A DNA stretch of 64,000 bases from Vibrio agarivorans (GTDB taxonomy: Bacteria > Pseudomonadota > Gammaproteobacteria > Enterobacterales > Vibrionaceae): NCBI RefSeq assembly GCF_030409635.1, contig NZ_JAUFQF010000004.1:2700241-2764240 (forward strand), written 5' to 3'. A program made the position numbers and the translations under genes. Numbering within the stretch: the first letter of the stretch is position 1; every line of letters begins with the position of its first letter. Of this stretch, positions 1-64,000 are shown one piece after another. The notes under the pieces were generated by a model. The model was not told the origin of the DNA. It ran no database searches and saw only the letters and a list, made by a program, of their open reading frames with translations.

Positions 1-2
1 AC

Positions 3-311
3 TACATTAAGATCAGTAAGGAGATGTTTAATGGTGAACTGTCTTTGGTATTTGTCACAGAAGAGAATGGTTTGCCTCGAGTTAACCAGTTAATTAGATA
101 CAGCGACACTGCTGTCGCCTTCAAACTGGATGTCACCGCAACGCACGTCATTGCAAGCTATAAAGCACTAAATGAAGAGAGCTGGGTTGTGGTCGGAAGC
201 ACGCCTCGATTAGCTGGTAATGAGCAAGGTGTCATGCTGTATACGTTTAGTGGAAACAGATTACAGCCCAACACCGCTGCTTTTTATGATTTTGAACTGA
301 CACGCTCATAG
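3..311 (+). CDS. 3' end of an unrecognised gene (cut by window edge)
   Basis: The reading frame is open from the first complete codon of the window to the TAG at 309-311, so this is probably the C-terminal part of a longer protein. An internal ATG at 24 would give 95 aa, but an AGGAG lies directly against it with almost no spacing, which is poor for initiation. The visible part has alternating hydrophobic and polar residues typical of beta-rich folds, with no membrane segment and no motif I recognise. It lies just upstream of the Qrr small RNA in the same direction. Function unknown. Confidence 0.6.
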   Translation, partial: YIKISKEMFNGELSLVFVTEENGLPRVNQLIRYSDTAVAFKLDVTATHVIASYKALNEESWVVVGSTPRLAGNEQGVMLYTFSGNRLQPNTAAFYDFELTRS

Positions 312-328
312 CATATTGCAAATCACTG

Positions 329-341
329 TTGCATTTTGAAA
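329..341 (+). promoter_or_regulatory. Candidate LuxO binding site upstream of qrr
   Basis: TTGCATTTTGAAA matches the published LuxO operator TTGCA-N3-TGCAA with one mismatch. It lies about 75 bp upstream of the -24 element of the qrr promoter, where a sigma-54 enhancer-binding protein would bind. A second TTGCA at 316 may be part of another half site. Inferred from motif and position only. Confidence 0.55.
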
Positions 342-415
342 CAGCAGAAGCATGACTATATAAAACCATACACACATCATTTCGGTAAGTCATTGAATAT
401 AATAAACACGCATAG

Positions 416-431
416 TTGGCATGCAGATTGT
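416..431 (+). promoter_or_regulatory. Sigma-54 (RpoN) type promoter of qrr
   Basis: TTGGCATGCAGATTGT fits the RpoN -24/-12 pattern TGGCAC-N5-TTGC. The invariant GG is at 418-419, and GT replaces the usual GC at 430-431. The spacing places the transcription start at about 443, exactly where the first base of the predicted Qrr 5' stem lies. Vibrio qrr genes are known to be driven by LuxO with sigma-54, so promoter and RNA support each other. Confidence 0.75.
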
Positions 432-442
432 ATTGTTAGTTA

Positions 443-534
443 TGACCTATGCTAGTCATTAGGTCACCTAGCCAACTGACGTTGTTTAAGAACCTTTTTA
501 GTTCTCCAGATGCTTGATAAGCATCTGGTTTTTT
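443..534 (+). ncRNA. qrr: Qrr quorum-regulatory small RNA
   Basis: The core at 461-485 (AGGTCACCTAGCCAACTGAC followed by GTTGTT) is the invariant Qrr seed region that pairs with target mRNAs such as luxR/hapR in vibrios. Around it is the standard Qrr architecture. A 5' stem-loop pairs TGACCTA (443-449) with TAGGTCA (460-466). An unpaired core and an A/U-rich linker follow. The RNA ends in an intrinsic terminator, CCAGATGCTT/AAGCATCTGG (506-528), with a T-run. The length of about 92 nt fits the family (roughly 95-110 nt). It has its own sigma-54 promoter and a LuxO-like site upstream. Phosphorylated LuxO at low cell density would activate it and Hfq would be the partner. Which Qrr paralogue it is cannot be told here; luxO is not in the window. 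Confidence 0.93.
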
Positions 535-638
535 CTTTGTACCCACCATTTATTTAACTGGGTCGAAACTATTGGCGTATACTAAATCTTGGTTTTCGTT
601 TTAACCTATTTTGTCTGTTTTTAGGGACTATCACCGTT

Positions 639-743
639 TTACATTAAAACGCTTCGGATAGCATAAGAAACGACAAACAGCGACAATACACTTGCCGACC
701 AAATAGCCAAAAACCACAACGCCCTTTTCAACCTCTCACTCAT
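639..743 (-). CDS. DUF2474-like small bd-oxidase accessory membrane protein
   Basis: A 34-codon ORF begins at the ATG (743-741) that overlaps the TGA stop of the oxidase subunit II gene by one base (TGATG), so it is almost certainly translationally coupled to it. The protein starts MSERLKRALWFLAIWSAS and continues as a single membrane helix ending in a basic IRSVLM tail. The pattern RL..ALW...IW..SV......IR..M matches my memory of DUF2474, a short single-helix family found after CioAB-type bd oxidases. It is probably a small subunit comparable to CydX/CydZ in the plasma membrane. It is below the usual ORF length cut-off and easily missed. Family assignment is by eye. Confidence 0.8.
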   Translation of the reverse strand: MSERLKRALWFLAIWSASVLSLFVVSYAIRSVLM

Positions 744-1741
744 CAGTGATACCCCTCCCCGTGCTTTAATTTCCCTCTAAATACCCAATACGAATACGCG
801 GAGTAGGCAATAATCATGGGTAACAATATCACCGCGCCAACAAGAAGGAATTTAAGACTTGAGTCTGGTGCAGCAGTCTCGGCATACGTGAGTGCGAACG
901 GGACTAAATAAGGGAATGTGCTCACGCCAAACCCAAGCGCTGCAATGAGAAACAGCCCGATGCCACACAGGTAGGCTCGCAGTGCCTTGTGCGCCAGTAA
1001 CGAAGCGAATAACTGCCAAACACATGCCGCCGCCAGTAAAGGAATGACGATAAACAGAAACACGTTAGGTACACTGAACCAGCGCTCAAACACCAACGCA
1101 TTGGTCAAAGGCAACCATAGGCTGACCACTGCAATACTAACCACCAGCGCTAACCCCCAACGTTTGGCTATCGTGTAATAACGCCCAGCTAAGTCATCCG
1201 GTAGTTTCATGATTAACCAGCACGCGCCAAGCAAGGTGTAAGCACATAAAAGACCGAAAGCGCAAAAGAGACTAAATGGTGTTAACCAATCGAACCACAC
1301 CCCACTAAATTGTCTGCCCTCGACATCGATACCCTGTAACAACGTACCCAGCATCACACCTTGCATTAAGGTGGCGAGTAGCGAACCGAGAAAGAAAGAA
1401 GTATCCCAAAGAAACTTACCCCGTTTTGTACGAAATCGATATTCAAACGACACCCCACGCAAGATCAACCCGAGTAGCATGATAATGAGTGGCGCATACA
1501 GTGCGGGCATAATCACAGCGTATGCGAGCGGAAAGACAGCAAAAAGCCCCCCGCCCCCTAAAACTAACCAGGTCTCGTTACCATCCCAAACAGGCGCCAC
1601 ACTGTTCATCATCATATCTCGTTCATTGTCGCTATGTGCGCTTGGGAACAAAATACCTATTCCTAAATCAAACCCATCGAGAATCACGTAAATCAAGACT
1701 GCTAGACCTATCAAGGCATACCAAATTAGCGCGTAATCCAT
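743..1741 (-). CDS. cydB: Cytochrome bd-type quinol oxidase subunit II (CIO type)
   Basis: This 332-aa polytopic membrane protein starts MDYALIWYALIGLAVLIYVI and contains the conserved subunit II segment DGFDLGIGILFP near residue 22, followed by NETWLVLGGGGLFAVFP near residue 55. Both are diagnostic for CydB/CioB. With subunit I it forms the terminal oxidase that takes electrons from quinol and reduces O2 to water without pumping protons. It follows the subunit I gene by 10 bp and overlaps the next small gene by one base, so the three form one minus-strand operon. Length and sequence resemble the cyanide-insensitive (CioB/AppB-like) branch. Confidence 0.95.
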   Translation of the reverse strand: MDYALIWYALIGLAVLIYVILDGFDLGIGILFPSAHSDNERDMMMNSVAPVWDGNETWLVLGGGGLFAVFPLAYAVIMPALYAPLIIMLLGLILRGVSFEYRFRTKRGKFLWDTSFFLGSLLATLMQGVMLGTLLQGIDVEGRQFSGVWFDWLTPFSLFCAFGLLCAYTLLGACWLIMKLPDDLAGRYYTIAKRWGLALVVSIAVVSLWLPLTNALVFERWFSVPNVFLFIVIPLLAAACVWQLFASLLAHKALRAYLCGIGLFLIAALGFGVSTFPYLVPFALTYAETAAPDSSLKFLLVGAVILLPMIIAYSAYSYWVFRGKLKHGEGYH

Positions 1742-1751
1742 ATTCCAGTCC

Positions 1752-3140
1752 TCAGGTTAAGTGATTTGAATGAGTCGTCGCTGGCGCTTCGCTGCCATCA
1801 GGTAGGCGAGCATCGAGCGATTGCTCATATTTCGATGGTGACTTTCTCATGAGGCGTAAGAGATAGAAAAAACCGCAACCAAACACAACAAAATACACAA
1901 CGATGAACGCGGTTAAGGAGACGCTCACCGCTGCGGCATCAATCGGTGATGCAGAATCGGCTGTTGTCAGTAGTCCGTAAACCGTGTACGGCTGGCGACC
2001 TACCTCGGTCGTTATCCACCCCGCTAAGACTGCGATAAAACCCGCCGGCCCAAACCAAGTACAAATATGTAAGAAGGGCCTTTGCTCGTAAAGGTTATTC
2101 TTTTTACGCAACCACAAGCTGTACCAACCAATCGCGAGCATAGCGAAACCAATCCCTACCATGACTCTAAAGCTCCAAAAGACTATGGTCACGGGAGGAT
2201 GTTCTTCTTCAGGGAAAGCGTCTAAACCTTTGACTTCACCGTTTAAGTCATGCGTTAAAATCAAACTGCCAAGCTTAGGTATCTCGACGGCGTAATCCAT
2301 CCTGTTGTTCTCTTCATCTGGAATGCCAAAGAGAATGAGGGGTGCGCCTTGATGGGTTTCAAAGTGCCCTTCCATCGCTGCGATTTTCGCGGGCTGGTGT
2401 TCAAGTGTGTTTAAGCCATGGAAATCACCGGCGACGATTTGTAGTGGTGTAACGATAGCTGCCATCCACATTGCCATCGAGAACATGGTACGAGCCAGAG
2501 GGTTATGAGGCGCTTTGAGTAAATGATACGCACCAACGGCGGCTACGACGAAGGCCGTTGTCAGGTAAGCAGCGAACAGCATGTGTACGAGGCGATAAGG
2601 GAATGATGGGTTGAATACCACTTCAAACCAATCTACCGGAATAAACTGCCCGGCTTCGTTGTAATCGAACCCTGCGGGAGTTTGCATCCAACTGTTGACT
2701 GACAATATCCAGAAGGCAGATAAGAACGTACCAAATGCGACCACACAGGTTGATGCGAAATGCACTTTCTTGCCTACTCGTTCCATGCCAAACAACATGA
2801 CACCCAAGAATCCTGCTTCGAGGAAAAATGCAGTGAAAACTTCATATCCCATCAAAGGCCCCAATACCGGGCCGGTCTTATCAGAGAAAACACTCCAGTT
2901 TGTCCCGAACTGATAACTGAGCACAATGCCGCTCACCACACCCATACCAAAGCTTATTGCGAATATTTTCAGCCAGTATTTATAGAGCTGAATGTACTTG
3001 TCTTCGCCCGTTTTTAACCACAAGCCTTCCAGCACTGCGAGAAAGCTCGCGAGACCGATAGTAAACGCCGGGAAAATGATGTGAAACGAAACCGTGAAAG
3101 CAAATTGAAACCGCGCAAGGTCGATAGCCACAGAATCCAT
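1752..3140 (-). CDS. cydA: Cytochrome bd-type quinol oxidase subunit I (CIO type)
   Basis: A 462-aa subunit I protein. It begins MDSVAIDLARFQFAFTVSFH, which holds the early conserved RFQF segment and a heme-ligand His near residue 20. Further on are GREQ-region equivalents and the quinol/heme motif GRQPYTVYGLLTTADS near residue 390. The short length (E. coli CydA is about 520 aa) reflects a short Q-loop. The GRQP-x-x-VYGLL-TAD form is typical of cyanide-insensitive oxidases. It would carry hemes b558, b595 and d in the cytoplasmic membrane. It is the first gene of the minus-strand operon, divergent from cti, with 240 bp of shared upstream DNA. CIO assignment is inferred from Q-loop length and motif. 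Confidence 0.94.
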   Translation of the reverse strand: MDSVAIDLARFQFAFTVSFHIIFPAFTIGLASFLAVLEGLWLKTGEDKYIQLYKYWLKIFAISFGMGVVSGIVLSYQFGTNWSVFSDKTGPVLGPLMGYEVFTAFFLEAGFLGVMLFGMERVGKKVHFASTCVVAFGTFLSAFWILSVNSWMQTPAGFDYNEAGQFIPVDWFEVVFNPSFPYRLVHMLFAAYLTTAFVVAAVGAYHLLKAPHNPLARTMFSMAMWMAAIVTPLQIVAGDFHGLNTLEHQPAKIAAMEGHFETHQGAPLILFGIPDEENNRMDYAVEIPKLGSLILTHDLNGEVKGLDAFPEEEHPPVTIVFWSFRVMVGIGFAMLAIGWYSLWLRKKNNLYEQRPFLHICTWFGPAGFIAVLAGWITTEVGRQPYTVYGLLTTADSASPIDAAAVSVSLTAFIVVYFVVFGCGFFYLLRLMRKSPSKYEQSLDARLPDGSEAPATTHSNHLT

Positions 3141-3380
3141 AGTATACCCCTATCATGCCGTACGATATTTCTTACGCCCTAACCTATTAAATGTTCATTG
3201 GTCTAAAGAATTATTCTCCAACCAATGCTGTGCCTCCTCGTATTGATTGCAGGCCACTGCCCTCATCCATTTTCTTACACACTCAGGCGTTGTACATTTA
3301 CTGCGTGCAGCCTGTTATTCGTATGGCGAAAGCGAGTTTCTCTGCTTTAATTAACTGATAAAACTCAATTAGTTCATTTT

Positions 3381-5747
3381 ATGCAAACACGACAAAGTCT
3401 CATTCTTTTGCTGGTCACCATTTTCTCTGGCTGTGCAACCTACGCAGGCCTCAACTATGACCAACTTTTCGGTGAAGAAAAGGTACAAAATCGTCAGGCC
3501 TCGATATCAACCGATGCCGCTGTTCACTATATCAGTGATGTTAAACCAATCATCGATAACCGCTGTGTTGTTTGTCATGCCTGCTACGATGCGCCTTGCC
3601 AGCTGAAAATGTCGTCACCAGAAGGTATTGATCGCGGGGCAAGTAAGGAGCTAGTTTATGAGGGCACACGATTGGTTGCCGCGAAACCTAGTCGTCTGTT
3701 TGAGGATCACGACACCACTAACCAGTGGCGTAAACATGGCTTCCACCCCATACTCAACGAACGGATACAAAACCCAACCGCTAACCTAGAGGCGGGATTA
3801 GTGGCTAGGATGTTGATGCAGAAAGAAAAACATCCGCTCCCAGAACAAGAGCAGCTAGAGGGATTCGACTTTGCGATTGACCGTCAACAGCAATGCCCTA
3901 CCATGGCAGAGTTCGACCAATACGAAGCTGACTACCCAACTTGGGGGATGCCTTACGGCATGCCGAATTTAGATAGACAAGAATACGCGACACTCATCAA
4001 TTGGCTACAAACAGGGGCAATCATGAACGCTCCTTTGCCTTTAACTACCCCTGAAATTGAACAAATCAGGCGTTTTGAAGACTTTCTAAATCACCCCAAC
4101 CTGAAAAACCAGTTAGCAGCACGCTATATCTACGAGCATCTTTTTCTCTCTCACCTCTATTTCTCCGAGTTAACATCCGACAGCAACCCAATACCAAGGT
4201 TCTTTAGCCTTGTTCGCTCTGCTACACCGCCCGGTGAGCCAGTAAAGCGTATTTCAACTCGTCGCCCATACGACAACCCAGATGTGGACCGCGTCTACTA
4301 TCGAATCATCGCTGAACAAGGAACGATTGTAGATAAAACACACATGCCGTTTGATCTCAACCAAACCACACTCGCGAACTGGCAAATGTGGTTTGTGAAT
4401 GCCGATTACACCGTCAGTGAGCTACCAAGTTACGAAGTCAAAGTGGCAGCTAACCCCATGACCGCATTCATCGACTTACCCGTCAAGTCTCGCTACAAAT
4501 TCATGCTCGACAATGCACAGAATACTGTCATGGCCTACATCAAGGGCCCTGTCTGTCGAGGTCAGCTCGCGCTCAACGTTATCAATGATCACTTCTGGGT
4601 GTTCTTCGTTGACCCAGACAAGAGCAACTTACCTGAGGTTAATGAGTTTTATCGTTCCCAAGCTGATAACTTGGCACTCCCAGGGGAGAAAGACAGCAAT
4701 GTATTACCAATTACAACTTGGGTGAAATATTCACGACAGCAAGCTCGTTACTTACAAGCCAAATCAGAGCTAGTAAACAAAGAGTTCAAAGACGGTGCCA
4801 ACCTCAATCTCGATTTGATATGGACAGGTAACGGTGAAAACCCGAATGCTGGCCTGACTATTTTCCGTCACTTCGATAGCGCCTCAGTTGTGCAAGGTTT
4901 GGTTGGTGAGCAGCCTAAAACCGCATGGGTTCTCGACTATGCCTTACTCGAACGTATTCATTACTTGCTCGTCGCCGGCTTTGATGTCTATGGCAACTTT
5001 GGCCATCAATTAGTGACTCGTATGTTCATGGACTTCTTGCGCCTAGAAGGAGAGAGTCATTTTCTTACTCTCCTCCCTAAAGAGATGCGTCACGCAGAGC
5101 ATGCCAGTTGGTATCAAAACCAACATGCGCAGCTCAGTGATTTCTTGCAACGTAACGTTGAGCCATTCAACCAGCCAACGCAGGTGGTCTATCAAACCAA
5201 CGATCCGAAAACTGAGCTATTGGACATGCTGCAACAACGGCTTAAACCAATCCTCGATGATCGGTACACGATTACCCAAACTGGGCTATCAAAAAATAAC
5301 GAGGCATTGTTGAATCAAATTAACAAGGTTCGTGGTGAAGGGCTGATTCATGTTCCGCAAAGCCTCATGATGATGATCACCTCTGAGAGCGGCGAAGAGC
5401 AGCTTTTCACTATTTTGCACAACAACGCCCACACCAATATTTCTAGCCTGTTTGCAGAAGAGAAGAACCGTGATTATCCCAATGACTCTCTGACTATTGT
5501 TAAGGGTGTGATTGGTAGCTATCCGCAAGCCTTCTTAGAGCTTGAAGAAAAAGACGTGATCAAACTGGTCTTGATGCTACAAAGTATCGAACAAGAGCAA
5601 GACTATATTGACCTGCTCGATGCGTATGCCGTTCGCCGCAGCCATGATGATTTTTGGTCATTCAGTGATCGCGTACACCAGTGGTATCAAACTGACCAGC
5701 CTATCGAGTTTGGATTGCTCGACTATAATCGTTTCGAGAATCGATAA
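3381..5747 (+). CDS. cti: Fatty acid cis/trans isomerase
   Basis: A 788-aa exported protein. The N-terminus is a signal sequence with a possible lipobox (FSGC at residues 15-18). Near residue 60 is CVVCHACYDAPCQLKMSS, containing the c-type heme motif CxxCH that is characteristic of Cti. The enzyme acts in the periplasm and converts cis-unsaturated fatty acids of membrane phospholipids to trans, which rapidly stiffens the membrane under solvent, heat or salt stress. The family is normally about 760-790 aa, so this copy is full length. It is divergent from the bd oxidase operon and is followed by a hairpin terminator. I see no clear Shine-Dalgarno sequence before the ATG. Confidence 0.93.
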   Translation: MQTRQSLILLLVTIFSGCATYAGLNYDQLFGEEKVQNRQASISTDAAVHYISDVKPIIDNRCVVCHACYDAPCQLKMSSPEGIDRGASKELVYEGTRLVAAKPSRLFEDHDTTNQWRKHGFHPILNERIQNPTANLEAGLVARMLMQKEKHPLPEQEQLEGFDFAIDRQQQCPTMAEFDQYEADYPTWGMPYGMPNLDRQEYATLINWLQTGAIMNAPLPLTTPEIEQIRRFEDFLNHPNLKNQLAARYIYEHLFLSHLYFSELTSDSNPIPRFFSLVRSATPPGEPVKRISTRRPYDNPDVDRVYYRIIAEQGTIVDKTHMPFDLNQTTLANWQMWFVNADYTVSELPSYEVKVAANPMTAFIDLPVKSRYKFMLDNAQNTVMAYIKGPVCRGQLALNVINDHFWVFFVDPDKSNLPEVNEFYRSQADNLALPGEKDSNVLPITTWVKYSRQQARYLQAKSELVNKEFKDGANLNLDLIWTGNGENPNAGLTIFRHFDSASVVQGLVGEQPKTAWVLDYALLERIHYLLVAGFDVYGNFGHQLVTRMFMDFLRLEGESHFLTLLPKEMRHAEHASWYQNQHAQLSDFLQRNVEPFNQPTQVVYQTNDPKTELLDMLQQRLKPILDDRYTITQTGLSKNNEALLNQINKVRGEGLIHVPQSLMMMITSESGEEQLFTILHNNAHTNISSLFAEEKNRDYPNDSLTIVKGVIGSYPQAFLELEEKDVIKLVLMLQSIEQEQDYIDLLDAYAVRRSHDDFWSFSDRVHQWYQTDQPIEFGLLDYNRFENR

Positions 5748-5776
5748 ACGTCGTAATGACATTCTTATTTTCACCT

Positions 5777-5803
5777 GGCGATGAGTTGACTCATCGCCCT
5801 TTC
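5777..5803 (+). terminator. Terminator after cti
   Basis: A perfect 9-bp stem, GGCGATGAG/CTCATCGCC, with loop TTGA, followed by a weak pyrimidine stretch CTTTC. It lies 30 bp after the cti stop codon. Confidence 0.65.
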
Positions 5804-5924
5804 ACTTGCTTGTGCTCGTTGTCACACAACAGTTTTTGCACGTTTTCACTTTCGATGTTCTTCTATCATGCCCTTCTACCTTGTGATATGTTGCCGTTAG
5901 TCTCAATAGCAATAAGATTGAATT

Positions 5925-6269
5925 ATGTCTTCTGATTACAACGGCTCGAGCGCGGCCTATGCGCGACAAGAACAAGGCTACCGAGAAAAAGCGCTAAAGC
6001 TGTTCCCTTGGGTGTGCGGTAAATGTGCGCGTGAGTTTGTTTATTCAAACCTGCGTGAACTCACCGTACACCACGTCGACCACGACCACACAAACAACCC
6101 AGAAGACGGTAGCAACTGGGAGCTTCTGTGTCTGTATTGCCACGACCATGAGCACTCAAAATACACCGATCACGAACGGTATGGTGTTGAAGCAACGGCA
6201 CGACTAGATGACCATGAAGTCGCCACGCACAACCCGTTTGCAGACCTTGCCAAGATGATGAAAAAGTAA
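5925..6269 (+). CDS. yajD: HNH endonuclease family protein YajD
   Basis: A 114-aa protein of the YajD type. Residues 28-40 hold a first CxxC (VCGKCAREF), followed by LTVHHVDHDHTNNPED, the HNH His/Asp core, and LLCLYCHDHEH, a second CxxC next to the last His. This is the zinc-bound beta-beta-alpha metal finger of HNH nucleases. The family is widespread and conserved in gammaproteobacteria, but its substrate is not known. It is monocistronic and ends at a strong bidirectional terminator shared with the convergent GGDEF gene. Confidence 0.9.
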   Translation: MSSDYNGSSAAYARQEQGYREKALKLFPWVCGKCAREFVYSNLRELTVHHVDHDHTNNPEDGSNWELLCLYCHDHEHSKYTDHERYGVEATARLDDHEVATHNPFADLAKMMKK

Positions 6270-6284
6270 CGACTAAAAAGAACG

Positions 6285-6315
6285 AAGGCCACGTTAATAT
6301 GACGTGGCCTTTTTG
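6285..6315. terminator. Bidirectional terminator between yajD and the GGDEF gene
   Basis: Stem AAGGCCACGT/ACGTGGCCTT with a 7-base loop, T-run on the plus side and A-run on the other side. It lies between two converging genes and can serve both. Confidence 0.85.
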
Positions 6316-6337
6316 TTGGGAGAAAATCTATCTAGAT

Positions 6338-7609
6338 TTATGCGTCTTCTGGGGCAATCTCTATTCTATCTCGGCCGAGTGCCTTGGCCTGATAAAGCGC
6401 TTTATCTGCTCGCTCTATTGCTTGGTTAAACGTATCTATGTTTTTACAAGTTGCAACACCAAACGAACACGTAAGATCTTTCACATAAGGCCACTCAACT
6501 TGTGCAAATCGTTCTTGAAGTCGAACTGCAATCTTAGCAGCCGCATGCGCACTAATGTCGTGACACAGAATTACAAACTCCTCCCCACCCCAACGCACTA
6601 AGAAATGATCTTCTCCAATCGATGATTCAATAAGGTTTGCGAGCATAATGAGGATAGCGTCACCCGCTTGATGACTGTGGGTATCATTGATCGACTTAAA
6701 GTGGTCAATATCAAGATAAATAATGCTGATCACCGACTTCACAGGGGTTTGCTCAAAAATGACTTTGTGGGCACCATGTCGATTAAGCGCGCCAGTCAAT
6801 TTGTCTTTGTGTGCCAAATTAACAAGGTGTGAGTTTTCATTTTGTAGCTGTTTATATTCCCAACTGAGTAACAAGTTCTCGCGCCTCGTCTCCCTAAATG
6901 AATAAAACAGGTTAGAAATACTGTGAGTTAACCAAACAATGAGAAGAATATTGACTAAGGTTTCGTGGGGAATCCAAGGGCCAGAAACACTCATTCCTTT
7001 TAACAAGATACGATAAGTCCCTGGTTCAGTTTGGGCAGGTGTACTTAAACTGACTTCAACGATTTCACTTACCTCAGCTTGGCTCTCAAACAATCCGGCT
7101 GCGTGTTCTAAGCGCCACCAATCAGGCACTTTCAAAAAACTCAAGGGAATTGGCACACCCTGTTGGTATTTCGCAGGTGGGAACTCTATGCTGGAGGGTT
7201 TTACCCCATCAGAATACTGAAAGGCGCGCTGTTTGAAATAGAGTCGGATCGGGCGATGACCTTGATCTTCACCATCGACAACAAGGGATGCGTCAACCAA
7301 CAGATGATTATATTGCTCAAGGTTTATCCCTTGGCCTTGTTGATCATACAATTCAAATTGCAACTCACAAAAACGCCACTGGTATACATCGGTTAACATG
7401 CACTCTAAGACTAGCCCCTCTCCAGAGGCAGCCTCGGCGTAACCAACAGAAGTCCCACCATTAAATGCATTGTCGGTCGTAACACGAAACGGGTAATCAA
7501 GCAGGTCAATCTCGCGCTGATAGGTTTGATTTAAGCCATAAACCACAAACGTTGAAAACAACAGCACCAGCGTGAACAAACTTCTTTTATTAAAATTTTT
7601 TAGAATCAC
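6338..7609 (-). CDS. Membrane diguanylate cyclase (GGEEF)
   Basis: A 423-aa protein: N-terminal membrane anchor (about residues 9-25), a periplasmic region of about 200 residues with no recognised fold, a second membrane helix at about 215-240 (LVNILLIVWL), a short linker and a C-terminal GGDEF domain. The active site is RWGGEEF, and the preceding segment YLDIDHFKSINDTHSHQAGD holds the metal-binding Asp and substrate residues, so it should make c-di-GMP from two GTP. The position of the inhibitory RxxD site reads IGED, so product inhibition through that site is unlikely. The periplasmic part presumably senses an outside signal. Convergent with yajD. Confidence 0.9.
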   Translation of the reverse strand: MILKNFNKRSLFTLVLLFSTFVVYGLNQTYQREIDLLDYPFRVTTDNAFNGGTSVGYAEAASGEGLVLECMLTDVYQWRFCELQFELYDQQGQGINLEQYNHLLVDASLVVDGEDQGHRPIRLYFKQRAFQYSDGVKPSSIEFPPAKYQQGVPIPLSFLKVPDWWRLEHAAGLFESQAEVSEIVEVSLSTPAQTEPGTYRILLKGMSVSGPWIPHETLVNILLIVWLTHSISNLFYSFRETRRENLLLSWEYKQLQNENSHLVNLAHKDKLTGALNRHGAHKVIFEQTPVKSVISIIYLDIDHFKSINDTHSHQAGDAILIMLANLIESSIGEDHFLVRWGGEEFVILCHDISAHAAAKIAVRLQERFAQVEWPYVKDLTCSFGVATCKNIDTFNQAIERADKALYQAKALGRDRIEIAPEDA

Positions 7610-7927
7610 AGAATACTAGCCAAGCAACAACAACCGGCACAATGTGCCATAAATTGAATAGGAGGACAAAAATAGTACAACTTAAGCATGACAAATTTAA
7701 GTTAGGTCACGTTACGAAGATTTTCTGAAAAAAGAATATAATTTTCACTACCTTGAAAAACCAATCATTATCGCGACTCAACACCAGCAAATACCTAGAT
7801 AAGAACTATCACAAGTGTCGAAAACTCACGTCACTTGCTCAAAAGCCAACCAAACGCGCAAAAAAACAAACATGCTTTGTAGGGGTTTACAACATTCTCT
7901 AACCCCTTTAATATTCGCCTCAACAAC

Positions 7928-8018
7928 GGAGAGATGGCTGAGTGGTTGAAAGCACCGGTCTTGAAAACCGGCATACGTTAATAGCGTATCTAGGGTTCAA
8001 ATCCCTATCTCTCCGCCA
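7928..8018 (+). tRNA. tRNA-Ser (UGA anticodon)
   Basis: A 91-nt class II tRNA with a long variable arm. The acceptor stem is GGAGAGA/TCTCTCC, and the anticodon loop CTTGAAA gives TGA, serine. The T-arm is GGGTTCAAATCCC and the CCA is encoded at 8016-8018. A terminator follows within 10 bases, so it is a single-gene unit. Confidence 0.97.
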
Positions 8019-8027
8019 CATTCTAGA

Positions 8028-8057
8028 AAAAACCGCTGCTTTTACAGCGGTTTTTTT
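8028..8057 (+). terminator. Terminator after tRNA-Ser
   Basis: Stem ACCGCTG/CAGCGGT with a short loop and a seven-base T-run directly downstream of the tRNA. Confidence 0.9.
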
Positions 8058-8230
8058 GTATCTGCTGTATAGGCAATGCTCTTGTGCATAAAGGCTATGT
8101 TGTGTCAGTAACAACACCTGACTTATTTATACTGCCACTGCTGCTTGTTGAGCATGAGTTATTTCCTAGCCAAGAAATGCTATTTCCTTTCGAGGTGTTT
8201 AGTTCGCTGTTTATAATTGGCATCTTCAGC

Positions 8231-8258
8231 GGGACAGTTTAGAACTCAGAACTGCCCC
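8231..8258. repeat. 28-bp hairpin repeat, member of a dispersed motif
   Basis: GGGACAGTT and AACTGCCCC form a nine-base inverted repeat (one mismatch) around a 10-base loop. The right half (AACTCAGAACTGCCCC) resembles sequences at 10207-10223, 11613-11628, 13116-13131 and 21576-21591, all in gaps between genes. The stretch 8060-8480 otherwise holds no gene I can support. Confidence 0.45.
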
Positions 8259-8480
8259 TTTTCAAGTTAGAGCATTAATCTAGCTATTACTCTTTTTTGC
8301 GGTCATGTTAACCAAGCCAATGGACAAGAAAACGTCGCAATCTGACGACGTTTTGCTCTTCTGATAATGATAAGTTACGAAATGAACCAACTACCACGCT
8401 AACCCAAAAACTATGTCGCTGAGTTGGTTTCGCGTTGAGCATAATGCCTAGAAATTAAATAGAAACTGGCTAGGAATAGC

Positions 8481-8597
8481 ATGGCATTTAATTTAACTAA
8501 AATGACAATCTATGCTTTGATTAGCGCCATTGCTCGGGACTTACGAGACATGGTCACACACCATATGAGCGCTCCGTACCAGCAGTTTAATAATTAA
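8481..8597 (+). CDS. Orphan 38-codon ORF, probable truncated gene start
   Basis: An ATG at 8481 with AGGAA seven bases upstream opens 38 codons, starting MAFNLTKMTIYALISAIARD and ending at TAA. The composition (amphipathic helix, then DLRD and a His-rich turn) looks like a real protein N-terminus rather than random sequence. The ORF ends abruptly in front of a hairpin at 8599-8631. I read it as the leftover start of a longer gene, or a genuine microprotein. I cannot name the family. Confidence 0.4.
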   Translation: MAFNLTKMTIYALISAIARDLRDMVTHHMSAPYQQFNN

Positions 8598-8598
8598 A

Positions 8599-8631
8599 CA
8601 GCAACCTAAGGATCTATTTATTAGGTTGCTG
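8599..8631. terminator. Hairpin after the 38-codon ORF
   Basis: A ten-base perfect stem, CAGCAACCTA/TAGGTTGCTG, two bases after the stop codon. There is no T-run beyond it, so termination strength is uncertain. Confidence 0.5.
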
Positions 8632-8701
8632 CTTGCGTTGCCATTAAGTGAAACAGACTAAGCTTGTGTATAAAGCTTCGTACTCGTTAAAGTAAGTAAC
8701 T

Positions 8702-9502
8702 CTAGAGACGCTTTGGATCAACCGCATTGTCTAGCATACGAGTCATCACCGAGGCCATGAGTTTACGCGGCGTAAAATCAGCCATTGTCACCATGATGTT
8801 GTTACGTACACCGGGAATGGTGACGACACGTTTACCAATACCTTGTAGAGCGACTTTTGCAACTATTTCAGGTGTTTTTGCAGCCATTGGTACTTTGCTC
8901 CAATTCACTCCTGTATTCGCTGCCATCGGCGTTTTCGTGAGTCCAGGCGATAAGATACTGACATCAACACCTTTTGGTTTTAACTCCCCGTAAAGTGATT
9001 GTCCAAAGCCAATGACAAAGGCTTTAGAGCCTGCATAAGTAGAGAAGTAAGGGGATGCCATTTGACCAAACATACTCGCAACCAACAAGATCGCCCCTTT
9101 TCCGCGCTTGACCATTGTTTTGCTGAAGTGATGGCTCAATTCCAAAGTAGAAGACACGTTTACCTCTAACATTCGTCGCTCACTATCTAGGTTAAGTTTT
9201 TCGAAAGCACCATTAGTTTCCAGCCCTGCAGATAGCGCAATCAACCCGATGTCGCGTTCATTGGTTTTTACTTTATCTACGCCTTGCTGAGTCGCTAGGT
9301 CAGCGACGATAACGTCCGTTTCAATTGAGTACTGAAAAGCCAGAGATTGAGCATGTTCCTTTAACTCTTTTTCACGACGAGCGACCAATACGAGGTTCAT
9401 TCCGTCAGCCGCGAGCTGTTTTGCAAGTTGCTCACCAATACCAGAAGTTGCACCAGTCACTAATGCCCAACCGCCGTATTTTTGTTTAAAATTAAAAGAC
9501 AT
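8702..9502 (-). CDS. Short-chain dehydrogenase/reductase
   Basis: A 266-aa classical SDR. The nucleotide-binding TGATSGIG motif is at about residues 17-24, a modified NAG equivalent (SAGLE) lies around residue 90, and the catalytic Ser and YAGSK (Tyr-x-x-x-Lys) are at about 143 and 156-160. It should be a cytosolic NAD(P)H-dependent oxidoreductase acting on a small hydroxyl/keto compound or lipid. The substrate cannot be told from sequence. ORF length is normal for the family. It is a single gene read toward the accessory stretch, with a divergent-free upstream region shared with the next minus-strand gene. Confidence 0.88.
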   Translation of the reverse strand: MSFNFKQKYGGWALVTGATSGIGEQLAKQLAADGMNLVLVARREKELKEHAQSLAFQYSIETDVIVADLATQQGVDKVKTNERDIGLIALSAGLETNGAFEKLNLDSERRMLEVNVSSTLELSHHFSKTMVKRGKGAILLVASMFGQMASPYFSTYAGSKAFVIGFGQSLYGELKPKGVDVSILSPGLTKTPMAANTGVNWSKVPMAAKTPEIVAKVALQGIGKRVVTIPGVRNNIMVTMADFTPRKLMASVMTRMLDNAVDPKRL

Positions 9503-9571
9503 TTTTCATACTCCCACTGGATCGCCAGTTAAATAGATAGTTAGTTCGCTGAATGATTATGCTTTTCTCGT

Positions 9572-9922
9572 TCAAACATACTGTTTGAAGATAGGCTCTA
9601 CTGATGATTGATAACGCTCGCTGGTGCGCTGTTCATCTTCGTCATAGGTAAAGCCACCTCCTGTTTTTTCACTTGGGTCTAAATAGGCAAAACGTTCACT
9701 GGTGCGCTGTTCATCTTCGTCATAGGTAAATGAATCGGAACGACTTGGCTGAGAATAAGACAATGTTTGCTCTAACAACTCTTTTGATTTGAACCGTTGA
9801 ATATTTGACTTTGCATTTTCAATCGATAGGTTGGCACTCACCTGCTCATTGTAATTTTGAGCACTAGCCATTGAAGAAAATGAGATGATTGAAGCAATAA
9901 GAGCAATAGTAGTCGCTTTCAT
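9572..9922 (-). CDS. Small exported protein with an internal DEDEQRTSER repeat
   Basis: A 116-aa precursor. Residues 1-21 are a typical signal peptide ending in ASA before QNYNEQ, so the mature protein of about 95 aa is periplasmic or secreted. The C-terminal half holds two copies of FTYDEDEQRTSER separated by about a dozen residues. There are no Cys residues and no recognised domain; the charged repeat suggests an extended or metal/cation-contacting segment. It stands alone, with nothing recognisable upstream on its strand. Function unknown. Confidence 0.7.
   Translation of the reverse strand: MKATTIALIASIISFSSMASAQNYNEQVSANLSIENAKSNIQRFKSKELLEQTLSYSQPSRSDSFTYDEDEQRTSERFAYLDPSEKTGGGFTYDEDEQRTSERYQSSVEPIFKQYV
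9615..9730 (-). repeat. Two 38-bp direct repeats inside the exported-protein gene
   Basis: Copies at 9615-9652 and 9693-9730 differ at only two or three bases and are 78 bp (26 codons) apart, in frame. They encode the doubled FTYDEDEQRTSER motif and look like a recent internal duplication. Confidence 0.85.
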
Positions 9923-10018
9923 AGTACAGACCTTTAACTGAATTTAACCTTTAAGTGCTGGGATAACCTCAGCCCTCATCAACGCTAAGCATTGTAAGTC
10001 AGCGGATAGAGTTCAAAA

Positions 10019-10607
10019 ATAGACATTAATGAACTTGAATCATTCAAATATGAAGCATTGACTTCATTCTTATACAGCTAGATGTGGAATATCAACAGTA
10101 CTACTGCCTATACAATTTAGGAGCAGTCAGCGCCGGTAAAATTTGTGAAACATTTTTGTCCAGCTTCGTGCTGGCGGGGTAGATCACTGGTAGGGGTAGC
10201 TCAACGTAACGCAGAACTGCCCCAAACCTTGTTAGCAATACTATAGCTCTAAAGCCAAGTTGGAGTTGTTTCCCCTAATTTTCCTCACAACCAAGGCTGC
10301 TTCAATATGGGACGGTTACCATTAATAAAATGCAGACAACGATTTAGCTGAATAACTCTCCTGAGCTCGATCATATCCCGAACCTCGCTGGGAATTGAGC
10401 ACCTGGCGTTTGGTTTAGACTTAAACCTGCACAGTAATTTATGCATAACTTACTGAATATGGCATTAATTTCTTACATTTAAAAACTTACACTTAATCAG
10501 TCGATAGAAATATAATCTACTCGGTTCATACTGTCAGCCTCACTAATGCAACTTATGACCATGGCTAGAAAAATAACAATTAATGAGTATTATTCAAGGA
10601 TTGAACA
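10019..10607. other. Gene-free gap with one member of the hairpin motif
   Basis: No ORF with plausible start and coding character is seen. At 10193-10223 GGGGTAG can pair with CTGCCCC, and TAACGCAGAACTGCCCC resembles the motif at 8243. The right part (10440-10600) is AT-rich and holds the promoter region of the next lipoprotein gene. Confidence 0.5.
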
Positions 10608-11573
10608 ATGAGTAGTAAGTTACTATCCGTACCTGTTTCTATTGTGCTGCTTGCTGGGTGTGCGAGCAGTGCAAATTACGTTAACAATGTAGAACGTATC
10701 AAAGACCGAAGAAGTGAAGACTCTTCGGCGTACTCGCACTTGGATAGTAGGTATGTAAGTGATGAGTTGAAGCTAATGACCTTCTTGGGCGATAGCAGCA
10801 TCAAACCGATTAACGCCAATAACCTAGATCGTTATGCTAGTGACTACAATCCTCATGCTTTCAGTGATGGGTTGCTAGGTGGTGGCGCGGTACTAGCTTT
10901 AGCGGGTGGTATGAATATCCTGCAATTGGGTACCTTTTCTGTGTCCAATAGTTTGTCTCGAATTGATATGCAAGAATCCTTTACTAGAACTCAGGTACTT
11001 CATTTGGTGCCAATTAATGGTATGTCGGACGAGGAAGTTGTCGAAGCTTATGAAAGCGCACGTATAAATGTAAAAGAAGAAGTCCTTGCTGCACTAGGGG
11101 ATTCAGGGGGTGTATTTACATCAGAAGATGGTCTGCATAATTATATCTTCAATACAAATAGTGACTATTGCGTAAACTCTACTTTCGCAGACAGTAAATT
11201 TGACTATGGCTCATGCTATACGTACATGACCAATCATATCGATATGCATCGAACAGGGGCTAAAAACGTCCCATATACGCCAAGCGAAGAGTTCTTGGTG
11301 GTAAGAGCAAACTTGGAAATTGGGTTCCCTATTGAGAATTTATCATTCACTTCGGGCAATCCCACATTCTTATATATGAGTCCATGGGGTGAGACCCCTG
11401 AGTTCTATACGAAACGCTACAATTATACTGAAGAACAGTGGGTAGAGTTATTTCGTACAGATCGACTTTCTATTCTTCCTTACCTAAAGGACTTGAACAC
11501 TGGGAAAGTGCACTACTTTAACAAAAAGTTGGCGAGTAAATTCCAACCGGATGAGTTCTCTGTAATTCGATAA
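10608..11573 (+). CDS. Uncharacterised lipoprotein
   Basis: A 321-aa protein starting MSSKLLSVPVSIVLLAGCAS. The LAGC lipobox at residues 15-18 marks it as a lipoprotein; residue +2 is Ala, which favours the outer membrane. A glycine/alanine-rich stretch near residues 85-105 (GLLGGGAVLALAGG) may be a short membrane-interacting helix. The C-terminal part includes two Cys about 20 residues apart (SDYCVNS and GSCYTY) that could pair. RBS AAGGA lies nine bases before the ATG. No family recognised. It is a single gene with its own terminator in the accessory stretch. Confidence 0.75.
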   Translation: MSSKLLSVPVSIVLLAGCASSANYVNNVERIKDRRSEDSSAYSHLDSRYVSDELKLMTFLGDSSIKPINANNLDRYASDYNPHAFSDGLLGGGAVLALAGGMNILQLGTFSVSNSLSRIDMQESFTRTQVLHLVPINGMSDEEVVEAYESARINVKEEVLAALGDSGGVFTSEDGLHNYIFNTNSDYCVNSTFADSKFDYGSCYTYMTNHIDMHRTGAKNVPYTPSEEFLVVRANLEIGFPIENLSFTSGNPTFLYMSPWGETPEFYTKRYNYTEEQWVELFRTDRLSILPYLKDLNTGKVHYFNKKLASKFQPDEFSVIR

Positions 11574-11603
11574 TATAGAATCAAATGCAACCAACCATGA
11601 AAA

Positions 11604-11627
11604 GGCACTTCATAACCCAGAAGTGCC
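11604..11627 (+). terminator. Terminator after the lipoprotein gene (hairpin-motif type)
   Basis: GGCACTT/AAGTGCC with a ten-base loop CATAACCCAG. The architecture is the same as the hairpin at 8231-8258 and the loop is similar. Confidence 0.6.
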
Positions 11628-11882
11628 CTATTGTTGGATAGAGCTTTTACTAATTCACATCCTGTTCATGAGCTTTTCCCTACTAAAAGTTATCCACTAT
11701 TCTCATGGTGTTCGTCGTGAATCCCTCTTTTACATCACGGGGTAAATTCGACCAACTATCACTGTACGGTTACCCTTGAATACCTAAACAACATGTTTGT
11801 CCTAGACAACAAATAGTGCTCATTAACTCTAGAAGGTAATATGGTAGACTATATGTGTACAGTTACTTATGTGGAGATATTA

Positions 11883-13013
11883 ATGGCGAGCACCGAACCA
11901 AATCGTCACGGGTTAAAACGTTATATACCTCAAGATATTAGGCAAGTTATCCGAAAAAACTCCGGATATGGTTGTGTCATATGTGGTTCAATGTTTTGTG
12001 ATTACGAGCATATAGAGCCAGAATTTCACAATGCGACTAAGCATGACCCAGAATGCATGACCTTGCTCTGCGGTGGTTGCCATCATCATGTAACAGGACG
12101 AAGAAAATCTAAGCGAAATGTTTGGAAAGCAAAAAATAACCCTTTTGCCATTGAGCATGGTTATGTTAAAGAATTTATTGAACCTACTATTGAACAGCAA
12201 ATACGCATAGGCGATAGCTTTGTAGACTCTACTCAAGTTGTCCTAGAGCTTCATGGTAAGCCTGTACTATGGTTTGAAAAACCAGTTGAACCTGACGAAC
12301 CAATATTGGTTAATGCAATATTTTATGACTCTAAAGGTAAGCCACAAGCTTTCATAAATCGGAACCAGTTTACTGCGGTTGTTGGAGATTGCGACATAAA
12401 ATCAGAAGGTACTTCGATTGAATTCAGACCTAAACCAGGCAAAATATCTTTAGTCTTAAACGTGGAAGCAGGTCAACCTGTCAGTATAGACCGTTTGGAT
12501 ATGCACTATTTGGGTACGGGTTTTCAGGTATTACCAAATAAATCGATGTGTTTGACTTCCGGCGAGTCTACTATGTCTTTAAGTAAGATGAACGTTAGTA
12601 ACTGCGGAACTGGACTAGTATTTGGCGCTATACCAAAAACACGCAACTTCCCTCTCGGAGCTATAAAAAGACTAGACATTGCTTATGCTATCGCGAGAAA
12701 AACTACTAATTTTGTAAATACTAACGGTCAACAATTGGGATGGATTAGTGGAGACCTAATCGTAGATAAAAACTATGATTTTGTTGCAAAACTTAACTAT
12801 ATCGACGATTCCAAAATTGGGGTGGTGAACTTTTTTGGAGAGTTTGTTGGTTATTTATATAAACATTCTTCATCTTCGGCTAGCGTAGAAATGCAACAAC
12901 CAGAATACGAAACTTATGAACCCATTTGGCAAAACCCTATGTTGTCCAAAACCAAATATCTTCGAGCACGTAATACTTATGATGTCTCTCATCGACTGTT
13001 TGGGCGGCGTTAA
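11883..13013 (+). CDS. HNH nuclease-like protein with long C-terminal domain
   Basis: The start at 11883 is chosen because GGAG lies six bases upstream; an in-frame ATG at 11841 lacks a good RBS. The 376-aa protein has an N-terminal HNH/zinc-finger block. It comprises YGCVICGSMFCDYEHIEP (first CxxC and the His-containing strand), then CMTLLCGGCHHHVTGRRK (second CxxC next to three His). The remaining 290 residues are beta-rich (repeated short strands, for example LIVDKNYDFVAKLNYIDD) with no catalytic motif I recognise. It could be a binding or sensor domain. Such HNH plus beta-domain proteins occur in mobile and defence-associated loci, but nothing else here proves a defence role. Composition is more AT-rich than the neighbouring core genes, which suggests horizontal acquisition. 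Confidence 0.75.
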   Translation: MASTEPNRHGLKRYIPQDIRQVIRKNSGYGCVICGSMFCDYEHIEPEFHNATKHDPECMTLLCGGCHHHVTGRRKSKRNVWKAKNNPFAIEHGYVKEFIEPTIEQQIRIGDSFVDSTQVVLELHGKPVLWFEKPVEPDEPILVNAIFYDSKGKPQAFINRNQFTAVVGDCDIKSEGTSIEFRPKPGKISLVLNVEAGQPVSIDRLDMHYLGTGFQVLPNKSMCLTSGESTMSLSKMNVSNCGTGLVFGAIPKTRNFPLGAIKRLDIAYAIARKTTNFVNTNGQQLGWISGDLIVDKNYDFVAKLNYIDDSKIGVVNFFGEFVGYLYKHSSSSASVEMQQPEYETYEPIWQNPMLSKTKYLRARNTYDVSHRLFGRR

Positions 13014-13575
13014 GCTTTGAACTGCACTGTGTAATGGAAAAGTGAAATAGGCCACAACATTAGAGGTTTTTCTATACCACAAGTAATCCGTAATTTGCTA
13101 ATTTAGCAATTGCTGTAACTCGGAATTGTCCAGAAACACGCCAGCGGGAACACTGCTAGCAGAAAAATCACCAACCCATTCATACTCCATAGCTCTGTAA
13201 ATAAAGCGGCAAAAAACTTTGTGATGCACAAGTACACTAATATTACTTATGCGCTGCCAATTTTGCAGCTCAGCTCATAAACCTCTAGTTTAACGAACCT
13301 ACTAAGACGCCAACAAGAATTGAAATTAAACTAATTACAATCAAGAGCTTAAAAACAGAAAGCCATACTTAAAGAGAAGTACTAACCCGAACTAAGCCCC
13401 TTTACAACCCTCAAACACCAACGTTTTATTTGTATTATTTAATTATTTGAACTTATCCACAGTTTAACAAAGCCAACGCGATTCAGACCACATTCCAGAG
13501 GCGAATCGGTTTTCTCGCCCTCTTTTGTATTGCTAACCTTCCCTCATACTCAAATACCCTACGAAAGAGATACTT
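13014..13575. other. AT-rich gap before the alginate lyase gene
   Basis: No supported gene. TAACTCGGAATTGTCC at 13116-13131 recurs exactly at 21576-21591. A minus-strand run at about 13290-13375 would encode a hydrophobic peptide but has no start codon or RBS. The last 60 bases carry the RBS region for the lyase. Confidence 0.5.
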
Positions 13576-15144
13576 ATGAAAAAGTCACCAATTGCATTCA
13601 TTTTAGGTTCATTACTATTCGCTGGCGCGACAACTAGCCACGCAAGCACAGAACAAGTTACCCAACCTACAGCAGTTATGGTTGATCAAGGTGTTGCTGT
13701 GGTTTCTGCACAAGAGGTGCTGGAGCTACGCGAGAGCATCAACAACGCGCAAGATGGCGATGTTATTAGCATCAAACCAGGTCGCTATGCCGATTTAGGT
13801 CGTGTGACTTTATCAGCGAACAACGTCAAGATTGTCGCTCAAGAGCCAGGAACTGCCATTTTTAATGGCTCAACTCAGTTCTTGATTAAGGGTGATAACA
13901 ACCTAATTGAAAGCTTAGTCTTCACTGATGGCGGCGCAACACTAAGCACTGAAAGTCATGATGCAAACATCATGGGCGTGTTTGGTATCTTTGGCAAAAA
14001 CAACACCTTAAACAACTCTGTTATCTACAAGTTCAACGATTACGAATACGTAGCGGATGAGAAAGGAAAGTACCCTAACATCCGTTGGATCACGGTTGGC
14101 GGCGAAAACAACAAGATTACCAACAATACTTTTGAAGGTAAGTACAAGCGCGGCGCGATGCTTGTTGTGGCAACATCAGACAAGTTAGAGAAAACTCTGA
14201 TCGAAGGTAACATCTTTAAAGACCTGACGGCTTTAGATATGGAGCTGATCGAAAACTCTAACCCGAAAATGGTGAGAACCAACCGCAACGACAGACAAGC
14301 GATCCGCGTGGGTGACAGCCACAACTCACTATTTGAGTCACAAAGTATTATCCGCAATAACTACTTCGACAATATCAGTGGTTATGTCGGTAAAAACGGC
14401 TCTGGTGAGATCGAGCTTATCTCAGTGAAAGCAAGCGGTATTACTTTTGATGGCAACACAATCAAAAACAGTACTTCGATGATTTCTTTACGTCATGGCC
14501 ATAACAATGTTGTGACAAACAACGTGATTTTACCGGGTAACACGGCTAACTCAGGCGGTATCCGTATCTATGATGAGAACCACGTAATTGAAAACAACTA
14601 TATCGAAGGCACATTAGGTAAAGGTACTTACCGTGGCGCTCTTGTGCTGAACACTGGCATCATCGATGTAGCAAATGGCGAAGTGCTAAGTAAAGATTCA
14701 ACGGACGGCAAAACACTGCAAAAACAGTGGACACCAAAAGATGTTGTGGTTAAGAACAACACGCTAGTGAACAACACACAAGGTATCTTTGCGAGTAATG
14801 CAATTCACCGTGTAAGTTTAACCAACGATGAACGTGTTGAAACAATCTTCCCTGCTGTTGATACGTTATTTGAAAACAACCTATCTATCGCGACTGAAGA
14901 TGGTACGAATGCCTTCCGACAGTTTGAGGGTGAAAAATTCCAAATGGTTGGCTCTAAGTTTGTGAACAATATCTTCTATGGTCAAATCGAAGGCTTAGAC
15001 CAGTTGCCTAAAGGTGTTTCTACAGATACACCAGCAATGGAGCGTGACGAGCAAGGTCTATTGAAAGCGGTTGGTACAGTAGGTGCATCTAACCTAACCG
15101 TACTGAATGAAGAGATGGTTGGCTCATCTATCGTTATCAACTAA
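13576..15144 (+). CDS. Alginate lyase, polysaccharide lyase family 6
   Basis: A 522-aa secreted protein with a signal peptide to about residue 24 (ATTSHAS). The rest is a right-handed parallel beta-helix, visible as repeated N-x-I/V-x-x-N-x-F/I turns (asparagine ladders such as NNLIESLVF, NNKITNNTF, HNNVVTNNV). The family's catalytic pair is present: Lys in LISVKASG near residue 280 and Arg in MISLRHGHNN near residue 305. PL6 (chondroitinase-B fold) enzymes cleave alginate by beta-elimination. An alginate-degrading marine vibrio would use it outside the cytoplasm. It is a single gene with no other alginate genes nearby, so it may have been acquired separately. It could also act on another uronic-acid polymer. 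Confidence 0.87.
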   Translation: MKKSPIAFILGSLLFAGATTSHASTEQVTQPTAVMVDQGVAVVSAQEVLELRESINNAQDGDVISIKPGRYADLGRVTLSANNVKIVAQEPGTAIFNGSTQFLIKGDNNLIESLVFTDGGATLSTESHDANIMGVFGIFGKNNTLNNSVIYKFNDYEYVADEKGKYPNIRWITVGGENNKITNNTFEGKYKRGAMLVVATSDKLEKTLIEGNIFKDLTALDMELIENSNPKMVRTNRNDRQAIRVGDSHNSLFESQSIIRNNYFDNISGYVGKNGSGEIELISVKASGITFDGNTIKNSTSMISLRHGHNNVVTNNVILPGNTANSGGIRIYDENHVIENNYIEGTLGKGTYRGALVLNTGIIDVANGEVLSKDSTDGKTLQKQWTPKDVVVKNNTLVNNTQGIFASNAIHRVSLTNDERVETIFPAVDTLFENNLSIATEDGTNAFRQFEGEKFQMVGSKFVNNIFYGQIEGLDQLPKGVSTDTPAMERDEQGLLKAVGTVGASNLTVLNEEMVGSSIVIN

Positions 15145-15407
15145 TCGATTTCATCTATCATCTCTGGTTCGTTCAGCAACCTATTCGCTGAACGAACCTA
15201 ATTCTTGTCCCCTGCTACCTTTCCTTATAATCAGTTAATCGCACAACTAGACGCCCGCTCATACGCAAACGTTTGCTCAACCAATCATCCCGAAGTAACT
15301 CCGAATCAATTCTTTTAGTAAAAACTGACTATTTCCACTGCCGTTCTGCGCATTTTATAGCTAGAATACGCGCAACCCACTCCCCCATCCTACGGATAAG
15401 GAATGCC

Positions 15408-16619
15408 ATGAGCAGCCAAAACGTACTGTCTAACGAAGTCGTGATCGTCAGCAACTCTTCTGATAACCCTTTTGCCATTGATGTCGCTTACGCTATGGGA
15501 CAACACGAAGATATTTCTGATGTCATCAGCATGAAGCACTTCATGAACACCGAATTTTGTCCCCGCTTTATCTCTGATGAAGAGGATATGGACAATATCG
15601 GTAACAGCTTAGAAGGCAAAACGGTCGTTATCGTCAGTACTGGTAATCTCGTTACTAGTCGACAAGAGTTGGCCATGCACAACTTCATCATTGCTCGCGC
15701 AGCGAAAGAGAATGGTGCAAGCCGTGTGGTTTTAGTCGAACCTGACCTGTTTTTCTCTGCTCAAGACCGTGGCCCTCGCCCAGAACTTGGTGATGTGGAT
15801 ACTGACCGCTCTGTCTCCGATATTAAGAAGTTCGATGGCCAGCCTTTCACCGCTAAGCTCTACGCTCAGATGCTTAAACTGTCAGGCGTGGATGATGTGA
15901 TTACCGTTCACAACCACTCTATCTCTGTACAGAAGATGTTTAGCGATGTATTTGAAGGTCGTTTCTACAACCTTATTCCTTACGAGATTTATGCGCACTA
16001 TCTATTGAACTCAAATATCTTGAGCTACGGTGAGGAAGGCGAAGGTCTAGTGTTGTGTGCTCCAGACAAAGGCGCGCGCGATTTTGTCAAAGAGATGTAT
16101 AACACACTGGGCTTAACCAAAGCCAAGTTCATCATGTTAGACAAAGAACGTACCGCTGAGCGCAAAGTTGAAATCACGCTTCATAAAGAGAGCGAAGATA
16201 CGTTTGAAGGGCTAGATAACCCAAGTATCGTTTTGTTTGACGACATGGTGCGTACCGGCTCTACCGTCGTTAAATCTTGTCAGTTTTTACAGAAGTTGAG
16301 GCCAGCGAATATGGTATTTACTGTGTCGCACTTCTACGCAAGCTCTGAAGGTCGTGAGCGTATGTCAAACCCTGCGCTGGGCGAAATTCTGACGCTGAAC
16401 ACGATGCCAACCATCCTTAACCGTGATGAGCAAGGTCGTCTACGTAAGAAGATGGTGGTACTAAAAATCGAGAAATTCTTGGCTCAAGAGCTTTGTAAAA
16501 TTCTTGATATTCCTCAACGTTCAGTCGAGGAAAACCCATACAAGATCGACATGTCTTCAAAGAACCCTCGCTTCCAGCGCAAGATTTGGTTCTCTGACCA
16601 ACTCTCTGAGTTGCAGTAA
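15408..16619 (+). CDS. Ribose-phosphate pyrophosphokinase-like phosphoribosyltransferase
   Basis: The start at 15408 has AAGGA six bases upstream; longer readings begin in non-coding DNA. The 403-aa protein has the two-lobe PRPP-synthetase fold. The N-terminal lobe includes VVIVSTGNL and VEPDLFFSAQDRGPRP. The C-terminal PRTase lobe has the PRPP loop IVLFDDMVRTGSTV, with the acidic pair preceding the RTGSTV turn. It is longer than Prs (about 315 aa) and diverged from it. It may be an accessory paralogue that makes PRPP or a related phosphoribosyl transfer enzyme rather than the essential Prs. Cytosolic, monocistronic, with a strong terminator. Confidence 0.82.
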   Translation: MSSQNVLSNEVVIVSNSSDNPFAIDVAYAMGQHEDISDVISMKHFMNTEFCPRFISDEEDMDNIGNSLEGKTVVIVSTGNLVTSRQELAMHNFIIARAAKENGASRVVLVEPDLFFSAQDRGPRPELGDVDTDRSVSDIKKFDGQPFTAKLYAQMLKLSGVDDVITVHNHSISVQKMFSDVFEGRFYNLIPYEIYAHYLLNSNILSYGEEGEGLVLCAPDKGARDFVKEMYNTLGLTKAKFIMLDKERTAERKVEITLHKESEDTFEGLDNPSIVLFDDMVRTGSTVVKSCQFLQKLRPANMVFTVSHFYASSEGRERMSNPALGEILTLNTMPTILNRDEQGRLRKKMVVLKIEKFLAQELCKILDIPQRSVEENPYKIDMSSKNPRFQRKIWFSDQLSELQ

Positions 16620-16640
16620 TCAGCACTTTATTTCGCTTGT

Positions 16641-16676
16641 ACAAAGCCTGCTTGAACGCAGGCTTTGTTATTTTTA
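16641..16676 (+). terminator. Terminator after the PRPP-synthetase-like gene
   Basis: An 11-bp perfect stem, ACAAAGCCTGC/GCAGGCTTTGT, followed by TATTTTT. Confidence 0.9.
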
Positions 16677-16759
16677 GCATCTGATTTTAAGGGTTATTTT
16701 CATTCGCCTCTAATGAGTCACTATATATTAGGAAAAGCTCTACTCACCCAAGTACTAAC

Positions 16760-16789
16760 TTGAACGATCGTTAATTCATTCGTTATAAT
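16760..16789 (+). promoter_or_regulatory. Promoter and possible self-operator of the TetR gene
   Basis: TTGAAC (16760-16765) and TATAAT (16784-16789) are 18 bases apart, close to ideal sigma-70 elements. The palindrome AACGATCGTT at 16763-16772 overlaps the -35 box. It is a natural place for the encoded TetR protein to bind and repress itself. Confidence 0.6.
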
Positions 16790-16824
16790 TTCGCTATTCA
16801 TACTCTCAGTAACTAGGTATTCGC

Positions 16825-17415
16825 ATGGGTAAAAAACCACAGTTTGATCGTGATGATGTCATCAACAAAGCCAAAGACCTTTATTGGGCTAAGGGTTATC
16901 ACGGGACGTCTGTACGCGCACTTCAAGAGGCACTCGATATGCGCCCGGGTAGTATCTACGCGACTTTTGGCAGTAAAGATGGTTTGTTCAAAGAGGCGAT
17001 TGAGCGCTATGGGCAAAACAGTGATGCCCTATTACGTGAAACTTTGGCACAAGCGCCAACAAAGCTCTCTGGCCTTAAACACTTCATTCACAAAATCATC
17101 GTAGAGTGTCGCGACACTGCGCCGAGTGGTATGTGTATGGTAGTAAAGTCTGTTGCTGAATTGACTGAAGAAGACAACCCTGAGCTGCTAGCAATAGCAA
17201 AAAACCTGCTAGGTGCGGTAGAAAAAAACTTCACGGATGTGCTTAGTGCTGCTATCGCTGAGGGGGAAATCAGTGCAGATAAAGACCCTGTTGAACTTGC
17301 GCGCTATGTTCAGGTTCAGATCATCGGCTTACGTACGTTTGCTCGCGCGACAGATGAGATGAAGCTGGTTGAAAAGTTTATCGATGATATTTTTGTGAGT
17401 GGCCCTTTTCGGTAG
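16825..17415 (+). CDS. TetR/AcrR family transcriptional regulator
   Basis: A 196-aa regulator. The N-terminal helix-turn-helix is clear (AKDLYWAKGYHGTSVRALQE, then MRPGSIYATFGSKDGLFKEA, residues about 12-62). This is followed by an all-helical ligand-binding and dimerisation domain with a Cys-containing segment (DTAPSGMCMVVKS) often seen in the subgroup that senses electrophiles. The regulated genes are not evident: the convergent MATE gene has its promoter at the far end, so it is not an obvious divergent target. The upstream palindrome suggests autoregulation. Confidence 0.9.
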   Translation: MGKKPQFDRDDVINKAKDLYWAKGYHGTSVRALQEALDMRPGSIYATFGSKDGLFKEAIERYGQNSDALLRETLAQAPTKLSGLKHFIHKIIVECRDTAPSGMCMVVKSVAELTEEDNPELLAIAKNLLGAVEKNFTDVLSAAIAEGEISADKDPVELARYVQVQIIGLRTFARATDEMKLVEKFIDDIFVSGPFR

Positions 17416-17440
17416 CGAGTCGACTTTGAAGAAACAACAA

Positions 17441-17463
17441 AGCCCAACGCTCGTTGGGCTTTA
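17441..17463. terminator. Terminator between converging tetR and MATE genes
   Basis: Stem AGCCCAAC/GTTGGGCT with loop GCTC. A T-rich tail follows on the plus side and an A-rich flank on the other. Confidence 0.75.
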
Positions 17464-17496
17464 TGCTAAATATTACGCGCTTCTTTCTATCTTCAA

Positions 17497-18807
17497 TTAC
17501 GCCTCAAGGCACTTTTGCTTCACCTGCCCGATATATGGGTATAGGAAAGCAAATCGCCCGACGTAGAACAACGTAAATGCGAGCCAAAGGCCGTGATTAC
17601 CCACTATAGGTACCGCAATAAAAGCGGTGATAAGGAACACAACTAAAGTCATCGCTGTTGAGTTACGTACAGGGCGTGTTGTGCCTGTTCCGGTAAAGAT
17701 GCCATAGAATGTCAGACCATAGCCCGAAGCCAACGGGAAGATAATCAGCCAAGATGACATATCGTGATAAATAGCGACAAGCTCAGGTAGATCGGTAAAT
17801 ATCATCACGATTTGAGACTTGAAGATCAGCGTTAGCACGGTGAGTGCGGCAATGAAGCCCGTTGTCCAAATCATATTCATCTTCAACACATTTTTAAGTA
17901 ACGCTGGGCTTTTCTGACCCACAGCTTTACCCGCGAAGACGCTGGATGCATTAGCGACACCATCAAACATGTAGCTGACAATAAATGTTGCCTGCATCAG
18001 AATCGCGTTCGCCGCAAGTACATCCGACCCTAGTTGAGACCCCATGCGCGCCATCATGTTGAAGAACGTCAGCAAACAGATTGTACGCAGCAACAAGTCC
18101 ATGTTTGACGAGACTATTACCTTGAGTGCGGCTTTGTTCATCTTCGCTTCAGCAAGATGATCCATCAGTGAGAAGTGACAGGTTTTAACTACTAAAAGTA
18201 GGCCAATAATGGTGGTGGAAACCTGAGCAATCAAGGTCGCATATGCCACACCGGCAATACCAAGGTCGAGATACAAGACAAAAATAATGTCTAAAACGAT
18301 GTTGAGTACGTTGCCAAATACTTGGGTGTAAAGCGTCTCTTTTGCTTTGGCCTGCCCCATTAACCAACCGATCAATGTGTAGTTAAGCAGAACAAAAGGT
18401 GCACCAAAGATCATGATATTAAAGTAGATCTGAGCGTTGTTTCCAACCACCTGTTCTGGCTCAATAACCACGAGCGCCCCTTGCCAAATCACAGACTGCA
18501 AGAGAATGAAAACGAAGCCGACACCTACTGATAGAACTGCGGGTTGAAACAGGCTGCGTGCCATATCTCGCTGGTTATTTTTCCCCAGCGCAATAGCACT
18601 TTGCCCGGTTGTGCTCACACGGAAGAAACCAAATAGCCAATACAGCGTGTTCATGATGACAGTACCGATGGCTACACCACCGATCAGCTCTGCAACACCG
18701 AGCTTACCAATTACTGCCGTATCAACGGCACCAAGTAAGGGTTGAGTTACCGTCGAAACGATAAACGGAAAAGCAATTTTTAAATAGTCTTTGTGAGAAA
18801 GGTTCAT
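17497..18807 (-). CDS. MATE family efflux transporter (DinF-like)
   Basis: A 436-aa protein with 12 predicted hydrophobic segments in two homologous halves, typical of MATE pumps. The N-terminal signature reads IVSTVTQPLLGAVDTAVIGK, as in the DinF branch, and FRVSTTGQSAIALGK follows. Such proteins export cationic drugs, siderophores or other organic compounds in exchange for Na+ or H+ across the inner membrane. A Fur-like box lies 57 bp upstream of the start, so iron limitation may induce it, which would fit export of an iron-related metabolite. That role is inference. The gene converges on the TetR gene and is monocistronic. Confidence 0.92.
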   Translation of the reverse strand: MNLSHKDYLKIAFPFIVSTVTQPLLGAVDTAVIGKLGVAELIGGVAIGTVIMNTLYWLFGFFRVSTTGQSAIALGKNNQRDMARSLFQPAVLSVGVGFVFILLQSVIWQGALVVIEPEQVVGNNAQIYFNIMIFGAPFVLLNYTLIGWLMGQAKAKETLYTQVFGNVLNIVLDIIFVLYLDLGIAGVAYATLIAQVSTTIIGLLLVVKTCHFSLMDHLAEAKMNKAALKVIVSSNMDLLLRTICLLTFFNMMARMGSQLGSDVLAANAILMQATFIVSYMFDGVANASSVFAGKAVGQKSPALLKNVLKMNMIWTTGFIAALTVLTLIFKSQIVMIFTDLPELVAIYHDMSSWLIIFPLASGYGLTFYGIFTGTGTTRPVRNSTAMTLVVFLITAFIAVPIVGNHGLWLAFTLFYVGRFAFLYPYIGQVKQKCLEA

Positions 18808-18863
18808 TATCGATTATGTCAGTGTGATGCATCTAGCGAGTTGGGTAAAGGCTCACTAGAGTT

Positions 18864-18882
18864 GATATCAATTATCATTAGT
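18864..18882 (-). promoter_or_regulatory. Candidate Fur box upstream of the MATE gene
   Basis: On the minus strand ACTAATGATAATTGATATC matches the 19-bp Fur consensus GATAATGATAATCATTATC at 14 positions, including the central AATGATAAT. It lies 57 bp upstream of the MATE start codon. Motif evidence only. Confidence 0.5.
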
Positions 18883-19090
18883 ATTCAGAGGATAGTAATC
18901 CTACTCTTGATCATCATCAAGCTATTTGATCGCTGTCATGTTTGTTTGCCGCATTGCTCGCCGACCATCAGGCAAAATACATGATAGATTTATAAAGGTT
19001 TAATTCTCACTTCCATAACAATAAAACACTTTTTCATTACGTTTCACTGCTTTACAATAACTATTCAACATCACATTAAGGCTGTACCCA

Positions 19091-21232
19091 ATGAGTAGTC
19101 CTAACAGTTGTAGTCATTCAACTTGTTGCTCGGCAAAACAAGAAAACACACAAAAACTTGAAGCTGTAGGGAAGCGCTTCAGCTGGCAATTGGAGGGTAT
19201 GGACTGCCCGAGTTGCGCAGCAAAAGTCGAAAAAGCAGTAGAGCAAGTCAATGGAGTAATTGCCGCTCGCGTTGCTTTTTCAACTGAGCGTTTAATCGTC
19301 TCGGCCAACGCCGATTTAAACCCAGATGATATTATCGAGACCATCGAATCCACAGGTTTTACTGTCGTTGATGGCTCAAAATCTGATAACCAGAAAGTCA
19401 CTTCGCGTAACAAACCTCTCTATTACATTCTTGCGGTTGCAATACTTTTTGCCATTGCGATGCTGTCAGGTAGATTCAACCCCGATTTGAAGCAAACTTT
19501 GTTGTATGGCGTCACTCTTATCGCATTGATCCCTACTGGTAAAAAATCGGTCAGCTTAATGCGTAACGGCTCGCCATTTTCGATTGAAACCTTAATGTCG
19601 GTGGCCGTCATTGGTGCCCTCTTCCTTGGCGAAACTGTTGAGGCAGCCATGGTATTGCTGCTGTTTATGATCGGTGAGCAGCTCGAAGGTTTCGCAGCCA
19701 ACAAAGCTCGCAGCGGTGTGCAAAAATTGGTGGAGCTAACACCAGATCAAGTTCGTCACGTTAAAGAGGACGGCGAAATTGAAACCGTACCAGTGAGCGC
19801 TATTTTAGTTGGCGACAAGATTGAAGTTCTACCGGGTGAACGCTTGTCTGTTGATGGCGAGTTGTTAAGTTGTCATGGCCACTTTGACCAAAGTGCATTG
19901 ACCGGAGAGCCACTACCTGTCGAGCTTAAATCCAATGCCAATGTTATGGCTGGCAGCTTGGTAGTAGATAAAACCGTTCGCTTGAAAGTCACCTCTGAAC
20001 AAGGTGACAGTGCGGTTGATCGTATCATTCGCCTAATCGAGGAAGCCGAAGAGAAGAAAGCACCAGTCGAGCGTTTTATCGACAAGTTCAGCCGCTGGTA
20101 TACGCCTCTGATGATGTTTATCGCTTCTCTTGTTGCTGTTCTTCCACCACTGATGGTTGGCGGTGATTGGCAAGAATGGATCTACAAAGCACTCACTTTG
20201 CTTCTAATTGCCTGTCCTTGTGCTTTAGTTATCTCAACTCCAGCGGCAATTACTTCTGCGCTAGCGAATGCAACTCGTAGAGGTGCTTTGATCAAGGGTG
20301 GATTAGCTTTGGAACAATTGGGACGCGTTGACAAAATTGCCTTTGATAAAACCGGCACACTGACTCAAGGCAAACCTGAAGTTGTCGATTTCCAAGGTGA
20401 TGATGCATTGCTTGCTCTTGCAGCATCGATTGAAATGAAATCAACGCACCCGCTTGCAATTGCGATCGTAAAAGAGGCACAACATCGTCATTTAGCGCTC
20501 CCAGAGGCAACTGACACCATGACTATTTCCGGCGTTGGTGCATCTGGTGTGGTTGGGCATCAGTCGATTCAAGTCCTTGCTCCTCGCCACATTCAAGAAC
20601 TTACCGATGAGTTTAAGGCACAGATTCATAGCTTCGAGTCTAAAGGACAAACTGTCGTCGTGGTGACTGTTGACGAGCAGCCTAAAGCACTAATTGCATT
20701 ACAAGATACTCTGAGACAAGACGCGATAGAAACTATTCGCTCACTAAAAGCACTTGGCATTGAGAGCGTTATGCTAACAGGCGATAACCAGCGTGCGGCA
20801 GCAAGCATAGCTAGTCAATTAGACATGAGCTTTAAGGCTGAATTGATGCCGGGTCACAAACTTAGCGCATTAGAGTCTATCTCTGGAAATGTCGCTATGG
20901 TCGGTGATGGTATTAACGATGCACCTGCGCTTAAAGCCGCTTCAGTAGGCATCGCGATGGGTAGCGGAACGGATGTAGCACTCGAAACAGCAGATTGCGC
21001 CCTAACCCACAGCCGACTTCAATCGATCACTGGCTTGATTAAACTATCACGCAAAACAATGCAGATTATTCGCCAAAATGTTGCGTTAGCGATTGGTAGT
21101 AAGGTGCTGTTCCTAGTAACGACTTTACTCGGTGTAACTGGACTTTGGGCTGCGGTTCTGGCTGATACCGGGGCAACGGCGCTTGTGACCCTCAATGCCC
21201 TTCGTTTACTGAAAGAGAACATTGAGTCTTAG
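19091..21232 (+). CDS. zntA: Zn2+/Cd2+/Pb2+-translocating P-type ATPase
   Basis: A 713-aa PIB-type ATPase. The N-terminus is Cys/His-rich (SCSHSTCCS), followed by a heavy-metal-associated domain with GMDCPSCAAKV (residues about 37-47). The transmembrane metal site is CPCALV. The actuator loop has TGE (LTGEPLPV), phosphorylation occurs at DKTGTLTQGKP, the SxHP motif is KSTHPLA, and the hinge is MVGDGINDAPAL. CPC and the Cys-rich head define ZntA-like pumps that export zinc, cadmium and lead from the cytoplasm. Length fits the family. A MerR-type regulator would be expected, but none is adjacent. A weak terminator follows. Confidence 0.93.
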   Translation: MSSPNSCSHSTCCSAKQENTQKLEAVGKRFSWQLEGMDCPSCAAKVEKAVEQVNGVIAARVAFSTERLIVSANADLNPDDIIETIESTGFTVVDGSKSDNQKVTSRNKPLYYILAVAILFAIAMLSGRFNPDLKQTLLYGVTLIALIPTGKKSVSLMRNGSPFSIETLMSVAVIGALFLGETVEAAMVLLLFMIGEQLEGFAANKARSGVQKLVELTPDQVRHVKEDGEIETVPVSAILVGDKIEVLPGERLSVDGELLSCHGHFDQSALTGEPLPVELKSNANVMAGSLVVDKTVRLKVTSEQGDSAVDRIIRLIEEAEEKKAPVERFIDKFSRWYTPLMMFIASLVAVLPPLMVGGDWQEWIYKALTLLLIACPCALVISTPAAITSALANATRRGALIKGGLALEQLGRVDKIAFDKTGTLTQGKPEVVDFQGDDALLALAASIEMKSTHPLAIAIVKEAQHRHLALPEATDTMTISGVGASGVVGHQSIQVLAPRHIQELTDEFKAQIHSFESKGQTVVVVTVDEQPKALIALQDTLRQDAIETIRSLKALGIESVMLTGDNQRAAASIASQLDMSFKAELMPGHKLSALESISGNVAMVGDGINDAPALKAASVGIAMGSGTDVALETADCALTHSRLQSITGLIKLSRKTMQIIRQNVALAIGSKVLFLVTTLLGVTGLWAAVLADTGATALVTLNALRLLKENIES

Positions 21233-21266
21233 TGCTTTACTAAACGCTTTGTAAGTTATTTAAAAC

Positions 21267-21293
21267 CGCGATTGAAATCCAACCGCGTTTTTT
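21267..21293 (+). terminator. Probable terminator after zntA
   Basis: CGCGATTG/CAACCGCG with one mismatch, then a six-base T-run. Confidence 0.6.
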
Positions 21294-21364
21294 GTTCTCA
21301 GTAATCTTTTTATCAAATCTTTGGGATATATGAATCAAAGGGGGAGATAAGCTGAAACACTTTT

Positions 21365-21439
21365 GTCGGGTGGACGACACTTGTTACCAAGTGCCGTCTC
21401 CCTAAGAACCCAGCGTGCAACTTTCACTGCACTAGGCTC
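21365..21439 (-). mobile_element. Relic of a group II intron 3' end (domains V and VI)
   Basis: On the minus strand, 21439-21406 is exactly 34 nt and folds as group II domain V. An 8-bp lower stem pairs GAGCCTAG with CTGGGTTC. A two-base CG bulge, a 4-bp upper stem TGCA/TGCA and a wobble-closed GAAA tetraloop follow. It begins with the catalytic AGC triad at positions 2-4. After the junction TTAGGGA comes a 10-bp perfect domain VI stem (21398-21373) and a terminal CACCCGAC, resembling intron 3' ends. No reverse transcriptase ORF remains upstream on that strand, so the element is decayed. The surrounding 21240-21746 holds no gene I can support. Confidence 0.8.
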
Positions 21440-21575
21440 AAGCCTTCACTAAAGCACCGTTTGATACCCAGCAACTTATTGTAGTGGATGAGCGATTTTG
21501 GCCAGCCATATGTAGGCTGGCAGCATGGTTGAGATACTAGAAGTAATGCAAGAAGTAGAGGTGGCTTATGGATCT

Positions 21576-21591
21576 TAACTCGGAATTGTCC
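21576..21591. repeat. Copy of the dispersed TAACTCGGAATTGTCC motif
   Basis: Sixteen bases identical to 13116-13131 and related to the hairpin at 8231-8258. It lies between the intron relic and the ABC permease terminator. Confidence 0.4.
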
Positions 21592-21703
21592 AAAGGTGTG
21601 CTAACGTGCCATTTAATACGGTGTGATCGATCTCTATTGTGCCCCAACCGCTACTTAGCCTTTGAACCAAGTACAGGTTTACACTTCAACAAAATGGCTG
21701 CAA

Positions 21704-21735
21704 TAAAAAAGCAGCCCTGTTACCAGCACTGCTTT
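21704..21735 (-). terminator. Terminator of the ABC transporter operon
   Basis: Read on the minus strand, AAAGCAG and CTGCTTT pair around a 14-base loop and run into TTTATT, twelve bases after the permease stop codon. Confidence 0.8.
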
Positions 21736-21746
21736 CAAGTTAGACT

Positions 21747-23483
21747 TTAATCATCAAACAACAAGTTAATCGCGACACCAATCAAGACTAGCCCCATGAT
21801 CGGAATTAACACCGCTTGAGGCGAGCGTTCGATATAAGGCATGTTCTCCGCAATCAACAGGCCCCACTCTGGTGTCGGTGGCTTAGCCCCTAAACCGATA
21901 AAGCTCAATGACGTTAGGCTCAAAGTAATGACGGGCAAGCGCAACAGAGCATGACGCAGCAATGGTGGTAATACATAAGGTAGCAAGTAGTAACGTAGCA
22001 TCCGCCACTTTTGCGTTCCCCAGGTTGGTGCTAGGTGTGTATAAGGCTGCGCTTTTGCTTCTACCAATAAGCTAGAGCAATGAGCCGCTAAGGGAGCCCA
22101 AGACACCAAAACAATAGCGATTAGGGCACTATTGGGATTCATTCCCGTCAAACCAGCAACGAGTAAACCAGCAATAATGTATGGCACCCCTTTTGTTATC
22201 TCAATAAAGCCCTGGCTAAAGCGAGTACAGAAGCCCATCGCCAAGCCCACTATCAAGCTCAGCAAGGTCGCAAAAGCACCCGCTTTGATCGTCGCAATCA
22301 TACCTTGCCCAACGCGAGCGAGTAGATCACGCCCAATACCATCTGCTCCCATCGGAGCGTCAAAGCTTGCTGCCGCAAGTCTGGCGAATTGACTGGTTGT
22401 CGCATCTCGCTGAGACGCCCACCACACGACGATAGCCAGCGATGCAAAAATCATCACACTTACTGAACGCTTTAGCTTGGAGCGTGTAAAGTTGAAACTT
22501 GAATGACTGCTTACCAACTTGCCACTCTGTAGGCTGTGCCCAAGAACGACTTTTTGCAACAAAATACCCAAGCTGCTGACCAGTATTGAGAACAGCAACA
22601 AGACCAACAAACCACCCTGCACCATTGGCAAGTCTTGTGCTTTTGTTGCTCCTAGGATCAGTCGCCCTATTCCGGGAATCGAGAATATCTGCTCAACTGC
22701 AACTGCGCCGCCAGTTAGACCGATCACCGTCATTGCTATTTGAGGAAATAGATTGCTTATGGCACGCCAAAGAGCAAAACGAGCCACTTTTCGAGTTTGA
22801 ACATTGGCGCTTAACCAAGTGATCACCCAAGGTTCGGATAACACGCGCTTCAAACTGTCGTTCAGCAAACGGCTAAATAATCCGCTTGCAGGTAAAGCCA
22901 AAGAAAATGCCGGCAACCATAAGTTTTCTATCCCTTTCCAGCCATAAGGCGGAAAAACACCGAGCCAAACCGAAAACACGAGAATCAATACTGCCGCAAT
23001 CACATATTCAGGTAATGCGACTAAAACCGAGCTGACGGCATTATGTTCTACACCAAGACGGTGGGTTTTCCAGCGCCAAAACGTGTAGCACACGCTGATA
23101 CCACACAACACAACCGTTAACGCGAGCGCTGTCGTCGTGAGAGTCAGCGACGTCATTGCGGTATTTTTTACCGCGTCCATCACAGAAGAACTATCAATCC
23201 AAGAGGCACCTAAATCCCCTTGAAGTGCGCTGCTTGCCCAGCTCCATAGTCGCTCTGATGTACTTCTATCGAGTTCGAGATCTGCTCTAACCGCAGCTAA
23301 CGCCTCTGGGGTTAGAAGTTGCTGTTGCCCTGAACGAGCACGAAGTATCGTTTGGCTTGGGTCAATGCCCGCTATTTCCGGCATTAACCCAACAAGAATC
23401 ACCACAATCAGCAGCGCTATAAGTCGTGATATCCACGGAAGCATAGCGTTGAACTGAGAGCGCTGTGTTACAGCTGACAGCAT
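21747..23483 (-). CDS. Fused dipeptide/oligopeptide-type ABC permease (DppB-DppC fusion)
   Basis: A 578-aa protein containing two permease modules that are normally separate. Residues about 15-310 resemble DppB/OppB, with the conserved VEQIFSIPGIGRLILGATKA exit segment at about 270. Residues about 330-575 resemble DppC/OppC, ending with SLSFIGLGAKPPTPEWGLLI, the hallmark of the C-type subunit. A hydrophobic, basic linker joins them. It would form the whole membrane channel from one chain. It is the last gene of a four-gene operon, after the binding protein with a five-base gap, and is followed by a terminator. Confidence 0.9.
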   Translation of the reverse strand: MLSAVTQRSQFNAMLPWISRLIALLIVVILVGLMPEIAGIDPSQTILRARSGQQQLLTPEALAAVRADLELDRSTSERLWSWASSALQGDLGASWIDSSSVMDAVKNTAMTSLTLTTTALALTVVLCGISVCYTFWRWKTHRLGVEHNAVSSVLVALPEYVIAAVLILVFSVWLGVFPPYGWKGIENLWLPAFSLALPASGLFSRLLNDSLKRVLSEPWVITWLSANVQTRKVARFALWRAISNLFPQIAMTVIGLTGGAVAVEQIFSIPGIGRLILGATKAQDLPMVQGGLLVLLLFSILVSSLGILLQKVVLGHSLQSGKLVSSHSSFNFTRSKLKRSVSVMIFASLAIVVWWASQRDATTSQFARLAAASFDAPMGADGIGRDLLARVGQGMIATIKAGAFATLLSLIVGLAMGFCTRFSQGFIEITKGVPYIIAGLLVAGLTGMNPNSALIAIVLVSWAPLAAHCSSLLVEAKAQPYTHLAPTWGTQKWRMLRYYLLPYVLPPLLRHALLRLPVITLSLTSLSFIGLGAKPPTPEWGLLIAENMPYIERSPQAVLIPIMGLVLIGVAINLLFDD

Positions 23484-23488
23484 TAGTG

Positions 23489-24985
23489 TTATTTAACCTC
23501 TGTCTTTTGGTCGACTAGGCGACGCTCAGCAGGGTCACGTTTCGCATTGCTCACACGCAAGCTTTCACCTTGAATCACGCGCTCGTGTAGAAGTGGAATC
23601 GCTGCATAGTGATCTAAGATAGCTTTCTCAGCTTCGATAATGGCCTGTTGACGCGGCGCTCCTAGCTCTTGTAAATCAGCATGATCTAGCGCAGCATCAA
23701 CATCTTGTGCACAGAACTGACCGAGATTGAATGAACCTTCACAACCAAAGTCACTTTGCATGTAAGCCACTGGGTCACCCGAATCAAGCACCGTTGCGCG
23801 TGACAAAATGAAGGCATCGAAACGACCGGCCAATGCATCATTTTCAATTTGTGCGTATTCGCGAATATCAAGTTCTACTTCAAAACCAACAGCTTCAAGT
23901 TGTTGCTTAAGCAGCGCAGCAACTTCCGACAACTCTGCACGGTCAGTAAACGTGCCAATCACGATCTTCTCACCAGAAGCCTTTAACCCCTCTTCAATTG
24001 GAGCACGCTCAGAGCGTAATGGGCTTGCCCACGGCAAGGCTGGACCCAGTAGACCGTTTGCGACATCGGCATGGTTTTCATAGACCGTTTCTACAATCTG
24101 CTTACGATCAACCGCCGCCGCTGCTGTTTTGCGCATCTCTAGTTTGCTAAACACTTCTGACTGGTTGTTCAGGTATAGCGTATTGGTGCGCGGCATTGAA
24201 ACTTCATGTAATAACTCACTATCAATCATCGCAATTTGAGAAATAGGCACAGCTTCAACGACATCCGCTTCGCCAGTTCGCAGCGCAGCAGCGCGCGCAA
24301 AACCATCGGGAACGTAATCCGCAATAATCGTCTCTACTTTTGCTTTTTCACCCCAGTACGCATCGAAACGCTGAAGCGTCGCACTCGTAGCACCTTGAAT
24401 TTCGGTTAAAACAAACGGGCCCGTACCCACTTCAATCGGAACAACGCGACCATTCTCTTGGTATGCTTCAGCAGCTAGAATCGAAAGCTGAGGGCTTGAA
24501 AGGCGGCTTGGGAGTAATGGATCGTTAAAGGTTGTTTTGATCTCAACAGTTAGATCATCAAGCTTACGAACTTCCCATTCGATACCGTCCAAAATACGTG
24601 GTTTTGGTGCGGCCTCTAACGCTTTATTTAAGCTGTTCACTACTGAGTTTGCATCCAGTGTGTCGCCATTATGAAATTGAACATTTTCACGAACTGTGAA
24701 CTGCCAAGTCATATCATCAACTTGCTTCCAGCTCGTCGCCAGCATTGGCTCTGCATTGCCCCCGTCATTTAGATTGACTAACGTCTCAGCTGTGCTCCAA
24801 CGCGATAGTTTGAACGCATCATCAGACAAAGGTGACAAACCAGTGCGTGGCGGCTGCATCATGGCAAGACGAATTTCAGATTTCTCAACCGACGTTGTTT
24901 GTTCTGGTGTATCCGAGCCAAAGCAGCCCATTAGCGGAACAGACAGCGCGAGTGAAATAGCAAGCTTAAGGGTATTTGCTTTCAT
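23489..24985 (-). CDS. ABC transporter substrate-binding lipoprotein (SBP family 5)
   Basis: A 498-aa precursor with lipobox LMGC at residues 18-21 and an acidic linker, so it is a periplasm-facing lipoprotein. The family 5 pattern (DppA/OppA/NikA type) includes WQFTVRENVQFHNGDTLDA at about residues 90-110, GTGPFVL near 195 and the ADVVEAVP stretch near 250. It captures the ligand for the fused permease. Candidates are peptides, opines or nickel chelates; the family alone does not decide. It is preceded by two ATPase genes and followed by the permease gene in one operon. Confidence 0.92.
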   Translation of the reverse strand: MKANTLKLAISLALSVPLMGCFGSDTPEQTTSVEKSEIRLAMMQPPRTGLSPLSDDAFKLSRWSTAETLVNLNDGGNAEPMLATSWKQVDDMTWQFTVRENVQFHNGDTLDANSVVNSLNKALEAAPKPRILDGIEWEVRKLDDLTVEIKTTFNDPLLPSRLSSPQLSILAAEAYQENGRVVPIEVGTGPFVLTEIQGATSATLQRFDAYWGEKAKVETIIADYVPDGFARAAALRTGEADVVEAVPISQIAMIDSELLHEVSMPRTNTLYLNNQSEVFSKLEMRKTAAAAVDRKQIVETVYENHADVANGLLGPALPWASPLRSERAPIEEGLKASGEKIVIGTFTDRAELSEVAALLKQQLEAVGFEVELDIREYAQIENDALAGRFDAFILSRATVLDSGDPVAYMQSDFGCEGSFNLGQFCAQDVDAALDHADLQELGAPRQQAIIEAEKAILDHYAAIPLLHERVIQGESLRVSNAKRDPAERRLVDQKTEVK

Positions 24986-25021
24986 AATTTATAGTATTTC
25001 CATCGGTCAATAATCAGCGTA

Positions 25022-25819
25022 TTAGGCTGTAATTAGATTTTGTGCTTTGAGCAATGCATGACTTATCTCATGCTTCGGATTTGTCATCATTTCTTGAGTC
25101 GGGCTATGCTCTACCATCTCTCCCTTGTCTAAAACAAGAATTTCATCGCATAGAGTATTGGCGGCAGCGAGATCGTGCGTAACAAGGATCAGCAACATGT
25201 TTCGATCGCGCTGCAGTGTTTTGATAAGCTCAAGTATATTCTGACGATTGATTGGGTCTAAGCTGCTGGTTGGTTCATCAGCAACAAGCACGCAAGGCTC
25301 GACCACCAGCGCACGTGCAATGGCAACTCGTTGAGCCTGACCAACTGAAAGCTGGCGAGGATAGAGATCTAACACGCCATCGTGCAGACCAACATCAGCA
25401 ATCGTCTTAACGAGTTTTGACTCATGCTTACCACCAAAACCCAAATTGATGAGTGGCTCAGTCAATATCTCTCGCACCGTAAAGTAAGGGTTGAGACTCG
25501 TATGAGGCTCTTGCGGCACTAATTGAATGTGCTTACACAGCTTCTGTCTCTGCTGATTTGTCAAAGTCGATAGCGAGTAGTCACAAACATAGATCTCTCC
25601 ATGGCTCGGCTTTCTAAGCCCGAACAAGAGTTCAATCAAGGTTGATTTACCTGCTCCTGACGGGCCGACGATCGCCAGATTTTTGGCATCAATGTGCAAA
25701 TTTAACTGACTTAGCGCTTTAAATACTTCGCCACCTAACCAAGTTGGTCGTGAATGGTAATGCACACTGACATTGTCAAAGTGCACCTGAGCGGAAGTAG
25801 AATGGGAGTGAGTGTTCAT
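25022..25819 (-). CDS. ABC transporter ATP-binding protein (DppF-like)
   Basis: The start is the ATG at 25819, five bases after the preceding stop codon; a longer reading would need a TTG inside the upstream gene. The 265-aa protein has Walker A GPSGAGKST near residue 50, Q-loop PQEPHTSLNP, signature LSVGQAQRV, and Walker B VLVADEPTSSLD with the switch His in LVTHD. It energises the fused permease together with the upstream ATPase. The last residues (MMTNPKHEISHALLKA) follow the usual Opp/Dpp C-terminal pattern. Confidence 0.92.
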   Translation of the reverse strand: MNTHSHSTSAQVHFDNVSVHYHSRPTWLGGEVFKALSQLNLHIDAKNLAIVGPSGAGKSTLIELLFGLRKPSHGEIYVCDYSLSTLTNQQRQKLCKHIQLVPQEPHTSLNPYFTVREILTEPLINLGFGGKHESKLVKTIADVGLHDGVLDLYPRQLSVGQAQRVAIARALVVEPCVLVADEPTSSLDPINRQNILELIKTLQRDRNMLLILVTHDLAAANTLCDEILVLDKGEMVEHSPTQEMMTNPKHEISHALLKAQNLITA

Positions 25820-25824
25820 TTTGC

Positions 25825-26580
25825 TTAGTTCATCAACTGTTTCATGGTTTGACAAAACGCATGTTCGTTCTGAATAACTTCTTCAGGTGTTCCTAGTGCC
25901 ACCATTTGCCCGTCTGAAATAACCAACAGTTTGTCGCATTGCATTGCTGAAGCTAAGTCATGAGTAATCAAGACACCCGCGAGGTTTCTCTGCTTCACAT
26001 TGCGACGAAATAATTTGAGGATCTCTTGTTCAGTAATTGGGTCAAGCGCACTCGTTGGCTCATCAGCAATAATGAGGTGTGTACTATTGAGCAAAGCAAT
26101 TGCGATGCAGATACGTTGGCGTTGCCCACCTGAAAGTTGACTAGGATACTTTTTGAGTGTCTGTTGCGGATTATCAAACCCAAGTTGCTGCAGAAGATCC
26201 AGCACTTGCTGCTGTTCTGAGCGCTTGAGTTTCGTTCTCGATGAAGTCAAGGTTAAGGCTAATTGTGCCTCAACACTCGCCAGCGGGTTCAAAGCTTGCA
26301 ACGCATCTTGAAATATCACGCCTGGTCGTTGTTGTGGTTTGCGCAGCAACAAAGGCAAATGCCCGACTTCAACGTCAGATAAGCGAATACTCCCCTCCAT
26401 CTGAATCTCGTTAGGAAGAAAGCCCGCAATTGCGCGGGAAAGCATCGACTTACCGGTTCCAGAAGGTCCCATCACCGCCATTACTTCGCCCGCATCTAGC
26501 GTTACATTGAGAGATTGCACGATCGTTCTTGTGGGGCTGTTTAGGGACAGGTTGCGGATAGAGAGTAAACTTGAAGTCAT
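25825..26580 (-). CDS. ABC transporter ATP-binding protein (DppD-like)
   Basis: A 251-aa ATPase and first gene of the four-gene operon. Walker A is GPSGTGKSM at about residue 40, the Q-loop is FQDALQALNP, the signature LSGGQRQRI, Walker B LIIADEPTSALD, and the H-loop VLITHD. It pairs with the downstream ATPase as a heterodimer beneath the membrane. The absence of the C-terminal iron-sulfur or oligopeptide extension found in some DppD proteins makes it short (usual length about 320 aa). Confidence 0.92.
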   Translation of the reverse strand: MTSSLLSIRNLSLNSPTRTIVQSLNVTLDAGEVMAVMGPSGTGKSMLSRAIAGFLPNEIQMEGSIRLSDVEVGHLPLLLRKPQQRPGVIFQDALQALNPLASVEAQLALTLTSSRTKLKRSEQQQVLDLLQQLGFDNPQQTLKKYPSQLSGGQRQRICIAIALLNSTHLIIADEPTSALDPITEQEILKLFRRNVKQRNLAGVLITHDLASAMQCDKLLVISDGQMVALGTPEEVIQNEHAFCQTMKQLMN

Positions 26581-26767
26581 GACGATAAATACTGAAATGT
26601 TATAACATCACAATTTACCATATCTCAACGATGACTTAAAGATTGCTCTAGGGGGAATTTTACTCACTGCCCCACTCTCATTAACCTTTGAGGTCAATGG
26701 ATGTTTGGCAGTGAGTAAAAAGGAAGCAAATAACGACGGGCGCGATGACAACCGTTGTAGTGATATT

Positions 26768-27457
26768 TTAGTAAGATCTACGACTCGCTCGACGACGCAC
26801 GGTTTTGTAATTCGTGGCCGCTAAGTAGTCTTCATGAAACTTTGGCGACTCTACCATCAATTTCGGTACCTGTAGCCTAACGACCGTACCCGCTCGAACG
26901 ATACTTTTGGCATTCGCTCCTGAGATGAATGAGATATCACCTTTTTTCACGATGATGCCTTTATGTAACCTTGGCGTGAAGTCGATATTCAGCCCTTGTA
27001 TCAGCTCAAAACCAAACAAGGTCAGCTGCTTCTGTGGCTGTGAGATCGTCTCTTTGAACTCCACTTCGACAGTGACTTGCTCTGATTTGACGATAGCCGC
27101 CAACTGTTCAACTTTGTCTTGAAGTGACTTAGAAAAAACCCACTCATTGAGTATAGGCTCCCACTTACCACCAAGTCGCACGCATTCTCGGTAAGTAAAG
27201 GCATTCCTTTTGCCCATATTTTGGGTGTAGATTTCGATAGAGCCTTGCTCTGCATAGGGCAAAGTAAGACGAAAAACCGCATCATGGCCGAAATGCTGAT
27301 AGCGATCGGTAATTTCTTCAATGTGGAGCTTTACGTGCCCGAGTGGCAAGTCTTGGCTGTTCTCATCGATTAATATACGACAATGCTTGTTGGTTGAACC
27401 GTCTACGTAACAGCGAAAATAGTGATTCCCTCGCTCTAATACCTCAAAGTCACGCAT
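26768..27457 (-). CDS. Unknown protein, third gene of a winged-helix operon
   Basis: A 229-aa soluble protein that overlaps the stop of the upstream gene by one base (TAATG). The N-terminal half is mixed alpha/beta with a possible DNA- or nucleotide-contacting basic surface. The C-terminal half holds short beta strands (GIIVKKGDISFISGANAKSI) and the chain ends in the strongly basic RRRASRRSY. No Cys clusters, Walker motifs or membrane segments are visible. I do not recognise the family. Tight coupling to the two upstream genes points to a shared complex. Confidence 0.75.
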   Translation of the reverse strand: MRDFEVLERGNHYFRCYVDGSTNKHCRILIDENSQDLPLGHVKLHIEEITDRYQHFGHDAVFRLTLPYAEQGSIEIYTQNMGKRNAFTYRECVRLGGKWEPILNEWVFSKSLQDKVEQLAAIVKSEQVTVEVEFKETISQPQKQLTLFGFELIQGLNIDFTPRLHKGIIVKKGDISFISGANAKSIVRAGTVVRLQVPKLMVESPKFHEDYLAATNYKTVRRRASRRSY

Positions 27458-28371
27458 TAGGCGTCACCAATATCTTGGCGCATTTTGTCAGCGAGTTTAC
27501 GTTGCTCGATTCTCTCCACCTCTTCATGAGTGAGCTCTTCAGGCTCGCTGTTTTTCTCTCGAATCATCTTGAGAATTTGCTCACCAAACTTGTTATTGAA
27601 CGCTTCTCCACTTGCAATCATCTCTTCTCGATGTCTGTCGTTTTCAGTTACTGGCTCATTATCCAAATAGGTCTGAACGCGCTCACGCTCTTCGTTCAAA
27701 CGAATGTCCATGTCATCCAGCACGACTTCACGGAACCATTGCGTGTATTTACGATTAAACTCTGATTCAAAGTAGCGATCAGAGAAGCTTTTCACTTCTT
27801 TCATCTTATATCTCTTGATGAACAGTTCCACTCGATCCAATTCGCTAATAGGTATTGGATTATGAAACAGATTCTGACGCGCTTTGTACATGGTCTCTTT
27901 GGTTGGTGAGTTAGCCAATTGACGCAAGCGTACTAGCGAAGGTGGCCACTCACGGTCTTCATCAAGACGCTCAAGCAGGTTATCTTCCAATCTCTTATAA
28001 GACTCTGCCGTTAAGCTCGCGGCAAACTTCATGAAGTGCACATCAGGTTCTTCACCGAAAAAATGCTTCATCTTCGAGTCAAAAGCCTGCAACAACATAG
28101 CCCAGACTTTCAAGATCTGCTTACTCTGCCCTTGCTTTTTGTACTCTTCTAGCGCTTGCTCGTTGCGGCTTTTTGCTGTTCGTGACGGGTAACCACCCGG
28201 TGCCGACACGTTTGTGTTTTGCTGATAATTGCTAACTCGATTACCCTGTGTAGCAGGCAATTGTTCTCTATCTCGAGATTGCTTTGATAGCTTCCCAAGT
28301 TGAGCAAGACGCTCTTCAAACGTCACCCCGACATCCGCTATGTTCTTTGGTCGATTGAAATCATCTGTCAT
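27457..28371 (-). CDS. Unknown helical protein, second gene of the winged-helix operon
   Basis: A 304-aa, highly charged, mostly helical protein. The first 100 residues are low-complexity and Gln/Asn/Arg-rich. From about 105 a compact helical domain begins (WAMLLQAFDSKMKHFFGEEP), with Trp/Arg patches, and the last 80 residues are likely coiled coil (Glu/Arg-rich). The layout is reminiscent of phage P-type helicase loaders in size and in lying directly after a winged-helix gene, but I see no motif that proves it. A 73-bp gap separates it from the first gene. Confidence 0.75.
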   Translation of the reverse strand: MTDDFNRPKNIADVGVTFEERLAQLGKLSKQSRDREQLPATQGNRVSNYQQNTNVSAPGGYPSRTAKSRNEQALEEYKKQGQSKQILKVWAMLLQAFDSKMKHFFGEEPDVHFMKFAASLTAESYKRLEDNLLERLDEDREWPPSLVRLRQLANSPTKETMYKARQNLFHNPIPISELDRVELFIKRYKMKEVKSFSDRYFESEFNRKYTQWFREVVLDDMDIRLNEERERVQTYLDNEPVTENDRHREEMIASGEAFNNKFGEQILKMIREKNSEPEELTHEEVERIEQRKLADKMRQDIGDA

Positions 28372-28444
28372 GTAGTTAATCCATCTTCAATTTTTGCTTA
28401 CTCGCTAACACAAGGCTATAAGACAAGGTTTAGTGCCCGAGAGA

Positions 28445-29191
28445 TCAATCCTCATCATACAAGTGATCGCGATATTTATCTTCAAATATACTTAACGCAG
28501 ACTGTTTGACATGTTGTTTTGATGTGTTATCACTCGCACCGCCGAAAGAAAGGTTCTTAAAGTAATCAATTTTTTGATGTAGGCGATTAATCAGTTGATT
28601 CTGAGTAAACACTTTCTCGCCGGTCGCGTGCACATCTTTCACCAACGAGTCCCAAATTTCTTTGCGACCATGTACCCCTTTTTTGAACATTAACCCTTCA
28701 GCCCACTCAGGGATCTCTTCCATATGGATCTGTAAAACATTGTACTGCTTTTCATTGCTAGAACGGTGCAAAGGGGCAATTTGCGAACGCTGACTGCGAT
28801 TCAATTTGCCTTTATTGTTCTGTTTATTTTGGTTAAGGCGCTCATTCTGCTCTCGCGCCAACTCCATTAAGTTGGAGTCGACGACAGGAATAGACGTCGG
28901 GGCTGTTGGGACTGGTTGACCGTTAAGGCTCAACGTACCAATAAAGGTTTCGCTGCTTCGGTTATTCTCTCTTGGCGGAAACTTAACCAACCTAACCTGT
29001 GCATTGGTAAAGTGTCGAAGAATGGTTTTCACTGCGCCTTCACTAAGGCTTGTCAGCTCAGATAACTCCGAAATCGAGGTTTCAAAATGGCCCTTTCGGT
29101 CTGAGATTTCGGCTAGCGCCAGTAGTAAAAGCTTATCTTCAGCTTTGTCTGCTGGGTAGCTCCAAGCAAGGTGGGTAAAATTGGAAGACAT
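28445..29191 (-). CDS. Winged-helix protein, first gene of an uncharacterised operon
   Basis: A 248-aa protein. Residues about 8-70 form a winged helix of the kind seen at the head of phage and primosomal replication proteins (LLLLALAEISDRKG, then SISELSELTSLSEGAVKTIL as the recognition helices). A flexible Asn/Gln-rich linker (about 115-150) leads to a C-terminal helical region (EIPEWAEGLMFKKGVHGRKE). Such wing-plus-linker-plus-C-domain layouts suit a DNA-binding initiator or regulator. The divergent 3D-domain gene shares the 300-bp upstream region. Function inferred only. Confidence 0.75.
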   Translation of the reverse strand: MSSNFTHLAWSYPADKAEDKLLLLALAEISDRKGHFETSISELSELTSLSEGAVKTILRHFTNAQVRLVKFPPRENNRSSETFIGTLSLNGQPVPTAPTSIPVVDSNLMELAREQNERLNQNKQNNKGKLNRSQRSQIAPLHRSSNEKQYNVLQIHMEEIPEWAEGLMFKKGVHGRKEIWDSLVKDVHATGEKVFTQNQLINRLHQKIDYFKNLSFGGASDNTSKQHVKQSALSIFEDKYRDHLYDED

Positions 29192-29490
29192 ATCGGATAA
29201 TCTCTAATGTTGATGCGTTAATTATCGGTAACATCGAAGGGATTATCAATCACTAAACCTGCGCTTGAGGGTGGGAATGGACTTATTTATCTAACATCAC
29301 GCTACGTAATCGAATCAACTCCTCATCGTTGTCAATTGACCAGGTTGTTATCTCAACCTCATTTTAGATTCTCACAATACACTCGGAAGTAAGGTCTACC
29401 CTTTAGTCTCATTAAGAGACGCTATGCGAGTTCTCTAAAGCAACCTATAGTTACTTTATTGATAAAACCCTAAATAAAGAAGTTAGCTCT

Positions 29491-29886
29491 ATGCGTTGTA
29501 GCCTCCTACTTATGACTTTATTCCTTGCAACGTCATCCCCTTTATACGCTCACGGTCAGCACTCACTGAAAGTAAAGGCCAGTGCCTATACGTCTAGCGT
29601 TGGTGAGACTGATTCAACCCCGAATATTGGTGCGTGGGGTGATACGCTTAAACCTGGAATGAAGTCGATTGCAGTATCGCGTGACCTTCTCGATATGGGG
29701 TTAACGCACAATACCGAAGTACGAATTAAAGGGTTATCAGGGACATACCGTGTATTAGACAAGATGAACAAGCGTTGGACGAAAAAGATAGATATCTATA
29801 TGGGGAATGATGTCAACAAGGCGAAACAATGGGGTGTCAGGACAGTTACTATCCACTGGGATGGCGAAGAGCGCAGTCGAAATTGA
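29491..29886 (+). CDS. Exported 3D-domain protein
   Basis: A 131-aa precursor with signal peptide to about residue 20 (SPLYAHG). The mature protein is a 3D domain (three conserved Asp, double-psi beta-barrel related to RlpA and MltA). It has KASAYTSSVGETDSTPN at the start, IAVSRDLLDMGL in the middle and YRVLDKMNKRWTKKIDIYMG with the conserved Asp pair. Proteins of this type bind or cleave peptidoglycan glycan strands in the periplasm. Without a partner domain its substrate is unknown. It overlaps the following small ORF by 26 bases. Confidence 0.85.
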   Translation: MRCSLLLMTLFLATSSPLYAHGQHSLKVKASAYTSSVGETDSTPNIGAWGDTLKPGMKSIAVSRDLLDMGLTHNTEVRIKGLSGTYRVLDKMNKRWTKKIDIYMGNDVNKAKQWGVRTVTIHWDGEERSRN

Positions 29887-30073
29887 AGGTGTAGACCTTT
29901 CTGATGATGCGGTTGCAGAGTTTAATACCAATCACTATTACGAAGCGTACGTGGGCTATCTCATCTACCGCCCTTTCTCCAGTGTTCTTGTCGATAACAT
30001 CGGCATTCGCTTGAATTTCAATTACGGCTCTGACTTCAAAGGAGGCGCCATCGTTCTCTATTTTAACAAGTAA
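29861..30073 (+). pseudogene. Remnant ORF overlapping the 3D-domain gene
   Basis: An in-frame ATG at 29861 opens 70 codons (MAKSAVEIEGVDLSDD...) that continue past the 3D-domain stop. The sequence has good coding character (balanced, with NHYYEAYVGYLIYRPFSS and the final GGAIVLYFNK) and looks like the C-terminal part of a larger globular protein. A plausible reading is that a deletion or insertion joined the tail of an older gene to the 3D gene. No RBS is obvious, so it may not be translated. It could instead be a small real gene. Confidence 0.4.
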
Positions 30074-30272
30074 TTCTCCTTTTTGCAGAAATTACATGCC
30101 CAATATTAAGACAACTCATTAGAATTACTGTTTCTCGATATGTGTCTCAACTAAAGCACTTTAAAAGCGAACTTGTCTCTCCTACCTTGTCATTAGAAGT
30201 GAGCGATCAAAGACTCATGACAATGCAATTTAACGTCTTCAAGCTGGGCTCTATAAAGAAGGGAGAGTCAAT

Positions 30273-31271
30273 ATGTCTGCTTGTTTTAACGAGAAAATTT
30301 ATCAAACGCTACTCCAATCAACGCAGGCTATCCCTTGGGCGTTAGATTGGAACAGCAAACGTTTTACCTTTGTGTCTGATCACATTGAGGCTCGTTTCGG
30401 CTGGCCAAACGAGAGCTGGCAAACGGTGAGAGATTGGATAAGCCTCATCCATCCAGAAGATAGACAAAAAACGGTGGAAACCTGGCTGAAAAAATGCGAA
30501 CTAGGGATAAACCATCAGCTAGAGTATCGATGCCGTAAAGTGACCGGAGAATACATTTGGATTCAAGACACTATCCACGTTATTCAAGAAAATGGCAAGA
30601 CAACCGCTATTGCGGGGCTCATGACGGACATTTCCGAAACTAAAAGCATGGAAAGTGAGCTCATCAGAATTAGAGAGCAGAATCGAAATCTTCAGCGCAC
30701 CGATAGCCTGACAGGCCTTGCCAATCAGGCCTGTTTTGATGAACACCTCTCTATGGAGTATTCACGCGCAAAACGTAACAAAAGCGCCTTATCACTCCTG
30801 ATGTTCGAACTCGATGATTTCAGTCAGTATTATAACTTCCACGGCCCTCTGATGGGGGACAAGGTTATGCTTCAAGTCGCCTCTTTAATTGAGCAAAACT
30901 TTTCCCGCCCAGCGGATAAAGTGGCACTTCTTAACAACAACATTTTTGCGGTCATACTGCCTGAAACCGAGGAGATGACGGCACAACTGCTGGCAGAGTC
31001 AGTCCGTCAGACCTTGTTTGAGGCTAAATTGACTCACAAGCGTTCTTCAGTCACTGACCGAGTATCAATCAGTATTGGCTGTGCGGCCTTTAGCCCACAA
31101 ACTTTCTTCAGAACACTGTCAAGCTTTCTTGAAAAAGCAACGGTTAACATGCATCGCGCCAGACAAATGGGCGGGAACCGTGTCTTTCCGAGACCGACTC
31201 TATTTCAGTTTCTCGGTGATGAGGTTACTGAAGGCAATGTAACGAAACATGATCAAAGCCGTCGTTTATGA
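30273..31271 (+). CDS. PAS protein with degenerate GGDEF domain
   Basis: A 332-aa cytosolic protein. Residues about 15-125 are a PAS fold with PAC tail (FTFVSDHIEARFGWPNESW, then EYRCRKVTGEYIWIQDT). Residues about 150-310 have the GGDEF fold (TDSLTGLANQACFDEHL), but the active-site loop reads LLNNNIFAVILP where a cyclase has GG(D/E)EF. Both glycines and the acidic residue are lost, so it should not make c-di-GMP. It may bind GTP or c-di-GMP as a receptor. RBS GGGAG precedes the ATG. The end overlaps the convergent HTH gene by six bases. Confidence 0.88.
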   Translation: MSACFNEKIYQTLLQSTQAIPWALDWNSKRFTFVSDHIEARFGWPNESWQTVRDWISLIHPEDRQKTVETWLKKCELGINHQLEYRCRKVTGEYIWIQDTIHVIQENGKTTAIAGLMTDISETKSMESELIRIREQNRNLQRTDSLTGLANQACFDEHLSMEYSRAKRNKSALSLLMFELDDFSQYYNFHGPLMGDKVMLQVASLIEQNFSRPADKVALLNNNIFAVILPETEEMTAQLLAESVRQTLFEAKLTHKRSSVTDRVSISIGCAAFSPQTFFRTLSSFLEKATVNMHRARQMGGNRVFPRPTLFQFLGDEVTEGNVTKHDQSRRL

Positions 31272-31619
31272 ACAAGCCACTGTATGAGCATACTCAACAA
31301 TCACTTGATTGCCTTCGATGTATGCTCGTTGGATCTCTCCATCAATAGTCATGGCGGTTTTTAAGTAAACCACCTGGCTTGCATCATTATCGTTAGAGCG
31401 TAACGACGGTAATACGAGTTTAGGGTCGACATGCATTTGGGCGCAAAATTGGCTGACAAAAGTCATAGATAGGGGCAGAGCACCACGGATCATGGCAGAA
31501 AAGTCTCTTTGGCTCAGATTAAGTTGTTTGGCCATTTCCATCTGGGTTACACGCATCTTAGCTTTCTGTGACATCCAGATTTGATAGAGCGCCTTAGTGT
31601 CTTGTTGAGTAAATTCCAT
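31266..31619 (-). CDS. Small Cro/CI-type helix-turn-helix regulator
   Basis: Start at ATG 31619; an upstream in-frame GTG has no better RBS. The 117-aa protein has a Cro/CI-like helix-turn-helix in its first half (MRVTQMEMAKQLNLSQRDFS, then MIRGALPLSMTFVSQFCAQM) and a short beta-rich tail with a charged patch that may bind a ligand or dimerise. Targets are unknown. It converges on the PAS/GGDEF gene with a six-base overlap at the 3' ends. Confidence 0.78.
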   Translation of the reverse strand: MEFTQQDTKALYQIWMSQKAKMRVTQMEMAKQLNLSQRDFSAMIRGALPLSMTFVSQFCAQMHVDPKLVLPSLRSNDNDASQVVYLKTAMTIDGEIQRAYIEGNQVIVEYAHTVACS

Positions 31620-31801
31620 TGTATTGTCCACTACAGTTCTTGTGACGTTGTCACTAAGTCATTTTTTTTAATCATGTTATTCTGAGCCATGGTGGAAAAT
31701 ACGTGTCAGACGCTGGTGAATTTTCCTTCAAGGTTTGTGCAAATGAGATCAACAACCAACCAGTGTTTATAAAATCAGTTGATACCCAATCCTTAAATAC
31801 G

Positions 31802-31827
31802 AAAAAAGCCATCAATAAAGATGGCTT
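31802..31827 (-). terminator. Terminator of the BCCT transporter gene
   Basis: On the minus strand, AAGCCATC/GATGGCTT with a six-base loop and a T-run, 40 bases after the stop codon. Confidence 0.85.
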
Positions 31828-31866
31828 GAATTACAGTTTGGTTTAGGAGAAACCGGCTAAAGAATC

Positions 31867-33771
31867 TTAAGCTGTTGCGTCCTCGGCAGACACACTCAAC
31901 ATAATAGTATTGAATTCTGAACGCGACTCTTGCGCCTCTTTTGACAGCAACTGTTTTTTGTCTTTGGCTGCCGCTAGTGCTTCAGACAGCTGTTTTAATT
32001 CATCTTGCATCTCTTGTGGTAAGAGGTGATTGGCATAAGTCGCGTCATTGTAATGCTCAAGTGCAAATGCTCGCATTCGCTTGCGCAAGCCATTGAGCTG
32101 CTCCATCATATTGCGCTCTTCTTCAGCGGCTTGCTGAGCATTGTCTCGGCAACGTTCAAACTTGGCTAAAGCCATCCCCTCCGTTGACCACGGATCCATC
32201 TCTGGAAGTTCTTCTATATTGATCGTTGGCTCTTCATATTCCGCTTGATGTCTAATATCAAGACTCGCAGCGCGCACAAACGACACCATAAGCATTACAG
32301 AGATCACAAGCAGTGGTAAGCCACCTACAATTGCCGCAGTTTGCAATGTTGATAGTCCTCCCATGAACATCAAAACTGTAGGGAGGAAAGACAAGGTAAA
32401 GGCCCAAAACAAACGGTTCCAGCGCATTGGTTCTTCCGTCACGTCATTTTGTACGACTGAAGCCAAAATATAGGAGATTGAATCAAACGACGTCGCGGTA
32501 AAGATGATACACAGCAGCGTAAACACACCAATGACGACTGGTGCTAACGGTAAACTGTCTAAGGTTGCAAAAATCGCGGCTGGAGCACCCGATTCGTTAA
32601 GAATGGAGATAACATCCAACTCACCAGTCAGCTGCAACGATAAACCATAGTTACCCAAAACGACAAAGAACAAGAAACAGCCTAATGAACCATAAAAGAT
32701 GGAGCCAACCACCATCTGCTTGATAGTGCGACCTCGTGAGATACGAGCAACAAATAAGCCCATACATGGCGCAAAGACCAACCACCAAGCCCAGTAGAAA
32801 ATAGTCCAATCTTGTGGAAAATGCGTATCTGCAAACTCGCCGTAGCCTCCAAATGGCTCGGCCCAAGTAGCCATCACAAAGAAGTTCGACATCATTCGAC
32901 CAATCGAATCAAGCCCCGTTTCTAAAATGAACACGGTTGGTCCGACAGCCAGAATGAACACCAGAAGGCCCATTGCGCCCCAGAAGTTGATATTACTCAG
33001 TAACTTGATCCCTTTTTCAAGGCCAGCGTAGGCAGAGTAACCAAAGATTGCGGTACACAACAGCAACACTGCCACTTGGGTCATCGTGTTGTTTGGAATA
33101 CCGAACAGGTGATGTAAGCCACCATTGATCAACGGAGCGGCCAAACCTAAAGTTGTTGCCGCACCACCCAACATACCAAAAATAAACAGTACGTCGATGA
33201 ACTTGCCTAAACCACCTTGTGAACGTTCTTCACCCAACACTGGCATCAAAGCACTTGAGATTTTTAGTACTGGTTGTTTACGCACATAATAGAAATAAGC
33301 GATTGGTAAAGCAGGTATCAAATAAATAGACCACGCGATGGGGCCCCAGTGAAACAAACCATAGGTGGCTGCCCAGCGGATGGCTTCTTCACTGCCCGCT
33401 TCTAATTGAAACGGCGGTGATTGATAGTAATAAGCCCATTCAATACAACCCCAGTACAAGATACTGGCACCGATACCACCACAAAACAGCATCGCCGCCC
33501 AAGAGGCATTGTTGAATTCCGGTTGTTCATCAACATCACCCAGTTTGATCTGCCCTAGGTCACTGAACACGGTATAAATCATAAAACAGACTGCAGCAAT
33601 GCCCAATGCGAGGTAAGCAACACCGAGTTTGTCCGTCATGAAAGATTTCGCAATGGCTATCCAGTCTGCTCCCTGAGTCGGGAACAATACGAGCGGGAAC
33701 ACCACACTAAGAAGGAGAAATAGCGCACCAAAGAAGGTTGGTTTGTCTATTAACGAGAAGGATTTTTCCAT
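31867..33771 (-). CDS. BCCT family betaine/carnitine/choline transporter
   Basis: Start at ATG 33771 (GGAA nine bases upstream); a GTG two codons earlier is possible. This 634-aa protein has 12 membrane helices, with the family signatures AAMLFCGGIGASILYWG near residue 90 and the aromatic WAWWLVFAPCMGLFVARISRG near residue 330. It imports compatible solutes such as glycine betaine, carnitine or choline, driven by Na+ or H+. The last 110 residues are cytosolic, highly charged coiled coil, the osmosensing type of tail found in BetP-like carriers. Marine vibrios carry several such paralogues. Single gene. Confidence 0.93.
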   Translation of the reverse strand: MEKSFSLIDKPTFFGALFLLLSVVFPLVLFPTQGADWIAIAKSFMTDKLGVAYLALGIAAVCFMIYTVFSDLGQIKLGDVDEQPEFNNASWAAMLFCGGIGASILYWGCIEWAYYYQSPPFQLEAGSEEAIRWAATYGLFHWGPIAWSIYLIPALPIAYFYYVRKQPVLKISSALMPVLGEERSQGGLGKFIDVLFIFGMLGGAATTLGLAAPLINGGLHHLFGIPNNTMTQVAVLLLCTAIFGYSAYAGLEKGIKLLSNINFWGAMGLLVFILAVGPTVFILETGLDSIGRMMSNFFVMATWAEPFGGYGEFADTHFPQDWTIFYWAWWLVFAPCMGLFVARISRGRTIKQMVVGSIFYGSLGCFLFFVVLGNYGLSLQLTGELDVISILNESGAPAAIFATLDSLPLAPVVIGVFTLLCIIFTATSFDSISYILASVVQNDVTEEPMRWNRLFWAFTLSFLPTVLMFMGGLSTLQTAAIVGGLPLLVISVMLMVSFVRAASLDIRHQAEYEEPTINIEELPEMDPWSTEGMALAKFERCRDNAQQAAEEERNMMEQLNGLRKRMRAFALEHYNDATYANHLLPQEMQDELKQLSEALAAAKDKKQLLSKEAQESRSEFNTIMLSVSAEDATA

Positions 33772-33965
33772 AATCACAATTCCAAAAATATATCGGGAAT
33801 ATGATGACAGTTTTTTCAGTAGCTAAAAAATCAAAGGTTATTGTCGAGTCGATAACTAAATCTAATGCCTGAAAGGCCAGGTCATATAGGGACAAAGTTA
33901 ACTATCCCCCCTGCCAACATAGACTGTTATGTTATAACGTCCGCCAAAATCTATTGGAGCTCTCT

Positions 33966-34901
33966 ATGAAATTTCGCAATCAATTACTACTCAGTTCACT
34001 CTTTTCTTTTGCTGCATTTACGGCTCATGCAAGTGATTATCAATGTCCGACTGAAGGGGTTTACCTTCAAGTGCTGGGTGCAGGCGGTCCTGAACTGACC
34101 ACAGATAATGCCTCTACAAGTTATCTATTATGGGATGATGGTAAGCCGAAAATTTTGCTCGATGCTGGGCCAAGTACTGCACAGAACTTTATCAAAACTG
34201 GGGCGAAGATAGCTGACCTCGATGCCATACTCATATCACATATGCACGTCGATCACGTTGCTGACTTAATCAGTTTAATCAAATCGAGTTATTTTGAAAC
34301 GCGAGATAGCAGCCTGCCAATTTACGGTCCGACGGCGAATCATCTAACCCCAAGCATGACTGAATATATGGAACGTTTGCTTGGCCTTAACGGGTTGTTC
34401 CCTTATTTGAATAATTTTATCGCAGAAGCACCCGATGAGACATTCAGTAAAGCAAACTACAAAATACACGCTCATGATATCGCTCCAACCATAGAGCCTA
34501 CTCAATTGAAAATTGGTTCTATGAAGTTAGAAAGCGCAGATGCAATGCATGGAAGTGTTCCAGCACTAGCATGGTCTATCTCATATAAAGGCAAAACTGT
34601 GTTTGTAACGGGTGATAGTAGTGGTCCTGAGCATCTAGCTACCATGGCAAAGAGTGCCGACTTAATCGTCGCGCACAACGCGCTACCAGAAAGCTATTCA
34701 GGCCATGTTGAAAAGTTGCACATGAAACCTTCCACTATTGCAGACATCGTTGCTGATAGTCAGGCTCATACTCTAGTGTTCAGCCATTTCCTTGCACAGA
34801 CCAATAAATCGGTTGAGCAAGCAAATACACAGGAAATGATCGAAAAATCGTTTAGCGGGAAAATGAGTTTCGCGAATGACTTCAACTGCTACGCCCTATA
34901 G
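33966..34901 (+). CDS. Exported metallo-beta-lactamase-fold hydrolase
   Basis: Start at ATG 33966 with GGAG seven bases upstream; the longer TTG-started reading is rejected. The 311-aa protein has a signal peptide (residues 1-22, ending THAS), so it works in the periplasm or outside. The zinc motif is SHMHVDHVADL near residue 88 (HxHxDH), with further ligand candidates His (DAMHGS), Asp (TGDSSGPEH) and His (FSHFLAQ). The pattern is closer to the RNase Z/arylsulfatase-like branch than to beta-lactamases. The substrate is unknown; phosphodiesters, sulfates or lactones are all possible. Confidence 0.85.
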   Translation: MKFRNQLLLSSLFSFAAFTAHASDYQCPTEGVYLQVLGAGGPELTTDNASTSYLLWDDGKPKILLDAGPSTAQNFIKTGAKIADLDAILISHMHVDHVADLISLIKSSYFETRDSSLPIYGPTANHLTPSMTEYMERLLGLNGLFPYLNNFIAEAPDETFSKANYKIHAHDIAPTIEPTQLKIGSMKLESADAMHGSVPALAWSISYKGKTVFVTGDSSGPEHLATMAKSADLIVAHNALPESYSGHVEKLHMKPSTIADIVADSQAHTLVFSHFLAQTNKSVEQANTQEMIEKSFSGKMSFANDFNCYAL

Positions 34902-34930
34902 TCGAACAGTTAACTAGAATAGAGGTAAAC

Positions 34931-34955
34931 CCAAAGGTGAACGCTTCACCTTTGG
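34931..34955. terminator. Hairpin between MBL and DUF2999 genes
   Basis: An 11-bp perfect stem, CCAAAGGTGAA/TTCACCTTTGG, with a three-base loop. No long T-run on either side. It probably terminates both converging genes. Confidence 0.65.
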
Positions 34956-34965
34956 ATCACTATCG

Positions 34966-35217
34966 TTACTTTTGCAGCTGTTCTTTCGCGGCTTCAACTT
35001 TTGAAAAATCTAAACCGAGTTCTTCTACTGCTTCTTTAATCAATACAGGGTTTTGCATCACCTGCCCCATCAATAGCTGTAGTTGCTCTTGAGGCAACCC
35101 TAGTTGGCCGATTGTTGCCATTGCTGCAAGTGGGTTTTGTGTCAGTGCTTCAAATAGCTCACTGATTTTTGCATCGCTGATGTTGTTCTCTTTCAACATG
35201 GCTAGAATTGGGTTCAT
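34966..35217 (-). CDS. DUF2999 family protein
   Basis: Start at ATG 35217, with GGAAAC as RBS four bases upstream; a TTG-started extension is rejected. The 83-aa, all-helical, cytosolic protein begins MNPILAMLKENNISDAKISE and includes LTQNPLAAMATIGQLG and a Gln-rich VMQNPV stretch. DUF2999 is a small family I know mainly from Vibrionaceae; no function is established. It stands between converging transcripts with its own promoter region. Confidence 0.8.
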   Translation of the reverse strand: MNPILAMLKENNISDAKISELFEALTQNPLAAMATIGQLGLPQEQLQLLMGQVMQNPVLIKEAVEELGLDFSKVEAAKEQLQK

Positions 35218-35260
35218 GACGTTTCCTTGAATACTAAATAAAACCAAAAGCAGTCTAGCA

Positions 35261-35302
35261 CTAACTACTCATTGATAGAAATTGCTTTCAATGAGTAGTT
35301 AG
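35261..35302. repeat. 15-bp perfect inverted repeat
   Basis: CTAACTACTCATTGA (35261-35275) and its exact complement (35288-35302) flank a 12-base loop between the DUF2999 gene and the chemoreceptor gene. No T-run follows in either direction. It is either a factor-assisted terminator of the chemoreceptor transcript or a protein-binding site of the DUF2999 promoter. Confidence 0.7.
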
Positions 35303-35313
35303 TAAAGTGTTGA

Positions 35314-36735
35314 CTATACTTTCAGTCCTTTCATCAACGCATCCAGCTCTACTGCATGGTGGTTAAGCTGCTCAACCTCATGCGCAGATCGCGAAACCAT
35401 ATCTGAAAATGATTGAGATTGCTCTCGCACTCGCTCAACGTCCAAAGCGAGTGTCGAAGCGACAACACCTTGCTGCTCTGACGCGGCTGCAATTTCAATA
35501 CTGCGGTCGGCAACATGCTGATTCTGATCTGAGATACTCAGAATATCATCACTTACTGAACCCATGAGTTTTTCACAAGCTTGCGCGTTGTCCACGGTGT
35601 GGTTCATCACCTTCATTAATCCTTGGCTGTTGCTTTGTAACGCTTCGATCATTTTCTTGATTTCAACCGTTGCCGTTTGAGTGCGCCCAGCAAGGGTTCG
35701 AACCTCGTCTGCCACCACTGCAAATCCACGGCCTTTTTCACCAGCTCGCGCCGCTTCAATAGCGGCATTCAGTGCCAGAAGGTTGGTTTGCTCTGAAATG
35801 GCGTTAATCGTTGTGACAACATCATCAATTTCCGCTGTGTTGTGATCAAGCTGTGCAACCGCTTCTGCCGCATTGTTAATCTCATTACCCAACTGGTTAA
35901 TTGACTGGCGAGTCAAATCAACATTCTTTTGACCTTGGGTTGTCGCTTGTGTCGCAACTGTCATCTCATGAGAAGTATCTTTAGCATGATTAGCGACTTG
36001 AAGAATCGAACCCGCCATCTCCTCGGTGGCACTAGCTAGTGAGTCGATACGCTGCTGTTGCTCATCTGATAGCAGTTGGTTTTCCATACCACGTTTTTGT
36101 AAATCTGAACTGATCTCTCTAATAAGTGCTATGGCTTGTTGAGTTGCAATCACAAGCTTCTGCTCACGTTCAGAAACTCGATCAACAGTTCTAGCAATAA
36201 GGTTGAAATCATTGCGTGCAGGCGCGTGACCGATACGATGTGAAAGATCGCCATCTGCAAGTTTTGATACCGCTTCAAAGATATTGTAAAGCGCGCCACC
36301 GATGAACGTCATTATGTAGTAAAGAGACATAGCGAGAAAAATGCATGACACAACCATCACACTGATATGCGACCAGTCTAATCCACTTACGTAACTTGGT
36401 AGAGCATCAGCGACAAGTTTAGATGGTGTATGTGTGTTTGAACTAGTCAACTTAACACCACTGTCAGCGAGTGCGCTTAATATTTGCTGCTCGCTCAAGT
36501 CTGCAGAGGCAATCAATCGATTCATCGTCTCGATATTTGCATTCAAAAGCGCTTGTTGCTGGTCTTCTGCTGCATCAATCAGAGTAGAACAAACAATGAC
36601 CATCGCTAAGACTGGTGCAAAAAACAGAAACAGAAAGTTCTCTTTTAGCGTCACATTAATTAGGTATCGGTCTATCCAGCGGAAAGCAATTTCTCTCATG
36701 GTTTGATTCTCAGTTTTTAGGCGCTCATCTGCCAT
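35314..36735 (-). CDS. Methyl-accepting chemotaxis protein
   Basis: ATG 36735 gives 473 aa; ATG 36699 ([12 protein letters not shown]) may be the true start. An N-terminal membrane helix ([16 protein letters not shown]) and a second at about 130-150 frame a short periplasmic sensor of some 80 residues. A HAMP domain ([10 protein letters not shown]) and a long signalling coiled coil follow, with the invariant hairpin tip [30 protein letters not shown]. There is no C-terminal CheR/CheB tether. It modulates CheA for swimming bias; the ligand is unknown. The sensor is unusually small. A CRP-like site lies about 80 bp upstream of the start. Confidence 0.92.
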
Positions 36736-36803
36736 CGACAAGCTAAATGTGTGGACAATTTCGGCGCTGTATTATGTATGTATTCAGAGTGATCACCAGC
36801 TTA

Positions 36804-36825
36804 AATTTTTGACACAGATCACACT
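36804..36825. promoter_or_regulatory. Candidate CRP site between the chemoreceptor and PilW-like genes
   Basis: TTTGA-CACAGA-TCACA matches the CRP core TGTGA-N6-TCACA at nine of ten positions. It lies between divergent genes and could serve either. Confidence 0.45.
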
Positions 36826-36925
36826 AAGTGTAAGTTTACCAAGCTGATCGCAAAGTTGATCCTTTGAAGCAAACAGGTGTTCATCATCGATTAACATAGG
36901 TTTAGAAATTGATTGAGGTCTGTGT

Positions 36926-37654
36926 ATGTTTGGTATCAAAAGAGTTGGTGTTGTAACGGTTTCCATTCTGTTCATGAGCGCATGCGTCACCGTGACAGAT
37001 AACCCAAAAGCAGAACTAAAAGCCGATCCTAAAGAGATGGCGGAATCAAGAATTGCGCTTGGCCTAGGGTACATGGAGCAATCAAACATGCTTAAAGCCC
37101 GAGAGAATTTTGAGAAGGCGCTGAAGCACTCTCCTGATTACTACCGCGCGCAAATTTCTATGGCGCACTATTTAGACACTGTGGGTGAAACTGACAAAGC
37201 TCAAAAACTCTATCGCAAATCCTTAAGACAACACCCAAGAAACGGTAACGTACTAAATAACTACGGTACATTTCTTTGTAAGCAAGGAGAGTATGAGCAA
37301 GCAGACGACTACTTCAATCAGGCAATAAAACAACCTTACTATTACTTAGTGTCAGCCAGTTATGAAAATGCGGCTCTTTGCGCTTTAAAAGCCGGAGAAA
37401 CTGATAAAGCGAAAGCCTATTTTGAGCGTACGCTTGATCATGACCCTAATCGTCCTCGTTCTGTTTTACAGCTCAGTCAATTAGAGATCGAGTCTGGGGA
37501 ATATACTGAGGCAAGACTTAGGCTAATGAGATTTCATCAGCGTTATGGGCTACAGGTACCTTCATTGCAACTGTTAGTTGAACTAGAAAAGAGAGCAGGC
37601 AATCACACGCTGGAGAAAAAATATCAAAAACAGCTTCTTCAGCTTGCTGGTTAA
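36926..37654 (+). CDS. PilW/PilF-like TPR lipoprotein
   Basis: A 242-aa lipoprotein (lipobox MSAC at residues 17-20) made of tandem TPR helices: IALGLGYMEQSNMLKARENF, then repeats at about 34-residue spacing with the usual A..Y...L signatures. PilW/PilF-type proteins sit in the outer membrane and help multimerise the type IV pilus secretin. In vibrios the housekeeping pilW normally stands near rlmN and ispG, which are absent here. This copy may therefore be a second paralogue or a relocated gene. No other pilus gene is nearby, so a pilus role is inference. Confidence 0.85.
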   Translation: MFGIKRVGVVTVSILFMSACVTVTDNPKAELKADPKEMAESRIALGLGYMEQSNMLKARENFEKALKHSPDYYRAQISMAHYLDTVGETDKAQKLYRKSLRQHPRNGNVLNNYGTFLCKQGEYEQADDYFNQAIKQPYYYLVSASYENAALCALKAGETDKAKAYFERTLDHDPNRPRSVLQLSQLEIESGEYTEARLRLMRFHQRYGLQVPSLQLLVELEKRAGNHTLEKKYQKQLLQLAG

Positions 37655-37662
37655 TCAAACAC

Positions 37663-37684
37663 CATCGTGATTAAGATCACATTT
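37663..37684 (+). promoter_or_regulatory. Candidate CRP site upstream of the CpdB-type nucleotidase
   Basis: CGTGATTAAGATCACA matches the core TGTGA-N6-TCACA at nine of ten positions; the 22-bp window 37663-37684 agrees with consensus at 17 positions. It lies about 255 bp before the cpdB start, directly after the PilW-like stop. CRP control fits carbon or phosphorus salvage from nucleotides. Confidence 0.6.
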
Positions 37685-37939
37685 TCTTGCATATAAATAG
37701 AAAGCACTAACTAAATATTTCAGACGTTCATCACATTAGATTTGACTATTTATGATTGAATTTTCAAAAGCACAGTCGATGCAATCCGTTACATCTCAAT
37801 ATCTATTCATTCTGTGCCTTGTTTAATTTAAATAAACCAATTAACCAGAGACTTATTTGTCTTTTTTCCTCAATAGAAGTGCAATATTTGTTTCTTAGCA
37901 TTCCTTTCGTTTTCACACTAACGAAAATCGGAATAAAAG

Positions 37940-40081
37940 ATGAATATTTGCTCAAAGAAGGCCATATTGGCGACCAGTATTTTGCTTGCACTAGCAGGGT
38001 GTAACAGTGACGATGATGTTGTCGTAACGCCTGATCCACTCCACATCAACTTGCGCCTGATGGAAACCACAGACCTTCACGGCACAATGATGCCGTATGA
38101 CTATTTTGCTGGTAAGGCCGGACAAAACTACGGTTTCGCACGTACTGCCTTGGTCATTCGCGAAGCGCGAGATGAAGTCAGCAACAGCATGCTATTTGAT
38201 AACGGTGACCTTATTCAAGGTAGCCCAATGGCGGATTACGTCGCTAATATCGGTGTCGAATATTTCGAAAATGATATTCACCCAGTATATAAGGCGATGA
38301 ACTTGCTGAACTATGATGCTGCAAATATCGGTAATCACGAGTTCAACTATGGCTTGGATTATATGAACGCGGCACTTGAGGGAGCAAACTTCCCATACGT
38401 TGTTTCTAACGTCTTCAAGTATGACGACAGTCTTGTCGCCAATGGTACTTTCAGCAATAATTGTGAAGTTCATCTAGACGGAGAGATGTTAGCAGCTGCT
38501 GAGCCTGCATTTGAGCAAGTAGAGCCGTGGCGCATGCTAGAGAAAACATTTATCGCAAGTGACGGTGAAGAATATACTATCAATGTTGGTGTTATTGGAT
38601 TTACCCCACCAAACATCATGAGTTGGGACAAGAGCTATCTGGAGTGTGAAGTTCTCGTTTCGGATATTAAAACGACTGCAGAGTTTTATGTTCCACAAAT
38701 GAAAGAAGCGGGTGCGGATGTGATTGTCGCAGTCCCTCATAGTGGCTTAACTAACTCTGATGAAGCTCGCCCTTTCCAAGACAACGCAACTTGGGAATTA
38801 GCGCAGATCGATGGCATTGACGCAATCATGTTTGGCCATGATCACAACAACTTCCCTACAACTTCTAACACTTATGATGGTATGGAAGGAGTCAATGCAC
38901 CTGCTGGTAAAATTTTCGGAAAACCCGCAGTCATGCCAGGTTCTTGGGGTGACTTTGTTGGTATTATCGACCTCGTTATTGAGACTCTTGATGAAGGTGA
39001 AACTTGGAATGTTAACTATGCCAAGAGTGCTACAGAGTTACGTGGGCTGTCGAATGATGTGAATGCAGTAGATGGAGCCGTTGTACTGGCAGTCGCCGAT
39101 GACCATTATGGCACGCAGGAGTATATGGCTGAGGAAATCATCCAGATTAATCAACACATCAACAGTTTCTTCTCTGCTATCGAACCAGACCTATCAGTTC
39201 AGCTCGTTAACGAGGCGCAATTTAATTGGGGTCAAAAGCAAATTGAGGAAGGAATCTTAGAGCTGGAAGAAGGTGCTATCTTGGTGTCGGTTTCTGCTCC
39301 ATTTAAGGGCGGTCGTAATGGTAGTGATGACTATACCAATATCAATGGTGACTACCTAACCAATGCAAGTATTGCCGATCTTTATGTATTCGATAACAAC
39401 ACACCAGCGGTATTGAAACTGACTGCGGCTGATATTAAAGAGTGGCTAGAAACGATTGCCGCGCAACAATATCAAACGATTAATCCTGAAGACGAAAATC
39501 AGCGACTACTTCACCAAATGTTCCGTAGTTACAACTTTGATGTTTTCTACGGCGGCTGGAACGATGCAGGTGAAACCAGAGAAATGAACTATACCATTGA
39601 TGTATCAGTGGAGCCTCGTTATCAAGTTGATGAAACTGGTGAGTTAGTTTACGTAGATGGTGAACTGGTTAAAAATGAACAAAACCGCCGAATCACAGAT
39701 CTGACTTTTGAAGGCCAGACTATCAATGACGATCAAGTGTTCTATGTAGTCACCAACAACTACCGAGCATCAAATAACTGGATTCCTGGTGTTGACAACG
39801 CGGAGCTTGAACTTGAAGACGCGGCATTCTCTAACCGTGAGCTCGTTGACCAATACATCAAAGAACTCGCAGAAGAAGCTGGAGGTGATATTCCTCTGAT
39901 TGAATTCGACAATGCATATAACTTTGAGCTAGTTGGTCCACAAGGTATCACTGTAGAGTTCTTGTCTGACCCTCGTGGTGAAGGCTTCTCTAAGAACATA
40001 GACAATCTTGAGTACACAACAGGACGTGATTCTGTTGGAGACAATCATGGCTATGCGATTTACCGATACACCTTTGACTAG
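37940..40081 (+). CDS. cpdB: Periplasmic 2',3'-cyclic phosphodiesterase/3'-nucleotidase type lipoprotein
   Basis: A 713-aa lipoprotein (lipobox LAGC at residues 18-21) of the calcineurin-like phosphatase plus 5'-nucleotidase C-terminal family. Metal-binding motifs appear in order: TTDLHG (about residue 44), NGDLIQGSP (about 93), GNHEFNYG, VPHSG (about 270) and GHDHN. The C-terminal substrate-binding domain includes FKGGRNG and the YGFARTA pattern of CpdB. It dephosphorylates nucleotides and cyclic nucleotides in the periplasm or at the surface, feeding nucleosides and phosphate to the cell. A CRP-like site upstream fits catabolite control. A strong terminator follows. Confidence 0.88.
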   Translation: MNICSKKAILATSILLALAGCNSDDDVVVTPDPLHINLRLMETTDLHGTMMPYDYFAGKAGQNYGFARTALVIREARDEVSNSMLFDNGDLIQGSPMADYVANIGVEYFENDIHPVYKAMNLLNYDAANIGNHEFNYGLDYMNAALEGANFPYVVSNVFKYDDSLVANGTFSNNCEVHLDGEMLAAAEPAFEQVEPWRMLEKTFIASDGEEYTINVGVIGFTPPNIMSWDKSYLECEVLVSDIKTTAEFYVPQMKEAGADVIVAVPHSGLTNSDEARPFQDNATWELAQIDGIDAIMFGHDHNNFPTTSNTYDGMEGVNAPAGKIFGKPAVMPGSWGDFVGIIDLVIETLDEGETWNVNYAKSATELRGLSNDVNAVDGAVVLAVADDHYGTQEYMAEEIIQINQHINSFFSAIEPDLSVQLVNEAQFNWGQKQIEEGILELEEGAILVSVSAPFKGGRNGSDDYTNINGDYLTNASIADLYVFDNNTPAVLKLTAADIKEWLETIAAQQYQTINPEDENQRLLHQMFRSYNFDVFYGGWNDAGETREMNYTIDVSVEPRYQVDETGELVYVDGELVKNEQNRRITDLTFEGQTINDDQVFYVVTNNYRASNNWIPGVDNAELELEDAAFSNRELVDQYIKELAEEAGGDIPLIEFDNAYNFELVGPQGITVEFLSDPRGEGFSKNIDNLEYTTGRDSVGDNHGYAIYRYTFD

Positions 40082-40101
40082 TTTATAAATTAAACCTTAT
40101 G

Positions 40102-40136
40102 AAAAGTGGCTCTGCTGATGTAGAGCCACTTTTTTC
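40102..40136 (+). terminator. Terminator after cpdB
   Basis: Stem AAAAGTGGCTCT/AGAGCCACTTTT with an eight-base loop and a T-run. Confidence 0.9.
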
Positions 40137-40180
40137 TAACAATTGCGTTACTACAATGAATGTTATAATTGCGAGGTAAG

Positions 40181-41137
40181 CTATTTGAAAGTCCAAGCCA
40201 CAAAACGACTCTTCTTCTGCCCTTGCGACATTTCAATCACACGCGCTTCTTTCGCCCCGGCTTTTTCCAAGCACTTACACATCCAACGAACATTCTCTTT
40301 CTTTGAAATGAGGCTCGAGAACCAACCCACTTGCTGTGCAAAGAACTGACTTTCATGGGCCATCGTTTTTAAAAAGGCAGCCTCGCCACCCGGACACCAA
40401 AGCTCCGCTTTTTGCCCACCGAAATTTAAAGCTGCTGAATTTACCACCTTTGGATTAGCTTTCGTTGAGCCTCGTTTGTCTTTATTTGCAGCTAGGTTGC
40501 TTATTTTACGCTGCGTGCCTTTCATTGCTTCATCTAGAGACTTATGGAAAGGTGGGTTACACAACGTAACGTGGTAATACTCGCCCTTCTGAATGATGTT
40601 CTTAAACACAAACTTTGATTGAGTCTGTAATCGAGCCTCAATATGACCTTTGAGCACAGCGTTGTTCTCAATGATAGTGTTCGCACATTCAATTGACACC
40701 GGGTCGATATCTGATGCTGTGAACTGCCAATGATACTCTGTTACCCCAATCATAGGGTAAACGATATTGGCGCCCGTACCGACATCAAGAGCACGTATGG
40801 TTGCACCCTTTGTCGCCTTAATAGTTTCAGGCAGCAACTCAGCGAGTCGGTGCACATAATCAGCACGTCCCGGAATTGGAGGGCACAGATACCCCTCAGG
40901 AATATCCCACTCAGTCACTTGATAATGGTGAGCAAGCAAGGCCTTGTTGAGCAACTTCACCGCGATAGGAGATGAGAAATCGATTGAGTCAGTGCCTTTT
41001 GGTGTTTTAACCAACCATGACGTTAGCTCAGGAACAGCCTTACATAAAGCTGGTAAATCATAATTATTAGAGTGCTGGTTGCGAGGGTGGAGGCCGGCTT
41101 TGGTCGCGACTTTAGTAAACTTCATAGTGTGGCTCAT
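40181..41137 (-). CDS. rlmF: 23S rRNA (adenine-1618-N6)-methyltransferase
   Basis: A 318-aa SAM-dependent methyltransferase. Motif I appears as [17 protein letters not shown] (about residue 108), and the amino-methylase motif IV is LCNPPFHKS (NPPF, about 190). RlmF adds the N6-methyl group to A1618 of 23S rRNA late in large-subunit assembly. The N-terminus [20 protein letters not shown] is characteristic. The gene overlaps the upstream metalloprotease gene by four bases (ATGA), so the two are translationally coupled. Length is usual. Confidence 0.93.
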
Positions 41138-41637
41138 TGTGCTCTCTTCAACTCTTCACAAATCAAGAACAGGCGTGCATCGAACTCAAGCTGATGATAG
41201 CTCGGCTCCATATGGCAACATAAAGAATAGAACGCTTTGTTGTGCTCTTTTTCTTTAAAGTGGGCCAACTCATGAACCACCAGCATACGCAGCAGTGGCT
41301 CTGGCGCATTTTTAAACATACTCGCGATACGGATTTCATTTTTTGACACCACACGGTTGCCATGCACTTTAGCCACGTAGGTATGTAGACCAAGGGCATT
41401 GTTCACCAAGTGTATCTTAGCATCGTAGACCGCCTTACTTAGCGGTGCTGATTTTTTCATATAACGCTGTTTAATATCATTAACGTACTGAAACAGCGCT
41501 TTTTCACTTTGAATCTTGTGTGGTTTAGGGTATCGACGTTGAAAATTCGATATAAGCTGGCCGCTATCAATAAGTGATTGGACTTGTGAAACTAGATGAT
41601 CAGGATAACCCTGAATATAACGAATAGAGGTACTCAT
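41134..41637 (-). CDS. YgjP-like zinc metallopeptidase
   Basis: Start at ATG 41637; the TTG three codons earlier is less likely. The 167-aa cytosolic protein has the zincin motif [17 protein letters not shown] (HExxH with a downstream third ligand His, about residues 115-130), as in YgjP/DUF45 and M48-related proteins. No membrane segment or signal is present. Substrates of this family are not known. It overlaps rlmF by four bases. Convergent with the small glutaredoxin region's opposite strand. Confidence 0.85.
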
Positions 41638-41745
41638 AATAGCCAATGCGAGTCAGTCATGGCGGGAGTTTATCTTATCTGAAGGTAGTTTTCAGCCATA
41701 AATGGGTTTACACTTCCCTGCCCCAGATTTTAAACCGAGTATGCT

Positions 41746-41976
41746 ATGAAGCGTGTTGTACTGTACGTAAAAGACAAATGCCCTCACTGTAAAGATGCCC
41801 AGCGTTACCTTGACTCTCAAGGCATCAAATACCGCCTGACCAACGCAAAGATGCAACGTGGTCGCAAGGAGCTTGATGCGATTGGCGCTCGCTCAGTGCC
41901 GGTACTAAAAATCGGTGATCGAATTATGATTGGTTGGAACATAGGTAACTTCAACAAGATCTACAACGGCAAGTAA
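41746..41976 (+). CDS. Small glutaredoxin family protein
   Basis: A 76-aa thioredoxin-fold protein with active site YVKDKCPHCKDAQ (CPHC, residues 12-15) and the cis-proline loop RSVPVLKIGD (SVP). Its size matches NrdH/glutaredoxin-3-like proteins, but the CPHC motif differs from the usual CPYC. It is a cytosolic dithiol oxidoreductase; the partner is unknown. Single gene, stop codon 17 bases from the convergent cqsS stop. Confidence 0.87.
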   Translation: MKRVVLYVKDKCPHCKDAQRYLDSQGIKYRLTNAKMQRGRKELDAIGARSVPVLKIGDRIMIGWNIGNFNKIYNGK

Positions 41977-41992
41977 CCGGTTTTATCCCAAG

Positions 41993-44038
41993 TTAAGCCC
42001 AATGAGATAGCTTGTCGAAAAGACGAGCTACATTTGCGGGCTTAACAATGTAATCATTCATTCCTGCAGTTTCGATTTTATCGAGCGTCGTTTGAGAGCT
42101 ATCTCCGGTATGTGCAATTATCGGCACTAGAGAGTTCGCATGATTAGAGGCACGAATCTGTTTAGTCGCTTCAATCCCATCCATCACCGGCATCTCAATA
42201 TCCATCAAAATCATGTCTACATGATGTAACCCAAACGACTCGATTACTTGTTGGCCATTCTCTTTTTCTATCACACTAAAGCCCTGCTTTTCGAGTAATA
42301 ACCTCGTCAGCTTACGAACCGAAGTATTGTCGTCGACCAGCATCACCGTTCGTTTTCCTGTCATTTCTACCGGTTTTACGTGAGGGACGGTGGCAACAAA
42401 ATCACTATCAAAAAGCAGATTCTCTAAAAGTTGGTCTGGGGTATCTTGCCACTCCGATTCTTTAACGAAAACTTGGTTGGAGAACTGCATCTTGATGTGG
42501 GCATTGTCATCCGCTTGATATAACAAGACGATCCGCGCTTCAGTGAACTCCAATAATCGTTTCAAATCAATCAGATCTTGATTACTCAATGACGGAGAAT
42601 CAAGATCAATGAAAACTAGGTCATACTCGAATTCGTGTTCTTGACGCTGGAGCGCCTCATTGAACGTGATGGTTTGTGGTTTAAACCCGAGTCTCGCGGC
42701 CAATAACCAAGCACGTGTTGAAATCAGCGGTCTATCTGAGATCGTCAAAATTGACTTTAAGCTGGTTAGATCTTTCATGATATTGCGACTAGCATCAGAA
42801 TCGAGTGAAGGGAGTGACAAAGTAAACGTTGCTCCTTTACCTAACTCTGAAGTGCAATGAATCTTACCTCCAAACGATTTCATCACTTTACGACAAAATG
42901 GCAGTCCTAAACCATAACTGCCAGATTTTCCTGTCGTGTAAAAGTCTTGATAGATATTCTTCAATACATCTGGGGCTATACCATTACCGTTGTCTTTTAC
43001 AATAATGCGGTGGCCTTGTGCTCCTGCCTCAATGGTGACATCAATACGCAGTGTTTCAACCTTGCGATGATGAAAAGCATTTTTAAACAGGTTATACATC
43101 AGGTATTTAAGAAGTGTATCGCTGCCCAAAAATTGAAAGTCGTTCTTCACGGCTAGGTGAATAGTTCGCTTTTCAAACCGACCTTTATAGCTGAAGCTCT
43201 CAACTGCACCAGCAATGACTTCGTGAGCAGAATGACGCTTAAACGTCGCCCTAGACACACGATTTTCATCGATCGATGTTAAAAGCAAATCGATAGTATC
43301 ATTGCCAGCGTAGATAATTTTCATCGCCTCATCACTGACATCTCTAAGCATCGATAAGTCTTCTTTCGACAATGAGTAACGCTCATTTTCATCATCTGAT
43401 GGTTTAGGAAGTGTCGATTGAATAACATCTATAGAGCTGCATAAGCAACTTAATGGATTACGCATTTCATGGGCAATACCTGCACCAAATGATTTTGCCA
43501 GAGAGGTTTTGGTCTCATGTTCATCTTGGTTTCGGGAGTAACACAAATTACCAAATACATAGACGAATAAAAATATCGGCAAATGGGCCCAGTCAACCAT
43601 CATATCGAATTGATAGCCTTTGGCTATCCAAGCGAACAATACCGCGCTAGACAGTGCCACTATCGCTTGCGCGAACACCACACGGGTCATGTGAACCAAC
43701 AAAATATGCAGGAAAATCGCTGACATGTATGACATCACCCAGACGTACGACCAATCATTCATCAATAGCATAAAGAAGAAGAAAAACGGCAGCCCGAGAG
43801 TGATCGCGACTTGATAGATTACATCGTTATATTGTTTGAGACGCACTGGTAGTTGGTCGCGAAATAGTACTAACGCAAAAAAGGCAGAGCAAAATAACCT
43901 TAGAGGTAGGTTTTCATACGGTTGTGGGAAAAGGTATTCCCAAACGATGTAATAGAGAGGAAACCCGAGAATGCCCATCCAGCTAATCAGCGTTAAGTTA
44001 GGCTGTGCATACTGATAAACCTTGCGAATTGCGTCCAT
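41993..44038 (-). CDS. cqsS: Hybrid sensor kinase, CqsS-type autoinducer receptor
   Basis: Start at ATG 44038 (MDAIRKVYQYAQPNLTLISW), giving 681 aa; V. cholerae CqsS is 686 aa. The N-terminal region has six membrane segments and carries the family's YENLPLRLF pattern. A His-kinase core follows, with FGAGIAHEMRNPLSC (H-box, about residue 194), the G-box SGSYGLGLPF and a receiver domain at the C-terminus with the phosphoacceptor Asp in ILMDIEMPVMDG (about residue 615). CqsS binds the alpha-hydroxyketone CAI-1 and feeds phosphate to LuxU/LuxO, which drives the qrr genes. In V. cholerae and V. harveyi the synthase gene cqsA is adjacent; here the divergent neighbour is DUF1415. Confidence 0.9.
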   Translation of the reverse strand: MDAIRKVYQYAQPNLTLISWMGILGFPLYYIVWEYLFPQPYENLPLRLFCSAFFALVLFRDQLPVRLKQYNDVIYQVAITLGLPFFFFFMLLMNDWSYVWVMSYMSAIFLHILLVHMTRVVFAQAIVALSSAVLFAWIAKGYQFDMMVDWAHLPIFLFVYVFGNLCYSRNQDEHETKTSLAKSFGAGIAHEMRNPLSCLCSSIDVIQSTLPKPSDDENERYSLSKEDLSMLRDVSDEAMKIIYAGNDTIDLLLTSIDENRVSRATFKRHSAHEVIAGAVESFSYKGRFEKRTIHLAVKNDFQFLGSDTLLKYLMYNLFKNAFHHRKVETLRIDVTIEAGAQGHRIIVKDNGNGIAPDVLKNIYQDFYTTGKSGSYGLGLPFCRKVMKSFGGKIHCTSELGKGATFTLSLPSLDSDASRNIMKDLTSLKSILTISDRPLISTRAWLLAARLGFKPQTITFNEALQRQEHEFEYDLVFIDLDSPSLSNQDLIDLKRLLEFTEARIVLLYQADDNAHIKMQFSNQVFVKESEWQDTPDQLLENLLFDSDFVATVPHVKPVEMTGKRTVMLVDDNTSVRKLTRLLLEKQGFSVIEKENGQQVIESFGLHHVDMILMDIEMPVMDGIEATKQIRASNHANSLVPIIAHTGDSSQTTLDKIETAGMNDYIVKPANVARLFDKLSHWA

Positions 44039-44392
44039 AAAGTGCGTCGATACTCCACCCATTCGGGGCCAATTGAACGCCACGTTATAGCAGCAATTAT
44101 TGCCTATCTCAATGGAAACAGATCAAATATTGATTGTTGATAATAATTAATCTTTACTCTTTCCATAACCAATATTTTATATAATAAAATCATGAATTTA
44201 AAACCATCCTTCTCATTAAAATGTGTTGCACAAGGACTTAACAATGTTGGTTCACAAACGCTAATTTTACGTTGTTTTTTGTTAAATCAACGCTACTGAT
44301 TAGTAGTAATTTGCATTAGTATTGTGAACACTAAGAGGCTCAAATACGCACCCTCGATATTAAAACAAAGAATCAGCCCCAAAAGAGACACT

Positions 44393-44941
44393 ATGACCAA
44401 AACAGAGCAACAGGTGTGGCACTGGTTAGACAAAGCCGTCATCGGCCTTAATTTGTGCCCGTTCGCCGCGAAACCGCGTAAACTCGATCAAATAAAAATC
44501 TTCATTTCACAAGCTAAACGAGAGGAGCAGCTACTTGAGGATATCTATCAGGAGTTAATGAACCTTGATCAAACGGATGCCCAGGAACTCGAAACAACTC
44601 TGGTTGTTGTTCCTAATATGCTGTCTGATTTTTTCGACTACAACTTTTTCATCGATTGGGTTGAAGGCCTTATCAGTCAGCAAAATTGGGACGGTATCTA
44701 TCAAGTCGCTACTTTTCACCCCGACTACTGTTTTGCAGGTGCCAAGCCAGAAGACGACGAAAACCTCACCAATCGTTCACCTCTACCTATCTTTCATCTG
44801 ATTCGTGAGGAGAGTATGGAGAAGGTACTCAAACACTACCCAGACCCAGAGCAAATTCCAGACAACAACATTGCTCGAATAGAATCTCTCACGCATGAGC
44901 AAAAAGCAGCAATTTTTCCATATTTGTATAAACCTGTTTAA
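44393..44941 (+). CDS. DUF1415 family protein
   Basis: Start at ATG 44393 fits the family (about 180-190 aa); a GTG-started extension of 23 residues is rejected. The 182-aa cytosolic protein has the family's landmarks in order: LDKAVIGLNLCPFAAKPRK, TTLVVVPNMLSDFFDYN, QVATFHPDYCFAGAKPEDDE with NLTNRSPLP, and YPDPEQIPDNNIARI near the end. No function is known for the family. Divergent from cqsS. Confidence 0.88.
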   Translation: MTKTEQQVWHWLDKAVIGLNLCPFAAKPRKLDQIKIFISQAKREEQLLEDIYQELMNLDQTDAQELETTLVVVPNMLSDFFDYNFFIDWVEGLISQQNWDGIYQVATFHPDYCFAGAKPEDDENLTNRSPLPIFHLIREESMEKVLKHYPDPEQIPDNNIARIESLTHEQKAAIFPYLYKPV

Positions 44942-44967
44942 TCACAAACATAATTGACCTTCCAGTT

Positions 44968-44988
44968 AGCAGCCTTTTATGGGCTGCT
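44968..44988 (+). terminator. Hairpin after DUF1415
   Basis: AGCAGCC/GGCTGCT with a seven-base loop and a weak AT-rich tail. Confidence 0.55.
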
Positions 44989-45159
44989 TATAACATAATT
45001 TGTGCGAGGCTTTGTAAGTCAACGTAAAGCCCCTAGACACCCTCCCCTAAATAGGTAGACTAATCACACACTCTGTTACATCTGGATTTGAACTTCCGGC
45101 CATTTCACAGCTCTAATCAAAGGTAAACAATCACTTAGTTAGTGTTGATGTGATAACAG

Positions 45160-45175
45160 TGTGAGACAGAGCACA
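45160..45175 (+). promoter_or_regulatory. Candidate CRP site upstream of relV
   Basis: TGTGA-GACAGA-GCACA fits the CRP core at nine of ten positions, about 130 bp before the relV ATG. Motif only. The rest of the 44990-45307 gap holds no gene I can see. Confidence 0.4.
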
Positions 45176-45307
45176 ATCTATAACGAAAGAATTCAAAGAG
45201 GGTTGGGATTCAATAAACCACCCCCATTAATCAAGTAAGCGCCCAATTTTGTCGAACTCAGTCTTTTAACTACACCGTTTTTGAGTCGTTACAAAACAGG
45301 AGAGCCG

Positions 45308-46084
45308 ATGAGCTTATTCTTTCGCGCAGCAGCACTAACACTTTTAATGCTGACTCGCGCTCCGGCATTTGCCGCGCTGCCCACTACTCCAAACAATGAC
45401 AATACCAAACAAAGCAATAGCCAAGGTGAGGTATGTTCTAAAAAATTCAAACACAGTCTGAGCGGCCTCTATGGCATTCCGAACCACGATGTCACCCCAC
45501 TGCAGCCATACTCTGACTTTGATGTGCTTTACAGCAAAGCGCACCAAGCTCAATCAGAGCTAGAAACGCTCTGTAAGAGTACGGCACTACTGACTTCATC
45601 AGAAGCCTATTTCGCAGGTGTGAAGTCTCAACACCGCGCTCAAGATAAGATTGCTTATGAGCTCGATGGAAAAGTAGAGCGAATTACCGACCTGGCTCGA
45701 GCAACGATTGTCGCTCATGATATCGAAAGCCTAATGGATGTTTACGAAGCGCTTGAGCGCGAGGCGACCGTTGTCAAAGTGAAAAACCGCTTTAAGAAGC
45801 CAACCGCTTCTGGCTATCGCGATTTGAATGTTCTAGTACAGTTACCAAAAACAGACATCATCGCCGAAGTTCAACTGCACCTTAGTGCCATTGCTGATGT
45901 CAAAAACGGACCTGAGCATGATATTTATGAGCAGGTACAGAAAATCGAGCGTTTAGTTGCCAGTGAAGACCGAGAGCTCACTGAACTAGAGAGCCGTCAA
46001 ATGAAGCGATTAAGGTATCAATCTAAGGATCTCTATCAAGCAGCGTGGCAGCCGTATGTTACAACTCACCTTGCCGCTGCATAA
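45308..46084 (+). CDS. relV: Small alarmone ((p)ppGpp) synthetase RelV
   Basis: Start at ATG 45308 with AGGAG seven bases upstream gives 258 aa, the published RelV length. The synthetase residues defined for V. cholerae RelV fall at the same spacing: Lys in AGVKSQHRA, Asp and Arg in ITDLARATIV, Leu 21 residues after that Asp, and Glu in IIAEVQLHL. There is no HD hydrolase domain, so it only makes (p)ppGpp. RelV supplies alarmone during glucose or fatty-acid starvation, apart from RelA and SpoT. The first 22 residues (SLFFRAAALTLLMLTRAPAF) look like a signal peptide, odd for a cytosolic GTP-using enzyme. Confidence 0.92.
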   Translation: MSLFFRAAALTLLMLTRAPAFAALPTTPNNDNTKQSNSQGEVCSKKFKHSLSGLYGIPNHDVTPLQPYSDFDVLYSKAHQAQSELETLCKSTALLTSSEAYFAGVKSQHRAQDKIAYELDGKVERITDLARATIVAHDIESLMDVYEALEREATVVKVKNRFKKPTASGYRDLNVLVQLPKTDIIAEVQLHLSAIADVKNGPEHDIYEQVQKIERLVASEDRELTELESRQMKRLRYQSKDLYQAAWQPYVTTHLAAA

Positions 46085-46101
46085 CAAATGTCTGACAAAA
46101 G

Positions 46102-46130
46102 AAAAGAGCTCACAAAGGTGAGCTCTTTTT
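46102..46130. terminator. Bidirectional terminator after relV
   Basis: Stem AAAAGAGCTCAC/GTGAGCTCTTTT, loop AAAG, T-run on plus and A-run on minus. It serves relV and the converging small gene. Confidence 0.9.
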
Positions 46131-46181
46131 GTTTATTGGCTTTGCTGACGGGGGGAGTGGTCAGCAAAGCAGGATCAAACG

Positions 46182-46415
46182 TTAAATTGGGAACGCTTGA
46201 TCGAAGTTTTTACGAATGAACAGCGCATGGCAGTAGCTCTGAAAACCAAAGCTGCAATACACCGGTTCTTCAAACTCCTCACACCAACGAATCCAAACAT
46301 TTGTCTCAGACTCATTGTGTGCAACTGTGCCGTCCCATAAAAGGGAGTCACGCTTTTCTTGCGTAGGCGTGTAAGACACACCTAGCTGTTCGAGTGCAGT
46401 AAAAAACTTTTCCAC
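46182..46415 (-). CDS. Small uncharacterised protein
   Basis: 77 aa from a GTG start with AAGG seven bases upstream (a TTG one codon earlier is possible). Soluble, with Trp/Cys-rich segments (NVWIRWCEEFEEPVYCSFGF). No motif I recognise; a reader in another frame overlaps but has no RBS. It converges on relV at a shared terminator and probably has its own promoter in the 46420-46620 gap. Confidence 0.65.
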   Translation of the reverse strand: MEKFFTALEQLGVSYTPTQEKRDSLLWDGTVAHNESETNVWIRWCEEFEEPVYCSFGFQSYCHALFIRKNFDQAFPI

Positions 46416-46630
46416 CAACTTACCTTTTATATCTTTCGTTTGTCATTTGTCACGTAGGTCTTTGAACAAGAACGGATATTCAGAAACGCATTATGACCAA
46501 GTAATGATACGAGGTTTTAAGCAGCGTTTCTGCTACCTCGATCACTCATTTGTATTATAATAAAACAAATCAGCAATGCCAATCCCATCATTACTTTTAA
46601 CAAAAGCGCTCTCTTATGTAAACTAAGTGT

Positions 46631-47098
46631 TTATTTAAGGCGTTTTTCCATCACAAAATTTCTCAAGTGTTGCGATCTTACTTCCACCAGCTGTTCCTTT
46701 ACAACGACAAAGCCCATACGCTCATAAAAAGGACGCGCAGTGATGCTAACGTGTGAGTAGAGTCGTGAAATTCCACGCTTCTTGGCTTGTTGTTCAACAT
46801 GAACCATTAGTGCTCTACCCACTCCCTTTGACTGAAATAGATGATGGCAAAAGAAATGGTCAATTAAACCATCTTGTTGGAGATCAGCATAACCCACCGG
46901 TTTACCATCAATTTTAGCGATAAAAGGCTTAATAGCTTCCATCTTATTAAGCCATCTCTTTGGGTCAATGTTAGCAGGTGCCCACGCTGCCACTTGAACT
47001 AACGAATAATCACGAATATTGATATGACGGATGGTGTGAAAATAGATACCCCAAAGATCGTTTGCATTATCTGAGCAGTAATCATTTAATCGAATCAT
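46631..47098 (-). CDS. GNAT family N-acetyltransferase
   Basis: Start at ATG 47098 with GGGGGAG nine bases upstream; 155 aa. Fold marks are DHFFCHHLFQSKGVGRALMVHVEQ, with the acetyl-CoA pyrophosphate loop Q/R-x-x-G-x-G/A (SKGVGRAL, about residue 85) and the C-terminal strand RPFYERMGFVVVK typical of the family. The acceptor (amine, peptide, antibiotic or tRNA) cannot be predicted. It lies just after pheT on the same strand but a terminator separates them. Confidence 0.85.
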   Translation of the reverse strand: MIRLNDYCSDNANDLWGIYFHTIRHINIRDYSLVQVAAWAPANIDPKRWLNKMEAIKPFIAKIDGKPVGYADLQQDGLIDHFFCHHLFQSKGVGRALMVHVEQQAKKRGISRLYSHVSITARPFYERMGFVVVKEQLVEVRSQHLRNFVMEKRLK

Positions 47099-47116
47099 AT
47101 TATTTTCTCCCCCAAT

Positions 47117-47153
47117 AAACAAAGAGGCCCTCTGCAAACGCATAAGGGCCTCT
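47117..47153 (-). terminator. Terminator of the pheST operon
   Basis: On the minus strand AGAGGCCCT/AGGGCCTCT, 13-base loop, then TTTGTTT, about 25 bases after the pheT stop. Confidence 0.85.
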
Positions 47154-47177
47154 CAAAGATTAACTACTGTAAGTTAA

Positions 47178-49583
47178 TTAGTCACGTAGCGAAGCACCAA
47201 ACTTCTCAGAGACGTGAGCAACGATAGCGTCAACCGCGCCAGCGATGTCTGCATCTTCTAGCGTGCGCTCAACTGACTGTAGTGTCAGGGCGATTGCTAG
47301 GCTCTTCTTACCTTCTTCAACGCCTTTACCTACGTAAACGTCGAACAGTTTCGCATCTTTCAGGAACTCACCACCTTGCTCTAGACACGCTGCAACGATG
47401 TCGCCAGAAGCCACAGCTTCATCAACAACTACCGCGATGTCACGACGGTTAGATGGGAACTTAGAAAGCTGAACCGCTTCTGGGATCACTTTCGTGTTGA
47501 TTGCAGACCACTCTACTTCGAATACGATAGTACGACCGTTAAGACCGAACTTACGCTCGAGTTCTGGGTGAACAGTACCAATCACACCAACTTGCTTGCC
47601 ATCAACAATGATTGCCGCAGATTGACCCGGGTGAAGGGCTGGGTTTGCCGCTTTATCTTCTGCAGATAGTGCAGCAAAAGAGTATGCTTTTTCGTTCGCA
47701 GACAGCTCAAGAACTGCTTCTAGATCGCCTTTCAGATCGAAGAAATCTACTGTGTTTGTCTCGATATCCCAGTGCTCTTCACTGCGAGTACCAGCGATAA
47801 CACCTGCAAGCATAGGCTCTTGACGCATACCATTTTCAGCTGACTCACAAGGGATGAAACGTAGGCCGTATTCGAATAGACGAACACGAGGCTGTTGACG
47901 TTTCTGGTTGTGAACCACTGTGTTTAGTAGACCTTGGATAAGACCTAGACGCATTGCTGACATATCCGCTGAGATTGGGAATGGCAGGATTAGCGGCTCA
48001 ACACCTGGAACAACCAGCTTCTGCTGCTCTGGTTCAACGAAGCTGTATGTAATGGCTTCTTGGTAACCACGGTCAACAAGTAGGTTGCGAACACGCTTAA
48101 GTGGAAGATCCGCTTCAACGTGGTTGTGCATCTTAAGTGCTGCAGCTGGGTGCTGGTTAGGGATGTTGTCGTAACCGTAGATACGGCCAACTTCTTCAAT
48201 TAGGTCTTGCTCGATTGCGATATCAAAACGCCATGTTGGTGCTGTCGCAGTCCAACCTGCGTCTGTAGTCTCTACAGTTAGGCCAAGACGCTCTAGAATT
48301 TCAACAACATCGCTATCAGCAATGTGGTGGCCTAGTAGGCTGTCTAGCTTAGTGCGACGTAGTGATACTGTGTTTGCTTTTGGTAGGTCAGCTTCTGACT
48401 CTACTGCAACAACAGGGGCTACTTCACCGCCACAGATCTCAACAAGAAGTTCTGTTGCACGCTCCATTGCGCTCGTTTGTAGTGCGAAATCCACACCACG
48501 CTCAAAACGCATTGAAGAATCAGTGTGTAGACCATAGCTACGAGCGCGGCCACGGATGTGGTCTGGAGCGAAGAATGCACACTCAAGTAGTACGTCTTTC
48601 GTCTCAGTTGTTACACCAGACTCTTCACCACCAAAGATACCTGCTATAGCAAGTGCTTTGTTGTGATCTGCTACAACGAGAGTATCGGCGTTTAGTTCTG
48701 CTTCGTTGCCATCTAGCAGCGTCAGTTTTTCACCCTGCTCTGCCAGACGAACCACGATACCACCTTCGATCTTCGCGAGATCGAATGCGTGCATTGGTTG
48801 ACCTTGCTCTAGAAGAACGTAGTTAGTGATGTCAACTACTGGGTCGATTGAGCGAATACCACAACGGCGCAGTTTCTCTTGCATCCATAGCGGTGTTTCA
48901 GCTTGAACGTTTACGTTCTTAACCACACGACCTAGGTAACGTGGACATGCTGCTGGTGCTTTCACTTCGATAGATACTGCGTCTTCGATAGTGTTTGCAA
49001 CCGCTTCAACTGATGGCTCTGTGACGTCAGCACGGTTTAGAACGCCAACTTCACGAGCTAAACCACGGATGCTGAAACAATCAGCGCGGTTTGCTGTTAG
49101 GTCTACGTCTACAGTTACATCGTCAAGACCTAGGAATTCGCGGAAATCAGTGCCGATTGCTGCGTCTTCTGCTAGTTCCATGATGCCATCAGATTCAACA
49201 TCGATACCTAGTTCAGAGAATGAACACAGCATGCCGTGTGATGGTTGACCACGTAGTTTTGCTTTTTTAATTTTGAAATCGCCTGGCAGAACAGCACCAA
49301 CAGTCGCAACCGCAACCTTGATACCTAGGCGGCAGTTTGATGCGCCACAAACGATGTCTAGTAGTTCTTCAGCGCCAACATCTACTTTAGTGACACGTAG
49401 TTTGTCAGCGTCTGGGTGTTGACCACACTCAACCACTTTACCTACTTTAACGCCAGTGAAAGAACCAGCAACAGGTAGTACGTCGTCTACTTCTAGACCC
49501 GCCATTGTGATTTGGTGTGTAAGTTCGTCAGTCGATACCGCAGGGCTTACCCACTCACGAAGCCAAGATTCGCTAAATTTCAT
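47178..49583 (-). CDS. pheT: Phenylalanyl-tRNA synthetase beta subunit
   Basis: 801 aa, the usual size. The N-terminal tRNA-binding (OB) domain spans about residues 40-150 ([21 protein letters not shown]). It is followed by B3/B4 editing domains with the hydrolytic site region ([11 protein letters not shown]), B5 and a C-terminal anticodon-binding ferredoxin fold ([20 protein letters not shown]). With PheS it forms the alpha2beta2 enzyme that charges tRNA-Phe and removes mischarged tyrosine. It follows pheS by 18 bases. Confidence 0.97.
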
Positions 49584-49601
49584 AGTGATGTATCCCCTGG
49601 A

Positions 49602-50600
<999 letters not shown>

Positions 50601-50810
50601 CTATATCCACATGCAATGGACATAAGTGGTAGTGTTCATTAGTTCCAATTATCAATCGCTCGACACTGAATAACTAACGTTTCCAACAATGACCCCTTTC
50701 GGTTTCAAAGCGGATTTCCGGTTTTTCAAGTAGCTGTACATAGTAGCGAAAGACGTCTAGAAATCCAATGTCAATTCGGTTAAAAGCGCACCACAAAAGC
50801 ACTTATCCAT

Positions 50811-50838
50811 AAAAAAAGCCCGAGAATTGTCTCGGGCT
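50811..50838 (-). terminator. Terminator between the His-rich protein gene and pheS
   Basis: On the minus strand GAGCCCGAG/CTCGGGCTT with a six-base loop and a seven-base T-run. It belongs to the upstream gene at 50899-52533 and isolates pheS. Confidence 0.92.
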
Positions 50839-50898
50839 CAATGGAATTGTTTTTATTAACGATGATTCGTCTAGATCAAGAACAAGTTCCAGCTGAAT

Positions 50899-52533
50899 TT
50901 AATTCAGGGAAACCTTGTAGATGTCAATACCCGTATCATCGTAAGGATCCACGGCGCCAACACCGTATATTCCCCTTCCATCTTGGATACGAATGTCTTC
51001 AACGGCACAACCTTCAAACCCTGTACCAAAGGTATGACTGAAAGTTTGTCCGCTGGTAAACGTTTGTGCATCCATGTTTGATTGATTCGATAGCAATGTA
51101 TACACACCATTTAACGCTTCATTATCACAAAGTGCGAATCGAATTTTTACCAAGCCAACTTCAACGTCGGAGCTCGTACCTCTCTCCTCAATCACCAAGG
51201 TTTTTCCCTCTACCGGACATGCTGCTCGGTAACCATTATCACGAATACCAATCACAAAATCACCGCCGACACCAAGAGCCAGATATTGGTCATCTGTTGT
51301 ACTGAAGGCATTCTCTTTTGTGGTATTGAATACACCAATATCAGCCGGGTCTAGCGTGCCTTCACGCCATGTTAATGCAGCTTCACTCAGGTCACATCCA
51401 AGCTGCTCCGGGGGCGTTTCACCAATTAGGCAATTCTTCGCACCAGCGCTATTTTCCGGGTAGTAGCTTAAACAACTCTCCTCTCGCGAATTACTCGCAA
51501 CCTCTGTCGCAACAAAGGATCTAAGTAGTACTTTATTACTCCCAATAACCCCATCCTTGCTGATATAAATGGGTGTATAAAAGTCATCAGCGGTATAGAT
51601 AAAGCTCTTGGTAATAAAACCATCTTCAATGACATCTCCCGATTGCTCTTCGGTTGGCAAATAGTTCAAATTACCGGATATGCGCAAGAACAAGTTTGGT
51701 GCTGCCACTTCATTATCTTGATTGCAGTGCTCGGAATGGTGCCAATGGTGGTGTCTAAAGAAACTGTATTTGTGACCATGGTGTTTGTGTTCATGCTTAC
51801 AATGTCCGTAACCTTTACCCTTTTTCTTTTTCGAGTAGTGATCATCATCGTCATCCCAGCCTTTAAACATCCAGCTAGAGTAACTGTATTGTGACTTACT
51901 CCAATGACCCCAGCTAAACTTATACCAGTGAGATTTCATCTTCTTCAGCAGGTGATACCACCCTCCATGATACCCATCATTATTGTTGCTGCTTGGCTTC
52001 ACCTGACGATACTTAACTTCATACGAATAAGTTGCCCCAGGTACCGTTGGAACAAATGTCCTCAAGCGATAGGTCGCTGTTTTTTCATCTTGTATACAAG
52101 TGTCGAGCTCGAGGTTGAGCACGCTACCTTCTGTGTTTGTGGAGGAGAAATTACTTAGAGGTTCTTCTTCCGGCAGCGCTTCACATGCCACATCATCAAG
52201 GAGATATGCGAGCGCCTCTTGTCTACCTTGTTCAGTATCAATGTTCGGTTGAGCCTCCCATTCGGTTTGGTACATTTGATAGATCGCTTCAAATGTCCAA
52301 CGCACATCACTGACTAACGCCTGCCCCTCTTGATAGCGGGTCATAATGTCGTTGGGTAAGAACACCGGGTACAGGTCATCGTTAGGCAAAAACGTAATGC
52401 CTGTTTTATCAATTTGGCCCCAAGCCGGGGGCATACTACTGTCTACATATCCCATATAATAGGGTTCTTGCGCCTGGGTGCCATGTGCTGCCAGTGACAA
52501 TGCAGCGGTTAATCCCATATATACAGCTCTCAT
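50899..52533 (-). CDS. Large exported protein with a His/Lys/aromatic-rich insert
   Basis: A 544-aa precursor with signal peptide to about residue 21 (AAHGTQAQ). Residues about 190-275 form an exceptional low-complexity block: GYHGGWYHLLKKMKSHWYKF at its start, a run of five Asp, a Lys cluster, then an alternating His-Lys stretch (HCKHEHKHHGHKY) and HHHWHHSEHC. Around it are beta-rich regions with several Cys (at least ten, possibly in disulfides). The insert could bind Zn, Cu, Ni or heme, or a polyanion. The flanking parts match no family I recognise. It has its own terminator and lies upstream of pheS. Function unknown. Confidence 0.8.
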   Translation of the reverse strand: MRAVYMGLTAALSLAAHGTQAQEPYYMGYVDSSMPPAWGQIDKTGITFLPNDDLYPVFLPNDIMTRYQEGQALVSDVRWTFEAIYQMYQTEWEAQPNIDTEQGRQEALAYLLDDVACEALPEEEPLSNFSSTNTEGSVLNLELDTCIQDEKTATYRLRTFVPTVPGATYSYEVKYRQVKPSSNNNDGYHGGWYHLLKKMKSHWYKFSWGHWSKSQYSYSSWMFKGWDDDDDHYSKKKKGKGYGHCKHEHKHHGHKYSFFRHHHWHHSEHCNQDNEVAAPNLFLRISGNLNYLPTEEQSGDVIEDGFITKSFIYTADDFYTPIYISKDGVIGSNKVLLRSFVATEVASNSREESCLSYYPENSAGAKNCLIGETPPEQLGCDLSEAALTWREGTLDPADIGVFNTTKENAFSTTDDQYLALGVGGDFVIGIRDNGYRAACPVEGKTLVIEERGTSSDVEVGLVKIRFALCDNEALNGVYTLLSNQSNMDAQTFTSGQTFSHTFGTGFEGCAVEDIRIQDGRGIYGVGAVDPYDDTGIDIYKVSLN

Positions 52534-52785
52534 TTCAACACTCCTTTTGACCTCGACTTAAATTGAGTCGAACAAAGCCTACTTATGCTTATTCTTTGGA
52601 GATTCTTAATGAAACATCATTAAATTCCACTAAAAAGCCAATATTAAGCCTGATTTCAGCATGAGTAAGTCACAAGTGATTAAAAAAGCATGAGAGAAGG
52701 GTAATGTGTAACGAGTGCAAAGAGGGTTTAAGTCTGATTTGCCTGTTTTGACTAAACAAGCGAAAAAAAGACAAGTTAAAAACGC
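52534..52785. other. Gap upstream of the His-rich protein gene
   Basis: Promoter region of the His-rich gene on the minus strand and the downstream flank of the tRNA cluster. ORF-like reads here are short and lack RBS; no supported gene. Confidence 0.45.
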
Positions 52786-52815
52786 AAAAGGCCCGCTCAA
52801 ATGAGCGGGCCTTTT
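52786..52815. terminator. Terminator of the tRNA cluster
   Basis: A 14-base near-perfect stem AAAAGGCCCGCTCA/TGAGCGGGCCTTTT, with T-run on both strands, just after the last tRNA-Gly. Confidence 0.9.
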
Positions 52816-52822
52816 GACTATT

Positions 52823-52898
52823 TGGAGCGACACACGAGGTTCGAACTCGTGACCTCAACCTTGGCAAGGTTGCGCTCTACCAACTGAGCTAGTGTCGC
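52823..52898 (-). tRNA. tRNA-Gly (GCC), distal copy
   Basis: 76 nt, acceptor GCGACAC/GTGTCGC, anticodon loop TTGCCAA (GCC, glycine), T-arm CGAGTTCGAACCTCG, encoded CCA at 52823-52825. Identical in sequence to the copy at 53098-53173. Confidence 0.97.
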
Positions 52899-52935
52899 AT
52901 AATGCAGTGAATCAACTTCACAACATATTATAAGA

Positions 52936-53022
52936 TGGTGCCCCGGGCCGGACTTGAACCGGCACAACGCGAACGTCGAGGGATTTTAAATCCCTTGTGT
53001 CTACCAATTCCACCACCAGGGC
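52936..53022 (-). tRNA. tRNA-Leu (UAA)
   Basis: 87 nt class II tRNA with a long variable arm, acceptor GCCCTGG/CCGGGGC, anticodon loop TTTAAAA (TAA, leucine) and encoded CCA at 52936-52938. Confidence 0.97.
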
Positions 53023-53097
53023 ACGCAAAACTTGGTTTTGCGATGGTTGACACCATCCTTGATATCGACCCTTTAAGGAATCGCTATCACAAAAATT

Positions 53098-53173
53098 TGG
53101 AGCGACACACGAGGTTCGAACTCGTGACCTCAACCTTGGCAAGGTTGCGCTCTACCAACTGAGCTAGTGTCGC
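53098..53173 (-). tRNA. tRNA-Gly (GCC), proximal copy
   Basis: 76 nt, same sequence as 52823-52898; anticodon GCC. Only four bases separate it from tRNA-Cys. Confidence 0.97.
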
Positions 53174-53176
53174 AAA

Positions 53177-53250
53177 TGGAGGCGCGTCCCGGAGTCGAAC
53201 CGAGGTCCACGGATTTGCAATCCGCTGCATAGCCACTCTGCCAACACGCC
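53177..53250 (-). tRNA. tRNA-Cys (GCA)
   Basis: 74 nt, acceptor GGCGTGT/ACGCGCC (with a wobble), anticodon loop TTGCAAA (GCA, cysteine), encoded CCA at 53177-53179. First gene of the four-tRNA transcript Cys-Gly-Leu-Gly, which follows pgsA as in other gammaproteobacteria. Confidence 0.97.
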
Positions 53251-53299
53251 TTCAAACCACTTTGAGAAACTTAACTGCTCCTCTTGGGTACGGGATGCA

Positions 53300-53327
53300 T
53301 TTTTACGGAAACCGAGTTTCGAGTCAA
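53300..53327 (-). promoter_or_regulatory. Promoter of the tRNA cluster
   Basis: On the minus strand TTGACT and TAAAAA are 16 bases apart, followed by a GC-rich start region (GCATCCC), typical of stringent tRNA promoters. A terminator upstream separates it from pgsA. Confidence 0.6.
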
Positions 53328-53371
53328 ACGTTTTTTTGTTTTTTTTATTCGTTTGAACAATATCCGCACAA

Positions 53372-53388
53372 AAGTGATAAAAATCACA
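53372..53388 (-). promoter_or_regulatory. CRP/FNR-like palindrome upstream of the tRNA promoter
   Basis: AGTGA-TAAAAA-TCACA, about 45 bp above the -35 box. The spacing fits an activator site, but the role at a tRNA promoter is unproven. Confidence 0.35.
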
Positions 53389-53517
53389 CATTTTGTATAG
53401 AAAGCCCGCAGAACAACGGCATACCACTGAAAAGAGTTACCAGAAAGTCGTTACTACACTCGCCTATCGCCGTAACACCAAGCGTGTAAACTTAGACTTT
53501 CCCCTTACTTGAGGAAT

Positions 53518-53543
53518 AAAAAAAGCGAACCTTTCGGTTCGCT
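53518..53543 (-). terminator. Terminator after pgsA
   Basis: On the minus strand AGCGAACC/GGTTCGCT, loop GAAA, T-run. Confidence 0.9.
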
Positions 53544-53548
53544 CTCTT

Positions 53549-54106
53549 TTACATGTTTTTTTCGTCAAGCAGATCGTCTTTGGCCGCGGCGAGATACTGA
53601 ACCATTGACCAATAAGTTAGAATAGTCGCGACATATAAGGCACCATAACCTAACCAAATCATCCAGTCATCATATCGCCACACTAATACCCATAAGGCGA
53701 ACATCTGCGACACTGTTTTTACCTTGCCGACCCAAGAGACCGCAACGCTGGCACGTTTACCGATTTCTGCCATCCATTCTCTTAGCGCTGAGATGATGAT
53801 CTCACGAGCAATCATAGTGACTGCAGGTATGGTAATCCAAATATTGTGGTAATGCTCGGTAATCAAAATCAGAGCGGCTGCCACGAGGACTTTGTCTGCG
53901 ACTGGGTCAATAAAAGCCCCGAACCGTGAGGTTTGCCCTAACTTGCGCGCCAACATTCCATCTAGCCAATCTGTTACGCCTGCTACAAAGAAAATCATGG
54001 CAGCAGCAAACGGCGCCCAACTGTACGGCAGATAAAACGCTACGATAAAAATAGGTATCAAAAATAGTCGTAGCAATGAAAGAATATTCGGAATGTTTAA
54101 CGGCAT
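53549..54106 (-). CDS. pgsA: CDP-diacylglycerol-glycerol-3-phosphate 3-phosphatidyltransferase
   Basis: 185 aa, integral membrane, with the CDP-alcohol phosphatidyltransferase motif [19 protein letters not shown] then AFIDPVADK (DG..AR...G...D...D). It makes phosphatidylglycerophosphate, the first committed step to phosphatidylglycerol and cardiolipin. Essential or nearly so in enterobacteria. Third gene of varA-uvrC-pgsA, 47 bp after uvrC. Confidence 0.95.
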
Positions 54107-54153
54107 AATTATACGGCTCTGATCGGTTTCGCGTTTATGTTGCGAGATTTTTG

Positions 54154-56019
54154 CTATTCTTTCAATGCTTGATGAATGTTTTCTGCCAAAGAATAGCTAA
54201 TCCCTGGCACTTTGGCGATTTCTTCAACAGTCGCGCGCTTAAGTTCTTGTAAACCACCCATATATTTTAACAAGGCTTGTCGACGCTTTGGTCCTATGCC
54301 TTCAATATGCTCTAACGCGCTGGTTCGACGTGTTTTTCCACGTTTCGCTCTGTGACCTGCAATTGCATGGTTATGGCTCTCATCACGTATATGCTGCATC
54401 AAGTGCAACGCCGGGGCGTCGGAAGGTAAGTTAAACTCTTCACCATGATCGGTAATGAGTGTCTCCAAGCCGGGCTTACGCGTAACACCTTTTGCGATAC
54501 CCACCAAGGTAGGACGCTTTGGCCAGTCCTCCCAAAACTTATTAATGGTTGAGAGTGCAGCGTTCAATTGCCCTTTGCCACCATCAATAAAAATCACATC
54601 GGGTATCTTGTCCACATCGAGTTGTTTTGAATAACGACGTTCTAACGCCTGCGCCATCGCGGCATAATCATCGCCTCCGGTGATCCCAGTAATATTGTAG
54701 CGACGATACTCTTGCTTCAATGGTCCTTCACGATTAAACACAACGCATGAAGCTATCGTACTCTCACCCATGGTATGGGAAATATCGAAACACTCCATGC
54801 GGGTCAAAGATTCTGTCGCCAACACTTCTTGTAACTCGGTAAAACGCTGGTTAATGGTCATCTTGTGATTGATCTTGGTGGTGATCGCCGTTAACGCATT
54901 AGTATTGGCAAGTTTTAGATAGCGCCCGCGTGTTCCTGTTGGGTTAGATTGGAAATGCACTTTTCTGCCCGCAACTTGACTCACCGCTTGCTGAATCGAC
55001 TCTAACTCATCACTGAGCCCTGCATTAAGCAGTACGCGTGACGGCAGTGTGCGCGCTTCATTGTGTGCTAGGTAATACTGAGTCAAAAAGCTGTCAAAGA
55101 CCTCACTTTTGTCCGTATTTGCAGGGATTTTCGGGTAATGGCTACGACTGCCCAAGATTTTCCCTTGGCGAATCATCAATATGTACACGCACGCCACACC
55201 ACTTTCAATAGCAAAACCCAATACATCCATATCGTCCATGCTATCTTCTGAAACAAACTGCTGCTCTTGGACACGACGTATCGCCTGAATCTGATCGCGA
55301 TAACGAGCGGCATCTTCAAATTTTAACGCCATACTGGCCTTTTCCATTTTTTCCACCAGCAAATTCAGCACTTGCTGATCTTTACCTTGCAGAAAAAGCC
55401 TTAAATCCCCAACTAGTTCATCATAGTCTTCAGTAGAAATGACACTCGATACACAAGGTCCGGCACACCGTCCAATCTGATACATCAAGCAAGGGCGAGT
55501 TCGGTTACTGTAAACCGTGTCTTCGCACTGGCGTACAGGGAAAATTTTCTGCACCAAATGCAAGGTTTCACGCACAGCTCCCGAATCAGGATACGGCCCG
55601 AAGTATTCACCTTTTTTCTTTTTAGCCCCTCTATGGATTGAGACCCTCGGATGCGTGTGACCACTGAGAAAAATATACGGATATGATTTGTCGTCTCGAA
55701 GCAGCACATTGTACTTGGGCAAGTACTGTTTAATGTAATTGTGCTCTAGGATCAGGGCTTCGGTTTCGGTGTGCGTGATCGTCACATCAATTTTCACAAT
55801 ATGACTGACAAGTGCTTTGGTTTTTTCGCTGTCTATTTTCTTGCGGAAGTAACTCGAAAGACGTTTTTTAAGGTCTTTCGCTTTTCCAACATAGATGACC
55901 TCTGAATGCTGGTTATACATTCGGTAAACACCCGGTTGGCTAGTCACCGTTTTCAGGAAAGCAGAGGAATCAAATGGCGTAACGTCGCCAGAAGGTAGTT
56001 GAATGTCGCTGTTTGGCAT
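54154..56019 (-). CDS. uvrC: Excinuclease ABC subunit C
   Basis: 621 aa with the GIY-YIG nuclease (VYRMYN...[14 protein letters not shown], residues about 30-65) for the 3' cut, a Cys cluster ([10 protein letters not shown]), a UVR domain (about 215-245), an RNase H-like nuclease for the 5' cut ([12 protein letters not shown] and FIDGGKGQL) and C-terminal helix-hairpin-helix motifs ([16 protein letters not shown]). Cytosolic nucleotide-excision repair. A terminator lies between varA and this gene, so only part of its transcript may come from varA. Confidence 0.96.
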
Positions 56020-56021
56020 AA

Positions 56022-56050
56022 TAAAAAAGACCGCTGAGGTTCAGCGGTCT
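56022..56050 (-). terminator. Terminator between varA and uvrC
   Basis: On the minus strand AGACCGCTGA/TCAGCGGTCT with loop ACC and a six-base T-run, immediately upstream of uvrC. It likely uncouples uvrC from varA. Confidence 0.85.
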
Positions 56051-56059
56051 GTTGTCATC

Positions 56060-56704
56060 CTATAAGGTCTCGGCGTCCAAAATACCGTGTCGAATCGCCA
56101 GATGTGTCAATTCAACATCACCGCTAATATCGAGTTTACTAAATAGGCGGTAGCGGTAACTGTTGACAGTCTTTGGGCTCAGATTCAATTGCTCTGAAAT
56201 ATCTGTCACCTTTTGTCCTTTGGTAATCATCATCATGATCTGCAACTCACGTTCTGACAAGTCGTCGAACGGGTTTTCAGACGCAGGTGAGAACTGACTC
56301 AAGGCCATTTGCTGCGCAATCTCAGGTGAAATGTAGCGTTGACCACTCTTCACCACGCGAATGGCATTCACCATTTCATCCGGTCCGGCACCTTTCGTGA
56401 GATAACCTGCGGCTCCTGCCTGCATCACTTTGGTCGGAAACGGGTTTTCAGTATGTACTGTTAGTACTATGATCTTTACATCTGGATTGAAGCGCAAAAT
56501 CTTTTTCGTCGCTTCTAAACCACCGATACCTGGCATGTTCATATCCATCAAAACGACGTCAGCATGATTGTTGCGACACCATTTCACTGCATCTTCACCG
56601 CTTTCAGCTTCCCCTGCTACGTTCATTCCACGGACGTCTTCAATAATACGTCGTATCCCTGTGCGAACCAGCTCGTGATCATCTACAAGGAAAACACTAA
56701 TCAC
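56060..56704 (-). CDS. varA: Response regulator VarA (GacA/UvrY)
   Basis: Start at GTG 56704 (read as Met-Ile-Ser-Val) with GGAG nine bases upstream, as in other VarA proteins; the longer reading is rejected. The 214-aa protein has a receiver domain (LVDDHELVRTG, phosphoacceptor in VLMDMNMPG, conserved Lys in YLTKGAG) and a LuxR-type helix-turn-helix (LSERELQIMMMITKGQKVTD). VarA with the sensor VarS activates CsrB-like small RNAs that titrate CsrA and feed into quorum sensing and virulence. The varA-uvrC-pgsA order is conserved among gammaproteobacteria. Confidence 0.95.
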   Translation of the reverse strand: MISVFLVDDHELVRTGIRRIIEDVRGMNVAGEAESGEDAVKWCRNNHADVVLMDMNMPGIGGLEATKKILRFNPDVKIIVLTVHTENPFPTKVMQAGAAGYLTKGAGPDEMVNAIRVVKSGQRYISPEIAQQMALSQFSPASENPFDDLSERELQIMMMITKGQKVTDISEQLNLSPKTVNSYRYRLFSKLDISGDVELTHLAIRHGILDAETL

Positions 56705-56980
56705 TCTTGTATCTCCACACTCTAAATTGTTGGCTTGGCTCTGCAACCACTCGGGAGTGGATAGCAGTTTGGTTCGCCATTTTAACCTAATTGGAAAGAA
56801 TTTGCTTGCATCGACTATGCTCCTAAATGCAAGGTTTGGCAAGTAATACTATTTAATTATGTCGTGCGTGCCCTTTTTAACCTTTCGTAGCAAAGGGTTA
56901 TACTGAAAAGTATCACGTTCGATCAAAAGTTTGTTAGTATCCAAACCGCCACGCCAATCAATACATAATTAGGACTTCTA

Positions 56981-59344
56981 TTGAGCATTCAGCAAGGGTT
57001 CGTATTAACTCGACAAGCACGCGACAAGGGTCAGAAAACCACTATTGAGCTTTGGGTTTCAACCGACGATGGTCCAATGCAAATAGAAATAGAAGGCGAA
57101 CGACCAACGTTCTTCATTCACCAAGCGTCAATGAATAAGGCTCAGTCGCTGATTGCTGAACACAACCTACGCTGTGAACTCAAAGCGCTTGCCCTAAAAA
57201 GCTTCGAACAAGCCCCTTTATGTGCCTGCTACTTTTCCACTATCGCCCAATCACAAGCTGCTGCTCAACTCTTAGAACAGAATGACATCGTAACCTTTGA
57301 AGCGGATATACGTTTAGCAGACCGCTTTCTTATGGAGCGCTTTATTAAGGGTAGTATTGAATTTACGGGTCGACAGCAAATCAGAAATCGTTATTCGCAG
57401 GTGCGACAAGCACAATGCCGCGCAGGAGAATACAAGCCTAACCTATGCGTCGTGTCGTTAGATATAGAGTGCTCTGAAAAAGGTCTCTTGTATTCCATCG
57501 GCTTAGATTGCGAACGCGACAGCCGCGTGATCATGGTGGGCGCACCTCAAGAGAGTATTGAGACCGCTATTGAATGGGTCGCAGATGAGAAAGCGTTGCT
57601 TGTTGCACTCAATCAATGGTTTGAGCAATTTGACCCCGACATTATCATTGGCTGGAATGTCATTGATTTTGACTTCAGGTTGTTAGACCGACGTGCACAA
57701 TGGAACAAAGTGCCACTGTCTATTGGTCGTGGGGGACGCAACGCATTCTTTCGTTCAGGCAATAACCAACAAGGGTTTATCTCCATCCCTGGACGTGTGG
57801 TAATTGATGGTATTGATCTGCTTAAATCTGCTACCTATCATTTCCGTTCTTGGTCTCTCGAGTCGGTCTCTCAAGAATTATTAGGGGAAGGTAAAGCCAT
57901 CCACAACGTGCACGACCGCATGGACGAGATCAACCAAATGTTCGTTCACGATAAGCTGTCATTGGCGAAATACAACCTGCAGGATTGCGTCTTAGTCAAT
58001 CAGATATTTGAGCACACTCACCTACTCGATTTCGCGATAGAGCGCTCGAAACTCACAGGGCTCGAGCTTGATCGTATCGGAGGCTCTGTTGCGGCTTTCA
58101 GCAACCTCTATTTGCCGCAACTTCATCGTGCTGGCTATGTTGCCCCAAACATGCACCCAGAGGATTGGATAGCCTCACCTGGCGGTTATGTAATGGACTC
58201 TCTACCTAATTTGTATGATTCCGTCTTGGTGCTCGATTATAAAAGCCTCTACCCGTCGATTATTCGCTCGTTCCTTATTGACCCTCTCGGACTAATTGAA
58301 GGACTAAAGCTTCCCATAGGGAATCATGCAGATACCGCTATTGAAGGGTTTCGCGGCGGTCAATTCCATCGTAGCAAGCACTTCCTACCCAAGATGGTGG
58401 AAGATATTTGGCGAGCGCGGGATGTGGCGAAGCAAAACCAAGATGCGGCATTCTCTCAAGCACTGAAAATCATCATGAACTCATTTTATGGTGTACTCGG
58501 CTCTTCCGGTTGTCGTTTTTTTGATACTCGTCTGGCATCAAGCATCACCATGCGCGGACATGAAATTATGAAAACCACCAAGAAACTCATAGAAGAACGT
58601 GGCTATCAAGTGATCTATGGTGACACCGACTCCACTTTTGTTGCACTCAATGCCGCATACTCACAACATGACGCTGACGCGATTGGCCAGCAACTCGTGA
58701 ACGAGATTAACGCCTGGTGGAAACAAGATCTCGCCGATCGCTTCGGTATCGAATCGTACCTTGAGCTTGAGTATGAAACGCATTACAAGAAGTTTCTCAT
58801 GCCTACTATCCGTGGGTCAGAAACAGGCTCTAAGAAACGTTACGCAGGATTAATAGATAGAGGCAGCGACGAAAAAATCGTATTTAAAGGATTAGAAAGC
58901 GCTCGTTCGGACTGGACACCACTTGCACAAGAGTTTCAGCACAAGCTTTATATGATGGTCTTTCATGATCAAGACCCCTCTGACTACGTGCGTGAGATAG
59001 TTGAACGCACTCAAGCCGGTGAGTTTGACCACCAGCTCATTTATCAAAAGCGACTGCGACGAAAATTAAATGAGTATGAAAAAAATATTCCACCGCAAGT
59101 GAGAGCCGCGAGAATCGCTGATGAAAAGAACGCCCAGTTAGGTCGACCTCTTCAATATCAAAATCGAGGACGAATTGAATATCTGATCACGGTAAATGGG
59201 CCAGAGCCAAAAGAGTACGTGGAGAGTGCACTCGACTATCAGCACTACATCGACAAGCAGTTAAAGCCAGTTGCAGAAGCCATATTACCTTTTGCAGGGT
59301 ATGATTTTAAGCAGCTCAGTGAACCACAATTGGGGCTGTTTTGA
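56981..59344 (+). CDS. polB: DNA polymerase II
   Basis: 787 aa, family B. It starts at TTG 56981 with AGGA upstream; no ATG fits. The 3'-5' exonuclease has VVSLDIECSEKGLLYSIG (ExoI D-x-E) and WNVIDFDFRLLDRRA. Polymerase motifs are DYKSLYPSIIRSF (motif A), KIIMNSFYGVLGS (motif B) and IYGDTDSTF (motif C, two Asp). It repairs and restarts forks and is SOS-induced in E. coli; no clear LexA box is visible here. Its stop is directly against the converging gene's stop. Confidence 0.95.
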   Translation: MSIQQGFVLTRQARDKGQKTTIELWVSTDDGPMQIEIEGERPTFFIHQASMNKAQSLIAEHNLRCELKALALKSFEQAPLCACYFSTIAQSQAAAQLLEQNDIVTFEADIRLADRFLMERFIKGSIEFTGRQQIRNRYSQVRQAQCRAGEYKPNLCVVSLDIECSEKGLLYSIGLDCERDSRVIMVGAPQESIETAIEWVADEKALLVALNQWFEQFDPDIIIGWNVIDFDFRLLDRRAQWNKVPLSIGRGGRNAFFRSGNNQQGFISIPGRVVIDGIDLLKSATYHFRSWSLESVSQELLGEGKAIHNVHDRMDEINQMFVHDKLSLAKYNLQDCVLVNQIFEHTHLLDFAIERSKLTGLELDRIGGSVAAFSNLYLPQLHRAGYVAPNMHPEDWIASPGGYVMDSLPNLYDSVLVLDYKSLYPSIIRSFLIDPLGLIEGLKLPIGNHADTAIEGFRGGQFHRSKHFLPKMVEDIWRARDVAKQNQDAAFSQALKIIMNSFYGVLGSSGCRFFDTRLASSITMRGHEIMKTTKKLIEERGYQVIYGDTDSTFVALNAAYSQHDADAIGQQLVNEINAWWKQDLADRFGIESYLELEYETHYKKFLMPTIRGSETGSKKRYAGLIDRGSDEKIVFKGLESARSDWTPLAQEFQHKLYMMVFHDQDPSDYVREIVERTQAGEFDHQLIYQKRLRRKLNEYEKNIPPQVRAARIADEKNAQLGRPLQYQNRGRIEYLITVNGPEPKEYVESALDYQHYIDKQLKPVAEAILPFAGYDFKQLSEPQLGLF

Positions 59345-60103
59345 TCAGCCGATTTTAAACTCGGTACGCTGATACTCTTTGACCAACCACTGACCGAAAC
59401 CATCAATCAATCCAACAACGGAACGCTTGGGAATAACGCGACCACTCAATAAAATCCCTAAGCGTTCTATCTCAAGCTGTTTTTCTGGGTGTGAGAGTAA
59501 AAACGCGTCGCCACACGCAACGGGAGAATCAATCCAGCGTTTGTGTTTATGCATAACTAGGCTGTAACTGGCTCGCAGCAGTTTTTTAGCGATAATGACT
59601 TGGGCTTGAGATTGTTCGGCTGCTGTTGTCGCCTTTGCGACTTTCAAGCGATAGGTTTTGACCCACTCAGCCACATCATGGTTCCAAAACTTGGCAATTT
59701 CCCAACTCGGCTCGTAATCGCCAAAGCACTCACCAAGATCTTCGCCATAGATACATTCACTACACTGCCTAAGCAGAAAACCCCATGAAAAAATGCTCTC
59801 TAAGCTTGCGACTTCTTTTGCCAAAGCCACTTTAACATTCAATCCTTTAACATGAGGAAATCCACGCTGAAAGCGCCATTGAATCGTGTTTAGCAAGGTT
59901 GTACGGTTATCTTCAAAGGGTCGATGCGTGACCACAACAATATCTAAATTCGATTGACCAGAAACAGCCTCATTACGCGCCACGCTGCCATAGACATAGA
60001 CACTATGAAGGTTGGTGCCGAGCCCTGCCTTAAAGAAGCGCAATACATCTTCGACAGCGGGTTGAAAGTCGGGTTGAAATTCGAACTGAGATTGAGCAAG
60101 CAT
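59345..60103 (-). CDS. Nucleotidyltransferase-fold protein
   Basis: 252 aa. The N-terminal nucleotidyltransferase core has VYVYGSVARNEAVSGQSNLD (GS-x-x-R and the first Asp of the acidic pair) followed by IVVV. The rest is helical with a possible HEPN-like or substrate domain (AKFWNHDVAEWVKTYRLK). Minimal nucleotidyltransferases add AMP or another nucleotide to proteins, antibiotics or RNA; the target is unknown. It shares a back-to-back stop with polB and has no terminator between. Confidence 0.78.
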   Translation of the reverse strand: MLAQSQFEFQPDFQPAVEDVLRFFKAGLGTNLHSVYVYGSVARNEAVSGQSNLDIVVVTHRPFEDNRTTLLNTIQWRFQRGFPHVKGLNVKVALAKEVASLESIFSWGFLLRQCSECIYGEDLGECFGDYEPSWEIAKFWNHDVAEWVKTYRLKVAKATTAAEQSQAQVIIAKKLLRASYSLVMHKHKRWIDSPVACGDAFLLSHPEKQLEIERLGILLSGRVIPKRSVVGLIDGFGQWLVKEYQRTEFKIG

Positions 60104-60231
60104 TAATCAACATAAAGTTATTGTTATATCAGATAATTAATGGTGAATCAGAACCGTGTATTCTTCAAGTATTTCCTAATCTCAATTGTCGGGGTTATAC
60201 TTAGCAACATCTATAACAAGAGGTAATTTCC

Positions 60232-60798
60232 ATGCCAAGGGCAAGTGAACTTAAAAAAGGATTCGCAATCGAATCTAACGGTAAAACCCTATTGATTAAA
60301 GACATCGAAGTAACGACTCCTGGCGGTCGTGGCGGTGCTAAAATTTACAAACTGCGCTGTACTGACCTGAACACAGGTGCGCGTGTTGACGAACGTTTCA
60401 AATCTGATGACGTGGTTGACACAGTAGAAATGAACAAGCGTGCTTCGTCTTTCTCTTACGTTGACGGCGATGAGTATATCTTCATGGACAATGAAGACTA
60501 CACTCAATACACATTCAAACAAGCAGACATCGAAGACGACCTACTGTTCATCACTGAAGAGATCCAAGGTCTACATATCGTATTGGTTGACGGTGCGGCA
60601 GTGGCCATTGAACTGCCATCTTCTGTTGAGATGGTTATCGAAGAAACTGACCCTTCAATTAAGGGCGCATCTGCGTCAGCACGCACTAAGCCAGCACGCT
60701 TACCAACAGGTCTAACTGTGCAAGTTCCTGAATACATTGCGACCGGTGATCGCATTGTTGTGAACACTGCAGAACGCAAATACATGAGCCGAGCTTAA
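60232..60798 (+). CDS. yeiP: Elongation factor P-like protein EfpL (YeiP)
   Basis: 188 aa with the three-domain EF-P fold. The tip of the first loop reads VTTPGGRGGAKIYKLR with Arg at residue 33, where EF-P has a modifiable Lys and EfpL a conserved Arg. It needs no lysyl modification. The C-terminal OB domain ends VVNTAERKYMSRA. EfpL helps ribosomes through polyproline stalls. The next gene starts four bases after the stop. Confidence 0.93.
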   Translation: MPRASELKKGFAIESNGKTLLIKDIEVTTPGGRGGAKIYKLRCTDLNTGARVDERFKSDDVVDTVEMNKRASSFSYVDGDEYIFMDNEDYTQYTFKQADIEDDLLFITEEIQGLHIVLVDGAAVAIELPSSVEMVIEETDPSIKGASASARTKPARLPTGLTVQVPEYIATGDRIVVNTAERKYMSRA

Positions 60799-60802
60799 TA
60801 TT

Positions 60803-61120
60803 ATGAGCGATTTGATCTCTTTAGACGATGTTATCGAAGTAGCCTACGATATCTTTTTAGAAATGGCACCAGACAATCTAGAACCTGCTGATGTGATTCT
60901 ATTCACCGCTCAGTTTGACGACCGTGGCGCAGCCGAAGTTGTTGAAACAGGTGATGATTGGGTTGAGCATGTTGGCTTTGAAGTGGATGACACTTTTGCC
61001 GAAGTACGTATCGGCTTGGTGAATGAAGCAGATGACGCGCTAGATGATGTCTTCGCTCGTATGCTAGTGAGCCGTGACCCTGATAATAAGTTCTGCCATA
61101 TGTTGTGGAAACGCGATTAA
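60803..61120 (+). CDS. HI1450-type double-stranded DNA mimic protein (YciU)
   Basis: 105 aa, very acidic (Asp/Glu about one quarter of residues). Starts MSDLISLDDVIEVAYDIFLE, then APDNLEPADVILFTAQFDDR, the full length and pattern of the HI1450/YciU (DUF440) family, whose fold mimics double-stranded DNA. It likely binds HU-like or other DNA-binding proteins. Co-transcribed with efpL, with a strong terminator after it. Confidence 0.92.
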   Translation: MSDLISLDDVIEVAYDIFLEMAPDNLEPADVILFTAQFDDRGAAEVVETGDDWVEHVGFEVDDTFAEVRIGLVNEADDALDDVFARMLVSRDPDNKFCHMLWKRD

Positions 61121-61143
61121 CTCGTCTAATTTCATACTTTTCG

Positions 61144-61167
61144 AAAGAGGCCTCGTGCCTCTTTTTT
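61144..61167 (+). terminator. Terminator after the DNA-mimic gene
   Basis: AAAGAGGC/GCCTCTTT with a five-base loop and a T-run. Confidence 0.9.
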
Positions 61168-61259
61168 CATCCTTGTCATCAAAATGACACTGGATAGACC
61201 ATTTACCAAGATTATCTGGTTATAATCCCTCAATCATCAGAAGATTATTAACGCGAATT

Positions 61260-61985
61260 ATGTTTTTAGACTCTTACTTTACACAACAAGATCAGCACAT
61301 CGTTTTTTCACGCCAGCAAGCGAGTCACTTTGCTAAACTCGTCGCAGGCGACTTCAACCCTATTCACGATGAAGACAGTAAACGCTTCTGTGTGCCAGGC
61401 GATTTGCTTTTCTCAGTGCTGTTGCAAAAAGAAGGGATCAGCCAAAACATGCGCATCGAATTTGCCGGAATGGTCAACGATGGCGTTGCTCTTTCAATTA
61501 GCGACCAAAACGACACGCAAGCAAGTGTGGTTGACGACCAAGGTAAAGCCTACCTAAACATGACTCGTAGCGGGGAGATTAGCCGTAATCAAGAACTGAT
61601 CGAACACGTCGTAAAAGCTTATGTAAAGTTTTCGGGTATGAACTTCCCTCACATCATGGTTCCTCTTATGGAAGAGCAGCAGATGATGATCAACTGTCAA
61701 CGTCCATTGGTTATCTACGAATCTATGGAAGTGGAGTTTGCTCGACTAGATATCACACACCCTGAAGTTGAATTTACTGGCGCTACCTTTGAAGTAGAAG
61801 GTAAGCGTGGCGTAGTAACGATGAACTTCGAATTCAAAGAAGATGGCCAAGTGATTGGTAATGGCAAAAAGCGCATGATCGCGAGCGGATTAAAGCCTTA
61901 CTCTCAAGAAGCCGTCACCGATCTTGTTGCTCAGTTTAATGAGCGTAAAGCGTCGTTTCTTAGACAAGTTGAGCAAGCAGCTTAA
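61260..61985 (+). CDS. DUF3581 family protein (hotdog-like)
   Basis: 241 aa. The segment FSRQQASHFAKLVAGDFNPIHD near residue 30 resembles the catalytic Asp/His patch of MaoC-type hotdog hydratases/thioesterases (A-G-D-x-N-P-I-H). A second hotdog repeat spans about 130-235. This is the DUF3581 family of marine gammaproteobacteria; reaction unknown, though CoA or fatty-acyl substrates are plausible. Ends at a strong terminator. Confidence 0.85.
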   Translation: MFLDSYFTQQDQHIVFSRQQASHFAKLVAGDFNPIHDEDSKRFCVPGDLLFSVLLQKEGISQNMRIEFAGMVNDGVALSISDQNDTQASVVDDQGKAYLNMTRSGEISRNQELIEHVVKAYVKFSGMNFPHIMVPLMEEQQMMINCQRPLVIYESMEVEFARLDITHPEVEFTGATFEVEGKRGVVTMNFEFKEDGQVIGNGKKRMIASGLKPYSQEAVTDLVAQFNERKASFLRQVEQAA

Positions 61986-62012
61986 ACCGACAACTCAACG
62001 ACTAATTAAATG

Positions 62013-62052
62013 AAAAAAAGAGAGGCATGATTACGATCGTGCCTCTCTTTTT
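62013..62052. terminator. Bidirectional terminator after DUF3581
   Basis: A 17-bp stem (one G-T wobble), AAAAAGAGAGGCATGAT paired around loop TACG, with T-run on both strands. It serves DUF3581 and the converging protease. Confidence 0.92.
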
Positions 62053-62086
62053 ATTTTTACACCGAGTTATTTTTATACTGTATGTG

Positions 62087-63697
62087 TCACAGATTTCTTC
62101 TTCGTCTAAGCAAAGGAATGCTCAGCAACAACAACCAATAAGGTGAAAGTGCACCACCGCTACCCTCACTGATCACCGGTGTGATACCACCCGTGGCATT
62201 TTGGCTAAATCGCATGTTGGTTAACACCGCTCTGTCATCTCCTGATGAGGTTGAAGCGTCTTTCACATATTCTAAGCGTAGGGTGTTGCTGCTCTGCAAT
62301 AAGCTCAAGCGGGTAGAAAATGCTTCGCTTCCAGAGAGCGGCTCAAGATCTGTCTGATTTATTCTCGCTCTTAGTTCATCAAAGCCATTTTCACTCGACA
62401 CTTCCACATCGACGGTCAAGTAGCCCTGTGGGATACCTTCAATAACAACGACTGAGCGTTGGTTATCTCCAATAGTGGCAGACTGAATGCCGCCGTCTAT
62501 CGCTACCCAAGGGTTGTCATTGACATAAACCTCATCAAAATCGAACGTTAGCACATCACGTAACGCCGATGACGCTTGCTCTATCCCCTCATAGGTCACA
62601 TTGTTTGTAATCGAATATGACTCACTGCCTATCGTGTAATCTAAAGCGAGCTCTGCTTGATATTCTCGATATTCATCTATCGCAAGCTGAACTTCTACCA
62701 CGCAGCTTTCATTCGACAATAGCGACTGAGTTGAACACGTGTTGTTGACGATTGAGGTAGTGCTTCCTTGAAGCTCGCTCAATTGAGCGGCTGAGAACGT
62801 AATTGGGTTGGTACCGGTATTTTTAAAACTAAATTGATGCGTCAGTGTGCCGAACTCATGATAACCAATGTGCTCATTTTGGGTGTAGCTCAACCCGCTA
62901 GTAAATCGACTGAGCCACCCTTCAAAGTATCCCGCGTCAGCGTACACACCATAAGAGCCTTCGCGGCCACAGTATTGATCGCCCCAGCTTACCCATCCAA
63001 GTTGCTCACCCGTCTCTTTGACGATGATGGGACCACCACTGTCACCGCGGCAGCTGTCTTGCCCTTCTGTCGGTGTACCTGCGCAAAAGTTTTGACTTGG
63101 GACACTCCCATAAACATCATTACACTCTTGATAACTGACTAACTTCACATCGACTTGCTGAAGACTATCAGGAAGGACTGTTCCGCCATTCGGCACGGTG
63201 GTCCCCCATCCCGCAACGGTTAAAGTGACATCGCCTGACATATATAACTCATCTAAACGTCCTGATTGAGATAAGTTGACAGGCACTGCTTCTGAGGTCG
63301 CCAGCTCTCGCGGCAGCTCTAAAACTGCGACATCATTGAGAAGCTGACTGGATTCAAAGCCCTCATGGATATAGATATTGGTAACACCTATTCGCGTCCC
63401 TTGTGCTTCATCATCAAGATCATTTACGCCAAACACCAGTTCGATATCATCCGCGCTGGTGCCTTCAACGCAATGCGCCGCAGTTAATACATAGCGCCCG
63501 CCAAGATAACTTGCACCACAGATTTGCCCTTGAGAGGCAGCAAAACCAGTTTGCACCAACGCACCGATAAATGGCCAGCTATTGTCTTCTGCTGGCGTAC
63601 CATCAATGATGCGCGCACTCGGGGTATCCGCACTGACCGATAGAGATAAAAGAGAGAGACCAACCGCCATTGGCAGTCGGATATTGACTTGTTTCAT
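62087..63697 (-). CDS. Trypsin-like serine protease with GlyGly-CTERM
   Basis: 536 aa from ATG 63697 (AGGA eight bases upstream; ATG 63715 also possible). Signal peptide to about residue 23. S1 protease domain at about 30-265: activation IIDGTPAEDNSWP, His in LTAAHCVEG, Asp in LLNDVAVLEL, Ser in SCRGDSGGPI. An immunoglobulin-like accessory region follows, then a C-terminal GlyGly-CTERM tail (GSGGALSPYWLLLLSIP then RRRRN), the signal for rhombosortase processing and type II secretion in vibrios (VesB/VesC type). Probably an extracellular protease. Convergent with DUF3581. Confidence 0.92.
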   Translation of the reverse strand: MKQVNIRLPMAVGLSLLSLSVSADTPSARIIDGTPAEDNSWPFIGALVQTGFAASQGQICGASYLGGRYVLTAAHCVEGTSADDIELVFGVNDLDDEAQGTRIGVTNIYIHEGFESSQLLNDVAVLELPRELATSEAVPVNLSQSGRLDELYMSGDVTLTVAGWGTTVPNGGTVLPDSLQQVDVKLVSYQECNDVYGSVPSQNFCAGTPTEGQDSCRGDSGGPIIVKETGEQLGWVSWGDQYCGREGSYGVYADAGYFEGWLSRFTSGLSYTQNEHIGYHEFGTLTHQFSFKNTGTNPITFSAAQLSELQGSTTSIVNNTCSTQSLLSNESCVVEVQLAIDEYREYQAELALDYTIGSESYSITNNVTYEGIEQASSALRDVLTFDFDEVYVNDNPWVAIDGGIQSATIGDNQRSVVVIEGIPQGYLTVDVEVSSENGFDELRARINQTDLEPLSGSEAFSTRLSLLQSSNTLRLEYVKDASTSSGDDRAVLTNMRFSQNATGGITPVISEGSGGALSPYWLLLLSIPLLRRRRNL

Positions 63698-63841
63698 GTT
63701 CCAATCCTTAGACATTTCGCTGCCGCAATACTACTTGAGTACGAAAAAACAGTGAACATGGTTACAGGTATTTCAACAACTAAATGCGATCCAATCGCAA
63801 TTAATCGTTTTGCTGTCTCAAATTAGACATACCTTAAGTAT

Positions 63842-63872
63842 AGAAAAGCCGCTTTCAATGAGAAAGCGGCTT
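63842..63872 (-). terminator. Terminator downstream of the YdiJ-like gene
   Basis: On the minus strand AAGCCGCTTTC/GAAAGCGGCTT with a five-base loop, then TTTTC. Confidence 0.75.
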
Positions 63873-63899
63873 ACTATAGTGATGATTTTATTAATAAAT

Positions 63900-64000
63900 T
63901 CAGGCGAGATGTTTTAGCAGTGCCTGAACAGGATGCAACGTTTTGGTTCCCTCAAATCGTTTCACCTGGCTGCGACAAGAATACCCTGTAACCAAGCAAC
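63900..64000 (-). CDS. C-terminal end of a YdiJ-like FAD/Fe-S dehydrogenase (partial)
   Basis: The minus strand is open from the window edge to TGA at 63902-63900. The last 32 residues include LVTGYSCRSQVKRFEG and end LKHLA. TGYSCRSQVKR is a conserved end block of YdiJ-type D-2-hydroxyglutarate dehydrogenases (FAD-binding plus Cys-rich Fe-S domain). The bulk of the gene lies outside the window, so the assignment rests on this tail. Confidence 0.7.
   Translation of the reverse strand, partial: CLVTGYSCRSQVKRFEGTKTLHPVQALLKHLA

Follow-up and report, generated by a model that had tools for sequence, protein, structure and literature searches.

The window analysed here, a stretch of 64,000 nucleotides from Vibrio agarivorans, contains near its start a gap (positions 312-742) between a gene with two Pfam hits upstream and the genes of a cytochrome bd oxidase downstream (Table 1). 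The longest ORF listed as overlapping this gap is only 48 aa, in agreement with its description as gene-free in the initial annotation, which had placed here a complete Qrr quorum-sensing RNA gene with its sigma-54 promoter. Qrr RNAs are a known family of small RNAs in Vibrio that assist the cells in distinguishing low from high cell density. A search with the Rfam Qrr covariance model (RF00378), the check proposed for that claim, gave a match at 443-538 of the forward strand with a score of 53.8 bits (E = 4.5e-7 for the whole window), which clears the gathering score of 50 by 3.8 bits. RF00378 was the sole Rfam family matching 300-760 at E ≤ 0.1.

Table 1. Features of the Qrr locus and its neighbours (positions in the window; G007 is the genome of the genus that holds a close copy)
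Feature	Position	Strand	Evidence or remark
3' part of the upstream gene, whose product of 183 aa matches Pfam GH43_C2 and DUF1349	1-311	+	stop codon 309-311; conserved neighbour in G007
LuxO-like box 1, TAGCATATTGCAA	309-321	+	1 mismatch to TTGCAWWWTGCAA; centre about -128
LuxO-like box 2, TTGCATTTTGAAA	329-341	+	1 mismatch to TTGCAWWWTGCAA; centre about -108
Sigma-54-type -24/-12 element, TGGCAT-GCAGA-TTGTA	417-432	+	TGGCAT 417-422, TTGTA 428-432
Gene for the Qrr small RNA, with a predicted length of 92 nt	443-534	+	Rfam match (reaching 538), fold
Stem-loop 1 (SL1)	443-466	+	443-449 paired with 460-466; AGTC where AAGCC (aphA region I) expected
Block of 62 nt identical in window and G007	453-514	+	alignment
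Pairing core GGTCACCTAGCCAACTGACGTTGTT, 25 nt, contains region II	462-486	+	intact; predicted pairing with own luxR-type and luxO mRNAs
Stem-loop 3 (SL3), short, AGAAC/GTTCT replacing usual GTGAAC/GTTCAC	489-505	+	fold, locus comparison
Intrinsic terminator, stem of 10 bp (506-528), loop of 3 nt, TTTTTT	506-534	+	fold and terminator scan
Cytochrome bd oxidase subunit II, convergent	743-1741	-	downstream neighbour
Cytochrome bd oxidase subunit I	1752-3140		beside subunit II

The RNA predicted from 443-534 folds with an energy of -27.4 kcal/mol (z = -3.95), a stability equalled by none of 200 shuffled sequences, and in its predicted fold SL1 is followed by a weak hairpin in the core, by the short SL3 and by the terminator. 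The conserved pairing core of Qrr RNAs has been described as 32 nt in length (PMC4211561); directly 3' of GGTCACCTAGCCAACTGACGTTGTT, this RNA has the bases TAAGAA versus the usual AGTGAA. A terminator scan of 243-760 returned four terminator-like sites (shuffle mean 0.4), and both the stem and the T run of the intrinsic terminator claimed in the initial annotation were located.

The putative promoter is a -24/-12 element in which GG (418-419) and GT (430-431) are 12 bp apart. Counted from the -12 base, +1 falls on 443, which is the first base of the RF00378 match, and the 5' stem-loop begins at this promoter-derived start, as had been claimed. Also as claimed, the -12 dinucleotide is GT in place of GC. 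Since GG and TGC at -24/-12 are reported as conserved elements of sigma-54 promoters (PMC3844500), a lower activity of the GT promoter is plausible. Among 60 distinct Qrr promoters the dinucleotide is GC in 57, GT in two and GA in one; these promoters were drawn from loci L001-L068, with repeats of one locus removed, and as the loci are mostly high-scoring matches, Qrr1-type copies are under-represented among them. The two GT promoters are those of the window Qrr and of its ortholog in G007 (TGGCAC-GCCGC-TTGTA, aligned with the window element). Being common to the window Qrr and its sole close relative, the variant appears to be a kept lineage trait rather than a private lesion, and it was most simply inherited from a common ancestor.

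The LuxO motif has been reported as TTGCAWWWTGCAA (PMC10162802). The two boxes given in Table 1 are the only sites in the 64-kb window with at most one mismatch to this motif. When 243-442 was shuffled (n = 2000), at least one LuxO-like site occurred in 32 sequences and two sites in none. G007 has two LuxO-type boxes at matching positions and with the same 20-bp spacing, with zero and one mismatch. The LuxO-like operator of the initial annotation is thus present, in the form of two boxes, and as the first of these starts at 309, where it overlaps the stop codon of the upstream gene, the regulatory unit is real but extends over 309-534 and not 316-534. A LuxR-type feedback site was not found at the window Qrr, the best candidate having 12 of 21 matches, with 89 of 100 shuffles as good.

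The genome (4.9 Mb in four contigs) has four RF00378 matches, of 111.9, 97.1, 89.4 and 53.8 bits, the window Qrr being the lowest. Genes for luxO and luxU were found, those for RpoN and Hfq were recognised by Pfam, and the genes that we take to be aphA and the LuxR/HapR-type TetR gene were named from their sequences. The 89.4-bit copy (C4:74103) lies on the same contig as the window Qrr and is divergent from luxO-luxU, which identifies it as Qrr1; the two are 2.63 Mb apart on a linear contig, and would be 0.39 Mb apart on a circular one. The view that the window Qrr is one of the dispersed copies therefore holds with respect to its position, as luxO-luxU stands at the C4:74103 Qrr, but it is not an ordinary one, as it lacks AAGCC and has an SL1, an SL3 and a terminator of its own. 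With Qrr1 it has in common the core with region II, the LuxO boxes, the sigma-54 element, a terminator and an SL1 without the AAGCC region I motif (a Qrr1 trait according to PMC3262071). It differs from Qrr1 in its longer SL1 with another loop, its GT at -12, its SL3 and terminator, and its location away from luxO, the Qrr1 subtype being recognised by its divergent position beside that gene. With the two copies of the Qrr2-5 type (C1:594787 and C2:142964) it shares the core, the non-luxO location, LuxO boxes and the sigma-54 element, whereas AAGCC, an SL3 of the GTGAA/TTCAC type and a linker before the terminator are found in both of these and not in the window Qrr, which scores 53.8 bits versus 97.1 and 111.9. 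The AGCC in SL1 by which the aphA-activating Qrr2-5 subtype is recognised is likewise absent from it.

Comparison by blastn with 227 genomes of the genus identified one close copy, in G007 (C1:1766894-1766987; 89% identical over 94 nt), the remaining matches listed being of about 28-50 nt around the core. The candidates scored per genome were three for blastn, up to 16 for the RF00378 scan and up to 18, with strict filters, for a covariance model of the pair, and further remote copies could exist beyond the matches listed. The G007 copy (C1:1766886-1766979) is an ortholog, being syntenic and sharing the 62-nt block, GT at -12 and two LuxO boxes. Upstream of both copies lie the same LysR, radical SAM and DUF1349-like genes (272/318, 293/339 and 103/181 amino acids identical, respectively), and downstream in G007 the same cytochrome bd genes follow after two extra genes (subunit II, 303/332 identical). 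These extra genes, a cation-efflux gene and one that we presume to be MarR-like, separate the Qrr from the cytochrome bd genes, unlike in the window, and the terminator loop also differs. The ortholog scores 44.5 bits with RF00378, which is below the cut-off. The pair model, built from the two sequences with a structure assigned by hand, gave these 117.3 and 116.4 bits, as expected since both built it; against the 227 genomes, the best other match listed had 57.9 bits. LuxO is 93% identical in G007 and at most 81% identical in the others among the genomes listed, so that the window genome and G007 look like an isolated pair. At E ≤ 0.001 the upstream gene has a match in 16 of the 227 genomes (a weak and broken one in one genome), and among 17 loci examined a Qrr core stands beside this gene only in G000 and G007, with an additional one-mismatch core match in reverse orientation at one upstream-gene locus (L070). 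Relatives of the upstream radical SAM gene at 12 loci (65-78% identity) had no match to a 13-nt core probe with at most one mismatch within ~7 kb. The window Qrr and its ortholog are probably a divergent two-species sub-lineage, without region I, with their own SL1, SL3 and terminator, and with GT at -12.

As Shao and Bassler showed (PMC3262071), both region I (AGCC in SL1) and region II (ACCU, part of the core) are required for activation of aphA; for luxR and luxO it is region II that is required, and Qrr1 is without region I. AAGCC was found in SL1 at 56 of 60 distinct loci, missing from the genome's own Qrr1, the window Qrr, the ortholog and L027. Duplex energies were calculated with restricted target windows and, separately, in a looser calculation with longer targets. 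With the restricted windows, the window Qrr gave -23.5 kcal/mol with its own luxR (range for the genome's other three copies, -19.8 to -23.1) and -23.1 kcal/mol with its own luxO (other own Qrrs, -22.0), and thus has predicted complementarity to luxR/hapR and luxO near the start codon. With its own aphA it gave -21.8 kcal/mol, the copies with region I giving -29.0 and -28.2 and Qrr1 -16.3, a value equal to that of the core alone. For the aphA of G007 the energies were -19.3 (window Qrr), -21.3 (ortholog) and -29.4 kcal/mol (both copies with region I). Among 2000 shuffles of the loop, pairing with aphA was as strong in 234 (own aphA) and 1069 (G007 aphA) for the window Qrr and in 737 and 790, respectively, for the ortholog, and in only one to four for the copies with region I. 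A remnant of region I is possible in the form of 4 bp, AGUC with GGCU of aphA, one being a G-U pair; this remnant and the energy of -21.8 versus -16.3 kcal/mol suggest that activation of aphA by the window Qrr may be weak rather than nil. In the looser calculation, pairing of equal strength was also obtained with shuffled versions of the own targets, in as many as 19 (luxR), 47 (aphA) and four (luxO) cases out of 100. The duplex method over-extends on longer targets, so the proposal for luxR rests on core identity and homology more than on energy. Pairing of the SL1 loop seemed to continue over the start codons of luxR and luxO, but a loop re-aimed at these was rejected, since among 2000 shuffled loops 859 did equally well for own luxR and 489 for own luxO.

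Judged from its sequence, 443-534 is a genuine Qrr gene whose control elements are of the sigma-54 and LuxO types, and the claim of a complete gene is borne out by the RF00378 score, the promoter, the LuxO-like boxes and the terminator. It is a new, divergent member of an already known RNA family and of modest novelty. We consider it likely that this is a functional, lineage-specific Qrr gene driven by phosphorylated LuxO and sigma-54, which lowers luxR and luxO and is a poor activator of aphA. At low cell density, phosphorylated LuxO on the boxes at 309-341 would activate sigma-54 RNA polymerase at 417-432, giving an Hfq-type RNA of ~92 nt with its 5' end at 443 and its stop at the terminator (534). 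The core would pair around the start codons of the luxR-type and luxO mRNAs and lower their translation, while SL1, lacking the region I motif, would activate aphA poorly, as for Qrr1. That the window Qrr is transcribed, depends on LuxO and RpoN, is bound by Hfq and acts on these targets is our inference. Counted against this proposal are the single mismatch in each LuxO box, the low RF00378 margin, the score of the ortholog below the cut-off and the GT at -12 versus the conserved TGC, with which activity could be low.

The lowest RF00378 score of the four own matches, a -12 GT found in just two of 60 promoters and the imperfect LuxO boxes would also fit a decaying copy, in which the promoter was weakened by the GT and RNA production lost. 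Such a pseudogene is very improbable. The 62 nt of 453-514 are identical in the two species, versus only 127 of 395 (32%) fourfold-degenerate sites across four neighbouring genes, which argues that the gene is constrained and not decaying; in the rest of the intergenic alignment, visual inspection picks out the -24/-12 element, the terminator and the region of the boxes, and the terminator stem, the promoter spacing and two LuxO-type boxes have been retained in both. The window Qrr is probably functional. It is unlikely, though overlapping with the proposal of a LuxO-driven gene, that the RNA is made without cell density being its (sole) control, like V. harveyi qrr5, reported to be outside quorum-sensing control (PMC2680268), or V. 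fischeri qrr1, at whose LuxO boxes another enhancer-binding protein, SypG, acts (PMC10162802). The variant -12 and the failure to detect a LuxR-type feedback site are consistent with this, while the two LuxO-type boxes at equivalent places in both species speak against it.

Both species have the stretch TAGTCATTAGG in SL1, which is absent from the other Qrr loci compared and could point to a conserved loop that pairs with a target outside the ordinary Qrr regulon. This would be compatible with the LuxO-driven gene proposed above, but is improbable, as the loop pairs no better than shuffled loops (as good in 859, 489 and 234 of 2000 for own luxR, luxO and aphA, respectively). Rather unlikely, too, is a clade-specific Qrr subtype uncoupled from aphA by the loss of region I and with its own promoter strength, the -12 GT being kept by selection, which would tune repression of luxR and luxO, or a target read by SL1, independently of AphA activation.

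The retention in vibrios of several Qrr RNAs, largely redundant with one another, still calls for an explanation. A conserved copy away from luxO that has lost the aphA region and kept the luxR/luxO core offers a natural test of the splitting of targets among siblings, and the -12 variant common to both species one of promoter tuning. No published report of such a divergent copy was found among the titles and abstracts of the open-licence papers retrieved. Because one member of the pair lies slightly above the Rfam cut-off and the other slightly below it, the number of divergent copies like these may be underestimated. One survey searched for qrr genes using 31 nt of V. harveyi qrr1, which it calls the 3'-most (PMC8043402).

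RF00378 matches are present in 214 of the 227 genus genomes. Five of these (G175, G093, G155, G158 and G219) have eight or nine matches, and at least six were found in 11 of 227; two reports give the number of qrr genes in a species as between one and five (PMC8043402, PMC4211561). L027 (G015:C1:12943-13070), the sole Qrr match of its genome, carries GA at -12 and a longer, entirely different SL1 that lacks AAGCC. Tandem Qrr pairs were identified at L025 (G003:C2:681865-682371; starts about 400 bp apart) and, similarly, in G007 (C2:611985-612362; about 275 bp apart).

Elsewhere in the window, 77 positions on the reverse strand (21365-21441) match an Rfam group II intron model with 55.6 bits (cut-off 40). 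The match, perhaps a remnant, lies in a gap of ~500 bp between genes that are presumably heavy-metal P-type ATPase-like (19091-21232) and ABC-permease-like (21747-23483), and none of the listed ORFs of at least 150 aa near it resembles a reverse transcriptase. A cluster of four tRNA genes was also identified on the reverse strand (52826-53250), two of which (52826-52898 and 53101-53173) are identical in alignments.
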